Origin: Arenicola marina | Taxonomy: Eukaryota; Annelida; Polychaeta; Arenicolidae | Assembly: GCA_964019135.1 (NCBI GenBank) | Contig: OZ025255.1 | Coordinates: 186,001-250,000, forward strand | Direction: 5' to 3' | DNA length: 64,000 nucleotides | Part shown: one piece after another, positions 1 through 64,000 of the stretch | Layout of the letters: each line of letters opens with the position of its first letter | How positions within the stretch are numbered: position 1 is the stretch's first letter | Translations under genes and position numbers: made by a program | Notes under the pieces: generated by a model | Told to the model about the DNA's origin: nothing | The model's database searches: none | The model's input: the letters and a program-made list of their open reading frames with translations, nothing else

Positions 1-3000
1 CTGGTGTTCCGCCGGGTGAAGGCGGGGATGTTCCGCCGGGTGAAGGCGGGGATGTTCCGCCGGGTGAAGGCGGGGATGTTCCGGCGGGTGAAGGCGGGCG
101 TGTTCCGCCGGGTGAAGGCGGGGGTGTTCCGCCGGGTGACGGCGGGGATGTTCCGCCGGGTGAAGGCGGGGATGTTCCGCCGGGTGAAGGCGGGGATGTT
201 CCGCCGGGTGAAGGCGGGGATGTCCCGCCGGGTGAAGGCGGGGATGTTCCGGCGGGTGAAGGCGGGGGTGTTCCGCCGGGTGATGGCGGGGGTGTTCCGC
301 CGGGTGAAGGCGGGGATGTTCCGCCGGTAAAGGCGGGGATGTTCCGGCGGGTGAAGGCGGGGATGTTCCGCCGGGTGAAGGCGGGGATGTTCCGGCGGGT
401 GAAGGCGGGGGTGTTCCGCCGGGTGAAGGCGGGGATGTTCCGCCGGGTGAAGGCGGGATGTTCCGCCGGGTGAAGGCGGGGATGTTCCGGCGGGTGAAGG
501 CGGGGGTGTTCCGCCGGGTGAAGGCGGGGATGTTCCGCCGGGTGAAGGCGGGGATGTTCCGCCGGGTGAAGGCGGGGGTGTTCAGCCGGGTTAAGGCGGG
601 GATGTTCCGCCGGGTGAAGGCGGGGATGTTCCGGCGGGTGAAGGCGGGCGTGTTCCGCCGGGTGAAGGCGGGGGTGTTCCGCCGGGTGACGGCGGGGATG
701 TTCCGCCGGGTGAAGGCGGGGATGTTCCGCCGGGTGAAGGCGGGGATGTTCCGCCGGGTGAAGGCGGGGATGTCCCGCCGGGTGAAGGCGGGGATGTTCC
801 GCCGGGTGAAGGCGGGGGTGTTCAGCCGGGTTAAGGCGGGGGTGTTCCGCCGGGTGAAGGCGGGGATGTTCCGCCGGGTGAAGGCGGGGATTTTCCGGCG
901 GGTGAAGGCGGGCGTGTTCCGCCGGGTGAAGGCGGGGGTGTTCCGCCGGGTGACGGCGGGGATGTTCCGCCGGGTGAAGGCGGGGATGTTCCGCCGGGTG
1001 AAGGCGGGGATGTTCCGCCGGGTGAAGGCGGGGATGTCCCGCCGGGTGAAGGCGGGGATGTTCCGGCGGGTGAAGGCGGGGGTGTTCCGCCGGGTGATGG
1101 CGGGGGTGTTCCGCCGGGTGAAGGCGGGGATGTTCCGCCGGTAAAGGCGGGGATGTTCCGGCGGTTGAAGGCGCGGATGTTCCGCCGGGTGAAGGCGGGG
1201 ATGTTCCGCCGGGTGAAGGCGGGGATGTTCCGCCGGGTGAAGGCGGGGGTGTTCAGCCGGGTTAAGGCGGGGGTGTTCCGCCGGGTGAAGGCGGGGATGT
1301 TCCGCCGGGTGAAGGCGGGGATGTTCCGGCGGGTGAAGGCGGGCGTGTTCCGCCGGGTGAAGGCGGGGGTGTTCCGCCGGGTGACGGCGGGGATGTTCCG
1401 CCGGGTGAAGGCGGGGATGTTCCGCCGGGTGAAGGCGGGGATGTTCCGCCGGGTGAAGGCGGGGATGTCCCGCCGGGTGAAGGCGGGGATGTTCCGGCGG
1501 GTGAAGGCGGGGGTGTGCCGCCGGGTAAAGGCGGGGAGGTTCCTCCGGGTGAAGGCGGGGATGTTCCGCCGGGTAAAGGCGGGGATGTTCCGCCGGGTGA
1601 AGGCGGAGATGTTCCGCCGGGTAAAGGCGGGGGTGTTCCGCCGGGTGAAGGCGGGGAGGTTCCTCCGGGTGAAGGCGGCGGTGTTCCGCCGGGTGAAGGC
1701 GGGGGTGTTCCGCCGGGTGAAGGCGGGGATGTTCCGGCGGGTGAAGGCGGGGATGTTCCGGCGGGTGAAGGCGGGGGTGTTCCGCCGGGTGAAGGCGCTG
1801 GTGTTCCGCCGGGTGAAGGCGGGGATGTTCCGCCGGGTGAAGGCGGGGATGTTCCGCCGGGTGAAGGCGGGGATGTTCCGGCGGGTGAAGGCGGGCGTGT
1901 TCCGCCGGGTGAAGGCGGGGGTGTTCCGCCGGGTGACGGCGGGGATGTTCCGCCGGGTGAAGGCGGGGATGTTCCGCCGGGTGAAGGCGGGGATGTTCCG
2001 CCGGGTGAAGGCGGGGATGTCCCGCCGGGTGAAGGCGGGGATGTTCCGGCGGGTGAAGGCGGGGGTGTTCCGCCGGGTGATGGCGGGGGTGTTCCGCCGG
2101 GTGAAGGCGGGGATGTTCCGCCGGTAAAGGCGGGGATGTTCCGGCGGGTGAAGGCGGGGATGTTCCGCCGGGTGAAGGCGGGGATGTTCCGGCGGGTGAA
2201 GGCGGGGGTGTTCCGCCGGGTGAAGGCGGGGATGTTCCGCCGGGTGAAGGCGGGATGTTCCGCCGGGTGAAGGCGGGGATGTTCCGGCGGGTGAAGGCGG
2301 GGGTGTTCCGCCGGGTGAAGGCGGGGATGTTCCGCCGGTTGAAGGCGGGGATGTTCCGCCGGGTGAAGGCGGGGGTGTTCAGCCGGGTTAAGGCGGGGAT
2401 GTTCCGCCGGGTGAAGGCGGGGATGTTCCGGCGGGTGAAGGCGGGCGTGTTCCGCCGGGTGAAGGCGGGGGTGTTCCGCCGGGTGACGGCGGGGATGTTC
2501 CGCCGGGTGAAGGCGGGGATGTTCCGCCGGGTGAAGGCGGGGATGTTCCGCCGGGTGAAGGCGGGGATGTCCCGCCGGGTGAAGGCGGGGATGTTCCGGC
2601 GGGTGAAGGCGGGGGTGTGCCGCCGGGTAAAGGCGGGGAGGTTCCTCCGGGTGAAGGCGGGGATGTTCCGCCGGGTAAAGGCGGGGATGTTCCGCCGGGT
2701 GAAGGCGGAGATGTTCCGCCGGGTAAAGGCGGGGGTGTTCCGCCGGGTGAAGGCGGAGATGTTCCGCCTGGTGAAGGCGGGGAGGTTCCTCCGGGTGAAG
2801 GCGGCGGTGTTCCGCCGGGTGAAGGCGGGGGTGTTCCGCCGGGTGAAGGCGGGGATGTTCCGCCGGGTGAAGGCGGGGATGTTCCGGCGGGTGAAGGCGG
2901 GCGTGTTCCGCCGGGTGAAGGCGGGGGTGTTCCGCCGGGTGACGGCGGGGATGTTCCGCCTGGTGAAGGCGGGGATGTTCCGCCGGGTGAAGGCGGGGAT

Positions 3001-6000
3001 GTTCCGCCGGGTGAAGGCGGGGATGTCCCGCCGGGTGAAGGCGGGGATGTTCCGGCGGGTGAAGGCGGGGGTGTTCCGCCGGGTGATGGCGGGGGTGTTC
3101 CGCCGGGTGAAGGCGGGGATGTTCCGCCGGTAAAGGCGGGGATGTTCCGGCGGGTGAAGGCGGGGATGTTCCGCCGGGTGAAGGCGGGGATGTTCCGGCG
3201 GGTGAAGGCGGGGGTGTTCCGCCGGGTGAAGGCGGGGATGTTCCGCCGGGTGAAGGCGGGATGTTCCGCCGGGTGAAGGCGGGGATGTTCCGGCGGGTGA
3301 AGGCGGGGGTGTTCCGCCGGGTGAAGGCGGGGATGTTCCGCCGGGTGAAGGCGGGGATGTTCCGCCGGGTGAAGGCGGGGGTGTTCAGCCGGGTTAAGGC
3401 GGGGATGTTCCGCCGGGTGAAGGCGGGGATGTTCCGGCGGGTGAAGGCGGGCGTGTTCCGCCGGGTGAAGGCGGGGGTGTTCCGCCGGGTGACGGCGGGG
3501 ATGTTCCGGCGGGTGAAGGCGCGGATGTTCCGCCGGGTGAAGGCGGGGATGTTCCGGCGGGTGAAGGCGGGGGTGTTCCGCCGGGTGAAGGCGGGGATGT
3601 TCCGCCGGGTGAAGGCGGGATGTTCCGCCGGGTGAAGGCGGGGATGTTCCGGCGGGTGAAGGCGGGGGTGTTCCGCCGGGTGAAGGCGGGGATGTTCCGC
3701 CGGGTGAAGGCGGGGATGTTCCGCCGGGTGAAGGCGGGGGTGTTCAGCCGGGTTAAGGCGGGGGTGTTCCGCCGGGTGAAGGCGGGGATGTTCCGCCGGG
3801 TGAAGGCGGGGATGTTCCGGCGGGTGAAGGCGGGCGTGTTCCGCCGGGTGAAGGCGGGGGTGTTCCGCCGGGTGACGGCGGGGATGTTCCGCCGGGTGAA
3901 GGCGGGGATGTTCCGCCGGGTGAAGGCGGGGATGTTCCGCCGGGTGAAGGCGGGGATGTCCCGCCGGGTGAAGGCGGGGATGTTCCGGCGGGTGAAGGCG
4001 GGGGTGTGCCGCCGGGTAAAGGCGGGGAGGTTCCTCCGGGTGAAGGCGGGGATGTTCCGCCGGGTAAAGGCGGGGATGTTCCGCCGGGTGAAGGCGGAGA
4101 TGTTCCGCCGGGTAAAGGCGGGGGTGTTCCGCCGGGTGAAGGCGGGGAGGTTCCTCCGGGTGAAGGCGGCGGTGTTCCGCCGGGTGAAGGCGGGGGTGTT
4201 CCGCCGGGTGAAGGCGGGGATGTTCCGGCGGGTGAAGGCGGGGATGTTCCGGCGGGTGAAGGCGGGGGTGTTCCGCCGGGTGAAGGCGCTGGTGTTCCGC
4301 CGGGTGAAGGCGGGGATGTTCCGCCGGGTGAAGGCGGGGATGTTCCGCCGGGTGAAGGCGGGGATGTTCCGGCGGGTGAAGGCGGGCGTGTTCCGCCGGG
4401 TGAAGGCGGGGGTGTTCCGCCGGGTGACGGCGGGGATGTTCCGCCGGGTGAAGGCGGGGATGTTCCGCCGGGTGAAGGCGGGGATGTTCCGCCGGGTGAA
4501 GGCGGGGATGTCCCGCCGGGTGAAGGCGGGGATGTTCCGGCGGGTGAAGGCGGGGGTGTTCCGCCGGGTGATGGCGGGGGTGTTCCGCCGGGTGAAGGCG
4601 GGGATGTTCCGCCGGTAAAGGCGGGGATGTTCCGGCGGGTGAAGGCGGGGATGTTCCGCCGGGTGAAGGCGGGGATGTTCCGGCGGGTGAAGGCGGGGGT
4701 GTTCCGCCGGGTGAAGGCGGGGATGTTCCGCCGGGTGAAGGCGGGATGTTCCGCCGGGTGAAGGCGGGGATGTTCCGGCGGGTGAAGGCGGGGGTGTTCC
4801 GCCGGGTGAAGGCGGGGATGTTCCGCCGGGTGAAGGCGGGGATGTTCCGCCGGGTGAAGGCGGGGGTGTTCAGCCGGGTTAAGGCGGGGATGTTCCGCCG
4901 GGTGAAGGCGGGGATGTTCCGGCGGGTGAAGGCGGGCGTGTTCCGCCGGGTGAAGGCGGGGGTGTTCCGCCGGGTGACGGCGGGGATGTTCCGCCGGGTG
5001 AAGGCGGGGATGTTCCGCCGGGTGAAGGCGGGGATGTTCCGCCGGGTGAAGGCGGGGATGTCCCGCCGGGTGAAGGCGGGGATGTTCCGCCGGGTGAAGG
5101 CGGGGGTGTTCAGCCGGGTTAAGGCGGGGGTGTTCCGCCGGGTGAAGGCGGGGATGTTCCGCCGGGTGAAGGCGGGGATTTTCCGGCGGGTGAAGGCGGG
5201 CGTGTTCCGCCGGGTGAAGGCGGGGGTGTTCCGCCGGGTGACGGCGGGGATGTTCCGCCGGGTGAAGGCGGGGATGTTCCGCCGGGTGAAGGCGGGGATG
5301 TTCCGCCGGGTGAAGGCGGGGATGTCCCGCCGGGTGAAGGCGGGGATGTTCCGGCGGGTGAAGGCGGGGGTGTTCCGCCGGGTGATGGCGGGGGTGTTCC
5401 GCCGGGTGAAGGCGGGGATGTTCCGCCGGTAAAGGCGGGGATGTTCCGGCGGTTGAAGGCGCGGATGTTCCGCCGGGTGAAGGCGGGGATGTTCCGCCGG
5501 GTGAAGGCGGGGATGTTCCGCCGGGTGAAGGCGGGGGTGTTCAGCCGGGTTAAGGCGGGGGTGTTCCGCCGGGTGAAGGCGGGGATGTTCCGCCGGGTGA
5601 AGGCGGGGATGTTCCGGCGGGTGAAGGCGGGCGTGTTCCGCCGGGTGAAGGCGGGGGTGTTCCGCCGGGTGACGGCGGGGATGTTCCGCCGGGTGAAGGC
5701 GGGGATGTTCCGCCGGGTGAAGGCGGGGATGTTCCGCCGGGTGAAGGCGGGGATGTCCCGCCGGGTGAAGGCGGGGATGTTCCGGCGGGTGAAGGCGGGG
5801 GTGTGCCGCCGGGTAAAGGCGGGGAGGTTCCTCCGGGTGAAGGCGGGGATGTTCCGCCGGGTAAAGGCGGGGATGTTCCGCCGGGTGAAGGCGGAGATGT
5901 TCCGCCGGGTAAAGGCGGGGGTGTTCCGCCGGGTGAAGGCGGGGAGGTTCCTCCGGGTGAAGGCGGCGGTGTTCCGCCGGGTGAAGGCGGGGGTGTTCCG

Positions 6001-9000
6001 CCGGGTGAAGGCGGGGATGTTCCGGCGGGTGAAGGCGGGGATGTTCCGGCGGGTGAAGGCGGGGGTGTTCCGCCGGGTGAAGGCGCTGGTGTTCCGCCGG
6101 GTGAAGGCGGGGATGTTCCGCCGGGTGAAGGCGGGGATGTTCCGCCGGGTGAAGGCGGGGATGTTCCGCCGGGTGAAGGCGGGGATGTTCCGGCGGGTGA
6201 AGACGGGGGTGTTCCGCCGGGTGAAGGCGGGGATGTTCCGGCGGGTGAAGGCGGGGATGTTCCGCCGGGTGAAGGCGGGGATGTTCCGGCGGGTGAAGGC
6301 GGGGATGTTCCGCCGGGTGAAGGCGGGGGTGTTCCGCCGGGTGAAGGCGGGGATGTTCCGCCGGGTGAAGGCGGGGATGTTCCACCGGGTGAAGGCGGGG
6401 ATGTTCAGCTGGGTTAAGGCGGGAGTGTTCCGCCGGGTGAAGGCGGGGATGTTCCGCCGGGTAAAGGCGGGGGTGTTCCGCCGGGTGAAGGCGGGGATGT
6501 TCCGCCGGGTGAAGGTGGGGATGTTCCGGCGGGTGAAGGCGGGGGTGTTCCGCCGGGTGCAGGCGGGGATGTTCCGCCGGGTAAAGGCGGGGGTGTTCCG
6601 CCGGGTGAAGGCGGGATGTTCCGCCGGGTGAAGGCGGGGATGTTCCGGCGGGTGAAGGCGGGGGTGTTCCGCCGGGTGAAGGCGGGGATGTTCCGCCGGG
6701 TGAAGGCGGGGATGTTCCGCCGGGTGAAGGCGGGGGTGTTCAGCCGGGTTAAGGCGGGGGTGTTCCGCCGGGTGAAGGCGGGGATGTTCCGCCGGGTGAA
6801 GGCGGGGATGTTCCGGCGGGTGAAGGCGGGCGTGTTCCGCCGGGTGAAGGCGGGGGTGTTCCGCCGGGTGACGGCGGGGATGTTCCGCCGGGTGAAGGCG
6901 GGGATGTTCCGCCGGGTGAAGGCGGGGATGTTCCGCCGGGTGAAGGCGGGGATGTCCCGCCGGGTGAAGGCGGGGATGTTCCGGCGGGTGAAGGCGGGGG
7001 TGTTCCGCCGGGTGATGGCGGGGGTGTTCCGCCGGGTGAAGGCGGGGATGTTCCGCCGGTAAAGGCGGGGATGTTCCGGCGGGTGAAGGCGCGGATGTTC
7101 CGCCGGGTGAAGGCGGGGATGTTCCGGCGGGTGAAGGCGGGGGTGTTCCGCCGGGTGAAGGCGGGGATGTTCCGCCGGGTGAAGGCGGGATGTTCCGCCG
7201 GGTGAAGGCGGGGATGTTCCGGCGGGTGAAGGCGGGGGTGTTCCGCCGGGTGAAGGCGGGGATGTTCCGCCGGGTGAAGGCGGGGATGTTCCGCCGGGTG
7301 AAGGCGGGGGTGTTCAGCCGGGTTAAGGCGGGGGTGTTCCGCCGGGTGAAGGCGGGGATGTTCCGCCGGGTGAAGGCGGGGATGTTCCGGCGGGTGAAGG
7401 CGGGCGTGTTCCGCCGGGTGAAGGCGGGGGTGTTCCGCCGGGTGACGGCGGGGATGTTCCGCCGGGTGAAGGCGGGGATGTTCCGCCGGGTGAAGGCGGG
7501 GATGTTCCGCCGGGTGAAGGCGGGGATGTCCCGCCGGGTGAAGGCGGGGATGTTCCGGCGGGTGAAGGCGGGGGTGTGCCGCCGGGTAAAGGCGGGGAGG
7601 TTCCTCCGGGTGAAGGCGGGGATGTTCCGCCGGGTAAAGGCGGGGATGTTCCGCCGGGTGAAGGCGGAGATGTTCCGCCGGGTAAAGGCGGGGGTGTTCC
7701 GCCGGGTGAAGGCGGGGAGGTTCCTCCGGGTGAAGGCGGCGGTGTTCCGCCGGGTGAAGGCGGGGGTGTTCCGCCGGGTGAAGGCGGGGATGTTCCGGCG
7801 GGTGAAGGCGGGGATGTTCCGGCGGGTGAAGGCGGGGGTGTTCCGCCGGGTGAAGGCGCTGGTGTTCCGCCGGGTGAAGGCGGGGATGTTCCGCCGGGTG
7901 AAGGCGGGGATGTTCCGCCGGGTGAAGGCGGGGATGTTCCGGCGGGTGAAGGCGGGCGTGTTCCGCCGGGTGAAGGCGGGGGTGTTCCGCCGGGTGACGG
8001 CGGGGATGTTCCGCCGGGTGAAGGCGGGGATGTTCCGCCGGGTGAAGGCGGGGATGTTCCGCCGGGTGAAGGCGGGGATGTCCCGCCGGGTGAAGGCGGG
8101 GATGTTCCGGCGGGTGAAGGCGGGGGTGTTCCGCCGGGTGATGGCGGGGGTGTTCCGCCGGGTGAAGGCGGGGATGTTCCGCCGGTAAAGGCGGGGATGT
8201 TCCGGCGGGTGAAGGCGGGGATGTTCCGCCGGGTGAAGGCGGGGATGTTCCGGCGGGTGAAGGCGGGGGTGTTCCGCCGGGTGAAGGCGGGGATGTTCCG
8301 CCGGGTGAAGGCGGGATGTTCCGCCGGGTGAAGGCGGGGATGTTCCGGCGGGTGAAGGCGGGGGTGTTCCGCCGGGTGAAGGCGGGGATGTTCCGCCGGG
8401 TGAAGGCGGGGATGTTCCGCCGGGTGAAGGCGGGGGTGTTCAGCCGGGTTAAGGCGGGGATGTTCCGCCGGGTGAAGGCGGGGATGTTCCGGCGGGTGAA
8501 GGCGGGCGTGTTCCGCCGGGTGAAGGCGGGGGTGTTCCGCCGGGTGACGGCGGGGATGTTCCGCCGGGTGAAGGCGGGGATGTTCCGCCGGGTGAAGGCG
8601 GGGATGTTCCGCCGGGTGAAGGCGGGGATGTCCCGCCGGGTGAAGGCGGGGATGTTCCGCCGGGTGAAGGCGGGGGTGTTCAGCCGGGTTAAGGCGGGGG
8701 TGTTCCGCCGGGTGAAGGCGGGGATGTTCCGCCGGGTGAAGGCGGGGATTTTCCGGCGGGTGAAGGCGGGCGTGTTCCGCCGGGTGAAGGCGGGGGTGTT
8801 CCGCCGGGTGACGGCGGGGATGTTCCGCCGGGTGAAGGCGGGGATGTTCCGCCGGGTGAAGGCGGGGATGTTCCGCCGGGTGAAGGCGGGGATGTCCCGC
8901 CGGGTGAAGGCGGGGATGTTCCGGCGGGTGAAGGCGGGGGTGTTCCGCCGGGTGATGGCGGGGGTGTTCCGCCGGGTGAAGGCGGGGATGTTCCGCCGGT

Positions 9001-12000
9001 AAAGGCGGGGATGTTCCGGCGGTTGAAGGCGCGGATGTTCCGCCGGGTGAAGGCGGGGATGTTCCGCCGGGTGAAGGCGGGGATGTTCCGCCGGGTGAAG
9101 GCGGGGGTGTTCAGCCGGGTTAAGGCGGGGGTGTTCCGCCGGGTGAAGGCGGGGATGTTCCGCCGGGTGAAGGCGGGGATGTTCCGGCGGGTGAAGGCGG
9201 GCGTGTTCCGCCGGGTGAAGGCGGGGGTGTTCCGCCGGGTGACGGCGGGGATGTTCCGCCGGGTGAAGGCGGGGATGTTCCGCCGGGTGAAGGCGGGGAT
9301 GTTCCGCCGGGTGAAGGCGGGGATGTCCCGCCGGGTGAAGGCGGGGATGTTCCGGCGGGTGAAGGCGGGGGTGTGCCGCCGGGTAAAGGCGGGGAGGTTC
9401 CTCCGGGTGAAGGCGGGGATGTTCCGCCGGGTAAAGGCGGGGATGTTCCGCCGGGTGAAGGCGGAGATGTTCCGCCGGGTAAAGGCGGGGGTGTTCCGCC
9501 GGGTGAAGGCGGGGAGGTTCCTCCGGGTGAAGGCGGCGGTGTTCCGCCGGGTGAAGGCGGGGGTGTTCCGCCGGGTGAAGGCGGGGATGTTCCGGCGGGT
9601 GAAGGCGGGGATGTTCCGGCGGGTGAAGGCGGGGGTGTTCCGCCGGGTGAAGGCGCTGGTGTTCCGCCGGGTGAAGGCGGGGATGTTCCGCCGGGTGAAG
9701 GCGGGGATGTTCCGCCGGGTGAAGGCGGGGATGTTCCGGCGGGTGAAGGCGGGCGTGTTCCGCCGGGTGAAGGCGGGGGTGTTCCGCCGGGTGACGGCGG
9801 GGATGTTCCGCCGGGTGAAGGCGGGGATGTTCCGCCGGGTGAAGGCGGGGATGTTCCGCCGGGTGAAGGCGGGGATGTCCCGCCGGGTGAAGGCGGGGAT
9901 GTTCCGGCGGGTGAAGGCGGGGGTGTTCCGCCGGGTGATGGCGGGGGTGTTCCGCCGGGTGAAGGCGGGGATGTTCCGCCGGTAAAGGCGGGGATGTTCC
10001 GGCGGGTGAAGGCGGGGATGTTCCGCCGGGTGAAGGCGGGGATGTTCCGGCGGGTGAAGGCGGGGGTGTTCCGCCGGGTGAAGGCGGGGATGTTCCGCCG
10101 GGTGAAGGCGGGATGTTCCGCCGGGTGAAGGCGGGGATGTTCCGGCGGGTGAAGGCGGGGGTGTTCCGCCGGGTGAAGGCGGGGATGTTCCGCCGGTTGA
10201 AGGCGGGGATGTTCCGCCGGGTGAAGGCGGGGGTGTTCAGCCGGGTTAAGGCGGGGATGTTCCGCCGGGTGAAGGCGGGGATGTTCCGGCGGGTGAAGGC
10301 GGGCGTGTTCCGCCGGGTGAAGGCGGGGGTGTTCCGCCGGGTGACGGCGGGGATGTTCCGCCGGGTGAAGGCGGGGATGTTCCGCCGGGTGAAGGCGGGG
10401 ATGTTCCGCCGGGTGAAGGCGGGGATGTCCCGCCGGGTGAAGGCGGGGATGTTCCGGCGGGTGAAGGCGGGGGTGTGCCGCCGGGTAAAGGCGGGGAGGT
10501 TCCTCCGGGTGAAGGCGGGGATGTTCCGCCGGGTAAAGGCGGGGATGTTCCGCCGGGTGAAGGCGGAGATGTTCCGCCGGGTAAAGGCGGGGGTGTTCCG
10601 CCGGGTGAAGGCGGAGATGTTCCGCCTGGTGAAGGCGGGGAGGTTCCTCCGGGTGAAGGCGGCGGTGTTCCGCCGGGTGAAGGCGGGGGTGTTCCGCCGG
10701 GTGAAGGCGGGGATGTTCCGCCGGGTGAAGGCGGGGATGTTCCGGCGGGTGAAGGCGGGCGTGTTCCGCCGGGTGAAGGCGGGGGTGTTCCGCCGGGTGA
10801 CGGCGGGGATGTTCCGCCTGGTGAAGGCGGGGATGTTCCGCCGGGTGAAGGCGGGGATGTTCCGCCGGGTGAAGGCGGGGATGTCCCGCCGGGTGAAGGC
10901 GGGGATGTTCCGGCGGGTGAAGGCGGGGGTGTTCCGCCGGGTGATGGCGGGGGTGTTCCGCCGGGTGAAGGCGGGGATGTTCCGCCGGTAAAGGCGGGGA
11001 TGTTCCGGCGGGTGAAGGCGGGGATGTTCCGCCGGGTGAAGGCGGGGATGTTCCGGCGGGTGAAGGCGGGGGTGTTCCGCCGGGTGAAGGCGGGGATGTT
11101 CCGCCGGGTGAAGGCGGGATGTTCCGCCGGGTGAAGGCGGGGATGTTCCGGCGGGTGAAGGCGGGGGTGTTCCGCCGGGTGAAGGCGGGGATGTTCCGCC
11201 GGGTGAAGGCGGGGATGTTCCGCCGGGTGAAGGCGGGGGTGTTCAGCCGGGTTAAGGCGGGGATGTTCCGCCGGGTGAAGGCGGGGATGTTCCGGCGGGT
11301 GAAGGCGGGCGTGTTCCGCCGGGTGAAGGCGGGGGTGTTCCGCCGGGTGACGGCGGGGATGTTCCGGCGGGTGAAGGCGCGGATGTTCCGCCGGGTGAAG
11401 GCGGGGATGTTCCGGCGGGTGAAGGCGGGGGTGTTCCGCCGGGTGAAGGCGGGGATGTTCCGCCGGGTGAAGGCGGGATGTTCCGCCGGGTGAAGGCGGG
11501 GATGTTCCGGCGGGTGAAGGCGGGGGTGTTCCGCCGGGTGAAGGCGGGGATGTTCCGCCGGGTGAAGGCGGGGATGTTCCGCCGGGTGAAGGCGGGGGTG
11601 TTCAGCCGGGTTAAGGCGGGGGTGTTCCGCCGGGTGAAGGCGGGGATGTTCCGCCGGGTGAAGGCGGGGATGTTCCGGCGGGTGAAGGCGGGCGTGTTCC
11701 GCCGGGTGAAGGCGGGGGTGTTCCGCCGGGTGACGGCGGGGATGTTCCGCCGGGTGAAGGCGGGGATGTTCCGCCGGGTGAAGGCGGGGATGTTCCGCCG
11801 GGTGAAGGCGGGGATGTCCCGCCGGGTGAAGGCGGGGATGTTCCGGCGGGTGAAGGCGGGGGTGTGCCGCCGGGTAAAGGCGGGGAGGTTCCTCCGGGTG
11901 AAGGCGGGGATGTTCCGCCGGGTAAAGGCGGGGATGTTCCGCCGGGTGAAGGCGGAGATGTTCCGCCGGGTAAAGGCGGGGGTGTTCCGCCGGGTGAAGG

Positions 12001-15000
12001 CGGGGAGGTTCCTCCGGGTGAAGGCGGCGGTGTTCCGCCGGGTGAAGGCGGGGGTGTTCCGCCGGGTGAAGGCGGGGATGTTCCGGCGGGTGAAGGCGGG
12101 GATGTTCCGGCGGGTGAAGGCGGGGGTGTTCCGCCGGGTGAAGGCGCTGGTGTTCCGCCGGGTGAAGGCGGGGATGTTCCGCCGGGTGAAGGCGGGGATG
12201 TTCCGCCGGGTGAAGGCGGGGATGTTCCGGCGGGTGAAGGCGGGCGTGTTCCGCCGGGTGAAGGCGGGGGTGTTCCGCCGGGTGACGGCGGGGATGTTCC
12301 GCCGGGTGAAGGCGGGGATGTTCCGCCGGGTGAAGGCGGGGATGTTCCGCCGGGTGAAGGCGGGGATGTCCCGCCGGGTGAAGGCGGGGATGTTCCGGCG
12401 GGTGAAGGCGGGGGTGTTCCGCCGGGTGATGGCGGGGGTGTTCCGCCGGGTGAAGGCGGGGATGTTCCGCCGGTAAAGGCGGGGATGTTCCGGCGGGTGA
12501 AGGCGGGGATGTTCCGCCGGGTGAAGGCGGGGATGTTCCGGCGGGTGAAGGCGGGGGTGTTCCGCCGGGTGAAGGCGGGGATGTTCCGCCGGGTGAAGGC
12601 GGGATGTTCCGCCGGGTGAAGGCGGGGATGTTCCGGCGGGTGAAGGCGGGGGTGTTCCGCCGGGTGAAGGCGGGGATGTTCCGCCGGGTGAAGGCGGGGA
12701 TGTTCCGCCGGGTGAAGGCGGGGGTGTTCAGCCGGGTTAAGGCGGGGATGTTCCGCCGGGTGAAGGCGGGGATGTTCCGGCGGGTGAAGGCGGGCGTGTT
12801 CCGCCGGGTGAAGGCGGGGGTGTTCCGCCGGGTGACGGCGGGGATGTTCCGCCGGGTGAAGGCGGGGATGTTCCGCCGGGTGAAGGCGGGGATGTTCCGC
12901 CGGGTGAAGGCGGGGATGTCCCGCCGGGTGAAGGCGGGGATGTTCCGCCGGGTGAAGGCGGGGGTGTTCAGCCGGGTTAAGGCGGGGGTGTTCCGCCGGG
13001 TGAAGGCGGGGATGTTCCGCCGGGTGAAGGCGGGGATTTTCCGGCGGGTGAAGGCGGGCGTGTTCCGCCGGGTGAAGGCGGGGGTGTTCCGCCGGGTGAC
13101 GGCGGGGATGTTCCGCCGGGTGAAGGCGGGGATGTTCCGCCGGGTGAAGGCGGGGATGTTCCGCCGGGTGAAGGCGGGGATGTCCCGCCGGGTGAAGGCG
13201 GGGATGTTCCGGCGGGTGAAGGCGGGGGTGTTCCGCCGGGTGATGGCGGGGGTGTTCCGCCGGGTGAAGGCGGGGATGTTCCGCCGGTAAAGGCGGGGAT
13301 GTTCCGGCGGTTGAAGGCGCGGATGTTCCGCCGGGTGAAGGCGGGGATGTTCCGCCGGGTGAAGGCGGGGATGTTCCGCCGGGTGAAGGCGGGGGTGTTC
13401 AGCCGGGTTAAGGCGGGGGTGTTCCGCCGGGTGAAGGCGGGGATGTTCCGCCGGGTGAAGGCGGGGATGTTCCGGCGGGTGAAGGCGGGCGTGTTCCGCC
13501 GGGTGAAGGCGGGGGTGTTCCGCCGGGTGACGGCGGGGATGTTCCGCCGGGTGAAGGCGGGGATGTTCCGCCGGGTGAAGGCGGGGATGTTCCGCCGGGT
13601 GAAGGCGGGGATGTCCCGCCGGGTGAAGGCGGGGATGTTCCGGCGGGTGAAGGCGGGGGTGTGCCGCCGGGTAAAGGCGGGGAGGTTCCTCCGGGTGAAG
13701 GCGGGGATGTTCCGCCGGGTAAAGGCGGGGATGTTCCGCCGGGTGAAGGCGGAGATGTTCCGCCGGGTAAAGGCGGGGGTGTTCCGCCGGGTGAAGGCGG
13801 GGAGGTTCCTCCGGGTGAAGGCGGCGGTGTTCCGCCGGGTGAAGGCGGGGGTGTTCCGCCGGGTGAAGGCGGGGATGTTCCGGCGGGTGAAGGCGGGGAT
13901 GTTCCGGCGGGTGAAGGCGGGGGTGTTCCGCCGGGTGAAGGCGCTGGTGTTCCGCCGGGTGAAGGCGGGGATGTTCCGCCGGGTGAAGGCGGGGATGTTC
14001 CGCCGGGTGAAGGCGGGGATGTTCCGGCGGGTGAAGGCGGGCGTGTTCCGCCGGGTGAAGGCGGGGGTGTTCCGCCGGGTGACGGCGGGGATGTTCCGCC
14101 GGGTGAAGGCGGGGATGTTCCGCCGGGTGAAGGCGGGGATGTTCCGCCGGGTGAAGGCGGGGATGTCCCGCCGGGTGAAGGCGGGGATGTTCCGGCGGGT
14201 GAAGGCGGGGGTGTTCCGCCGGGTGATGGCGGGGGTGTTCCGCCGGGTGAAGGCGGGGATGTTCCGCCGGTAAAGGCGGGGATGTTCCGGCGGGTGAAGG
14301 CGGGGATGTTCCGCCGGGTGAAGGCGGGGATGTTCCGGCGGGTGAAGGCGGGGGTGTTCCGCCGGGTGAAGGCGGGGATGTTCCGCCGGGTGAAGGCGGG
14401 ATGTTCCGCCGGGTGAAGGCGGGGATGTTCCGGCGGGTGAAGGCGGGGGTGTTCCGCCGGGTGAAGGCGGGGATGTTCCGCCGGTTGAAGGCGGGGATGT
14501 TCCGCCGGGTGAAGGCGGGGGTGTTCAGCCGGGTTAAGGCGGGGATGTTCCGCCGGGTGAAGGCGGGGATGTTCCGGCGGGTGAAGGCGGGCGTGTTCCG
14601 CCGGGTGAAGGCGGGGGTGTTCCGCCGGGTGACGGCGGGGATGTTCCGCCGGGTGAAGGCGGGGATGTTCCGCCGGGTGAAGGCGGGGATGTTCCGCCGG
14701 GTGAAGGCGGGGATGTCCCGCCGGGTGAAGGCGGGGATGTTCCGGCGGGTGAAGGCGGGGGTGTGCCGCCGGGTAAAGGCGGGGAGGTTCCTCCGGGTGA
14801 AGGCGGGGATGTTCCGCCGGGTAAAGGCGGGGATGTTCCGCCGGGTGAAGGCGGAGATGTTCCGCCGGGTAAAGGCGGGGGTGTTCCGCCGGGTGAAGGC
14901 GGAGATGTTCCGCCTGGTGAAGGCGGGGAGGTTCCTCCGGGTGAAGGCGGCGGTGTTCCGCCGGGTGAAGGCGGGGGTGTTCCGCCGGGTGAAGGCGGGG

Positions 15001-16193
15001 ATGTTCCGCCGGGTGAAGGCGGGGATGTTCCGGCGGGTGAAGGCGGGCGTGTTCCGCCGGGTGAAGGCGGGGGTGTTCCGCCGGGTGACGGCGGGGATGT
15101 TCCGCCTGGTGAAGGCGGGGATGTTCCGCCGGGTGAAGGCGGGGATGTTCCGCCGGGTGAAGGCGGGGATGTCCCGCCGGGTGAAGGCGGGGATGTTCCG
15201 GCGGGTGAAGGCGGGGGTGTTCCGCCGGGTGATGGCGGGGGTGTTCCGCCGGGTGAAGGCGGGGATGTTCCGCCGGTAAAGGCGGGGATGTTCCGGCGGG
15301 TGAAGGCGGGGATGTTCCGCCGGGTGAAGGCGGGGATGTTCCGGCGGGTGAAGGCGGGGGTGTTCCGCCGGGTGAAGGCGGGGATGTTCCGCCGGGTGAA
15401 GGCGGGATGTTCCGCCGGGTGAAGGCGGGGATGTTCCGGCGGGTGAAGGCGGGGGTGTTCCGCCGGGTGAAGGCGGGGATGTTCCGCCGGGTGAAGGCGG
15501 GGATGTTCCGCCGGGTGAAGGCGGGGGTGTTCAGCCGGGTTAAGGCGGGGATGTTCCGCCGGGTGAAGGCGGGGATGTTCCGGCGGGTGAAGGCGGGCGT
15601 GTTCCGCCGGGTGAAGGCGGGGGTGTTCCGCCGGGTGACGGCGGGGATGTTCCGCCGGGTGAAGGCGGGGATGTTCCGCCGGGTGAAGGCGGGGATGTTC
15701 CGCCGGGTGAAGGCGGGGATGTCCCGCCGGGTGAAGGCGGGGATGTTCCGGCGGGTGAAGGCGGGGGTGTGCCGCCGGGTAAAGGCGGGGAGGTTCCTCC
15801 GGGTGAAGGCGGGGATGTTCCGCCGGGTAAAGGCGGGGATGTTCCGCCGGGTGAAGGCGGAGATGTTCCGCCGGGTAAAGGCGGGGGTGTTCCGCCGGGT
15901 GAAGGCGGAGATGTTCCGCCTGGTGAAGGCGGGGAGGTTCCTCCGGGTGAAGGCGGCGGTGTTCCGCCGGGTGAAGGCGGGGGTGTTCCGCCGGGTGAAG
16001 GCGGGGATGTTCCGGCGGGTGAAGGCGGGGATGTTCCGGCGGGTGAAGGCGGGGGTGTTCCGCCGGGTGAAGGCGCTGGTGTTCCGCCGGGTGAAGGCGG
16101 GGATGTTCCGCCGGGTGAAGGCGGGGATGTTCCGCCGGGTGAAGGCGGGGTGTTCCGCCGGGTGAAGTGAAGGCGGGGATGAAGGCGGGTGGG
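1..16193. repeat. 24-bp G-rich minisatellite with higher-order structure
   Basis: About 670 head-to-tail copies of a 24-bp unit containing GTTCCGCCGGGTGAAGG followed by CGGGGAT. The array is already running at base 1, so it extends beyond the window. Units differ by single-base variants (CCGCC or CCGGC, GGGAT or GGGGT, GTGAAGG or GTAAAGG, GATGTCCC) and a few shorter units. The order of variants recurs in long blocks, so recent copying was by segments of kilobases. Each unit can form a CCGCC / GGCGG hairpin with a 7-nt loop and has two G-runs, giving G-quadruplex potential on the + strand. The array decays at 16160-16193 and is followed by a run of 15 or more G. Because 24 is a multiple of 3, frames stay open on both strands; I do not regard these as genes. 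Confidence 0.97.
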
Positions 16194-16206
16194 GGGGGGG
16201 GGGGGT
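16190..16206. repeat. Poly-G tract at array edge
   Basis: A nearly pure run of G directly follows the last degenerate 24-bp unit. It marks the right border of the G-rich array. Homopolymers of this kind are prone to sequencing length error. Confidence 0.85.
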
Positions 16207-17113
16207 GATGATACTGACATGGGAGTGTGGTCCACAAGAAAAATGGGGTGACACCTCTTCACATCGTCAAACTACAGGTTATTTACCATTTAAATGTTTT
16301 CGCGGGTAAATACCATGATAATGATCATGGTCAGTCTCATGAGAATTATTATGGTAAATATCATGATCATAATGCATGGTATTTATTTTAGCTAGATCTA
16401 CACAATTTACATTTCGCCGGTGGATCCATATTTAACGTTAATTTTGTTCTTTTACACTGAATTCAATAACAAGGTTCAGTCATTAGGCGGGGAGCGGCGC
16501 CTGTGGCTGTGGGTGATTGTGATCAACTTTGCAGCTTCAAATGGTTCAAGACAGCTGTACGAAAAAGTATGCCGCGACAGTACTGGGTATGTTAAATCCA
16601 TTGGTAACCAGAAATAAACAGAACAGTTTGGTGACCACTGACAGGCGATGAATCGGTACAAACCGGAGTTATAACAGATATGTAAACGAATCCTCGGCTC
16701 CCAAAGGCAAGGAAGGCACCACTGGGTTATTCTGCTGTTTCTGACCTTATCCGTATTGTTGCCCAACACACAGGAATATAATCAACTTGGTGTGGGTGAT
16801 AATAGGGAGCGCAGGTGAGATCCTAAGGCTAAGATAACCTGGCAGACCACATGCATTACAAAAGTAGTCCATCTGTTATTTAATTCTATGCCATTTGTCA
16901 ATTTAGTTGACCTGGTTTCATATCATACAGTGACAGTTTAGTTGTGACTGACTCATACTCTCACCTATGGATCGGGGGTCCATTCATTTACTGCTGGCTA
17001 CCCTGACTACCACCGATGATAACAAGCCTGTTCTCCTGTACTAACTAATGTATAAATGCACTTGTGAGAATTATAAGGGATGTCGGTGGTAATGATATAA
17101 CATTTTCATGAGC
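16207..17113. other. Unique AT-rich spacer without a recognisable gene
   Basis: No supported gene. It contains an AT-rich inverted repeat at 16306-16386 (listed separately) and otherwise single-copy sequence. Short open frames of 65 to 97 codons exist here on both strands, but they show no recognisable motif and no codon pattern that I would trust. Confidence 0.6.
16306..16386. repeat. AT-rich imperfect inverted repeat
   Basis: The left arm (16306-16329, GTAAATACCATGATAATGAT...) is nearly the reverse complement of the right arm (16362-16386, CATGATCATAATGCATGG...). The loop is about 32 bp and is itself AT-rich with ATGATCAT motifs. It could be the core of a small MITE or simply a cruciform-prone palindrome; target-site duplications are not clear. 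Confidence 0.55.
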
Positions 17114-17330
17114 AATATCAAAGAAATATGGAACTGTAATCTGTATTACACCAAACAAACTCTCTAAAGGTGTCACTTTGAATTGCAATATATATTGGTA
17201 ACACATTTGCCTGTAAATAACTTCAAAGAAACATGAAACTGTATTATAACTAACAAACTCTCCAAAGGTGTCACTTTGAATTGCAATAGGTTGGTTTGGT
17301 AACATATTTGCCTGTGAGTGACATCAAAGT
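17114..17330. repeat. Short ~100-bp tandem duplication
   Basis: Two diverged copies and a partial third share TCAAAGAAA, AAAGGTGTCACTTTGAATTG and TTGGTAACA.ATTTGCCTGT. Copy 1 is near 17116-17215 and copy 2 near 17219-17317. The divergence is clearly greater than in the large arrays, so this is an older duplication. It abuts the start of the transposon remnant and might be part of its terminal region. Confidence 0.7.
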
Positions 17331-17405
17331 TTGGTCTTGACCACTGCTACAAACATAACCAGGATGAAGCCTTCGTGACTCGGTAGACGGCGGGTGCAAT
17401 ACCCT

Positions 17406-17552
17406 TGTGTCACATGCACAAAGAATTATCTCGAAGATGCCATACAGTGTGACAAATGCGACCAATGGCTGCATATGTCCTGCCTCTAGTTAGGACCAGA
17501 TCAAGCAAAGGAATGGCAAAAAGATGACCTCATATTTCTCTGCCCTAACTGC
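17406..17552 (+). pseudogene. PHD-finger remnant of the transposon
   Basis: Zinc-ligand order Cys-x2-Cys, Cys-x2-Cys-x4-His-x2-Cys, Cys-x2-Cys can be read in one frame: PCVTCTKN, then AIQCDKCDQWLHMSC, then IFLCPNC. This is the classic Cys4-His-Cys3 PHD pattern, which in transposons is probably a DNA- or chromatin-binding module. A TAG lies two codons after the sixth ligand. It is not a host gene: the OTU and transposase blocks follow directly in the same orientation. Confidence 0.72.
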
Positions 17553-17769
17553 ATCCATCCAGACATATTTTCATACCAAGAATGCCTGAAGCGTCTGGAC
17601 TCGGCGCAAGCCGAAGGACGGCTCCTCAGCACCGCAGAAAGTGAGAAGCTGCTGTTAAGAACCTATGGCCTGACATACGTTGCTGTGTCATCACTAGACA
17701 ACAGTTCCAGTCAGATTGATGCAAGTCTGACTATTATTCTTCAGAACATACATCCCATCATACTTCAGT

Positions 17770-18350
17770 GGTTTAGACTGCTTCGGGTTAAAGGAGATGG
17801 AAATTGTTTCTACAGACCTGCATCACTTGCTCTGTTTGGAACTGAGGAACGGTACCAAGAACTATGATCCAGAGTTGCTGTTGAAATAATAACCAACAAA
17901 GATCGTTATGGCGTCACCGGGAGCGGCTTCCCCACAAAGTTATTGGACACAAGTTTCGTGCTGGCCAACTACGAGACTTACTGCTCCTCGACACCTCGTA
18001 ATGGAAGTCTGAGTGACATTCTTCACTTCTATGCACTTAGTACAGTGATTGGCCGGCCCATCAGAAGTTATTTCCCACCTGTGAGCATTGACATTCCTGT
18101 GCACAGTCGCATTGTCTACGGAACAGGCATTAGAAAGTGTGGTCAAAGTTCGAGTGCGGCATGACATGGCAAGTTCCTGACCATTTTACCGTGTTGTGGC
18201 CCATCGACTCCCAGGCGGACACCTGTATCGAGCTCTACTCCAACACAGGAACTCGCTCTAGCACCCTGTCACAACCAACTTATATAGACGCTGTCGGTAA
18301 AAAGTTTCAGCACGTTCAGCGACATCTCTCTTCTGGAGGCGCACAATAAA
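17770..18350 (+). pseudogene. OTU-like cysteine protease remnant of the transposon
   Basis: LLRVKGDGNCFYRPASLALF matches the start of OTU domains, where the Asp and Cys of GDGNCFYR are catalytic. About 380 bases later PDHFTVLWPI gives a plausible catalytic-His region. The two parts are in different frames and a stop follows the first, so the domain is broken. OTU domains occur in several Mutator-like families, which is why I group it with the flanking PHD and transposase blocks. Confidence 0.7.
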
Positions 18351-18427
18351 ATATCAGCTGAAACTCCAAGCGCCTCGCTTGACCAGGATCTCGGCAGCAG
18401 AATTCAGAGAAAAGTCATCCGCCCTCC

Positions 18428-18871
18428 GTGCCCTCTGAGCCAGTTAAGATGCCGACTGATTCCGGGCATACGCAGGTGGAGGGACGTTTCCTAAACATAC
18501 AAGAAGTGACCGAACGGATCCGGGGGACACCCAACCCTCTGGCAGCCATTGCCAAAGGAAGGAAGAACAATGTTTACTTCATTGTTGACAACAAGGAAAA
18601 CATGAAACGTCCTGAGGCATTGAAGATTAGCGAGTTCATCGATGACTGTGGTGTCTGGAACAGTAAAACTGGGAGGACTCATCTTGAATATTACCTCATG
18701 AATCAGGACTCTTTATCGTACCTTCGAAGATCAGGAGATCTGTTCGGTCAAATCCGAAGCAAGAAGTTTGTACCTCCGGATCCGCAACCTCCCGTCGACT
18801 CTGTTCTGAAGATCGGCAGATACAGCGTGAACCACAAAAGCAGTGCTGCCTTCAAGAAACGTGTGACCTAG
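18428..18871 (+). pseudogene. Conserved linker segment of the MULE-like element
   Basis: A 147-codon open stretch contains RKNNVYFIVDNKENMKR, FIDDCGVWNSKTG and FVPPDPQPP. From memory this block appears between the OTU and transposase regions of repeated proteins in marine invertebrates; I cannot verify that here. The downstream transposase block (IGIDRTFNLG near 19042) is separated from it by stops and a frame change. Confidence 0.5.
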
Positions 18872-19370
18872 ATTGAGAAAAGCTCCGCCCCCGAACTGAC
18901 GGTCAAATTTTTGTTAGAATACCAAGGGGACCACCCTGACTTCTTCTGCTAATCATCGAGGGAAAGCTGTCGTCCGTCATTCTGTACCTAGACAGCCAAA
19001 TTACACCGATGAAAAATTTGACCGCGATTGGCCAGGACGTCATCGGCATCGATAGGACATTCAATTTAGGAGAATGTTTTGTGACTACAACCGTTTTCAA
19101 GTGTACAACTGCGATCAGAAGGGAATCTGCAGAGAGTCCTATCTTCATGGGACCTATCCTGCTCATTGGGATGGAACATACGAAACATGCTACGGTTTCT
19201 TCAGCCATCACCCAGGGCGCTCACGTTGTTTGTTCCAAAGGTCAGCTACGCGTTCCCTCCGTTATAAATGTGACCATTATCAGTTACTCCACTGACAATG
19301 ACAATGTTACTGTTTATGTAATCAGTAACTCAACTAGTATTACAGTTGGCCAGATAATCTCTTGACCGTC

Positions 19371-19492
19371 TGTCACCGGATGGGCTAAATTCTTTAGTAT
19401 AGTCTGAATAAACATCTATGATTTTCTTCATTAATTACAAATAAAGACTCAACAACTAAATAAATAACAGTTTTAAGTTACAGTGGTCTCTG
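19371..19492. other. Spacer between transposon remnant and 44-bp array
   Basis: AT-rich unique sequence with AATAAA-like stretches, which may be the end of the transposon copy. No gene seen. Confidence 0.5.
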
Positions 19493-22400
19493 CATTATAC
19501 ACCTTCTGTACAGCCACCCCTTGGAAGCGAAGACATCATTATACACCTTCTGTACAGCCACCCCTTGGAAGCGAAGACATCATTATACACCTTCTGTACA
19601 GCCACCCCTTGGAAGCGAAGACATCATTATACACCTTCTGTACAGCCACCCTTTGGAAGCGAAGACATCATTATACACCTTCTGTACAGCCACCCCTTGG
19701 AAGCGAAGACATCATTATACACCTTCTGTACAGCCACCCCTTGGAAGCGAAGACATCATTATACACCTTCTGTACAGCCACCCCTTGGAAGCGAAGACAT
19801 CATTATACACCTTCTGTACAGCCACCCCTTGGAAGCGAAGACATCATTATACACCTTCTGTACAGCCACCCCTTGGAAGCGAAGACATCATTATACACCT
19901 TCTGTACAGCCACCCCTTGGAAGCGAAGACATCATTATACACCTTCTGTACAGCCACCCCTTGGAAGCGAAGACATCATTATACACCTTCTGTACAGCCA
20001 CCCCTTGGAAGCGAAGACATCATTATACACCTTCTGTACAGCCACCCCTTGGAAGCGAAGACATCATTATACACCTTCTGTACAGCCACCCCTTGGAAGC
20101 GAAGACATCATTATACACCTTCTGTACAGCCACCCCTTGGAAGCGAAGACATCATTATACACCTTCTGTACAGCCACCCCTTGGAAGCGAAGACATCATT
20201 ATACACCTTCTGTACAGCCACCCCTTGGAAGCGAAGACATCATTATACACCTTCTGTACAGCCACCCCTTGGAAGCGAAGACATCATTATACACCTTCTG
20301 TACAGCCACCCCTTGGAAGCGAAGACATCATTATACACCTTCTGTACAGCCACCCCTTGGAAGCGAAGACATCATTATACACCTTCTGTACAGCCACCCC
20401 TTGGAAGCGAAGACATCATTATACACCTTCTGTACAGCCACCCCTTGGAAGCGAAGACATCATTATACACCTTCTGTACAGCCACCCCTTGGAAGCGAAG
20501 ACATCATTATACACCTTCTGTACAGCCACCCCTTGGAAGCGAAGACATCATTATACACCTTCTGTACAGCCACCCCTTGGAAGCGAAGACATCATTATAC
20601 ACCTTCTGTACAGCCACCCCTTGGAAGCGAAGACATCATTATACACCTTCTGTACAGCCACCCCTTGGAAGCGAAGACGTCATTATACACCTTCTGTACA
20701 GCCACCCCTTGGAAGCGAAGACATCATTATACACCTTCTGTACAGCCACCCCTTGGAAGCGAAGACATCATTATACACCTTCTGTACAGCCACCCCTTGG
20801 AAGCGAAGACATCATTATACACCTTCTGTACAGCCACCCCTTGGAAGCGAAGACATCATTATACACCTTCTGTACAGCCACCCCTTGGAAGCGAAGACAT
20901 CATTATACACCTTCTGTACAGCCACCCCTTGGAAGCGAAGACATCATTATACACCTTCTGTACAGCCACCCCTTGGAAGCGAAGACGTCATTATACACCT
21001 TCTGTACAGCCACCCCTTGGAAGCGAAGACATCATTATACACCTTCTGTACAGCCACCCCTTGGAAGCGAAGACATCATTATACACCTTCTGTACAGCCA
21101 CCCCTTGGAAGCGAAGACATCATTATACACCTTCTGTACAGCCACCCCTTGGAAGCGAAGACATCATTATACACCTTCTGTACAGCCACCCCTTGGAAGC
21201 GAAGACATCATTATACACCTTCTGTACAGCCACCCCTTGGAAGCGAAGACATCATTATACACCTTCTGTACAGCCACCCCTTGGAAGCGAAGACATCATT
21301 ATACACCTTCTGTACAGCCACCCCTTGGAAGCGAAGACATCATTATACACCTTCTGTACAGCCACCCCTTGGAAGCGAAGACATCATTATACACCTTCTG
21401 TACAGCCACCCCTTGGAAGCGAAGACATCATTATACACCTTCTGTACAGCCACCCCTTGGAAGCGAAGACGTCATTATACACCTTCTGTACAGCCACCCC
21501 TTGGAAGCGAAGACATCATTATACACCTTCTGTACAGCCACCCCTTGGAAGCGAAGACATCATTATACACCTTCTGTACAGCCACCCCTTGGAAGCGAAG
21601 ACATCATTATACACCTTCTGTACAGCCACCCCTTGGAAGCGAAGACATCATTATACACCTTCTGTACAGCCACCCCTTGGAAGCGAAGACATCATTATAC
21701 ACCTTCTGTACAGCCACCCCTTGGAAGCGAAGACGTCATTATACACCTTCTGTACAGCCACCCCTTGGAAGCGAAGACATCATTATACACCTTCTGTACA
21801 GCCACCCCTTGGAAGCGAAGACATCATTATACACCTTCTGTACAGCCACCCCTTGGAAGCGAAGACATCATTATACACCTTCTGTACAGCCACCCCTTGG
21901 AAGCGAAGACATCATTATACACCTTCTGTACAGCCACCCCTTGGAAGCGAAGACATCATTATACACCTTCTGTACAGCCACCCCTTGGAAGCGAAGACAT
22001 CATTATACACCTTCTGTACAGCCACCCCTTGGAAGCGAAGACATCATTATACACCTTCTGTACAGCCACCCCTTGGAAGCGAAGACATCATTATACACCT
22101 TCTGTACAGCCACCCCTTGGAAGCGAAGACATCATTATACACCTTCTGTACAGCCACCCCTTGGAAGCGAAGACGTCATTATACACCTTCTGTACAGCCA
22201 CCCCTTGGAAGCGAAGACATCATTATACACCTTCTGTACAGCCACCCCTTGGAAGCGAAGACGTCATTATACACCTTCTGTACAGCCACCCCTTGGAAGC
22301 GAAGACATCATTATACACCTTCTGTACAGCCACCCCTTGGAAGCGAAGACGTCATTATACACCTTCTGTACAGCCACCCCTTGGAAGCGAAGACATCATT

Positions 22401-23896
22401 ATACACCTTCTGTACAGCCACCCCTTGGAAGCGAAGACATCATTATACACCTTCTGTACAGCCACCCCTTGGAAGCGAAGACATCATTATACACCTTCTG
22501 TACAGCCACCCCTTGGAAGCGAAGACATCATTATACACCTTCTGTACAGCCACCCCTTGGAAGCGAAGACATCATTATACACCTTCTGTACAGCCACCCC
22601 TTGGAAGCGAAGACATCATTATACACCTTCTGTACAGCCACCCCTTGGAAGCGAAGACATCATTATACACCTTCTGTACAGCCACCCCTTGGAAGCGAAG
22701 ACATCATTATACACCTTCTGTACAGCCACCCCTTGGAAGCGAAGACGTCATTATACACCTTCTGTACAGCCACCCCTTGGAAGCGAAGACATCATTATAC
22801 ACCTTCTGTACAGCCACCCCTTGGAAGCGAAGACATCATTATACACCTTCTGTACAGCCACCCCTTGGAAGCGAAGACATCATTATACACCTTCTGTACA
22901 GCCACCCCTTGGAAGCGAAGACATCATTATACACCTTCTGTACAGCCACCCCTTGGAAGCGAAGACATCATTATACACCTTCTGTACAGCCACCCCTTGG
23001 AAGCGAAGACATCATTATACACCTTCTGTACAGCCACCCCTTGGAAGCGAAGACATCATTATACACCTTCTGTACAGCCACCCCTTGGAAGCGAAGACAT
23101 CATTATACACCTTCTGTACAGCCACCCCTTGGAAGCGAAGACATCATTATACACCTTCTGTACAGCCACCCCTTGGAAGCGAAGACATCATTATACACCT
23201 TCTGTACAGCCACCCCTTGGAAGCGAAGACATCATTATACACCTTCTGTACAGCCACCCCTTGGAAGCGAAGACGTCATTATACACCTTCTGTACAGCCA
23301 CCCCTTGGAAGCGAAGACATCATTATACACCTTCTGTACAGCCACCCCTTGGAAGCGAAGACGTCATTATACACCTTCTGTACAGCCACCCCTTGGAAGC
23401 GAAGACATCATTATACACCTTCTGTACAGCCACCCCTTGGAAGTGAAGACATCATTATACACCTTCTGTACAGCCACCCCTTGGAAGCGAAGACATCATT
23501 ATACACCTTCTGTACAGCCACCCCTTGGAAGCGAAGACATCATTATACACCTTCTGTACAGCCACCCCTTGGAAGCGAAGACATCATTATACACCTTCTG
23601 TACAGCCACCCCTTGGAAGCGAAGACATCATTATACACCTTCTGTACAGCCACCCCTTGGAAGCGAAGACATCATTATACACCTTCTGTACAGCCACCCC
23701 TTGGAAGCGAAGACATCATTATACACCTTCTGTACAGCCACCCCTTGGAAGCGAAGACATCATTATACACCTTCTGTACAGCCACCCCTTGGAAGCGAAG
23801 ACATCATTATACACCTTCTGTACAGCCACCCCTTGGAAGCGAAGACATCATTATACACCTTCTGTACAGCCACCCCTTGGAAGCGAAGACGTCATT
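19493..23896. repeat. 44-bp minisatellite, ~100 nearly identical copies
   Basis: 4404 bp of head-to-tail 44-bp units containing CATTATACACCTTCTGTACA followed by GCCACCCCTTGGAAGCGAAG. Copies are almost identical. The main variant is GACATCA versus GACGTCA at one site, plus one CCCTTTGG unit near the left end and one AAGTGAAG near 23444. The unit has no stop codon in any + frame and its length is not a multiple of 3, so all three + frames stay open for over 3.8 kb. The longest, 19483-24081, would repeat a 44-residue block; I regard it as a by-product. Each unit contains a weak acceptor-like TTCTGTACAG. Confidence 0.98.
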
Positions 23897-24855
23897 TAAG
23901 TCTAGGTCTAGTGATAAAGGCAATAAATAAGAGCTTTTCCATCAGAGGAATGTTCTTGGACTGTGCTGTGCCGAGCCAGTCAAACGTCAGTCTGTACAGC
24001 TCATCGTACAATCATTTTCCTAAGCTTTTCCACTTATCCATAATAGCATCAGCATTCAGTCTAACAAACCTGTTATGCTGATTACATTTTTTTTGGATCT
24101 GTATCATCAATTTGCAGCGACACGCTGCTCCAACATCTTGCATCTTGCTTGCATCTTGCAGCCGTTGTGTATGTATATACAAAAGGTGTGAATAACAATG
24201 ACGCGCTTTTAAACGTCTGCTTCTTAAACAACCAGTCAGATTAGGGCAATGTGTTGTTTGTTCAGAGCTAATTGGGTTGAACGCCATGCCATGCCACGCC
24301 GCCATGTAGTATAACAAGCCGAAATGTCGGTCGTAAGTCGCGTTAGCGTGGGAGTCATATAATAAAGGGGCTTTAACATGTAAAAGTGTTCTGTGCACAG
24401 CGAAAAAGACCAGATAACAGGGAGAGTCGTATAATGCAGGGATCACTGTGCCAGAACTTTGCATACTGGATATAATTAAAAGTTGATGGTTGTGTCACCT
24501 AATTGCCTAGCTATGCGTGCCATTTCATGATCACTATATATTGATACATGAGTATATGATGCAAAGAAGGTGCCTGGCTCACAAAATGTGGTAAGGCTTA
24601 CAAGCGCCAAACATTTTACTTGGAATGTTGTATGCAAATTGAACCAAAGAAGCAAGGAGATAATGAAAATAAAATTGCCTAACGCCCTGCTAACTCACGC
24701 TATTGTCATGTTATCCACAAACATTTACAATTATGTTGCAAAGGTACTATATTGCTTGCCAAATAATACATGACAAATGTATGAAAGTGAGTATGTTAAT
24801 GAGCACAATGAACCCTAGCGTGAGGTTAAGTTACAACTTTCTTCATGCCTTTCAG
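23897..24855. other. Unique region upstream of WDR41
   Basis: About 960 bp without a supported gene. Probably part of the first (5'UTR) intron or the promoter region of WDR41, because the start-codon exon appears to begin at a splice acceptor at its right end. No convincing TATA box or CpG-rich promoter is visible. An AATAAA at 24361-24366 has no gene to serve. Confidence 0.5.
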
Positions 24856-24870
24856 CGGATCAGCTGAGGA
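24840..24870 (+). promoter_or_regulatory. WDR41: Splice acceptor and 5'UTR before the WDR41 start codon
   Basis: A pyrimidine-rich stretch ending in CCTTTCAG at 24855 is followed by 15 nt of leader and then ATG at 24871. An in-frame TGA lies at 24865-24867, directly upstream of the ATG, which fixes this ATG as the first available start. It implies that at least one untranslated exon lies further upstream, possibly beyond the 44-bp array. Confidence 0.6.
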
Positions 24871-24933
24871 ATGTTTAAACTGTGGAAGGGTTCACCACAG
24901 TCCAAGTCAAAAAAGATAGGAGCAAAAGATGAG
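24871..24933 (+). CDS. WDR41: WDR41 coding exon 1
   Basis: Encodes residues 1-21, starting MFKLWKGSPQSKSKK, and ends in phase 0 before donor GTGACA. Human WDR41 starts with a similarly short basic leader (MLRWLIGGG from memory) before the first blade. An in-frame stop lies two codons upstream and an acceptor 15 nt upstream. It is the least certain exon because the leader is poorly conserved, but length, phase and position fit. Confidence 0.75.
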
Positions 24934-27900
24934 GTGACATTACAAACCTGCTGCATCATTTGTACTGTATCTATTTAGTCTAGTGTGTTAGTAATGTACC
25001 AGTAATCATATTTTCATTTTGTATCTTACAGTGAATATATTAGATTATCTAGAAGTAAAAATGTATTGGTTCTAATAAATATAGATTTTATTATTTATTT
25101 TATTATTATATATTGCTATTTATGTATATCCTCACTATATATAGAGTGATATTTCAGTTGTTTGGGTTTAGTTTACTACATATGCTAATGTTCTGTTTTG
25201 CTCGGGATTGCAGAATTACATGCTGTTTTTTTATATTTCAGAAGTCTGTTCAAAACATTGACGATGATCAGCCATGTAATCCGTTCACTGAGATACAAAT
25301 CTTCTCCCATCATTCTAATATTGTCCGCCACCTTCTAAGGATAGACGCAACAAGGTTTGTCAGTCTCTAATCTGATGACTTCTCACATGGAAAGACATAT
25401 ACGCGTTAAAACCATGAACGACCTCCAGGTTCATACTGTGGGTAAGAGGCCCATCCAACCGTTGGTCTGGGCTAAGGGTAAGAGGCCCATCCAACCGTTG
25501 GTCTGGGCTGGTGGTAAGAGGCCCATCCAACCGTTGGTCTGGGCTGAGGGTAAGAGGCCCATCCAACCTTGGGTCTGGGCTGGTGGTAAGAGGCCCATCC
25601 AACCGTTGGTCTGGGCTGAGGGTAAGAGGCCCATCCAACCGTTGGTCTGGGCTGGTGGTAAGAGGCCCATCCAACCGTTGGTCTGGGCTGAGGGTAAGAG
25701 GTCCATCCAACCTTGGGTGTAGGCTGAGGGTAAGAGGCCCATCCAACCGTTGGTCTGGGCTAAGGGTAAGAGGCCCATCCAACCTTGGGTCTGGGCTGAG
25801 GGTAAGGGGCCCATCCAACCTTGGCTCTGGGCTGTGGGTTAGAGGCCCATCTAACTTGGGTCTAGGCTGAGGGTAAGGGGCCCATCCAACCGTTGGTCTG
25901 GGCTGAGGGTAAGGGGCCCATCCAACCTTGGGTCTGGACTGTGGGTAAGAGGCCCATTCAATCGTGGGTCTGGGCTGAGGGTAAGAGGCCCATCCAACCG
26001 TTGGTCTGGGCTGTGGGTAAGAGGCCCATCCAACCTTGGGTCTGCGTCTGAGGCCCATCCACTGTACATTTGATTGTTGGAAGACGTTGTAGCTGGCAAA
26101 AGTTATCAATAACATTACATTCATAGACATTGTAACTGTTACTGTGAATATTGTTATTGGTAATAATACTTGTATGTACTTTGCCATTGTAGTCGTCCTT
26201 AGAGCCGTTGTATGTGCTGTATCTCTGCATGACGTGCCTGTGTTACAGGTGCGTGTCCGCGGGCGATGACGGCATTCTGGTCCTGTGGGATGTGGAGGTG
26301 GGTTACCTCTGTGCTGGAGAGGAGAACACTGCCAGCGAGGCTTTAGTCCGGGATTGGTGTCGTTAACTTGAGATCGATAAAAGCAGTGACAACAATCTCC
26401 CACGGAACGAGTGGGAAAAACTATTATTTAATTGTCTAATTGCAATTACGATTTAGAATACTCTTTCTCTCTCGCAAAGATATACTAATCGGACGCGGAT
26501 CTCGTGGGGGGAGGGGGGGGGGGGTCAGGGGGTCTGGACCGCCCCCCTTCCTTTTTTGTAGTAAACCCCTTTTGTAAACCCCTGTTTTAAGCCAATGTCC
26601 CCCCCCCCCACCCCCCCCCGCCCCGTCGTAAAATTGTGAAAGCGGGCCTCCTCAAAATGCTGGATCCGCGCAATGCTTGTAGCAAGACGCGTTCTGGTCG
26701 AACCGGTTGGTAGTAACAAGGACAATGCTATTACACACTGTCCTTGGTAGTAGTGCAATCCGTGACGCTGTTATATCCCCCACCGCCACCATGATGCTAC
26801 TCGCTAACGACCGACCAACATAGCTACATCGTGTAGAGATCTCATTACTGATTCCTTAACTCATATAAGCAAACGTTCATTTATTGTAAGGTTATCCCCA
26901 AGCACATTAAACTTGCAATAGTTTTACTTGTGCAAGATAACTGCATTGGAAAGAGAACAGACTATTCCTGGATTGCCCAAAGGCATGTGATACTGTGGAC
27001 CATGATTTATTGTTTCAAAAAAACAAGAGACCTGACCTGTCATGAGGGGACTTGCATTAAGTTGGTGACTAAAAGTTGTAGTTTATAATAATGCATCTTC
27101 CAGGAGATCCCGAATCGTGGCCCTCGCGGTTCCGTGCTAGGACCGCCTCTATGTCGGTTCCGTGTTAGGACCGCCTCTATGTCGGTTCCGTGCTAGGACC
27201 GCCTCTATGTCGGTTCCGTGCTAGGACCGCCTCTATGTCGGTTCCGTGCTAGGACCGCCTCTATGTCGGTTCCGTGCTAGGATCGCCTCTATGTCGGTTC
27301 CGTGCTAGGACCGCCTCTATGTCGGTTCCGTGCTAGGACCGCCTCTATGTCGGTTCCGTGCTAGGACCGCCTCTATGTCGGTTCCGTGCTAGGACCGCCT
27401 CTATGTCGGTTCCGTGCTAGGACCGCCTCTATGTCGGTTCCGTGCTAGGACCGCCTCTATGTCGGTTCCGTGCTAGGACCGCCTCTATGTCGGTTCCGTG
27501 CTAGGACCGCCTCTATGTCGGTTCTACATCAGTGAATATTATCAAATACTTGTTTGGAATGTCTTCACATCTGGTAATATCTTCACATCTCGTAAGGACA
27601 TAAATAGACGTACGCGGGATCACCGTGGCATTGCCTGGCTGTTTATCTGACTCCATTCTCATTGGACGAAATTGTGTTCTTACAGAACGGGCGTCGGTTG
27701 TTTGTGCTGGAGGGCCACAGTCGTCCAGTCACGTGCTGCTGTGTCATCTCCCCGCCAGATGGCGACACCATCGTGGTCAGCGCCGCCTCCGACAAACACA
27801 TATGTGTATCCTTCAATGTTCACGTCATGCTTCTGAATTATATGGGCATATTACAATAGTAAAGCTGCTCATACAGACTGCATTCATTGTGAATTTCCAA

Positions 27901-30900
27901 AAATGTTGGAGAAATGTGTAATTATCTGACTGTAAATGTGTTTTATTCACAAAATATATTGTATAAATAACGCATTATGTGCTGGTGAACTGTACCCAAT
28001 TTTGTAATACTCCACTTTACAGATGTAGGAACTGATAACTAATGTATCACAAGGAATATCTGTTCTGTGATAACTAAGTGTTTAATTGTCCTCCATGACC
28101 ACACATGATATGTGAACATGCGCCATTGTCCCTCTCCGTGTGGTGTATGTTATAACGTGGGGTGTAACGCGATGGCCTTCCTCAACTGTTGGCCTCAGCT
28201 GTGGAATGTTGACACTGGCTCTCTGCTGCGTACGTTGACCGTGCACAACAGTATCGTCCGGGTACGTTAACCAGGATCACAACGTTTGTATCTGTTCTGT
28301 GCTGCTGCGCCCACCGCAGTAATTTTACGGTACATTTAGGACGGCACATTGTTACTTGCAGTGTTTGGCCACTCTGGAGGTCACGTTGTTACTTGCAGTG
28401 TTTGGCCACTCTGGAGGTCACATTGTTACTTGCAGTGTTTGGCCACTCTGGAGGTCACATTGTTACTTGCAGTGTTTGGCCACTCTGGAGGACGGCACAT
28501 TGTTACTTGCAATGTTTGGCCACTCTGGAGGTCACGTTGTTACTTGTAGTGTTTGGCCACTCTGGAGGACGGCGCATTGTTACTTGCAGTGTTTGGCCAC
28601 TCTGGAGTTCACGTTGTTACTTGCAGTGTTTGGCCACTCTGGAGGTCACATTGTTACTTGCAGTGTTTGGCCACTCTGGAGGACGCCACATTGTTACTTG
28701 CAAGGTTTGGCCACTCTGTAGGACGGCACATTGTTACTTGCAGTGTTTGGCCACTCTGGAGGACGGCACGTTGTTACTTGCAGTGTTTGGCCACTCTGGA
28801 GGTCACGTTGTTACTTGCAGTGGTTGGCCACTCTGGAGGACGGCACGTTGTTACTTGCAGTGTTTGGCCACTCTGGAGGTCACGTTGTTGCAGTGTTTGG
28901 CCACTCTGGAGGTCACGTTGTTACTTGCAGTGGTTGGCCACTCTTGAGGACGGCACGTTGTTACTTGCAGTGTTTGGCCACTCTGGAGGTCACATTGTTA
29001 CTTGCAATGTCTGGCCACTCTGGAGGTCACATTGTTACTTGCAGTGTTTGGCCACTCTGGAGGACGCCACATTGTTACTTGCAGTGTTTGGCCACTCTGG
29101 AGGACGCCACATTGTTACTTGCAGTGTTTGGCCACTCTGGAGGTCACGTTGTTACTTGCAGTGTTTGACCACTCTGGAGGACGGCGCATTGTTACTTGCA
29201 GTGTTTGGCCACTCTGGAGGTCACGTTGTTACTTGCAGTGTTTGGCCACTCTGGAGGTCACGTTATTACTTGCAGTGTTTGGCCACTCTGGAGGTCACGT
29301 TGTTACTTGCAGTGGTTGGCCACTCTGGAGGACGGCACGTTGTTACTTGCAGTGTTTGGCCACTCTGGAGGTCACGTTGTTGCAGTGTTTGGCCACTCTG
29401 GAGGTCACGTTGTTACTTGCAGTGGTTGGCCACTCTTGAGGACGGCACGTTGTTACTTGCAGTGTTTGGCCACTCTGGAGGTCACATTGTTACTTGCAAT
29501 GTCTGGCCACTCTGGAGGTCACATTGTTACTTGCAGTCCTTGGCCACTCTGGAGGACGCAACATTGTTACTTGCAGTGTTTGGCCACTCTGTAGGACGGC
29601 ACATTGTTACTTGCAGTGTTTGGCCACTCTGGAGGTCACGTTGTTACTTGCAGTGTTTGGCCACTCTGGAGGTCGCGTTGTTACTTGCAGTGGTTGGCCA
29701 CTCTGGGGGACGGCACGTTGTTACTTGCAGTGTTTGGCCACTCTGGAGGACGCAACATTGTTACTTGCAGTGTTTGGCCACTCTGGAGGTCACGTTGTTA
29801 CTTGCAGTGGTTGCCACTCTGGAGGACGGCACGTTGTTTCTTACAGTGTTTGGCCACTCTGGAGGATGCCACATTGTTACATTCAGTGTTTGGCCACTCT
29901 GGAGGACGCCACATTGTTACTTGCAGTGTTTGGCCACTCTGGAGGACGGCACGTTGTTACTTGCAGTATTTGGCCACTCTGGAGGACGGCACGTTGTTAC
30001 TTGCAGTGTTTGGCCACTCTGGAGGTCACGTTGTTGCAGTGTTTGGCCACTCTGGAGGTCACGTTGTTACTTGCAGTGGTTGGCCACTCTTGAGGACGGC
30101 ACGTTGTTACTTGCAGTGTTTGGCCACTCTGGAGGTCACATTGTTACTTGCAATGTCTGGCCACTCTGGAGGTCACATTGTTACTTGCAGTGTTTGGCCA
30201 CTCTGGAGGACGCAACATTGTTACTTGCAGTGTTTGGCCACTCTGTAGGACGGCACATTGTTACTTGCAGTGTTTGGCCACTCTGGAGGTCACGTTGTTA
30301 CTTGCAGTGTTTGGCCACTCTGGAGGTCGCGTTGTTACTTGCAGTGGTTGGCCACTCTGGGGGACGGCACGTTGTTACTTGCAGTGTTTGGCCACTCTGG
30401 AGGTCACGTTGTTACTTGCAGTGTTTGGCCACTCTGGAGGACGCAACATTGTTACTTGCAGTGTTTGGCCACTCTGGAGGTCACGTTGTTACTTGCAGTG
30501 GTTGCCACTCTGGAGGACGGCACGTTGTTTCTTACAGTGTTTGGCCACTCTGGAGGATGCCACATTGTTACATTCAGTGTTTGGCCACTCTGGAGGACGC
30601 CACATTGTTACTTGCAGTGTTTGGCCACTCTGGAGGACGGCACGTTGTTACTTGCAGTGTTTGGCCACTCTGGAAGACGCCACGTTGTTACTTGAAGTGT
30701 TTGGCCACTCTGGAGGACGGCACGTTGTTACTTGCAGTATTTGGCCACTCTGGAGGACGGCACATTATTACTTGCAGTGTTTGGCCACTCTGGAGGTCAC
30801 GTTGTTACTTGCAGTGTTTGGCCACTCTGGAGGGCACGTTGTTGCTTGCAGTGTTTGGCCACTCTGGGGGACGCCACGTTGTTACTTGCAGTGTTTGGCC

Positions 30901-33900
30901 ACTCTAGAGGACGCCATGTTGTTACTTGCAGTGTTTGGCCACTCTGGAGGACGGCACGTTGTTACTTGCAGTGTTTGGCCACTCTGGAGGTCACGTTGTT
31001 ACTTGCAGTGTTTGGACACTCTGAAGGACGCCACGTTGTTACTTGCAGTGCTTGGCCGCTCTGGAGGACGGCACGTTGTTACTTGCAGTGTTTGGCCACT
31101 CTGGAGGTCACGTTTTTACTTGCAGTGTTTGGACACTCTGAAGGACGCCACGTTGTTACTTGCAGTGCTTGGCCGCTCTGGAGGACGGCACGTTGTTACT
31201 TGCAGTGTTTGGCCACTCTGGAGGACGGCACGTTGTTACTTGCAGTGTTTGGCCACTCTGAAGGACGCCACGTTGTTACTTGCAGTGCTTGGCCGCTCTG
31301 GAGGACGGCACGTTGTTACTTGCAGTGTTTGGCCATTCTGGAAGACGCCACGTTGTTATTTGCAGTGTTTGGCCACTCTGGGGGACGCCACGTTGTTACT
31401 TGCAGTGTTTGGCCACTCTGGAGGACGGCACGTTGTTACTTGCAGTGTTTGGCCACTCTGGAGGACGGCACGTTGTTACTTGCTGTGTTTGGCCACTCTG
31501 GAGGACGGCACGTTGTTACATGCAGTGTTTGGCCACTCTGAAGGACGGCACGTTGTTACTTGCAGTGTTTGGCCACTCTGGAGGACGGCACGTTTTGCTC
31601 AGCGGGAGAGAAGTTGTGTCGATGGAGTGCAGAAGGACACTTGCTACAGGAGTTTAATCGACCCGAAGAGGAAGGTAGGTCGCGGGTAGCACTGACTTCA
31701 CTCTCCGTCTAGCTCGCCAGTTTGTCTGCTCCCGGCTGATTGGTATACCCGTACGAAAAAGAGATACGACTTTCAACTGTATAACTGGAGTTAGTATTTG
31801 GTTGAAAGCTAGTTAGAATTCAGTTATTGTGTTTGCCTGCTCCCTGCTGATTGATATTGTGTTTGCCATGCAGATATCACACAGATGGTCGTCATCAGGG
31901 AAAATAAGATCATCGGAGTCGTAGATAAACAACTAGGTAGGCAGCTTCTGCTACGGTTCTTGTCTCCTAGAAAGGAACATTTGTAATTAGACTTACGATG
32001 CATGTAAGATATGAACGTTGGCTAATGTGGCTCTGTTCAAACTGACAGTCGCAGTTTGACGATGGCGGGTGGATCTGGAGTCACTCTATTACCCTGCATG
32101 CTATTGATATGCCTCGAGTGGTCGCTATGGGCTTCTTGTCCCAACATAACAGTAATATTGCTATTCTTGTGCTTCACATATTGACCTCAAGACCAGGTAC
32201 TCGAAAGTCGATATCACAAGGCAGTGATACAATACCTCACTGTACAAGGACTAGAAGGGTATGGTGATGGCGTAAAAACCTCTGGCCTATTACGCCATAA
32301 AAGTACGGACATTTGTACCTATGTTGAGATTAGAGATCGTAACACATTTTTTGTATTGAACGTTAGCAAGGTATCCGATACTGTTGAGCATTAATCAGGT
32401 GGAAAGAGCCGTTTGACCGGCTGTAACTCGTTGCTGTGTTGTACATGTTGTGGCTGGCTGGCGTGCCTACAGCGGTGTACACTCTGGAGGCCAGGGAAGA
32501 CGGGAACACCGAGCTACAGTTCTGCAGGAAGCTACCTTCCCACAGAGAGGCCATCAAATGTCTGATTAAAATAAGCGGTCTGTATCTATTAACACTTCAA
32601 CAGTTAGAAATACCGTTATCGTCTAATTATGTCGTTTTTTGTCGTAATCATTTGCTCAGTTATTTATGATTGCGAACATCCGTTATAATTATAAATTTTC
32701 CGCTATGAAAACACGTGTGGAATTTATTTTAGCTTTACTCAAATTCATTAATGCCGTTCACACTCCTTTTGGCCGATATCTTCCTGAATATTGGAGTAAT
32801 CACCGAGATATTTTCTAACTGGCTGCACTGAACTAAGACCCAACAGATTTAGACTTACTTTCCTCTCTTTGCTGATTGTTTCTTTCTGTGTTATCCAAAG
32901 AAATATTCCATATGATGAAGCTCCATTGACCACAAACGTCAGCCATTTAACAAACTAAAACAAGGACCGTGCGCGAAGCGTTGCCTGGCAATGGTTGCCA
33001 TTGGATGCAATTGAGACAATGGATACAGTACACGTCATAACAAGCGCGTGCTCCTCCTTTTAGCTTATTAAGAGGCAGACGTTTGTGGTCAATGGAGCTT
33101 CATCATATGGAATATTTCTTTGGATAACACAGAAAGAAATAATCAGCAAAGAGAGGAAAGTAAGTCTAAATCTGTTGGGGTTTAGTTCAGTGCAGCCAGT
33201 CAGAAAATATCTCGGTCATTGCTCCAATATTAACGAAGATATCGGCCAAAAGGAGTGTGAACGGCATTAATGAATTTGAGTATAGAACCGTAACAAACAT
33301 TGAACAACTTCTACCAATGCTACAGTATCCCCATGCGACGATGGTTTGTTTGTCTTCTGAACGTGATGTGTGCTACTGGTAGACGTGTGCTTCGCGAGCG
33401 GATCGCTAGATGGCGCCGTCATCCTGTGGTCGGCCCACGTGTTGGCTCCCAGTCGCTACTTCAATAACCAGGGGGACTACGCGGGGGAGGACAAGACCTA
33501 CCCCTTCAGCGTGCAGCACCTGCTCTCCGTGCAGGAGGTGAGTGGCAGTAGGCCAAGCCAGGCACTGAGCCTAGCCAGGCACTGAGCCAAGCCAGGCACT
33601 GAGCCTAGCCAGGCACTGAGCCAAGCCAGGCACTGAGCCTAGCCAGGCACTGAGCCAAGCCAGGCACTGAGCCTAGCCTGTCACTGAGGCTAGCCAGGCA
33701 CTGAGTCTAGCCAGGCACTCAGCCTAGCCAGGCACTCAGCCTAGCCAGACACTGAGCCTAGCCAGGCACTGAGTCTAGCCAGGCACTGAGCCTAGCCAGG
33801 CACTGAGCCTAGCCCGTCACTGTGCCTAGCCAGGCACTGAGCCTAGCCAGGCACTGAGCCAACCCAGGCACTGAGCCTAGCCAGGCACTGAGCCAAGCCA

Positions 33901-36900
33901 GGCACTGTGCTTAGCCAGACACTGAGCCTAGCCCGGCACTGAACCTAGCCAGACACTGAGCCTAGCCAGGCACTGAGCCTAGCCCCGCACTGAGCCTAGC
34001 CAGGCACTGAGCCTAGCCAGGCACTGAGCCTAGCCAGGCACTGAGCCTAGCCAGGCACTGAGCCTAGCCAGGCACTGAGCCTAGCCAGGCACTGAGCCTA
34101 GCCAGGCACTAAGCCTAGCCAGGCACTGAGCCAAGCCCGGCACTGAGCCTAGCCAGGCACTGAGCCTAGCCAGGCACTGAGCCTAGCCCCGCACTGAGCC
34201 TAGCCAGGCACTGAGCCTAGCCAGGCACTGAGCCTAGCCAGGCACTGAGCTTAGGCTGTCACTGAGCCTAGCCAGGCACTGAGCCTAGCCAGGCACTGAG
34301 CCTAGCCAGGCACTGAGCCTAGCCAGGCACTGAGCCTAGCCAGGCACTGAGCCTAGCCAGGCACTGAGCCTAGCCAGGCACTGGGCTGTTGAGCATTCAA
34401 CGGCTTGTGATACTCTTACTGTTTGACATTAGACATAAACCAGGCTTAATTATTTCAATATTAGCATCTGCCAGGCTTAATTATTTCGATATTGGTATAT
34501 ATTAGGCCTAATTATTTTAATATTAGCATATGCCAGGCTTAATTTATTCAATATTAAAATAAACCAGGCTTAATTATTTCAATATTAGCGTACAACATGC
34601 TTAATTATCACAATACTTACATACAAGCTTCATTATTATTTAAGATGTTTGTGCCCCACTGCCATGAGTTAGCGGCCTGTCCAGAATGACTGTATGTGTG
34701 TTGTAGAGATACCTGGTGGCCACGGTGGGCAGTGGATACTGTGTGTTTGACATGATCTCCGGCAAGATGATCGCAGAAAAAACTCGCGCACACTATTCTA
34801 AAATAATAAACATGGAGTTTGTTTATGAGGGGTAAGAATTCTTCAGTTTTTAGTCCCAGAAAAGAAGTGTGTATATTGTCTTGAATACCGAAGAATGAGG
34901 GCATATCTTCCTTACATAGTAAGCACTTGTGGTTTAACCTGATGGCCACCAATCGGGCGCTTCACATGTACTGCTACTGGGGTTAACATAAAGCTAACCT
35001 GTTCTAAAGCAGCATGTAGGTGTCATGTGAGCAGCAGAATACTAACTAGTAGTACTAGGCAGTGGGTGGTACAGCCACACAGACCGTACACACGGTGTAT
35101 ATCATGGCGGTACAGCCACACAGACCGTACACACGGTGTATGTCATGGCGGTACAGCCACACAGGCCGTACACACGGTGTATGTCATGGCGGTACAGCCA
35201 CACAGACCGTACACACGGTGTATGTCATGGCGGTACAGCCACACAGACCGTACACACGGTGTATGTCATGGCGGTACAGCCACACAGACCGTACACACGG
35301 TGTATGTCATGGCGGTACAGCCACACAGGCCGTACACACGGTGTATGTCATGGCGGTACAGCCACACAGACCGTACACACGGTGTATGTCATGGCGGTAC
35401 AGCCACACAGACCGTACACACGGTGTATGTCATGGCGGTACAGCCACACAGACCGTACACACGGTGTATGTCATGGCGGTACAGCCACACAGACCGTACA
35501 CACGGTGTATGTCATGGCGGTACAGCCACACAAACCGTACACACGGTGTATGTCATGGCGGTACAGCCACACAGACCGTACACACGGTGTATGTCATGGC
35601 GGTACAGCCACACCGGCCGTACACACGGTGTATGTCATGGCGGTACAGCCACACAGACCGTACACACGGTGTATGTCATGGCGGTACAGCCACACAGACC
35701 GTACACACGGTGTATGTCATGGCGGTACAGCCACACAGGCCGTACACACGGTGTATGTCATGGCGGTACAGCCACACAGACCGTACACACGGTGTATGTC
35801 ATGGCGGTACAGCCACACAAACCGTACACACGGTGTATGTCATGGCGGTACAGCCACACAGACCGTACACACAGTATATGTCATGGCGGTACAGCCACAC
35901 AGACCGTACACACTGTGTATGTCATGGCGGTACAGCCACACAGACCGTACACACGGTGTATGTCATGGCGGTACAGCCACACAGACCGTACACACGGTGT
36001 ATGTCATGGCGGTACAGCCACACAGGCCGTACACACGGTGTATGTCATGGCGGTACAGCCACACAGACCGTACACACGGTGTATGTCATGGCGGTACAGC
36101 CACACAGACCGTACACATGGTGTATGTCATGGCGGTACAGCCACACAGACCGTACACACGGTGTATGTCATGGCGGTACAGCCACACAGACCGTACACAC
36201 GGTGTATGTCATGGCGGTACAGCCACACACACCGTACACACGGTGTATGTCATGGCGGTACAGCCACACAGACCGTACACACGGTGTATGTCATGGCGGT
36301 ACAGCCACACAGACCGTACACACGGTGTATGTCATGGCGGTACAGCCACACAGGCCGTACACACGGTGTATGTCATGGCGGTACAGCCACACAGACCGTA
36401 CACACGGTGTATGTCATGGCGGTACAGCCACACAGACCGTACACACGGTGTATGTCATGGCGGTACAGCCACACAGGCCGTACACACGGTGTATGTCATG
36501 GCGGTACAGCCACACAGACCGTACACACGGTGTATGTCATGGCGGTACAGCCACACAGACCGTACACACGGTGTATGTCATGGCGGTACAGCCACACAGA
36601 CCGTACACACGGTGTATGTCATGGCGGTACAGCCACACAGACCGTACACACGGTGTATGTCATGGCGGTACAGCCACACAGACCGTACACACTGTGTATG
36701 TCATGGCGGTACAGCCACACAGACCGTACACACGGTGTATGTCATGGCGGTACAGCCACACAGACCGTACACACAGTATATGTCATGGCGGTACAGCCAC
36801 ACAGACCGTACACACAGTATATGTCATGGCGGTACAGCCACACAGACCTTACACACTGTGTATGTCATGGCGGTACAGCCACACAGACCGTACACACGGT

Positions 36901-39900
36901 GTATGTCATGGCGGTACAGCCACACAGACCGTACACACGGTGTATGTCATGGCGGTACAGCCACACAGACCGTACACACGGTGTATGTCATGGCGGTACA
37001 GCCACACAGACCGTACACACAGTATATGTCATGGCGGTACAGCCACACAGACCGTACACACAGTATATGTCATGGCGGTACAGCCACACAGACCTTACAC
37101 ACTGTGTATGTCATGGCGGTACAGCCACACAGACCGTACACACGGTGTATGTCATGGCGGTACAGCCACACAGACCGTACACATGGTGTATGTAGACACA
37201 TTGTAAAGCCCGTGGTTGACTGTTAATGACTTCTCTCGGTCGTTGACAGTTATTTGCTGGCCACGTGTTCTGAGGACGGTGCCATCAGACTTTGGGGCTG
37301 CTACAAGTCGTTCTGCCAGGACAGACGGAGGGAAGGCAATGGCGACAGCGACGGGACGCTGGAAAGGTTCCTCGGGCTGAGGTACAGTTACACGTCACAG
37401 GGTATAGACTGTCATATGTTTACTGCATGGTTACTGATGTTTCCTGTTGGGTTACTGATGTTTCTTGTTTGGTTACTGATGTTTCCTGTTTGGTTACTGA
37501 TTTTTCCTGTTAGGTTACTGATGTTTCTAGTATGATTACTGATGTTGCTAGTATGGTTACTGATGTTTCTTGTTGGGTTACTGATGTTTCCAGTATGGTT
37601 ACTGATGTTTCTAGTATGTGTACTGATGTTTCTAGTATGGTTACTGATGTTGCTAGTATGGTTACTGATGTTTCTTGTTGGGTTATTGATGTTTCCAGTA
37701 TGGTTACTGATGTTTCTAGTATGTGTACTGATGTTTCTAGTATGGTTAATGATGTTTCCTGTTTGGTTACTGATGTTTCCTGTTTGGTTACTGATGTTTC
37801 CTGTTTGGTTACTGATGTTTCCTGTTTGGTTACTGATGTTTCCTGTTTGATTACCGATGGTTGCTGTATGGTTACTGATGTTTGATGTTTGGTTACTAAT
37901 GTTTGCTGTATGGTTTCTGATGTTTGATGTTTGGTTACTGATGTTTCGTGTTGGGTTACTGATGTTTCTAATATGGTTACTGTTGTTTTCATGTTTGGTG
38001 GCTGATGTTTCCAATATGGTTACTGATGTTTCCTGTTTGGTTACTGATGTTTCCTGTTTGGTTACCGATGGTTCCTGTATGATTACTGATGTTTGATGTT
38101 TGGTTACTGATGTTTCTAGTATGGTTACTGATGTTTTCTGTTTGGCTACTGATGTTTTCTGTTTGGTTACTGATGTTTCCTGTTTGGTTACTGATGTTTC
38201 TAGTATGGTTACTGATGTTCCAGTATGGTTACTGTTGTTTCCAATATGGTTACTGATGTTTCCAGTATGGTTACTGTTGTTTCCGGTATGGTTACTGATG
38301 TTTCCTGTTTGGCTACTGATGTTTCTAGTATGGTTACTGATGTTTCCACTGTGGTTACTGTTGTTTCCAGTATGGTTACTGATGTTTCCGGTATGGTTAC
38401 TGATGTTTCCAGTATGGTTGCTGATGTTTCCTGTATTGTTACTGATGTTTCCAGTATGGTTACTGATGTTTCCTGTATTGTTACTGATGTTTCCAGTATG
38501 GTTACTGATGTTTTCTGTTTAGCTACTATTGGTATATTTAGAGAAGTGTAATCGTTCGTCATTGTGCATGTTGTGTTGTGAGATATTAATTCTCCGCCTT
38601 TGTTCCTCACTCAGCGTGGAAGATCTTCGCCTACTGCGTGACAAGGATGAGCGCGTGGAGCCCCACCTGCTGGGAGAGTGTCTCGGCCACAGTGGCGCCG
38701 TGCAGCGGATTCTCGACCTGGGCGCCGAGGGTTTCCTCACGTGTGGCGTCGACAAACTTGTCATCGCCTGGAAGGTGGGTATTCGTTGGTTGGCTGGTTG
38801 TATATTCAGGACGCTTTAACCACTTTTGGTCATATCGCGTCAATAGGAGAAGGAAGGGAGAGTAGAGCCATGTCCCTTGGATAACTCCCTACTCTTTGCG
38901 AAGAAAGACATGGGATCTTTATCCTGCGACCACACAGACATGGCCACAGCGAGGCTCGAACCATCGATCCACGTGCCTTTAGGCTATCGGGTGGCCAGAG
39001 TGCTGGCATGCAATGCTCTGGCCACCCGATGGCGCTAGTGCGTAGTGTCTGTCTCCAGGTCTGATGGACTGTATGTCAAATAGAGCCCATGGCGCTAGTG
39101 CGTGGTGTCTGTCTCCAGGTCTGATGGACTGTATGTCAAGTAGAGCCCATGGCGCTGGTGCGTGGTGTCTGTCTCCAGGTCTGATGGACTGTATGTCAAG
39201 TAGAGCCCATGGCGCTAGTGCGTGGTGTCTGTCTCCAGGTCTGATGGACTGTATGTCAAGTAGAGCCCATGGCGCTGGTGCGTGGTGTCTGTCTCCAGGT
39301 CTGATGGACTGTATGTCAAGTAGAGCCCATGGCGCTAGTGCGTGGTGTCTGTCTCCAGATCTGATGGACTGTATGTCAAGTAGAGCCCATGGCGCTAGTG
39401 CGTGGTGTCTGTCTCCAGGTCTGATGGACTGTATGTCAAGTAGAGCCCATGGCGCTAGTGCGTGGTGTCTGTCTCCAGGTCTGATGGACTGTATGTCAAG
39501 TAGAGCCCATGGCGCTGGTGCGTGGTGTCTGTCTCCAGGTATGATGGACTGTATGTCAAGTAGAGCCCATGGCGCTAGTGCGTGGTGTCTGTCTCCAGGT
39601 CTGATGGACTGTATGTCAAGTAGAGCCCATGGCGCTGGTGCGTGGTGTCTGTCTCCAGGTCTGATGGACTGTATGTCAAGTAGAGCCCATGGCTAGTGCG
39701 TGGTGTCTGTCTCCAGATCTGATGGACTGTATGTCAAGTAGAGCCCATGGCGCTGGTGCGTGGTGTCTGTCTCCAGGTCTGATGGACTGTATGTCAAGTA
39801 GAGCCCATGGCGCTGGTGCGTGGTGTCTGTCTCCAGATCTGATGGACTGTATGTCAAGTAGAGCCCATGGCGCTGGTGCGTGGTGTCTGTCTCCAGGTCT

Positions 39901-42900
39901 GATGGACTGTATGTCAAGTAGAGCCCATGGCGCTGGTGCGTGGTGTCTGTCTCCAGGTCTGATGGACTGTATGTCAAGTAGAGCCCATGGCGCTGGTGCG
40001 TGGTGTCTGTCTCCAGGTCTGATGGACTGTATGTCAAGTAGAGCCCATGGCGCTGGTGCGTGGTGTCTGTCTTCAGGTCTGATGGACTGTATGTCAAGTA
40101 GAGCCCATGGCTAGTGCGTGGTGTCTGTCTCCAGGTTTGTCAAGTAGAGCCCATGGCTAGTGCGTGGTGTCTGTCTCCAGGTCTGATGGACTGTATGTCA
40201 AGTAGAGCCCATGGCGCTAGTGCGTGGTGTCTGTCTCCAGGTCTGATGGACTGTATGTCAAGTAGAGCCCATGGCGCTGCCGCGTGGTGTCTGTCTCCAG
40301 GTCTGATGGACTGTATGTCAAGTAGAGCCCATGGCTAGTGCGTGGTGTCTGTCTCCAGGTCTGATGGACTGTATGTCAAGTAGAGCCCATGGCGCTGGTG
40401 CGTGGTGTCTGTCTCCAGGTCTGATGGACTGTATGTCAAGTAGAGCCCATGGCGCTGGTGCGTGGTGTCTGTCTCCAGGTCTGATGGACTGTATGTCAAG
40501 TAGAGCCCATGGCGCTGGTGCGTGGTGTCTGTCTCCAGGTCTGATGGACTGTATGTCAAGTAGAGCCCATGGCGCTAGTGCGTGGTGTCTGTCTTCAGGT
40601 CTGATGGACTGTATGTCAAATAGAGCCCATGGCGCTGGTGCGTGGTGTCTGTCTCCAGGTCTGATGGACTGTATGTCAAGTAGAGCCCATGGCGCTGGTG
40701 CGTGGTGTCTGTCTCCAGGTCTGATGGACTGTATGTCAAGTAGAGCCCATGGCGCTGGTGCGTGGTGTCTGTCTCCAGGTCTGATGGACTGTATGTCAAG
40801 TAGAGCCCATGGCTAGTGCGTGGTGTCTGTCTCCAGGTCTGATGGACTGTATGTCAAGTAGAGCCCATGGCGCTGGTGCGTGGTGTCTGTCTCCAGGTCT
40901 GATGGAATGTATGTCAAGTAGAGCCCATGGCGCTAGTGCGTGGTGTCTGTCTCCAGGTCTGATGGACTGTATGTCAAGTAGAGCCCATGGCGCTAGTGCG
41001 TGGTGTCTGTCTCCAGGTCTGATGGACTGTATGTCAAGTAGAGCCCATGGCGCTGGTGCGTGGTGTCTGTCTCCAGGTCTGATGGACTGTATGTCAAGTA
41101 GAGCCCATGGCTAGTGCGTGGTGTCTGTCTCCAGATCTGATGGACTGTATGTCAAGTAGAGCCCATGGCGCTGGTGCGTGGTGTCTGTCTCCAGGTCTGA
41201 TGGACTGTATGTCAAGTAGAGCCCATGGCGCTAGTGCGTGGTGTCTGTCTCCAGGTCTGACGGACTGTATGTCAAGTAGAGCCCATGGCGCTAGTGCGTG
41301 GTGTCTGTCTCCAGGTCTGATGGACTGTATGTCAAGTAGAGCCCATGGCGCTAGTGCGTGGTGTCTGTCTCCAGGTCTGATGGACTGTATGTCAAGTAGA
41401 GCCCATGGCGCTAGTGCGTGGTGTCTGTCTCCAGATCTGATGGACTGTATGTCAAGTAGAGCCCATGGCGCTAGTGCGTGGTGTCTGTCTCCAGGTCTGA
41501 CGGACTGTATGTCAAGTAGAGCCCATGGCGCTAGTGCGTGGTGTCTGTCTCCAGGTCTGATGGACTGTATGTCAAGTAGAGCCCATGGCGCTAGTACGTG
41601 GTGTCTGTCTCCAGATCTGATGGACTGTATGTCAAGTAGAGCCCATGGCGCTAGTGCGTGGTGTCTGTCTCCAGATCTGATGGACTGTATGTCAAGTAGA
41701 GCCCATGGCGCTGGTGCGTGGTGTCTGTCTCCAGGTCTGATGGACTGTATGTCAAGTAGAGCCCATGGCGCTAGTGCGTGGTGTCTGTCTCCAGATCTGA
41801 TGGACTGTATGTCAAGTAGAGCCCATGGCGCTGGTGCGTGGTGTCTGTCTCCAGGTCTGATGGACTGTATGTCAAGTAGAGCCCATGGCGCTAGTGCGTG
41901 GTGTCTGTCTCCAGGTCTAATGGACTGTATGTCAAGTAGAGCCCATGGCGCTAGTGCGTGGTGTCTGTCTCCAGGTCTGATGGACTGTATGTCAAGTAGA
42001 GCCCATGGCGCTAGTGCGTGGTGTCTGTCTCCAGGTCTGATGGACTGTATGTCAAGTAGAGCCCATGGCGCTAGTGCGTGGTGTCTGTCTCCAGGTCTGA
42101 TGGACTGTATGTCAAGTAGAGCCCATGGCGCTGGTGCGTGGTGTCTGTCTCCAGGTCTGATGGACTGTATGTCAAGTAGAGCCCATGGCGCTAGTGCGTG
42201 GTGTCTGTCTCCAGGTCTGATGGACTGTATGTCAAGTAGAGCCCATGGCGCTGGTGCGTGGTGTCTGTCTCCAGGTCTGATGGACTGTATGTCAAGTAGA
42301 GCCCATGGCGCTAGTGCGTGGTGTCTGTCTCCAGATCTGATGGACTGTATGTCAAGTAGAGCCCATGGCGCTAGTGCGTGGTGTCTGTCTCCAGGTCTGA
42401 TGGACTGTATGTCAAGTAGAGCCCATGGCGCTAGTGCGTGGTGTCTGTCTCCAGGTCTGATGGACTGTATGTCAAATAGAGCCCATGGCGCTAGTGCGTG
42501 GTGTCTGTCTCCAGGTCTGATGGACTGTATGTCAAGTAGAGCCCATGGCGCTGGTGCGTGGTGTCTGTCTCCAGGTCTGATGGACTGTATGTCAAGTAGA
42601 GCCCATGGCGCTAGTGCGTGGTGTCTGTCTCCAGGTCTGATGGACTGTATGTCAAGTAGAGCCCATGGCGCTGGTGCGTGGTGTCTGTCTCCAGGTCTGA
42701 TGGACTGTATGTCAAGTAGAGCCCATGGCGCTAGTGCGTGGTGTCTGTCTCCAGATCTGATGGACTGTATGTCAAGTAGAGCCCATGGCGCTAGTGCGTG
42801 GTGTCTGTCTCCAGGTCTGATGGACTGTATGTCAAGTAGAGCCCATGGCGCTAGTGCGTGGTGTCTGTCTCCAGGTCTGATGGACTGTATGTCAAGTAGA

Positions 42901-45900
42901 GCCCATGGCGCTGGTGCGTGGTGTCTGTCTCCAGGTATGATGGACTGTATGTCAAGTAGAGCCCATGGCGCTAGTGCGTGGTGTCTGTCTCCAGGTCTGA
43001 TGGACTGTATGTCAAGTAGAGCCCATGGCGCTGGTGCGTGGTGTCTGTCTCCAGGTCTGATGGACTGTATGTCAAGTAGAGCCCATGGCTAGTGCGTGGT
43101 GTCTGTCTCCAGATCTGATGGACTGTATGTCAAGTAGAGCCCATGGCGCTGGTGCGTGGTGTCTGTCTCCAGGTCTGATGGACTGTATGTCAAGTAGAGC
43201 CCATGGCGCTGGTGCGTGGTGTCTGTCTCCAGATCTGATGGACTGTATGTCAAGTAGAGCCCATGGCGCTGGTGCGTGGTGTCTGTCTCCAGGTCTGATG
43301 GACTGTATGTCAAGTAGAGCCCATGGCGCTGGTGCGTGGTGTCTGTCTCCAGGTCTGATGGACTGTATGTCAAGTAGAGCCCATGGCGCTGGTGCGTGGT
43401 GTCTGTCTCCAGGTCTGATGGACTGTATGTCAAGTAGAGCCCATGGCGCTGGTGCGTGGTGTCTGTCTTCAGGTCTGATGGACTGTATGTCAAGTAGAGC
43501 CCATGGCTAGTGCGTGGTGTCTGTCTCCAGGTTTGTCAAGTAGAGCCCATGGCTAGTGCGTGGTGTCTGTCTCCAGGTCTGATGGACTGTATGTCAAGTA
43601 GAGCCCATGGCGCTAGTGCGTGGTGTCTGTCTCCAGGTCTGATGGACTGTATGTCAAGTAGAGCCCATGGCGCTGCCGCGTGGTGTCTGTCTCCAGGTCT
43701 GATGGACTGTATGTCAAGTAGAGCCCATGGCTAGTGCGTGGTGTCTGTCTCCAGGTCTGATGGACTGTATGTCAAGTAGAGCCCATGGCGCTGGTGCGTG
43801 GTGTCTGTCTCCAGGTCTGATGGACTGTATGTCAAGTAGAGCCCATGGCGCTGGTGCGTGGTGTCTGTCTCCAGGTCTGATGGACTGTATGTCAAGTAGA
43901 GCCCATGGCGCTGGTGCGTGGTGTCTGTCTCCAGGTCTGATGGACTGTATGTCAAGTAGAGCCCATGGCGCTAGTGCGTGGTGTCTGTCTTCAGGTCTGA
44001 TGGACTGTATGTCAAATAGAGCCCATGGCGCTGGTGCGTGGTGTCTGTCTCCAGGTCTGATGGACTGTATGTCAAGTAGAGCCCATGGCGCTGGTGCGTG
44101 GTGTCTGTCTCCAGGTCTGATGGACTGTATGTCAAGTAGAGCCCATGGCGCTGGTGCGTGGTGTCTGTCTCCAGGTCTGATGGACTGTATGTCAAGTAGA
44201 GCCCATGGCTAGTGCGTGGTGTCTGTCTCCAGGTCTGATGGACTGTATGTCAAGTAGAGCCCATGGCGCTGGTGCGTGGTGTCTGTCTCCAGGTCTGATG
44301 GAATGTATGTCAAGTAGAGCCCATGGCGCTAGTGCGTGGTGTCTGTCTCCAGGTCTGATGGACTGTATGTCAAGTAGAGCCCATGGCGCTAGTGCGTGGT
44401 GTCTGTCTCCAGGTCTGATGGACTGTATGTCAAGTAGAGCCCATGGCGCTGGTGCGTGGTGTCTGTCTCCAGGTCTGATGGACTGTATGTCAAGTAGAGC
44501 CCATGGCTAGTGCGTGGTGTCTGTCTCCAGATCTGATGGACTGTATGTCAAGTAGAGCCCATGGCGCTGGTGCGTGGTGTCTGTCTCCAGGTCTGATGGA
44601 CTGTATGTCAAGTAGAGCCCATGGCGCTAGTGCGTGGTGTCTGTCTCCAGGTCTGACGGACTGTATGTCAAGTAGAGCCCATGGCGCTAGTGCGTGGTGT
44701 CTGTCTCCAGGTCTGATGGACTGTATGTCAAGTAGAGCCCATGGCGCTAGTGCGTGGTGTCTGTCTCCAGGTCTGATGGACTGTATGTCAAGTAGAGCCC
44801 ATGGCGCTAGTGCGTGGTGTCTGTCTCCAGATCTGATGGACTGTATGTCAAGTAGAGCCCATGGCGCTAGTGCGTGGTGTCTGTCTCCAGGTCTGACGGA
44901 CTGTATGTCAAGTAGAGCCCATGGCGCTAGTGCGTGGTGTCTGTCTCCAGGTCTGATGGACTGTATGTCAAGTAGAGCCCATGGCGCTAGTACGTGGTGT
45001 CTGTCTCCAGATCTGATGGACTGTATGTCAAGTAGAGCCCATGGCGCTAGTGCGTGGTGTCTGTCTCCAGATCTGATGGACTGTATGTCAAGTAGAGCCC
45101 ATGGCGCTGGTGCGTGGTGTCTGTCTCCAGGTCTGATGGACTGTATGTCAAGTAGAGCCCATGGCGCTAGTGCGTGGTGTCTGTCTCCAGATCTGATGGA
45201 CTGTATGTCAAGTAGAGCCCATGGCGCTGGTGCGTGATGTCTGTCTCCAGGTCTGATGGACTGTATGTCAAGTAGAGCCCATGGCGCTAGTGCGTGGTGT
45301 CTGTCTCCAGGTCTAATGGACTGTATGTCAAGTAGAGCCCATGGCGCTAGTGCGTGGTGTCTGTCTCCAGGTCTGATGGACTGTATGTCAAGTAGAGCCC
45401 ATGGCGCTAGTGCGTGGTGTCTGTCTCCAGGTCTGATGGACTGTATGTCAAGTAGAGCCCATGGCGCTAGTGCGTGGTGTCTGTCTCCAGATCTGATGGA
45501 CTGTATGTCAAGTAGAGCCCATGGCGCTGGTGCGTGGTGTCTGTCTCCAGGTCTGATGGACTGTATGTCAAGTAGAGCCCATGGCGCTAGTGCGTGGTGT
45601 CTGTCTCCAGGTCTAATGGACTGTATGTCAAGTAGAGCCCATGGCGCTAGTGCGTGGTGTCTGTCTCCAGGTCTGATGGACTGTATGTCAAGTAGAGCCC
45701 ATGGCGCTAGTGCGTGGTGTCTGTCTCCAGGTCTAATGGACTGTATGTCAAGTAGAGCCCATGGCGCTAGTGCGTGGTGTCTGTCTCCAGATCTGATGGA
45801 CTGTATGTCAAATAGAGCCCATGGCGCTGGTGCGTGGTGTCTGTCTCCAGGTCTGATGGACTGTATGTCAAGTAGAGCCCATGGCGCTGGTGCGTGGTGT

Positions 45901-48900
45901 CTGTCTCCAGATCTGATGGACTGTATGTCAAGTAGAGCCCATGGCGCTGGTGCGTGGTGTCTGTCTCCAGGTCTGATGGACTGTATGTCAAGTAGAGCCC
46001 ATGGCGCTGGTGCGTGGTGTCTGTCTCCAGGTCTGATGGACTGTATGTCAAATAGAGCCCATGGCTAGTGCGTGGTGTCTGTCTCCAGGTCTGATGGACT
46101 GTATGTCAAGTAGAGCCCATGGCTAGTGCGTGGTGTCTGTCTCCAGATCTGATGGACTGTATGTCAAGTAGAGCCCATGGCGCTAGTGCGTGGTGTCTGT
46201 CTCCAGGTCTGATGGACTGTATGTCAAGTAGAGCCCATGGCGCTGGTGCGTGGTGTCTGTCTCCAGGTCTGATGGACTGTATGTCAAGTAGAGCCCATGG
46301 CGCTAGTGCGTGGTGTCTGTCTCCAGGTCTGATGGACTGTATGTCAAGTAGAGCCCATGGCGCTAGTGCGTGGTGTCTGTCTCCAGGTCTGATGGACTGT
46401 ATGTCAAGTAGAGCCCATGGCGCTGGTGCGTGGTGTCTGTCTCCAGGTCTGATGGAATGTATGTCAAGTAGAGCCCATGGCGCTAGTGCGTGGTGTCTGT
46501 CTCCAGGTCTGATGGACTGTATGTCAAGTAGAGCCCATGGCTAGTGCGTGGTGTCTGTCTCCAGGTCTGATGGACTGTATGTCAAGTAGAGCCCATGGCG
46601 CTAGTGCGTGGTGTCTGTCTCCAGGTCTGATTGACTGTATGTCAAGTAGAGTCTTTGGCAGTAGGGCGTACGACATCAACGCTAAGAAGACATAGTTCTC
46701 ACCAGCGGCAACAAATTATTTGATGTCGAATATGGTTACTGATGTTTCCTGTTTGGTTACTGATCTTTCCTCTTTGGTTACTGATGTTTCTAGTATTGCT
46801 CACACATTTAACGAAACAAATTGTCACATGTTATTAATAAAACATTTCTGGACGACAAGAAGGCAGGCGTTTTGGCTTTCAGGAAGCCAGACGCTGTGTA
46901 TAAAAGTGACCTGTTTGGCTTTCAGGAAGCCAGGCGCTGTGTATTAACGTGACGTGTTTAGCTTTCAGGAAGCCAGGCGCTGTGTATAAACGTGACGTGT
47001 TTGGCTTTCATGACGCCAGGCGCTGCGTATAAACGTGACGTGTTTGGCTTTCATGACGCCAGGCGCTGTGTATAAACGTGACGTGTTTGGCTTTCATGAC
47101 GCCAGGCGCTGTGTATAAACGTGACGTGTTTGGCTTTCATGACGCCAGGCGCTGCGTATTAACGTGACGTGTTTGGCTTTCAGGAAGCCAGGCGCTGTGT
47201 ATTAACGTGACGTGTTTGGCTTTCATGACGCCAGGCGCTGTGTATAAACGTGACGTGTTTGGCTTTCATGACGCCAGGCGCTGTGTATAAACGTGACGTG
47301 TTTGGCTTTCATGACGCCAGGCGCTGTGTATTAACGTGACGTGTTTGGCTTTCATGACGCCAGGCGCTGTGTATTAACGTGACGTGTTTGGCTTTCAGGA
47401 AGCCAGGCACTGTGTATTAACGTGACGTGTTTGTCTTTCAGGAAGCCAGGCGCTGTGTATTAACGTGACGTGTTTGTCTTTCAGGAAGCCAGGCGCTGTG
47501 TATTAACGTGACGTGTTTGGCTTTCAGGAAGCCAGGCGCTGTGTATTAACGTGACGTGTTAGGCTTTCTGGAAGCCAGGCGCTGTGTATTAACGTGACGT
47601 GTTAGGCTTTCAGGAAGCCAGGCGCTGTGTATTAACGTGACGTGTTAGGCTTTCTGGAAGCCAGGCGCTGTGTATTAACGTGACGTGTTAGGCTTTCAGG
47701 AAGCCAGGCGCTGTGTATTAACGTGACGTGTTTGGCTTTCAGGACGCCAGGCGCTGTGTATTAACGTGACGTGTTTGGCTTTCAGGAAGCCAGGCGCTGT
47801 GTATTAACGTGACGTGTTAGGCTTTCAGGATGCCAGGCGCTGTGTATACACGTGACGTGTTTGGCTTTCATGACGCCAGGCGCTGTGTATAAACGTGACG
47901 TGTTTGGCTTTCATGACGCCAGGCGCTGTGTATTAACGTGACGTGTTTGGCTTTCATGACGCCAGGCGCTGTGTATAAACGTGACGTGTTTGGCTTTCAT
48001 GACGCCAGGCGCTGTGTATTAACGTGACGTGTTTGGCTTTCAGGACGCCAGGCGCTGTGTATAAACGTGCCTTTTTCGGCTTTCATGACGCCAGGCGCTG
48101 TGTATAAACGTGACGTGTTTGGCTTTCATGACGCCAGGAGCTGTGTATAAACGTGACGTGTTTGGCTTTCAGGAAGCCAGGCGCTGTGTATTAACGTGAC
48201 GTGTATGGCTTTCATGACGCCAGGCGCTGTGTATAAACGTGACGTGTTTGGCTTTCATGACGCCAGGGGCTGTGTATAAACGTGACGTGTATGGCTTTCA
48301 TGACGCCAGGCGCTGTGTATAAACGTGACGTGTTTGGCTTTCATGACGCCAGGGGCTGTGTATAAACGTGACGTGTTTGGCTTTCATGACGCCAGGCGCT
48401 GTGTATAAACGTGACGTGTTTGGCTTTCATGACGCCAGATGCTGTGTATAAACGTGACGTGTTTGGCTTTCATGACGCCAGGCGCTGTGTATAAACGTGA
48501 CGTGTTTGGCTTTCATGACGCCAGGGGCTGTGTATAAACGTGACGTGTTTGGCTTTCATGACGCCAGGCGCTGTGTATAAACGTGACGTGTTTGGCTTTC
48601 ATGACGCCAGGCGCTGTGTATAAACGTGACGTGTTTGGCTTTCATGACGCATGACGCTGTGTATAAACGTGACGTGTTTGGCTTTCATGACGCCAGGCGC
48701 TGTGTATAAACGCGACGTGTTTGGCTTCCAGGACGGCGGGCGCTGTGTATAAACGTGACGTGTTTGGCTTTCAGGAAGCCAGGCGCTCTGTATAAACGTG
48801 ACGTGTTTGGCTTTCATGACGCCAGGCGCTGTGTATAAACGTGACGTGTTTGGCTTTCATGACGCCAGGCGCTGTGTATAAACGTGACGTGTTTGGCTTT

Positions 48901-51900
48901 CAGGACGGCGGGCGCTGTGTATAAACGTGACGTGTTTGGCTTTCATGACGCCAGGCGCTGTGTATAAACGTGACGTGTTTGGCTTTCAGGAAGCCAGGCG
49001 CTGTGTATTAACGTGACGTGTTTGGCTTTCAGGAAGCAAGGCGCTGTGTATAAACGTGACGTGTTTGGCTTTCATGACGCCAGGCGTTGTGTATTAACGT
49101 GACGTGTTTGGCTTTCATGACGCCAGGCGCTGTGTATAAACGTGACGTGTTTGGCTTTCATGACGCCAGGCGCTGTGTATAAACGTGACGTGTTTGGCTT
49201 TCAGGAAGCCAGACGCTGTGTATAAACGTGACGTGTTTGGCTTTCATGACGCCAGGCGCTGTGTATAAACGTGACGTGTTTGGCTTTCATGACGCCAGGC
49301 GCTGTGTATTAACGTGACGTGTTTGGCTTTCAGGAAGCCAGGCGCTGTGTATTAACGTGACGTGTTTGGCTTTCAGGAAGCCAGGCGCTGTGTATTAACG
49401 TGACGTGTTTGGCTTTCAGGAAGCCAGGCGCTGTGTATAAACGTGACGCGTTTGGCTTTCAGGAAGCCAGGCGCTGTGTATTAACGTGACGTGTTTGGCT
49501 TTCAGGAAGCCAGGCGCTGTGTATAAACGTGACGTGTTAGGCTTTCAGGAAGCCAGGCGCTGTGTATTAACGTGACGTGTTAGGCTTTCAGGACGCCAGG
49601 CGCTGTGTATTAACGTGACGTGTTAGGCTTTCATGACGCCAGGCGCTGTGTATAAACGTGACGTGTTTGGCTTTCATGACGCCAGGCGCTGTGTATAAAC
49701 GTGACGTGTTTGGCTTTCATGACGCCAGGCGCTGTGTATTAACGTGACGTGTTTGGCTTTCATGACGCCAGGCGTTGTGTATAAACGTGACGTGTTTGGC
49801 TTTCATGACGCCAGGCGCTGTGTATTAACGTGACGTGTTAGGCTTTCAGGACGCCAGGCGCTGTGTATAAACGTGACGTGTTTGGCTTTCATGACGCCAG
49901 GCGCTGTGTATAAACGTGACGTGTTTGGCTTTCACGAAGCCAGGCGCTGTGTATTAACGTGACGGGTTTGGCTTTCAGGAAGCAAGGCGCTGTGTATAAA
50001 CGTGACGTGTTTGGCTTTCATGACGCCAGGCGCTGTGTATTAACGTGACGTGTTAGGCTTTCATGACGCCAGGCGCTGTATATTAACGTGACGTGTATGG
50101 CTTTCAGGACGCCAGGCGCTGTGTATAAACGTGACGTGTGTGGCTTTCATGACGCCAGGCGCTGTGTATTAACGTGACGTGTTTGGCTTTCATGACGCCA
50201 GGCGCTGTGTATAAACGTGACGTGTTTGGCTTTCATGACGCCAGGCGCTGTGTATAAACGTGACGTGTTTGGCTTTAATGACGCCAGGCGCTGTGTATAA
50301 ACGTGACGTGTTTGGCTTTCATGACGCCAGGCGCTGTGTATAAACGTGACGTGTTTGGCTTTAATGACGCCAGGCGCTGTGTATAAACGTGACGTGTTTG
50401 GCTTTAATGACGCCAGGCGCTGTGTATAAACGTGACGTGTTTGGCTTTCATGACGCCAGGCGCTGTGTATAAACGTGACGTGTTTGGCTTTCATGACGCC
50501 AGGCGCTGTGTATAAACGTGACGTGTTTGGCTTTCATGACGCCAGGCGCTGTGTATAAACGTGACGTGTTTGGCTTTCAGGACGGCGGGCGCTGTGTATA
50601 AACCTGACGTGTTTGGCTTTCAGGACGCCAGGCGCTGTGTATAAACGTGACGTGTTTGGCTTTCACGAAGCCAGGCGCTGTGTATAAACGTGACGTGTTT
50701 GGCTTTCATGACGCCAGGCGCTGTGTATAAACGTGACGTGTTTGGCTTTAATGACGCCAGGCGCTGTGTATAAACGTGACGTGTTTGGCTTTAATGACGC
50801 CAGGCGCTGTGTATAAACGTGACGTGTTTGGCTTTCATGACGCCAGGCGCTGTGTATAAACGTGACGTGTTTGGCTTTCATGACGCCAGGCGCTGTGTAT
50901 AAACGTGACGTGTTCGGCTTTCATGACGCCAGGCGCTGTGTATAAACGTGACGTGTTTGGCTTTCATGACGCCAGGCGCTGTGTATAAACGTGACGTGTT
51001 TGGCTTTCAGGACGGCGGGCGCTGTGTATAAACGTGACGTGTTTGGCTTTCAGGACGCCAGGCGCTGTGTATAAACGTGACGTGTTTGGCTTTCAGGAAG
51101 CCAGGCGCTGTGTATTAACGTGACGTGTTTGGCTTTCAGGAAGCAAGGCGCTGTGTATAAACGTGACGTGTTTGGCTTTCATGACGCCAGGCGCTGTGTA
51201 TTAACGTGACGTGTTTGGCTTTCATGACGCCAGGCGCTGTGTATAAACGTGACGTGTTTGGCTTTCATGACGCCAGGCGCTGTGTATAAACGTGACGTGT
51301 TTGGCTTTCAGGAAGCCAGGCGCTGTGTATAAACGTGACGTGTTTGGCTTTCATGACGCCAGGCGCTGTGTATAAACGTGACGTGTTTGGCTTTCATGAC
51401 GCCAGGCGCTGTGTATAAACGTGACGTGTTTGGCTTTCATGACGCCAGGCGCTGTGTATAAACGTGACGTGTTTGGCTTTCAGGAAGCCAGGCGCTGTGT
51501 ATAAACGCGATGTGTTTGGCTTTCAGGACGGCGGGCGCTGTGTATAAACGTGACGTGTTTGGCTTTCATAACGCCAGGCGCTGTGTATAAACGTGACGTG
51601 TTTGGCTTTCATGACGCCAGGCGCTGTGTATAAACGTGACGTGTTTGGCTTTCATGACGCCAGGCGCTGTGTATAAACGTGACGTGTTTGGCTTTCAGGA
51701 CGGCGGGCGCTGTGTATAAACGTGACGTGTTTGGCTTTCATAACGCCAGGCGCTGTGTATAAACGTGACGTGTTTGGCTTTCAGGACGCCAGGCGCTGTG
51801 TATTAACGTGACGTGTGTGGCTTTCAGGACGCCAGGCGCTGTGTATAAACGTGACGTGTTTGGCTTTCATGACGCCAGGCGCTGTGTATAAACGTGACGT

Positions 51901-54900
51901 GTTTGGCTTTCACGAAGCCAGGCGCTGTGTATTAACGTGACGGGTTTGGCTTTCAGGAAGCAAGGCGCTGTGTATAAACGTGACGTGTTTGGCTTTCATG
52001 ACGCCAGGCGCTGTGTATTAACGTGACGTGTTAGGCTTTCATGACGCCAGGCGCTGTATATTAACGTGACGTGTATGGCTTTCAGGACGCCAGGCGCTGT
52101 GTATAAACGTGACGTGTGTGGCTTTCATGACGCCAGGCGCTGTGTATTAACGTGACGTGTTTGGCTTTCATGACGCCAGGCGCTGTGTATAAACGTGACG
52201 TGTTTGGCTTTCATGACGCCAGACGCTGTGTATAAACGTGACGTGTTTGGCTTTCATGACGCCAGGCGCTGTGTATAAACGTGACGTGTTTGGCTTTCAT
52301 GACGCCAGGCGCTGTGTATAAACGTGACGTGTTTGGCTTTCATGACGCCAGGCGCTGTGTACAAACGTGACGTGTTTGGCTTTCAGGACGGCGGGCGCTG
52401 TGTATAAACGTGACGTGTTTGGCTTTCATGACGCCAGGCGCTGTGTATAAACGTGACGTGTTTGGCTTTCAGGACGCCAGGCGCTGTGTATTAACGTGAC
52501 GTGTGTGGCTTTCAGGACGCCAGGCGCTGTGTATAAACGTGACGTGTTTGGCTTTCATGACGCCAGGCGCTGTGTATTAACGTGACGTGTTTGGCTTTCA
52601 GGACGCCAGGCGTTGTGTATAAACGTGACGTGTTTGGCTTTCATGACGCCAGGCGCTGTGTATTAACGTGACGTGTTAGGCTTTCAGGACGCCAGGCGCT
52701 GTGTATAAACGTGACGTGTTTGGCTTTCATGACGCCAGGCGCTGTGTATAAACGTGACGTGTTTGGCTTTCATGACGCCAGACGCTGTGTATAAACGTGA
52801 CGTGTTTGGCTTTCATGACGCCAGGCGCTGTGTATAAACGTGACGTGTTTGGCTTTCATGACGCCAGGCGCTGTGTATAAACGTGACGTATTTGGCTTTC
52901 ATGACGCCAGGCGCTGTGTATAAACGTGACGTGTTTGGCTTTCAGGACGGCGGGCGCTGTGTATAAACGTGACGTGTTTGGCTTTCATGACGCCAGGCGC
53001 TGTGTATAAACGTGACGTGTTTGGCTTTCAGGACGCCAGGCGCTGTGTATTAACGTGACGTGTGTGGCTTTCAGGACGCCAGGCGCTGTGTATAAACGTG
53101 ACGTGTTTGGCTTTCATGACGCCAGGCGCTGTGTATAAACGTGACGTGTTTGGCTTTCACGAAGCCAGGCGCTGTGTATTAACGTGACGGGTTTGGCTTT
53201 CAGGAAGCAAGGCGCTGTGTATAAACGTGACGTGTTTGGCTTTCATGACGCCAGGCGCTGTGTATTAACGTGACGTGTTAGGCTTTCATGACGCCAGGCG
53301 CTGTATATTAACGTGACGTGTATGGCTTTCAGGACGCCAGGCGCTGTGTATAAACGTGACGTGTGTGGCTTTCATGACGCCAGGCGCTGTGTATTAACGT
53401 GACGTGTTTGGCTTTCATGACGCCAGGCGCTGTGTATAAACGTGACGTGTTTGGCTTTCATGACGCCAGGCGCTGTGTATTAACGTGACGTGTTTGGCTT
53501 TCATGACGCCAGGCGTTGTGTATAAACGTGACGTGTTTGGCTTTCATGACGCCAGGCGCTGTGTATTAACGTGACGTGTTAGGCTTTCAGGACGCCAGGC
53601 GCTGTGTATAAACGTGACGTGTTTGGCTTTCATGACGCCAGGCGCTGTGTATAAACGTGACGTGTTTGGCTTTCACGAAGCCAGGCGCTGTGTATTAACG
53701 TGACGGGTTTGGCTTTCAGGAAGCAAGGCGCTGTGTATAAACGTGACGTGTTTGGCTTTCATGACGCCAGGCGCTGTGTATTAACGTGACGTGTTAGGCT
53801 TTCATGACGCCAGGCGCTGTGTATAAACGTGACGTGTTTGGCTTTCATGACGCCAGACGCTGTGTATAAACGTGACGTGTTTGGCTTTCATGACGCCAGG
53901 CGATGTGTATAAACGTGACGTGTTTGGCTTTCATGACGCCAGGCGCTGTGTATAAACGTGACGTGTTTGGCTTTCATGACGCCAGGCGCTGTGTATAAAC
54001 GTGACGTGTTTGGCTTTCAGGAAGCCAGGCGCTGTGTATAAACGCGACGTGTTTGGCTTTCAGGACGGCGGGCGCTGTGTATAAACGTGACGTGTTTGGC
54101 TTTCAGGAAGCCAGGCGCTGTGTATAAACGCGATGTGTTTGGCTTTCAGGACGGCGGGCGCTGTGTATAAACGTGACGTGTTTGGCTTTCATAACGCCAG
54201 GCGCTGTGTATAAACGTGACGTGTTTGGCTTTCATGACGCCAGGCGCTGTGTATAAACGTGACGTGTTTGGCTTTCAGGACGGCGGGCGCTGTGTATAAA
54301 CGTGACGTGTTTGGCTTTCATAACGCCAGGCGCTGTGTAAAAACGTGACGTGTTTGGCTTTCAGGACGCCAGGCGCTGTGTATTAACGTAACGTGTGTGG
54401 CTTTCAGGACGCCAGGCGCTGTGTATAAACGTGACGTGTTTGGCTTTCATGACGCCAGGCGCTGTGTATAAACGTGACGTGTTTGGCTTTCACGAAGCCA
54501 GGCGCTGTGTATAAACGTGACGTGTTTGGCTTTCAGGACGGCGGGCGCTGTGTATAAACGTGACGTGTTTGGCTTTCATGACGCCAGGCGCTGTGTATAA
54601 ACGTGACGTGTTTGGCTTTCAGGACGCCAGGCGCTGTGTATTAACGTGACGTGTGTGGCTTTCAGGACGCCAGGCGCTGTGTATAAACGTGACGTGTTTG
54701 GCTTTCATGACGCCAGGCGCTGTGTATAAACGTGACGTGTTTGGCTTTCACGAAGCCAGGCGCTGTGTATTAACGTGACGGGTTTGGCTTTCAGGAAGCA
54801 AGGCGCTGTGTATAAACGTGACGTGTTTGGCTTTCAGGACGCCAGGCGCTGTGTATTAACGTGACGTGTTAGGCTTTCATGACGCCAGGCGCTGTGTATT

Positions 54901-57363
54901 AACGTGACGTGTATGGCTTTCAGGACGCCAGGCGCTGTGTATAAACGTGACGTGTGTGGCTTTCATGACGCCAGGCGCTGTGTATTAACGTGACGTGTTT
55001 GACTTTCATGACGCCAGGCGCTGTGTATAAACGTGACGTGTTTGGCTTTCATGACGCCAGACGCTGTGTATAAACGTGACGTGTTTGGCTTTCATGACGC
55101 CAGGCGCTGTGTATAAACGTGACGTGTTTGGCTTTCATGACGCCAGGCGCTGTGTATAAACGTGACGTGTTTGGCTTTCATGACGCCAGGCGCTGTGTAT
55201 AAACGTGACGTGTTTGGCTTTCAGGAAGCCAGGCGCTGTGTATAAACGCGATGTGTTTGGCTTTCAGGACGGCGGGCGCTGTGTATAAACGTGACGTGTT
55301 TGGCTTTCAGGAAGCCAGGCGCTGTGTATAAACGTGACGTGTTTGGCTTTCATGACGCCAGGCGCTGTGTATAAACGTGACGTGTTTGGCTTTCATGACG
55401 CCAGGCGCTGTGTATAAACGTGACGTGTTTGGCTTTCAGGACGGCGGGCGCTGTGTATAAACGTGACGTGTTTGGCTTTCATGACGCCAGGCGCTGTGTA
55501 TAAACGTGACGTGTTTGGCTTTCAGTACGCCAGGCGCTGTGTATTAACGTGACGTGTGTGGCTTTCATGACGCCAGGCGCTGTGTATAAACGTGACGTGT
55601 TTGGCTTTCAGGAAGCCAGGCGCTGTGTATAAACGCGACGTGTTTGGCTTTCAGGACGGCGGGCGCTGTGTATAAATGTGATGTGTTTGGCTTTCAGGAA
55701 GCCAGGCGCTGTGTATAAACGTGACGTGTTTGGCTTTCATGACGCCAGGCGCTGTGTATTAACGTGACGTGTTTGGCTTTCATGACGCCAGGCGCTGTGT
55801 ATAAACGTGACGTGTTTGGCTTGCAGGACGGCGGGCGCTGTGTATAAACGTGACGTGTTTGGCTTTCATGACGCCAGGCGCTGTGTATAAACGTGACGTG
55901 TTTGGCTTTCAGGACGCCAGGGGCTGTGTATTAACGTGACGTGTTAGGCTTTCATGACGCCAGGCGCTGTGTATAAACGCGATGTGTTTGGCTTTCAGGA
56001 CGGCGGGCGCTGTGTATGAACGTGACGTGTTAGGATTTCAGGAAGCCAGGCGCTGTGTATAAACGTGACGTGTTTGGCTTTCATGACGCCAGGCGCTGTG
56101 TATAAACGTGACGTGTTTGGCTTTCATGACGCCAGGCGCTGTGTATAAACGTGACGTGTTTGGCTTACAGGACGGCGGGCGCTGTGTATAAACGTGACGT
56201 GTTTGGCTTTCATGACGCCAGGCGCTGTGTATAAACGTGACGTGTTTGGCTTTCAGGACGCCAGGCGCTGTGTATTAACGTGACGTGTGTGGCTTTCATG
56301 ACGCCAGGCGCTGTGTATAAACGTGACGTGTTTGGCTTTCAGGAAGCCAGGCGCTGTGTATAAACGCGACGTGTTTGGCTTTCAGGACGACGGGCGCTGT
56401 GTATAAACGTGATGTGTTTGGCTTTCAGGAAGCCAGGCGCTGTGTATAAACGTGACGTGTTTGGCTTTCATGACGCCAGGCGCTGTGTATAAACGTGACG
56501 TGTTTGGCTTTCATGACGCCAGGCGCTGTGTATAAACGTGACGCGTTTGGCTTACAGGACGGCGGGCGCTGTGTATAAACGTGACGTGTTTGGCTTTCAT
56601 GACGCCAGGCGCTGTGTATAAACGTGACGTGTTTGGCTTTCAGGACGCCAGGGGCTGTGTATTAACGTGACGTGTTAGGCTTTCATGACGCCAGGCGCTG
56701 TGTATAAACGTGACGTGTTTGGCATTCATGACGCCTGGCGCTGTGTATAAACGTGACGTGTTTGGCTTTCATGACGCCAGGCGCTGTGTATTAACGTGAC
56801 GTGTTAGGCTTTCTGGAAGCCAGGCGCTGTGTATTAACGTGACGTGTGAGGCTTTCAGGAAGCCAGGCGCTGTGTATTAACGTGACGTGTTTGGCTTTCA
56901 GGACGCCAGGCGCTGTGTATTAACGTGACGTGTTTGGCTTTCAGGAAGCCAGGCGCTGTATATTAACGTGACGTGTTAGGCTTTCAGGAAGCCAGGCGCT
57001 GTGTATTAACGTGACGTGTTTGGCTTTCAGGACGCCAGGCGCTGTGTATTAACGCGACGTGTTAGGCTTTCAGGACGCCTGGCGCTGTGTATAAACGTGA
57101 CGTGTTAGGCTTTCAGGAAGCCAGGCGCTGTGTATTAACGTGATGTGTTTGGCTTTCAGGACGCCAGGCGCTGTGTATAAACGTGACGTGTTTGGCTTTC
57201 AGGACGCCAGGCGCTGTGTATTAACGTGACGTGTTAGGCTTTCAGGAAGCCAGGCGCTGTGTATTAAGGTGACGTGTTTGGCTTTCAGGACGGCGGCCTC
57301 GAGTCTATGAAGAGGAACGCGCTTATCCAGGATTTTGTGAAGGATTACTCCGGTGTGTCCTGA
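24871..57363 (+). CDS. WDR41: WDR41, WD40 subunit of the C9orf72-SMCR8 complex (13 coding exons)
   Basis: Joining 24871-24933, 25242-25354, 26249-26297, 27686-27805, 28199-28261, 31566-31674, 31874-31936, 32473-32577, 33383-33537, 34707-34831, 37250-37381, 38615-38774 and 57289-57363 gives 1332 nt: 443 codons and a TGA. All introns are GT-AG and all phases agree. The product aligns along its length with my memory of human WDR41: NPFTEIQIF / NPYTELLVL, SAGDDGILVLWD / SAGDDGIVVVWN, SEDGAIRLW / SEDGSVRIW, TCGVDKLVIAWK / TCSADHLIILWK. WDR41 is a beta-propeller that joins C9orf72 and SMCR8, two DENN-domain proteins, and recruits them to lysosomes through the amino-acid transporter PQLC2 (SLC66A1); the complex acts in autophagy and lysosomal signalling. 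The gene is whole, with introns about 96% of its span and most intron sequence tandem repeat. The most uncertain part is exon 1. Confidence 0.93.
24934..25241 (+). other. WDR41: WDR41 intron 1
   Basis: 308 bp, AT-rich, with a long T-rich tract before the acceptor. No array and no other feature seen. Confidence 0.7.
25242..25354 (+). CDS. WDR41: WDR41 coding exon 2
   Basis: Residues 22-59, phase 0 to 2, after acceptor TTTATATTTCAG and before donor GTTTGT. It contains NPFTEIQIFSHHSNIVRHLL, the first propeller strand and start of the first WD repeat, matching human NPYTELLVLKAHHDIVRFLV. This match is the clearest family signature in the N-terminal half. Confidence 0.93.
25437..26055. repeat. 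36-bp minisatellite in WDR41 intron 2
   Basis: About 17 copies of a 36-bp unit containing GGTAAGAGGCCCATCCAACC followed by GTTGGTCTGGGCTGAG. Variants alternate between CCGTTGGTC and CCTTGGGTC. Every unit presents GAGGGTAAGAG, close to the animal 5' splice-site consensus. The actual exon 2 donor (GTTTGT at 25355) is unlike it. Stop-free frames in both directions are by-products. Confidence 0.97.
26249..26297 (+). CDS. WDR41: WDR41 coding exon 3
   Basis: A 49-nt microexon, phase 2 to 0, between TGTTACAG and donor GTGGGT. It encodes CVSAGDDGILVLWDVE (residues 59-75), a textbook WD40 strand pair ending in the WD dipeptide; human has FASAGDDGIVVVWNAQ. Confidence 0.93.
26504..26626. repeat. Poly-G and poly-C tracts in opposite orientation (intron 3)
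   Basis: A G-rich stretch at about 26504-26536 is followed some 60 bases later by a C-rich stretch at about 26597-26625, so the two can pair into a GC hairpin. GGACCGCCCCCC lies between them. This may be the end of an unrecognised dispersed repeat. Confidence 0.7.
26950..27165 (+). mobile_element. Non-LTR retrotransposon (LINE) reverse-transcriptase fragment
   Basis: Two short blocks match conserved RT regions. FLDCPKACDTVDHDLLFQK, near 26968-27024, resembles the LxKAFDTVDHxxLLxKL motif. GPRGSVLGPPLC, near 27118-27155, resembles the GVPQGSVLGPLLF motif. The segment that normally separates them is shortened and carries stops. The element is an old fragment without ends or endonuclease. Its second block is the seed of the 28-bp array that follows. 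Confidence 0.75.
27129..27524. repeat. 28-bp minisatellite in WDR41 intron 3
   Basis: About 14 copies of a 28-bp unit containing GGTTCCGTGCTAGGACCGCC followed by TCTATGTC. Almost identical, with single variants GTGTTAGG and GGATCGCC. The unit can be read as GSVLGPPLC, the conserved RT motif of the LINE fragment just upstream, so the array began as an amplification of retrotransposon sequence. Confidence 0.96.
27686..27805 (+). CDS. WDR41: WDR41 coding exon 4
   Basis: Residues 76-115, phase 0 to 0, after TGTTCTTACAG and before donor GTATCC. It encodes GRRLFVLEGHSRPVT, with the GH dipeptide of a WD repeat, then DTIVVSAASDKHIC. The W of this blade is supplied by the next exon. Confidence 0.93.
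27806..28198 (+). other. WDR41: WDR41 intron 4
   Basis: 393 bp of unique AT-rich sequence. No array or other feature seen. Confidence 0.7.
28199..28261 (+). CDS. WDR41: WDR41 coding exon 5
   Basis: Residues 116-136, phase 0 to 0, between acceptor TGGCCTCAG and donor GTACGT. It encodes LWNVDTGSLLRTLTVHNSIV, closing the blade opened by exon 4. Only 76 bp separate its donor from the first unit of the intron 5 array. Confidence 0.92.
28338..31592 (+). repeat. 37/40-bp minisatellite spanning the intron 5 / exon 6 junction
   Basis: About 85 units in two length classes. The 40-bp form is TTGTTACTTGCAG plus TGTTTGGCCACTCTGG plus AGGACGGCACG. The 37-bp form has AGGTCACG at the end. The right-most copy is the real acceptor and first 27 nt of WDR41 exon 6, so each unit is a copy of a splice acceptor and coding start. 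Few units lack the AG. Units have no stop in the + frames, giving open stretches of up to 784 codons that I regard as by-products. Copies near 29340-29400 and 30000-30060 share a shortened unit (GTTGTTGCAGTG), showing block duplication inside the array. Confidence 0.97.
31566..31674 (+). CDS. WDR41: WDR41 coding exon 6, with its first 27 nt inside a minisatellite unit
   Basis: Residues 137-173, phase 0 to 1, before donor GTAGGT. It encodes CLATLEDGTFCSAGEKLCRW then SAEGHLLQEFNRPEEE, matching human CLTVLQRLDVWLSGGNDLCVW in position (the second half after one break). The match places the exon start at the last TTGTTACTTGCAG of the array, so the last array unit is functional coding sequence. If a TTTTGCTCAG 39 nt downstream were used instead, the phase would not fit and a conserved strand would be lost. 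Confidence 0.9.
31675..31873 (+). other. WDR41: WDR41 intron 6
   Basis: 199 bp. It contains two diverged copies of a GTTTG.CTGCTCCC.GCTGATTG segment about 116 bp apart (near 31720 and 31833), a possible ancient local duplication. No array. Confidence 0.6.
31874..31936 (+). CDS. WDR41: WDR41 coding exon 7
   Basis: Residues 173-193, phase 1 to 1, after TTGCCATGCAG and before donor GTAGGC. It encodes ITQMVVIRENKIIGVVDKQL, corresponding to human ISALVEIPKNCVVAAVGKEL. Confidence 0.92.
31937..32472 (+). other. WDR41: WDR41 intron 7
   Basis: 536 bp of unique sequence. No repeat array, gene or mobile element recognised. Confidence 0.6.
32473..32577 (+). CDS. WDR41: WDR41 coding exon 8
   Basis: Residues 194-228, phase 1 to 1, after GTGCCTACAG and before donor GTCTGT. 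It encodes VYTLEAREDGNTELQFCRKL then PSHREAIKCLIKIS. The SH..AI..L pattern corresponds to human LLDHQDNILSLINV at the start of the next blade. Confidence 0.9.
32736..33282. mobile_element. Foldback / MITE-like element with 205-bp inverted arms
   Basis: The left arm 32736-32940 and right arm 33078-33282 are inverted copies with only a few mismatches, separated by a 137-bp spacer. The outer tips read TACTCAAATTCATTAATGCC and its complement, with TA on each side, compatible with a TA target site as in Tc1/mariner-type elements. There is no transposase, so it would be a non-autonomous element. Near-identity of the arms suggests a young insertion or arm homogenisation. Matching 61-codon frames in the two arms are mirror images and not genes. 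Confidence 0.8.
33383..33537 (+). CDS. WDR41: WDR41 coding exon 9
   Basis: Residues 229-280, phase 1 to 0, after CTACTGGTAG and before a consensus donor GTGAGT. It encodes FASGSLDGAVILWSAH (human FVTGSHVGELIIWDAL), then a polar inter-blade segment with SRYFNNQGDYAGEDKTYPF. The 17-bp array starts about 15 nt after the donor. Confidence 0.93.
33553..34382. repeat. 17-bp minisatellite in WDR41 intron 9
   Basis: About 49 copies of a 17-bp unit, GAGCCTAGCCAGGCACT, beginning about 15 nt after the exon 9 donor. Variants include CCAAGCC, CCCGTCACT and CCCCGCACT. The first stretch after the donor (GTGAGTGGCAGTAGGCCAAG) loosely resembles the unit, so the array may have grown from the donor region; this resemblance is weak. 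Confidence 0.96.
34436..34620. repeat. AT-rich 31 to 34-bp repeat in WDR41 intron 9
   Basis: About six diverged copies of a unit containing CCAGGCTTAATTATTTCAAT then ATTAGCA. It is clearly older and more diverged than the neighbouring arrays, and lies between the 17-bp array and exon 10. Confidence 0.85.
34707..34831 (+). CDS. WDR41: WDR41 coding exon 10
   Basis: Residues 281-322, phase 0 to 2, after GTGTGTTGTAG and before donor GTAAGA. It encodes YLVATVGSGYCVFDMISGKM (human NVFAAVGRGLYVYSLQ), then TRAHYSKIINMEFVYEG, the start of the following blade. Confidence 0.92.
35068..37193. repeat. 41-bp minisatellite in WDR41 intron 10
   Basis: About 52 copies of a 41-bp unit containing GGTACAGCCACACAGACCGT then ACACACGGTGTATGTCATGG. 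It can form an ACCGT / ACGGT hairpin with a 4-nt ACAC loop. Variants (CAGGCC, CAAACC, ACAGTATATG, ACTGTGTATG) recur in the same order near 36660-36860 and 36960-37110, so segments were duplicated. The three + frames are all open across 2 kb as a by-product. It ends about 56 bp before exon 11. Confidence 0.97.
37250..37381 (+). CDS. WDR41: WDR41 coding exon 11
   Basis: Residues 322-366, phase 2 to 2, after GTCGTTGACAG and before donor GTACAG. It encodes YLLATCSEDGAIRLWGCY (human QLISCSEDGSVRIWEL), then a charged loop, SFCQDRRREGNGDSDGTLER. In human WDR41 the loop after this strand docks into PQLC2; the aromatic and glycine-rich human motif is not obvious here. Confidence 0.93.
37428..38528. 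repeat. 21-bp minisatellite in WDR41 intron 11
   Basis: About 52 copies of a 21-bp unit, GGTTACTGATGTTTCCTGTT plus T. Common variants are TTTCTAGTAT, TTTCCAGTAT and TTTGATGTTT. Each unit holds TTACTGAT, which fits the branch-point consensus, and a T-rich stretch, and the array runs up to about 86 bp before the exon 12 acceptor. It is more diverged than the 44- or 60-bp arrays. A three-copy piece recurs in intron 12. Confidence 0.95.
38615..38774 (+). CDS. WDR41: WDR41 coding exon 12
   Basis: Residues 366-419, phase 2 to 0, after TTCCTCACTCAG and before donor GTGGGT. It encodes VEDLRLLRDKDERVE, then LLGECLGHSGAVQRILDL and GFLTCGVDKLVIAWK, the last full blade; human has LIGDLIGHSSSVEMFLYF and GLVTCSADHLIILWK. 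The following intron is about 18.5 kb, nearly all tandem repeat. Confidence 0.94.
38830..39015 (-). mobile_element. Possible tRNA-derived SINE fragment (intron 12)
   Basis: On the minus strand, TAGCCTAAAGG and GGTTCGAGCC resemble RNA polymerase III A and B boxes, followed by a non-tRNA body with ATAAAGATCCCATGTC. The A-to-B distance is shorter than in a tRNA, so the head would be damaged. The call rests on two short motifs only and could be wrong. Confidence 0.3.
38986..39030. repeat. 15-bp perfect inverted repeat at the left edge of the 60-bp array
   Basis: ATCGGGTGGCCAGAG at 38986-39000 and its exact complement CTCTGGCCACCCGAT at 39016-39030 flank a 15-nt loop containing GGCATGC. The right arm runs directly into the first 60-bp unit, so this hairpin marks the array border. 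Confidence 0.85.
39029..46650. repeat. 60-bp minisatellite in WDR41 intron 12
   Basis: About 127 copies of a 60-bp unit containing GTCTGATGGACTGTATGTCA, AGTAGAGCCCATGGCGCT and AGTGCGTGGTGTCTGTCTCC followed by AG. Some units lack two bases (CCATGGCTAGTG). Every unit ends in GTCTGTCTCCAG|GTCTGA, an acceptor-like tract whose AG is followed by GT. A large block of variant order recurs at an offset of 3396 bp (39689 with 43085, 41107 with 44503). Frames are open on + and - strands only because of the 60-bp period. Confidence 0.97.
46651..46861. other. Spacer between two arrays with a stray piece of the 21-bp repeat
   Basis: About 210 bp of mostly unique sequence. Bases 46731-46795 are three units of the 21-bp repeat that otherwise fills intron 11 (ATGGTTACTGATGTTTCC and variants). 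This is the only case here in which one array's unit appears at a second site. Confidence 0.85.
46862..57288 (+). repeat. 43-bp minisatellite ending in the exon 13 splice acceptor
   Basis: About 240 copies of a 43-bp unit. The core is TTTGGCTTTCAGGACGCCAG then GCGCTGTGTATTAACGTGAC. Main variants after GGCTTTC are ATGACGCC, AGGAAGCC, AGGACGCC and AGGACGGCGGG. The AGGACGGCGG form equals the true exon 13 acceptor and first 8 coding bases, so the array amplified the 3' splice site. Most internal units carry CAT instead of CAG, losing the acceptor AG. Recurrent blocks with CACGAAGCC, GACGGGTTTGG and AAGCAAGGCG (near 49932, 51910, 53157, 53680, 54750) show segmental copying. Confidence 0.97.
57289..57363 (+). 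CDS. WDR41: WDR41 coding exon 13 and stop codon
   Basis: Residues 420-443 and TGA at 57361-57363. It encodes DGGLESMKRNALIQDF then VKDYSGVS, a basic amphipathic C-terminal helix equivalent to human NGERESGLRSLRLFQKL. In reported structures, as I recall, the C-terminal helix contacts SMCR8. The acceptor GGCTTTCAG and the first 8 coding bases match units of the 43-bp array; the last codons and stop match the 37-bp array. The exon therefore has an amplified repeat on each side. Confidence 0.92.
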   Translation, partial: DGGLESMKRNALIQDFVKDYSGVS

Positions 57364-60300
57364 TGGCGTCGTGGCGAGGAATTACTCCGGTGTGTCCTGA
57401 TGGCGGCGTGGCGAGGGATTACTCCGGTGTGTCCTGATGGCGGCGTGGCGAGGGATTACTCCGGTGTGTCCTGATGGCGGCGTGGCGAGGGATTACTCCG
57501 GTGTGTCCTGATGGCGGCGTGGCGAGGGATTACTCCGGTGTGTCCTGATGGCGGCGTGGCGAGGGATTACTCCGTGTGTGTCCTGATGGCGGCGTGGCGA
57601 GGGATTACTCCGGTGTGTCCTGATGGCGGCGTGGCGAGGGATTACTCCGGTGTGTCCTGATGGCGGCGTGGCGAGGGATTACTCCGGTGTGTCCTGATGG
57701 CGGCGTGGCGAGGGATTACTCCGGTGTGTCCTGATGGCGGCGTGGCGAGGGATTACTCCGGTGTGTCCTGATGGCGGCGTGGCGAGGAATTACTCCGGTG
57801 TGTCCTGATGGCGGCGTGGCGAGGGATTACTCCGGTGTGTCCTGATGGCGGCGTGGCGAGGGATTACTCCGGTGTGTCCTGATGGCGGCGTGGCGAGGGA
57901 TTACTGCGGTGTGTCCTGATGGCGGCGTGGCGAGGGATTACTCCGGTGTGTCCTGATGGCGGCGTGGCGAGGGATTACTCCGGTGTGTCCTGATGGCGGC
58001 GTGGCGAGGGATTACTCCGGTGTGTCCTGATGGCGGCGTGGCGAGGGATTACTCCGATGTGTCCTGATGGCGGCGTGGCGAGGGATTACTCCGGTGTGTC
58101 CTGATGGCGGCGTGGCGAGGGATTACTCCGGTGTGTCCTGATGGCGGCGTGGCGAGGGATTACTCCGGTGTGTCCTGATGGCGGCGTGGCGAGGGATTAC
58201 TCCGGTGTGTCCTGATGGCGGCGTGGCGAGGGATTACTCCGGTGTGTCCTGATGGCGGCGTGGCGAGTGATTACTCCGGTGTGTCCTGATGGCGGCGTGG
58301 CGAGGGATTACTCCGGTGTGTCCTGATGGCGGCGTGGCGAGGGATTACTCCGGTGTGTCCTGATGGCGGCGTGGCGAGGGATTACTGCGGTGTGTCCTGA
58401 TGGCGGCGTGGCGAGGGATTACTCCGGTGTGTCCTGATGGCGGCGTGGCGAGGGATTACTCCGGTGTGTCCTGATGGCGGCGTGGCGAGGGATTACTCCG
58501 GTGTGTCCTGATGGCGGCGTGGCGAGGGATTACTCCGATGTGTCCTGATGGCGGCGTGGCGAGGGATTACTCCGGTGTGTCCTGATGGCGGCGTGGCGAG
58601 GGATTACTCCGGTGTGTCCTGATGGCGGCGTGGCGAGGGATTACTCCGGTGTGTCCTGATGGCGGCGTGGCGAGGGATTACTCCGGTGTGTCCTGATGGC
58701 GGCGTGGCGAGGAATTACTCCGGTGTGTCCTGATGGCGGCGTGGCGAGGGATTACTCCGGTGTGTCCTGATGGCGGCGTGGCGAGGGATTACTCCGGTGT
58801 GTCCTGATGGCGGCGTGGCGAGGGATTACTCCGGTGTGTCCTGATGGCGGCGTGGCGAGGGATTACTCCGGTGTGTCCTGATGGCGGCGTGGCGAGGAAT
58901 TACTCCGGTGTGTCCTGATGGCGGCGTGGCGAGGGATTACTCCGGTGTGTCCTGATGGCGGCGTGGCGAGGGATTACTCCGGTGTGTCCTGATGGCGGCG
59001 TGGCGAGGAATTACTCCGGTGTGTCCTGATGGCGGCGTGGCGAGGGATTACTCCGGTGTGTCCTGATGGCGGCGTGGCGAGGGATTACTCCGGTGTGTCC
59101 TGATGGCGGCGTGGCGAGGGATTACTCCGGTGTGTCCTGATGGCGGCGTGGCGAGGGATTACTCCGGTGTGTCCTGATGGCGGCGTGGCGAGGGATTACT
59201 CCGGTGTGTCCTGATGGCGGCGTGGCGAGGGATTACTCCGTGTGTGTCCTGATGGCGACGTGGCGAGGAATTACTCCGGTGTGTCCTGATGGCGGCGTGG
59301 CGAGGGATTACTCCGGTGTGTCCTGATGGCGGCGTGGCGAGGGATTACTCCGGTGTGTCCTGATGGCGGCGTGGCGAGGGATTACTCCGGTGTGTCCTGA
59401 TGGCGGCGTGGCGAGGGATTACTCCGGTGTGTCCTGATGGCGGCGTGGCGAGGGATTACTCCGGTGTGTCCTGATGGCGGCGTGGCGAGGGATTACTCCG
59501 GTGTGTCCTGATGGCGGCGTGGCGAGGGATTACTCCGGTGTGTCCTGATGGCGGCGTGGCGAGGGATTACTCCGTGTGTGTCCTGATGGCGGCGTGGCGA
59601 GGGATTACTCCGGTGTGTCCTGATGGCGGCGTGGCGAGGGATTACTCCGGTGTGTCCTGATGGCGGCGTGGCGAGGGATTACTCCGGTGTGTCCTGATGG
59701 CGGCGTGGCGAGGGATTACTCCGGTGTGTCCTGATGGCGGCGTGGCGAGGGATTACTCCGATGTGTCCTGATGGCGACGTGGCGAGGGATTACTCCGGTG
59801 TGTCCTGATGGCGGCGTGGCGAGGGATTACTGCGGTGTGTCCTGATGGCGGCGTGGCGAGGGATTACTCCGGTGTGTCCTGATGGCGACGTGGCGAGGAA
59901 TTACTCCGGTGTGTCCTGATGGCGGCGTGGCGAGGGATTACTCCGGTGTGTCCTGATGGCGGCGTGGCGAGGGATTACTCCGGTGTGTCCTGATGGCGGC
60001 GTGGCGAGGGATTACTCCGATGTGTCCTGATGGCGGCGTGGCGAGGGATTACTCCGGTGTGTCCTGATGGCGGCGTGGCGAGGGATTACTCCGATGTGTC
60101 CTGATGGCGGCGTGGCGAGGGATTACTCCGGTGTGTCCTGATGGCGGCGTGGCGAGGGATTACTCCGGTGTGTCCTGATGGCGGCGTGGCGAGGGATTAC
60201 TCCGGTGTGTCCTGATGGCGGCGTGGCGAGGGATTACTCCGGTGTGTCCTGATGGCGTCGTGGCGAGGGATTACTCCGGTGTGTCCTGATGGCGGCGTGG

Positions 60301-63010
60301 CGAGGGATTACTCCGGTGTGTCCTGATGGCGGCGTGGCGAGGGATTACTCCGGTGTGTCCTGATGGCGGCGTGGCGAGGGATTACTCCGATGTGTCCTGA
60401 TGGCGGCGTGGCGAGGGATTACTCCGGTGTGTCCTGATGGCGCCGTGGCGAGGGATTACTCCGATGTGTCCTGATGGCGGCTTGGCGAGGGATTACTCCG
60501 GTGTGTCCTGATGGCGGCGTGGCGAGGGATTACTCCGGTGTGTCCTGATGGCGGCGTGGCGAGGGATTACTCCGGTGTGTCCTGATGGCGGCGTGGCGAG
60601 GGATTACTGCGGTGTGTCCTGATGGCGGCGTGGCGAGGGATTACTCCGGTGTGTCCTGATGGCGGCGTGGCGAGGGATTACTCCGGTGTGTCCTGATGGC
60701 GGCGTGGCGAGGGTTTACTCCGGTGTTTCCTGATGGCGGCGTGGCGAGGGATTACTCCGGTGTGTCCTGATGGCGGCGTGGCGAGGGATTACTCCGTGTG
60801 TGTCCTGATGGCGGCGTGGCGAGGGATTACTCCGGTCTGTCCTGATGGCGACGTGGCGAGGAATTACTCCGGTGTGTCCTGATGGCGGCGTGGCGAGGGA
60901 TTACTCCGGTGTGTCCTGATGGCGGCGTGGCGAGGGATTACTCCGGTGTGTCCTGATGGCGGCGTGGCGAGGGATTACTCCGGTGTGTCCTGATGGCGGC
61001 GTGGCGAGGGATTACTCCGATGTGTCCTGATGGCGGCGTGGCGAGGGATTACTCCGGTGTGTCCTGATGGCGACGTGGCGAGGAATTACTCCGGTGTGTC
61101 CTGATGGCGGCGTGGCGAGGGATTACTCCGGTGTGTCCTGATGGCGGCGTGGCGAGGGATTACTCCGATGTGTCCTGATGGCGGCGTGGCGAGGGATTAC
61201 TCCGGTGTGTCCTGATGGCGACGTGGCGAGGAATTACTCCGGTGTGTCCTGATGGCGGCGTGGCGAGGGATTACTCCGGTGTGTCCTGATGGCGGCGTGG
61301 CGAGGGATTACTCCGGTGTGTCCTGATGGCGGCGTGGCGAGGGATTACTCCGATGTGTCCTGATGGCGGCGTGGCGAGGGATTACTCCGGTGTGTCCTGA
61401 TGGCGACGTGGCGTGGAATTACTCCGGTGTGTCCTGATGGCGGCGTGGCGAGGGATTACTCCGGTGTGTCCTGATGGCGGCGTGGCGAGGGATTACTCCG
61501 GTGTGTCCTGATGGCGGCGTGGCGAGGGATTACTCCGGTGTGTCCTGATGGCGGCGTGGCGAGGGATTACTCCGGTGTGTCCTGATGGCGGCGTGGCGAG
61601 GGATTACTCCGGTGTGTCCTGATGGCGACGTGGCGAGGAATTACTCCGGTGTGTCCTGATGGCGGCGTGGCGAGGGATTACTCCGGTGTGTCCTGATGGC
61701 GACGTGGCGAGGGATTACTCCGGTGTGTCCTGATGGCGGCGTGGCGAGGGATTACTCCGTGTGTTTCCTGATGGCGGCGTGGCGAGGGATTACTCCGGTG
61801 TGTCCTGATGGCGACGTGGCGAGGAATTACTCCGGTGTGTCCTGATGGCGGCGTGGCGAGGGATTACTCCGGTGTGTCCTGATGGCGGCGTGGCGAGGGA
61901 TTACTCCGGTGTGTCCTGATGGCGGCGTGGCGAGGGATTACTCCGGTGTGTCCTGATGGCGGCGTGGCGAGGGATTACTCCGGTGTGTCCTGATGGCGGC
62001 GTGGCGAGGGATTACTCCGGTGTGTCCTGATGGCGGCGTGGCGAGGGATTACTCCGGTGTGTCCTGATGGCGGCGTGGCGAGGGATTACTCCGGTGTGTC
62101 CTGATGGCGGCGTGTCGAGGGATTACTGCGGTGTGTCCTGATGGCGGCGTGGCGAGGGATTACTCCGGTGTGTCCTGATGGCGGCGTGGCGAGGGATTAC
62201 TCCGGTGTGTCCTGATGGCGGCGTGGCGAGGGATTACTCCGTGTGTGTCCTGATGGCGGCGTGGCGAGGGATTACTCCGGTGTGTCCTGATGGCGGCGTG
62301 GCGAGGGATTACTCCGGTGTGTCCTGATGGCGGCGTGGCGAGGGATTACTCCGGTGTGTCCTGATGGCGGCGTGGCGAGGGATTACTCCGGTGTGTCCTG
62401 ATGGCGGCGTGGCGAGGGATTACTCCGGTGTGTCCTGATGGCGGCGTGGCGAGGGATTACTCCGGTGTGTCCTGATGGCGGCGTGGCGAGGGATTACTCC
62501 GGTGTGTCCTGATGGCGGCGTGGCGAGGGATTACTCCGGTGTGTCCTGATGGCGGCGTGGCGAGGGATTACTCCGGTGTGTCCTGATGGCGGCGTGGCGA
62601 GGGATTACTCCGGTGTGTCCTGATGGCGGCGTGGCGAGGGATTACTCCGGTGTGTCCTGATGGCGGCGTGGCGAGGGATTACTCCGGTGTGTCCTGATGG
62701 CGGCGTGGCGAGGGATTACTCCGGTGTGTCCTGATGGCGGCGTGGCGAGGGATTACTCCGGTGTGTCCTGATGGCGGCGTGGCGAGGGATTACTCCGGTG
62801 TGTCCTGATGGCGGCGTGGCGAGGGATTACTCCGATGTGTCCTGATGGCGGCGTGGCGAGGGATTACTCCGGTGTGTCCTGATGGCGGCGTGGCGAGGGA
62901 TTACTCCGATGTGTCCTGATGGCGGCGTGGCGAGGGATTACTCCGGTGTGTCCTGATGGCGGCGTGGCGAGGGATTACTCCGGTGTGTCCTGATGGCGGC
63001 GTGGCGAGGG
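57342..63010 (+). repeat. 37-bp minisatellite made of the WDR41 stop-codon region
   Basis: About 153 copies of a 37-bp unit, GGATTACTCCGGTGTGTCCTG with ATGGCGGCGTGGCGAG. The first copy is the genuine end of the coding sequence: GAT TAC TCC GGT GTG TCC TGA, residues DYSGVS and stop. All later copies lie in the predicted 3'UTR. Variants are few (GGAATTACT, CCGATGTG, CTGCGGTG, GGCGACGTGG). No AATAAA occurs in the unit, so transcripts would read through the whole array. Confidence 0.97.
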
Positions 63011-63290
63011 AGTGGAGACCTGTGCGGAGGGATACATTCCAGTCGCATCCTATCAACCTTCGTCCGGATTTTTTAGGACTCGATAATTATCTACAGATTA
63101 CATGTTGTTTTTGCTGAATGTGGCCATGCATTGAAATGTTTCTCCTCTTCAGGACATTGAGTAATGAGTCCGCTTTCCATATATTTACGGCGGTCGATCA
63201 TGCTTGCTTCCATTCCATTCTGGTGATTCATGTTACTATGGACAATAAAACATATAGAAGAAAATCGCTGTCGATATCGAATTTTATCAG
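63011..63290 (+). other. Unique 3' flank of WDR41, end of the predicted 3'UTR
   Basis: About 280 bp of single-copy sequence between the 37-bp and 42-bp arrays. It holds the first poly(A) signal after the stop codon. A TTCAG at about 63149 could be a minor acceptor but nothing supports its use. Confidence 0.6.
63244..63249 (+). terminator. Poly(A) signal AATAAA, first after the WDR41 stop
   Basis: AATAAA lies 5.9 kb after the stop codon. I see none in the intervening 37-bp array or in 63011-63243. The G/T-rich 42-bp array 45 bp further on could act as a downstream element. If it is used, the mRNA carries a 3'UTR that is almost wholly minisatellite. Confidence 0.6.
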
Positions 63291-64000
63291 TCTTGCCGTC
63301 CCTGGGGTGTAAGCCCTAGCTATCTCAGTCAGTCTTGCCGTCCCTGGGGTGTAAGCCCTAGCTATCTCAGTCAGTCTTGCCGTCCCTGGGGTGTAAGCCC
63401 TAGCTATCTCAGTCAGTCTTGCCGTCCCTGGGGTGTAAGCCCTAGCTATCTCAGTCAGTCTTGCCGTCCCTGGGGTGTAAGCCCTAGCTATCTCAGTCAG
63501 TCTTACCGTCCCTGGGGTGTAATCCCTAGCTATCTCAGTAAGTCTTGCCGTCCCTGGGGTGTAAGCCCTAGCTATCTCAGTCAGTCTTGCCGTCCCTGGG
63601 GTGTAGGCCCTAGCTATCTCAGTAAGTCTTGCCATCCCTGGGGTGTAAGCCCTAGCTATCTCAGTCAGTCTTGTGGTCCCTGGGGTGTAAGCCCTAGCTA
63701 TCTCAGTCAGTCTTGTGGTCCCTGGGGTGTAAGCCCTAGCTATCTCAGTCAGTCTTGTGGTCCCTGGGGTGTAAGCCCTAGCTATCTCAGTCAGTCTTAC
63801 CGTCCCTGGGGTGTAGGCCCTAGCTATCTCAGTCAGTGTTGCCGTCCCTGGGGTGTAAGCCCTAGCTATCTCAGTCAGTCTTACCGTCCCTGGGGTGTAA
63901 GCCCTAGCTATCTCAGTCAGTCTTGCCGTCCCTGGGGTGTAGGCCCTAGCTATCTCAGTAAGTCTTGCCGTCCCTGGGGTGTAAGCCCTAGCTATCTCAG
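63291..64000. repeat. 42-bp minisatellite at the right window edge
   Basis: About 17 copies of a 42-bp unit containing CTTGCCGTCCCTGGGGTGTA then AGCCCTAGCTATCTCAGTCAGT; it continues past the window. Variants are CTTACCGT, CTTGTGGT, GTAGGCC and CAGTAAGT. Each unit has GGGGTGTAAG (donor-like) and CTATCTCAG (acceptor-like). The minus-strand frame of 135 codons is a by-product. Confidence 0.96.

Follow-up and report, generated by a model that had tools for sequence, protein, structure and literature searches.

The question raised by this locus is how the splicing machinery would choose one 3' splice site out of dozens of near-identical acceptors. In the window, i.e., the whole stretch of 64,000 nucleotides that was analysed, a minisatellite repeats the end of an intron together with the beginning of the following exon. 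Such an array constitutes a natural test of acceptor choice, and is also relevant to the growth of introns and to their gain through junction duplications.

The gene that holds the array was modelled as 11 exons between positions 25242 and 38774, each preceded by AG and followed by GT (Table 1); the map starts at 25242. Once joined, these exons show a single open frame of 398 amino acids, and many stops in the other two frames. The initial annotation had named the gene WDR41, and this was borne out by the Pfam family PF25178 (Beta-prop_WDR41), which matches the product with 208.4 bits against a cut-off of 50. The PDB matches listed include nine chains; among them the WDR41 chain 6lt0_A, which we take to be the human protein, covers query residues 3–398 in a single stretch (2.1e-50), and, in the ranking by whole-sequence E-value, four other WD40 chains stand ahead of it, their best stretches being approx. 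90–100 residues long. A PDB search with 97 residues returned generic WD40 chains, with no WDR41 in the best 60 of 552.

Table 1. Coordinates of the WDR41 exons, the array and its acceptors.
Feature	Position	Strand	Description	Basis
WDR41 exon a	25242..25354	+		gene model
WDR41 exon b	26249..26297	+		gene model
WDR41 exon c	27686..27805	+		gene model
WDR41 exon d, preceding the array	28199..28261	+	LWNVDTGSLLRTLTVHNSIVR, ends in phase 0	gene model, WDR41 alignment
Intron holding the array	28262..31565	+	length 3304 nt, of which 98% is minisatellite; starts with donor GTACGT (28262)	
Minisatellite	28338..31594	+	84 units, mostly 37 or 40 nt	
Decoy acceptor -3	31445	+	acceptor intact; in-frame +120 nt, yet TGA 31539	
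Decoy acceptor -2	31485	+	TTGTTACTTGCTG, AG lost	
Decoy acceptor -1, last intron base	31525	+	TTGTTACATGCAG, altered pyrimidine tract; +40 nt, frameshift, stop 31655	
CTGAA, branch-point-like	31538..31542	+	-24 of the proposed real acceptor; putative branch point	
Proposed real 3' splice site	31553..31565	+	TTGTTACTTGCAG, last of 63 exact copies	
WDR41 exon e	31566..31674	+	109 nt, CLATLEDGTFCSAGEKLCRWSAEGHLLQEFNRPEEE; donor GTAGGT at 31675	
WDR41 exon f	31874..31936	+		gene model
WDR41 exon g	32473..32577	+		gene model
WDR41 exon h	33383..33537	+		gene model
WDR41 exon i	34707..34831	+		gene model
WDR41 exon j	37250..37381	+		gene model
WDR41 exon k	38615..38774	+		gene model

According to the bounds given by TRF, the first 29 nt of exon e lie inside the array. 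It had been claimed that the last unit belongs to this exon, given the homology of the segment CLATLEDGTFC to WDR41 and an exact phase fit with the donor at 28262. Both arguments hold: exons d and e join in phase 0, and in the alignment to 6lt0_A, which was the cross-species protein comparison made, SIVRCLATLED-GTFCSAGEKLC pairs with STVKCLTVLQRLDVWLSGGNDLC, so that CLATLED lies opposite CLTVLQR. Furthermore, when the exon is started at the AG of 31583, and CLATLE is thus left out, the PF25178 score falls from 208.4 to 194.0 bits; a start at 31613, which leaves out 16 residues, lowers it to 183.2 bits. The last unit of the array is coding, since CLATLE is worth 14 bits of the family match and the phases fit. 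The segment that it encodes is probably ancestral coding sequence, which suggests that the array grew from the junction and not the reverse.

These scores weigh directly on the idea of a functional acceptor within the exon itself, 3' of the last CAG/TGT, which would make the array purely intronic. Six AGs within the exon keep the frame (31583, 31610, 31613, 31649, 31652 and 31670) and could serve such a choice; nevertheless, the two that were scored weaken the match to the family, 31583 by 14 bits and 31613 by 25; 31610 would shorten the product by one residue less than 31613 does, and the remaining three would shorten it further. In addition, 31583, 31610 and 31613 are preceded by GAG, GAG and AAG, respectively, and an acceptor within the exon is regarded as highly improbable.

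TRF describes the array on the plus strand with a period of 40, 84.3 copies and 88% matches, and a dynamic-programming segmentation divided it into 84 units, 50 of them of 40 nt, 29 of 37 nt, three of 33 nt and two of 36 nt, close to the earlier estimate of approx. 85. The unit consensus contains the intron end TTGTTACTTGCAG and the initial 24–27 nt of the exon; the exon model and the segmentation together confirm that the minisatellite amplified a 3' splice site plus coding sequence. The statement that every unit carries an acceptor stands in part: the AG is intact in 78 of the 84 units, but the exact TTGTTACTTGCAG is found just 63 times and not once per unit (21 units deviate from this 13-mer). 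Likewise, the dozens of acceptors described as equivalent are near-equivalent. Counting the last unit (31565) itself, 48 of the 84 are identical to it over positions -13 to +3, 17 over -20 to +3 (23 nt) and 15 over -20 to +16; over -40 to +16 the last unit stands alone.

The 84 units comprise 39 distinct sequences, and runs of five to six units reappear 13, 17, 18 and 30 units apart; the longest run in 500 shuffles was of four, which points to block duplication within the array. A 12-nt sequence, GGACGGCAC(A/G)TT, occurs at both array ends (28339 and 31583). The copy number rests on a single assembly and one haplotype, and an assembly artefact could have inflated or collapsed it; nevertheless, the variety of the units, their ordered pattern and the block duplications make this extremely improbable.

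The consequences of each choice were tabulated by connecting exon d with all 84 unit acceptors in turn and reading through exon k. Among the 78 AG-bearing units, 31565 alone gives the full frame; the other 77 all truncate the protein, with stops within the array (63 units), in exon e (three, at 31655) or in exon f (11, at 31922). Unit length is 1 mod 3 in 79 of the 84 units, and therefore almost each extra unit shifts the frame; the 26 upstream AG units that are in frame with the exon stop, every one of them, before the end of the array. Its final stop in frame 0, TGA at 31539–31541 in the next-to-last unit, blocks each in-frame upstream choice, so that no in-frame extension is possible. This overturns the notion that no plus-strand frame has a stop, since 28263–31673 contains seven, three and eight stops in the three frames, of which six, three and five remain inside the array once the stops preceding it and the single exonic one are set aside; the acceptor three units upstream (31445), which had been expected to add 38–40 residues, fails at the same TGA. 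Of 173 AGs tested between 28281 and 31673, seven kept the frame, i.e., 31565 and the six exon-shortening ones inside the exon. Given 84 units, each wrong one truncating the protein, acceptor misuse could lend itself to sensitive measurement.

Random reordering of the first 83 units closed every upstream acceptor in 348 of 2000 trials (17%), and 16 of the 83 unit rotations share this property; selection is thus not needed to account for truncation, and selection for a fail-safe array was rejected. The AG deviates in six of the 84 units, within the range seen at other unit positions, so that the decoys bear no sign of upkeep or purging, and selection on decoy AGs was rejected as well. The damage to the two decoys nearest the exon (-1 and -2) was also discarded as a signal, given that two in a row have a chance of approx. 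6% and that the pattern was noticed post hoc. The same figures make it improbable that the repeat number acts as a dial, in which a longer array would send more RNA to the 77 unproductive acceptors and lower WDR41 output, the level then depending on the array length of each individual or cell: a truncating property present in 17% of shuffled arrays, and acceptor AGs that vary like any other position, argue against it, even if each other AG-bearing unit is unproductive and, in the available text of PMC3087553, the haplotypes of lancelet BflGb6 differ in copy number and somatic instability of Adh3 is cited.

Since 17 of the 84 acceptors are the same over 23 nt, local context cannot decide among them, and the choice has to depend on position, exon context and branch point. 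Exon definition from a donor favours the closest acceptor. The working junction would be the last copy, with its acceptor at 31565, because this acceptor adjoins the exon's own donor (31675) and has CTGAA 24 nt upstream. A scan for yUnAy-like motifs at -35 to -18, with U and A fixed and one or both pyrimidines present, found one in nine of the 78 AG units, 31565 included; yUnAy is the human consensus and may not suit this organism. Six AG-bearing units lie downstream of 31285, and 31565 is the only one of them with the motif; 31285 itself, 280 nt from 31565, is the nearest upstream unit that has one. The A at 31541 is common to CTGAA and to the TGA at 31539–31541. A point against this reading is GTTAC, which is present 47 nt upstream of the last acceptor but at -44 in some other units. 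Under this loose rule, all ten remaining acceptors of the gene have one or more yUnAy-like motifs at -60 to -15. The motif of the last unit is weak evidence, given that nine of the 78 AG units have one and that it was noticed post hoc. According to the scanning rule, as given in the available text of PMC1431707, the first AG 3' of the branch point is used, and AGs within approx. 12–15 nt can be bypassed. If the 12 nt next to it are left out, the nearest upstream AG lies 22 nt from 31565; from this, the branch point should sit near 31565. RNA structure was rejected as a selector, since 31422–31674 folds no better than its shuffles (z +1.43; 184 of 200 fold at least as well).

The near-identity of the acceptors could also mean that the choice is noisy, i.e., that many units are spliced and an RNA filter leaves only the products of 31565, those with early stops being destroyed. 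The 17 identical contexts and the truncation by all 77 other AG units would be expected in such a case, and the first acceptor (28361) has TTTAC at -34, a fuller branch-point-like motif than that of the last. Nevertheless, this would imply heavy transcript waste, and the Adh3 data and globin RT-PCR given in the accessible part of PMC3087553 suggest undisturbed splicing, although that assay could miss decayed RNA. Noisy choice is considered possible but rather unlikely.

The account that we favour begins with slippage or unequal exchange, which may have copied the junction between a WDR41 intron and the following exon as a 40-nt piece containing the intron end and the first 27 coding bases. This piece would then have expanded to 84 copies, every upstream copy becoming intron. 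RNAs spliced at any other copy would be lost, presumably through decay, or useless, since any other copy truncates the protein. A duplication of this 'mirage' type (see below), with the last acceptor chosen by exon definition and the branch-point-like CTGAA, is judged from the sequence to be moderately probable.

The initial annotation correctly saw a boundary-spanning minisatellite and missed that a class of this kind has been published, the 'mirage' minisatellites of lancelets. A search of the literature on repeats and splice sites, in which few subscription journals were included, gave such a structure only in PMC3087553 and PMC3902484, and what follows refers to the accessible text of these papers. 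Mirages are described for the lancelet globins BflGb6 and BflGb9 and for Adh3 (PMC3087553); troponin C is cited as a further case, and PGBD5 was added (PMC3902484). The WDR41 array looks like a large example of them: its tandem units straddle a boundary between exon and intron in a real gene, many with AG/GT splice signals as in lancelets (PMC3087553), and the unit length, in most cases 37 or 40 nt, falls within the 10–160 bp reported for the class. As in BflGb6, the unit joins the 3' end of an intron to the 5' part of an exon; in contrast, there are 84 units here versus six and three in the two haplotypes of that gene, and the unit has 37–40 bp versus 150–160 bp, with Adh3 units quoted as 10–72 bp (PMC3087553). 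The PGBD5 repeats, of 60 bp and 108 bp, vary in copy number between two versions of the genome sequence and amount to 2–7 copies of longer units than those of WDR41 (PMC3902484). Compared with the 2 to 7 copies given in the two papers, the array is a new and very large member; lancelet mirages do not seem to disturb regular splicing (PMC3087553, PMC3902484).

Other systems are related more loosely. In NAGNAG and other tandem acceptors, 3' splice sites also compete; there, two AGs lie three bases apart, instead of dozens of 40-nt copies that carry coding sequence (PMC3250501, available text). The minisatellite CeRep25B of C. elegans is likewise tied to splicing decisions and lies near alternatively spliced regions, but the link is made through short regulatory motifs, and the available text of PMC4039745 does not state a splice site in its units. 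The 32-nt core of the unit had no exact match in viral_contigs, the collection searched.

Tandem repeats make up 84% of the window (1–64000); among them, one array built on a 24-mer spans 16 kb, and others measure 7.6, 10.4 and 5.7 kb. The nine other mapped introns of the gene differ in their array share, which is 88–89% in three, 69% in one, 29% in one and zero in four; according to the TRF bounds and the exon map, 28338–31594 is the sole array here that reaches into a mapped exon. No match in the window attained the gathering score of an Rfam family. An open frame at 17490–17864 weakly resembles otubains (Peptidase_C65 at 19.9 bits, under a cut-off of 24.3) and is possibly transposon-derived. 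In a WDR41 intron, 32733–33285 contains an inverted repeat with arms of 242 nt, 92% complementary and 69 nt apart, a possible foldback element. Beyond the last mapped exon, a 60-nt array at 39029–46651 carries 103 copies of CTCCAGGT, which resembles AG/GT splice signals. Finally, the units of the array at 25436–26053, in another WDR41 intron, contain the donor-like GGTAAGA and thus possible decoy 5' splice sites; on the plus strand this motif occurs 13 times in 25400–26060 and 14 times in the entire window.
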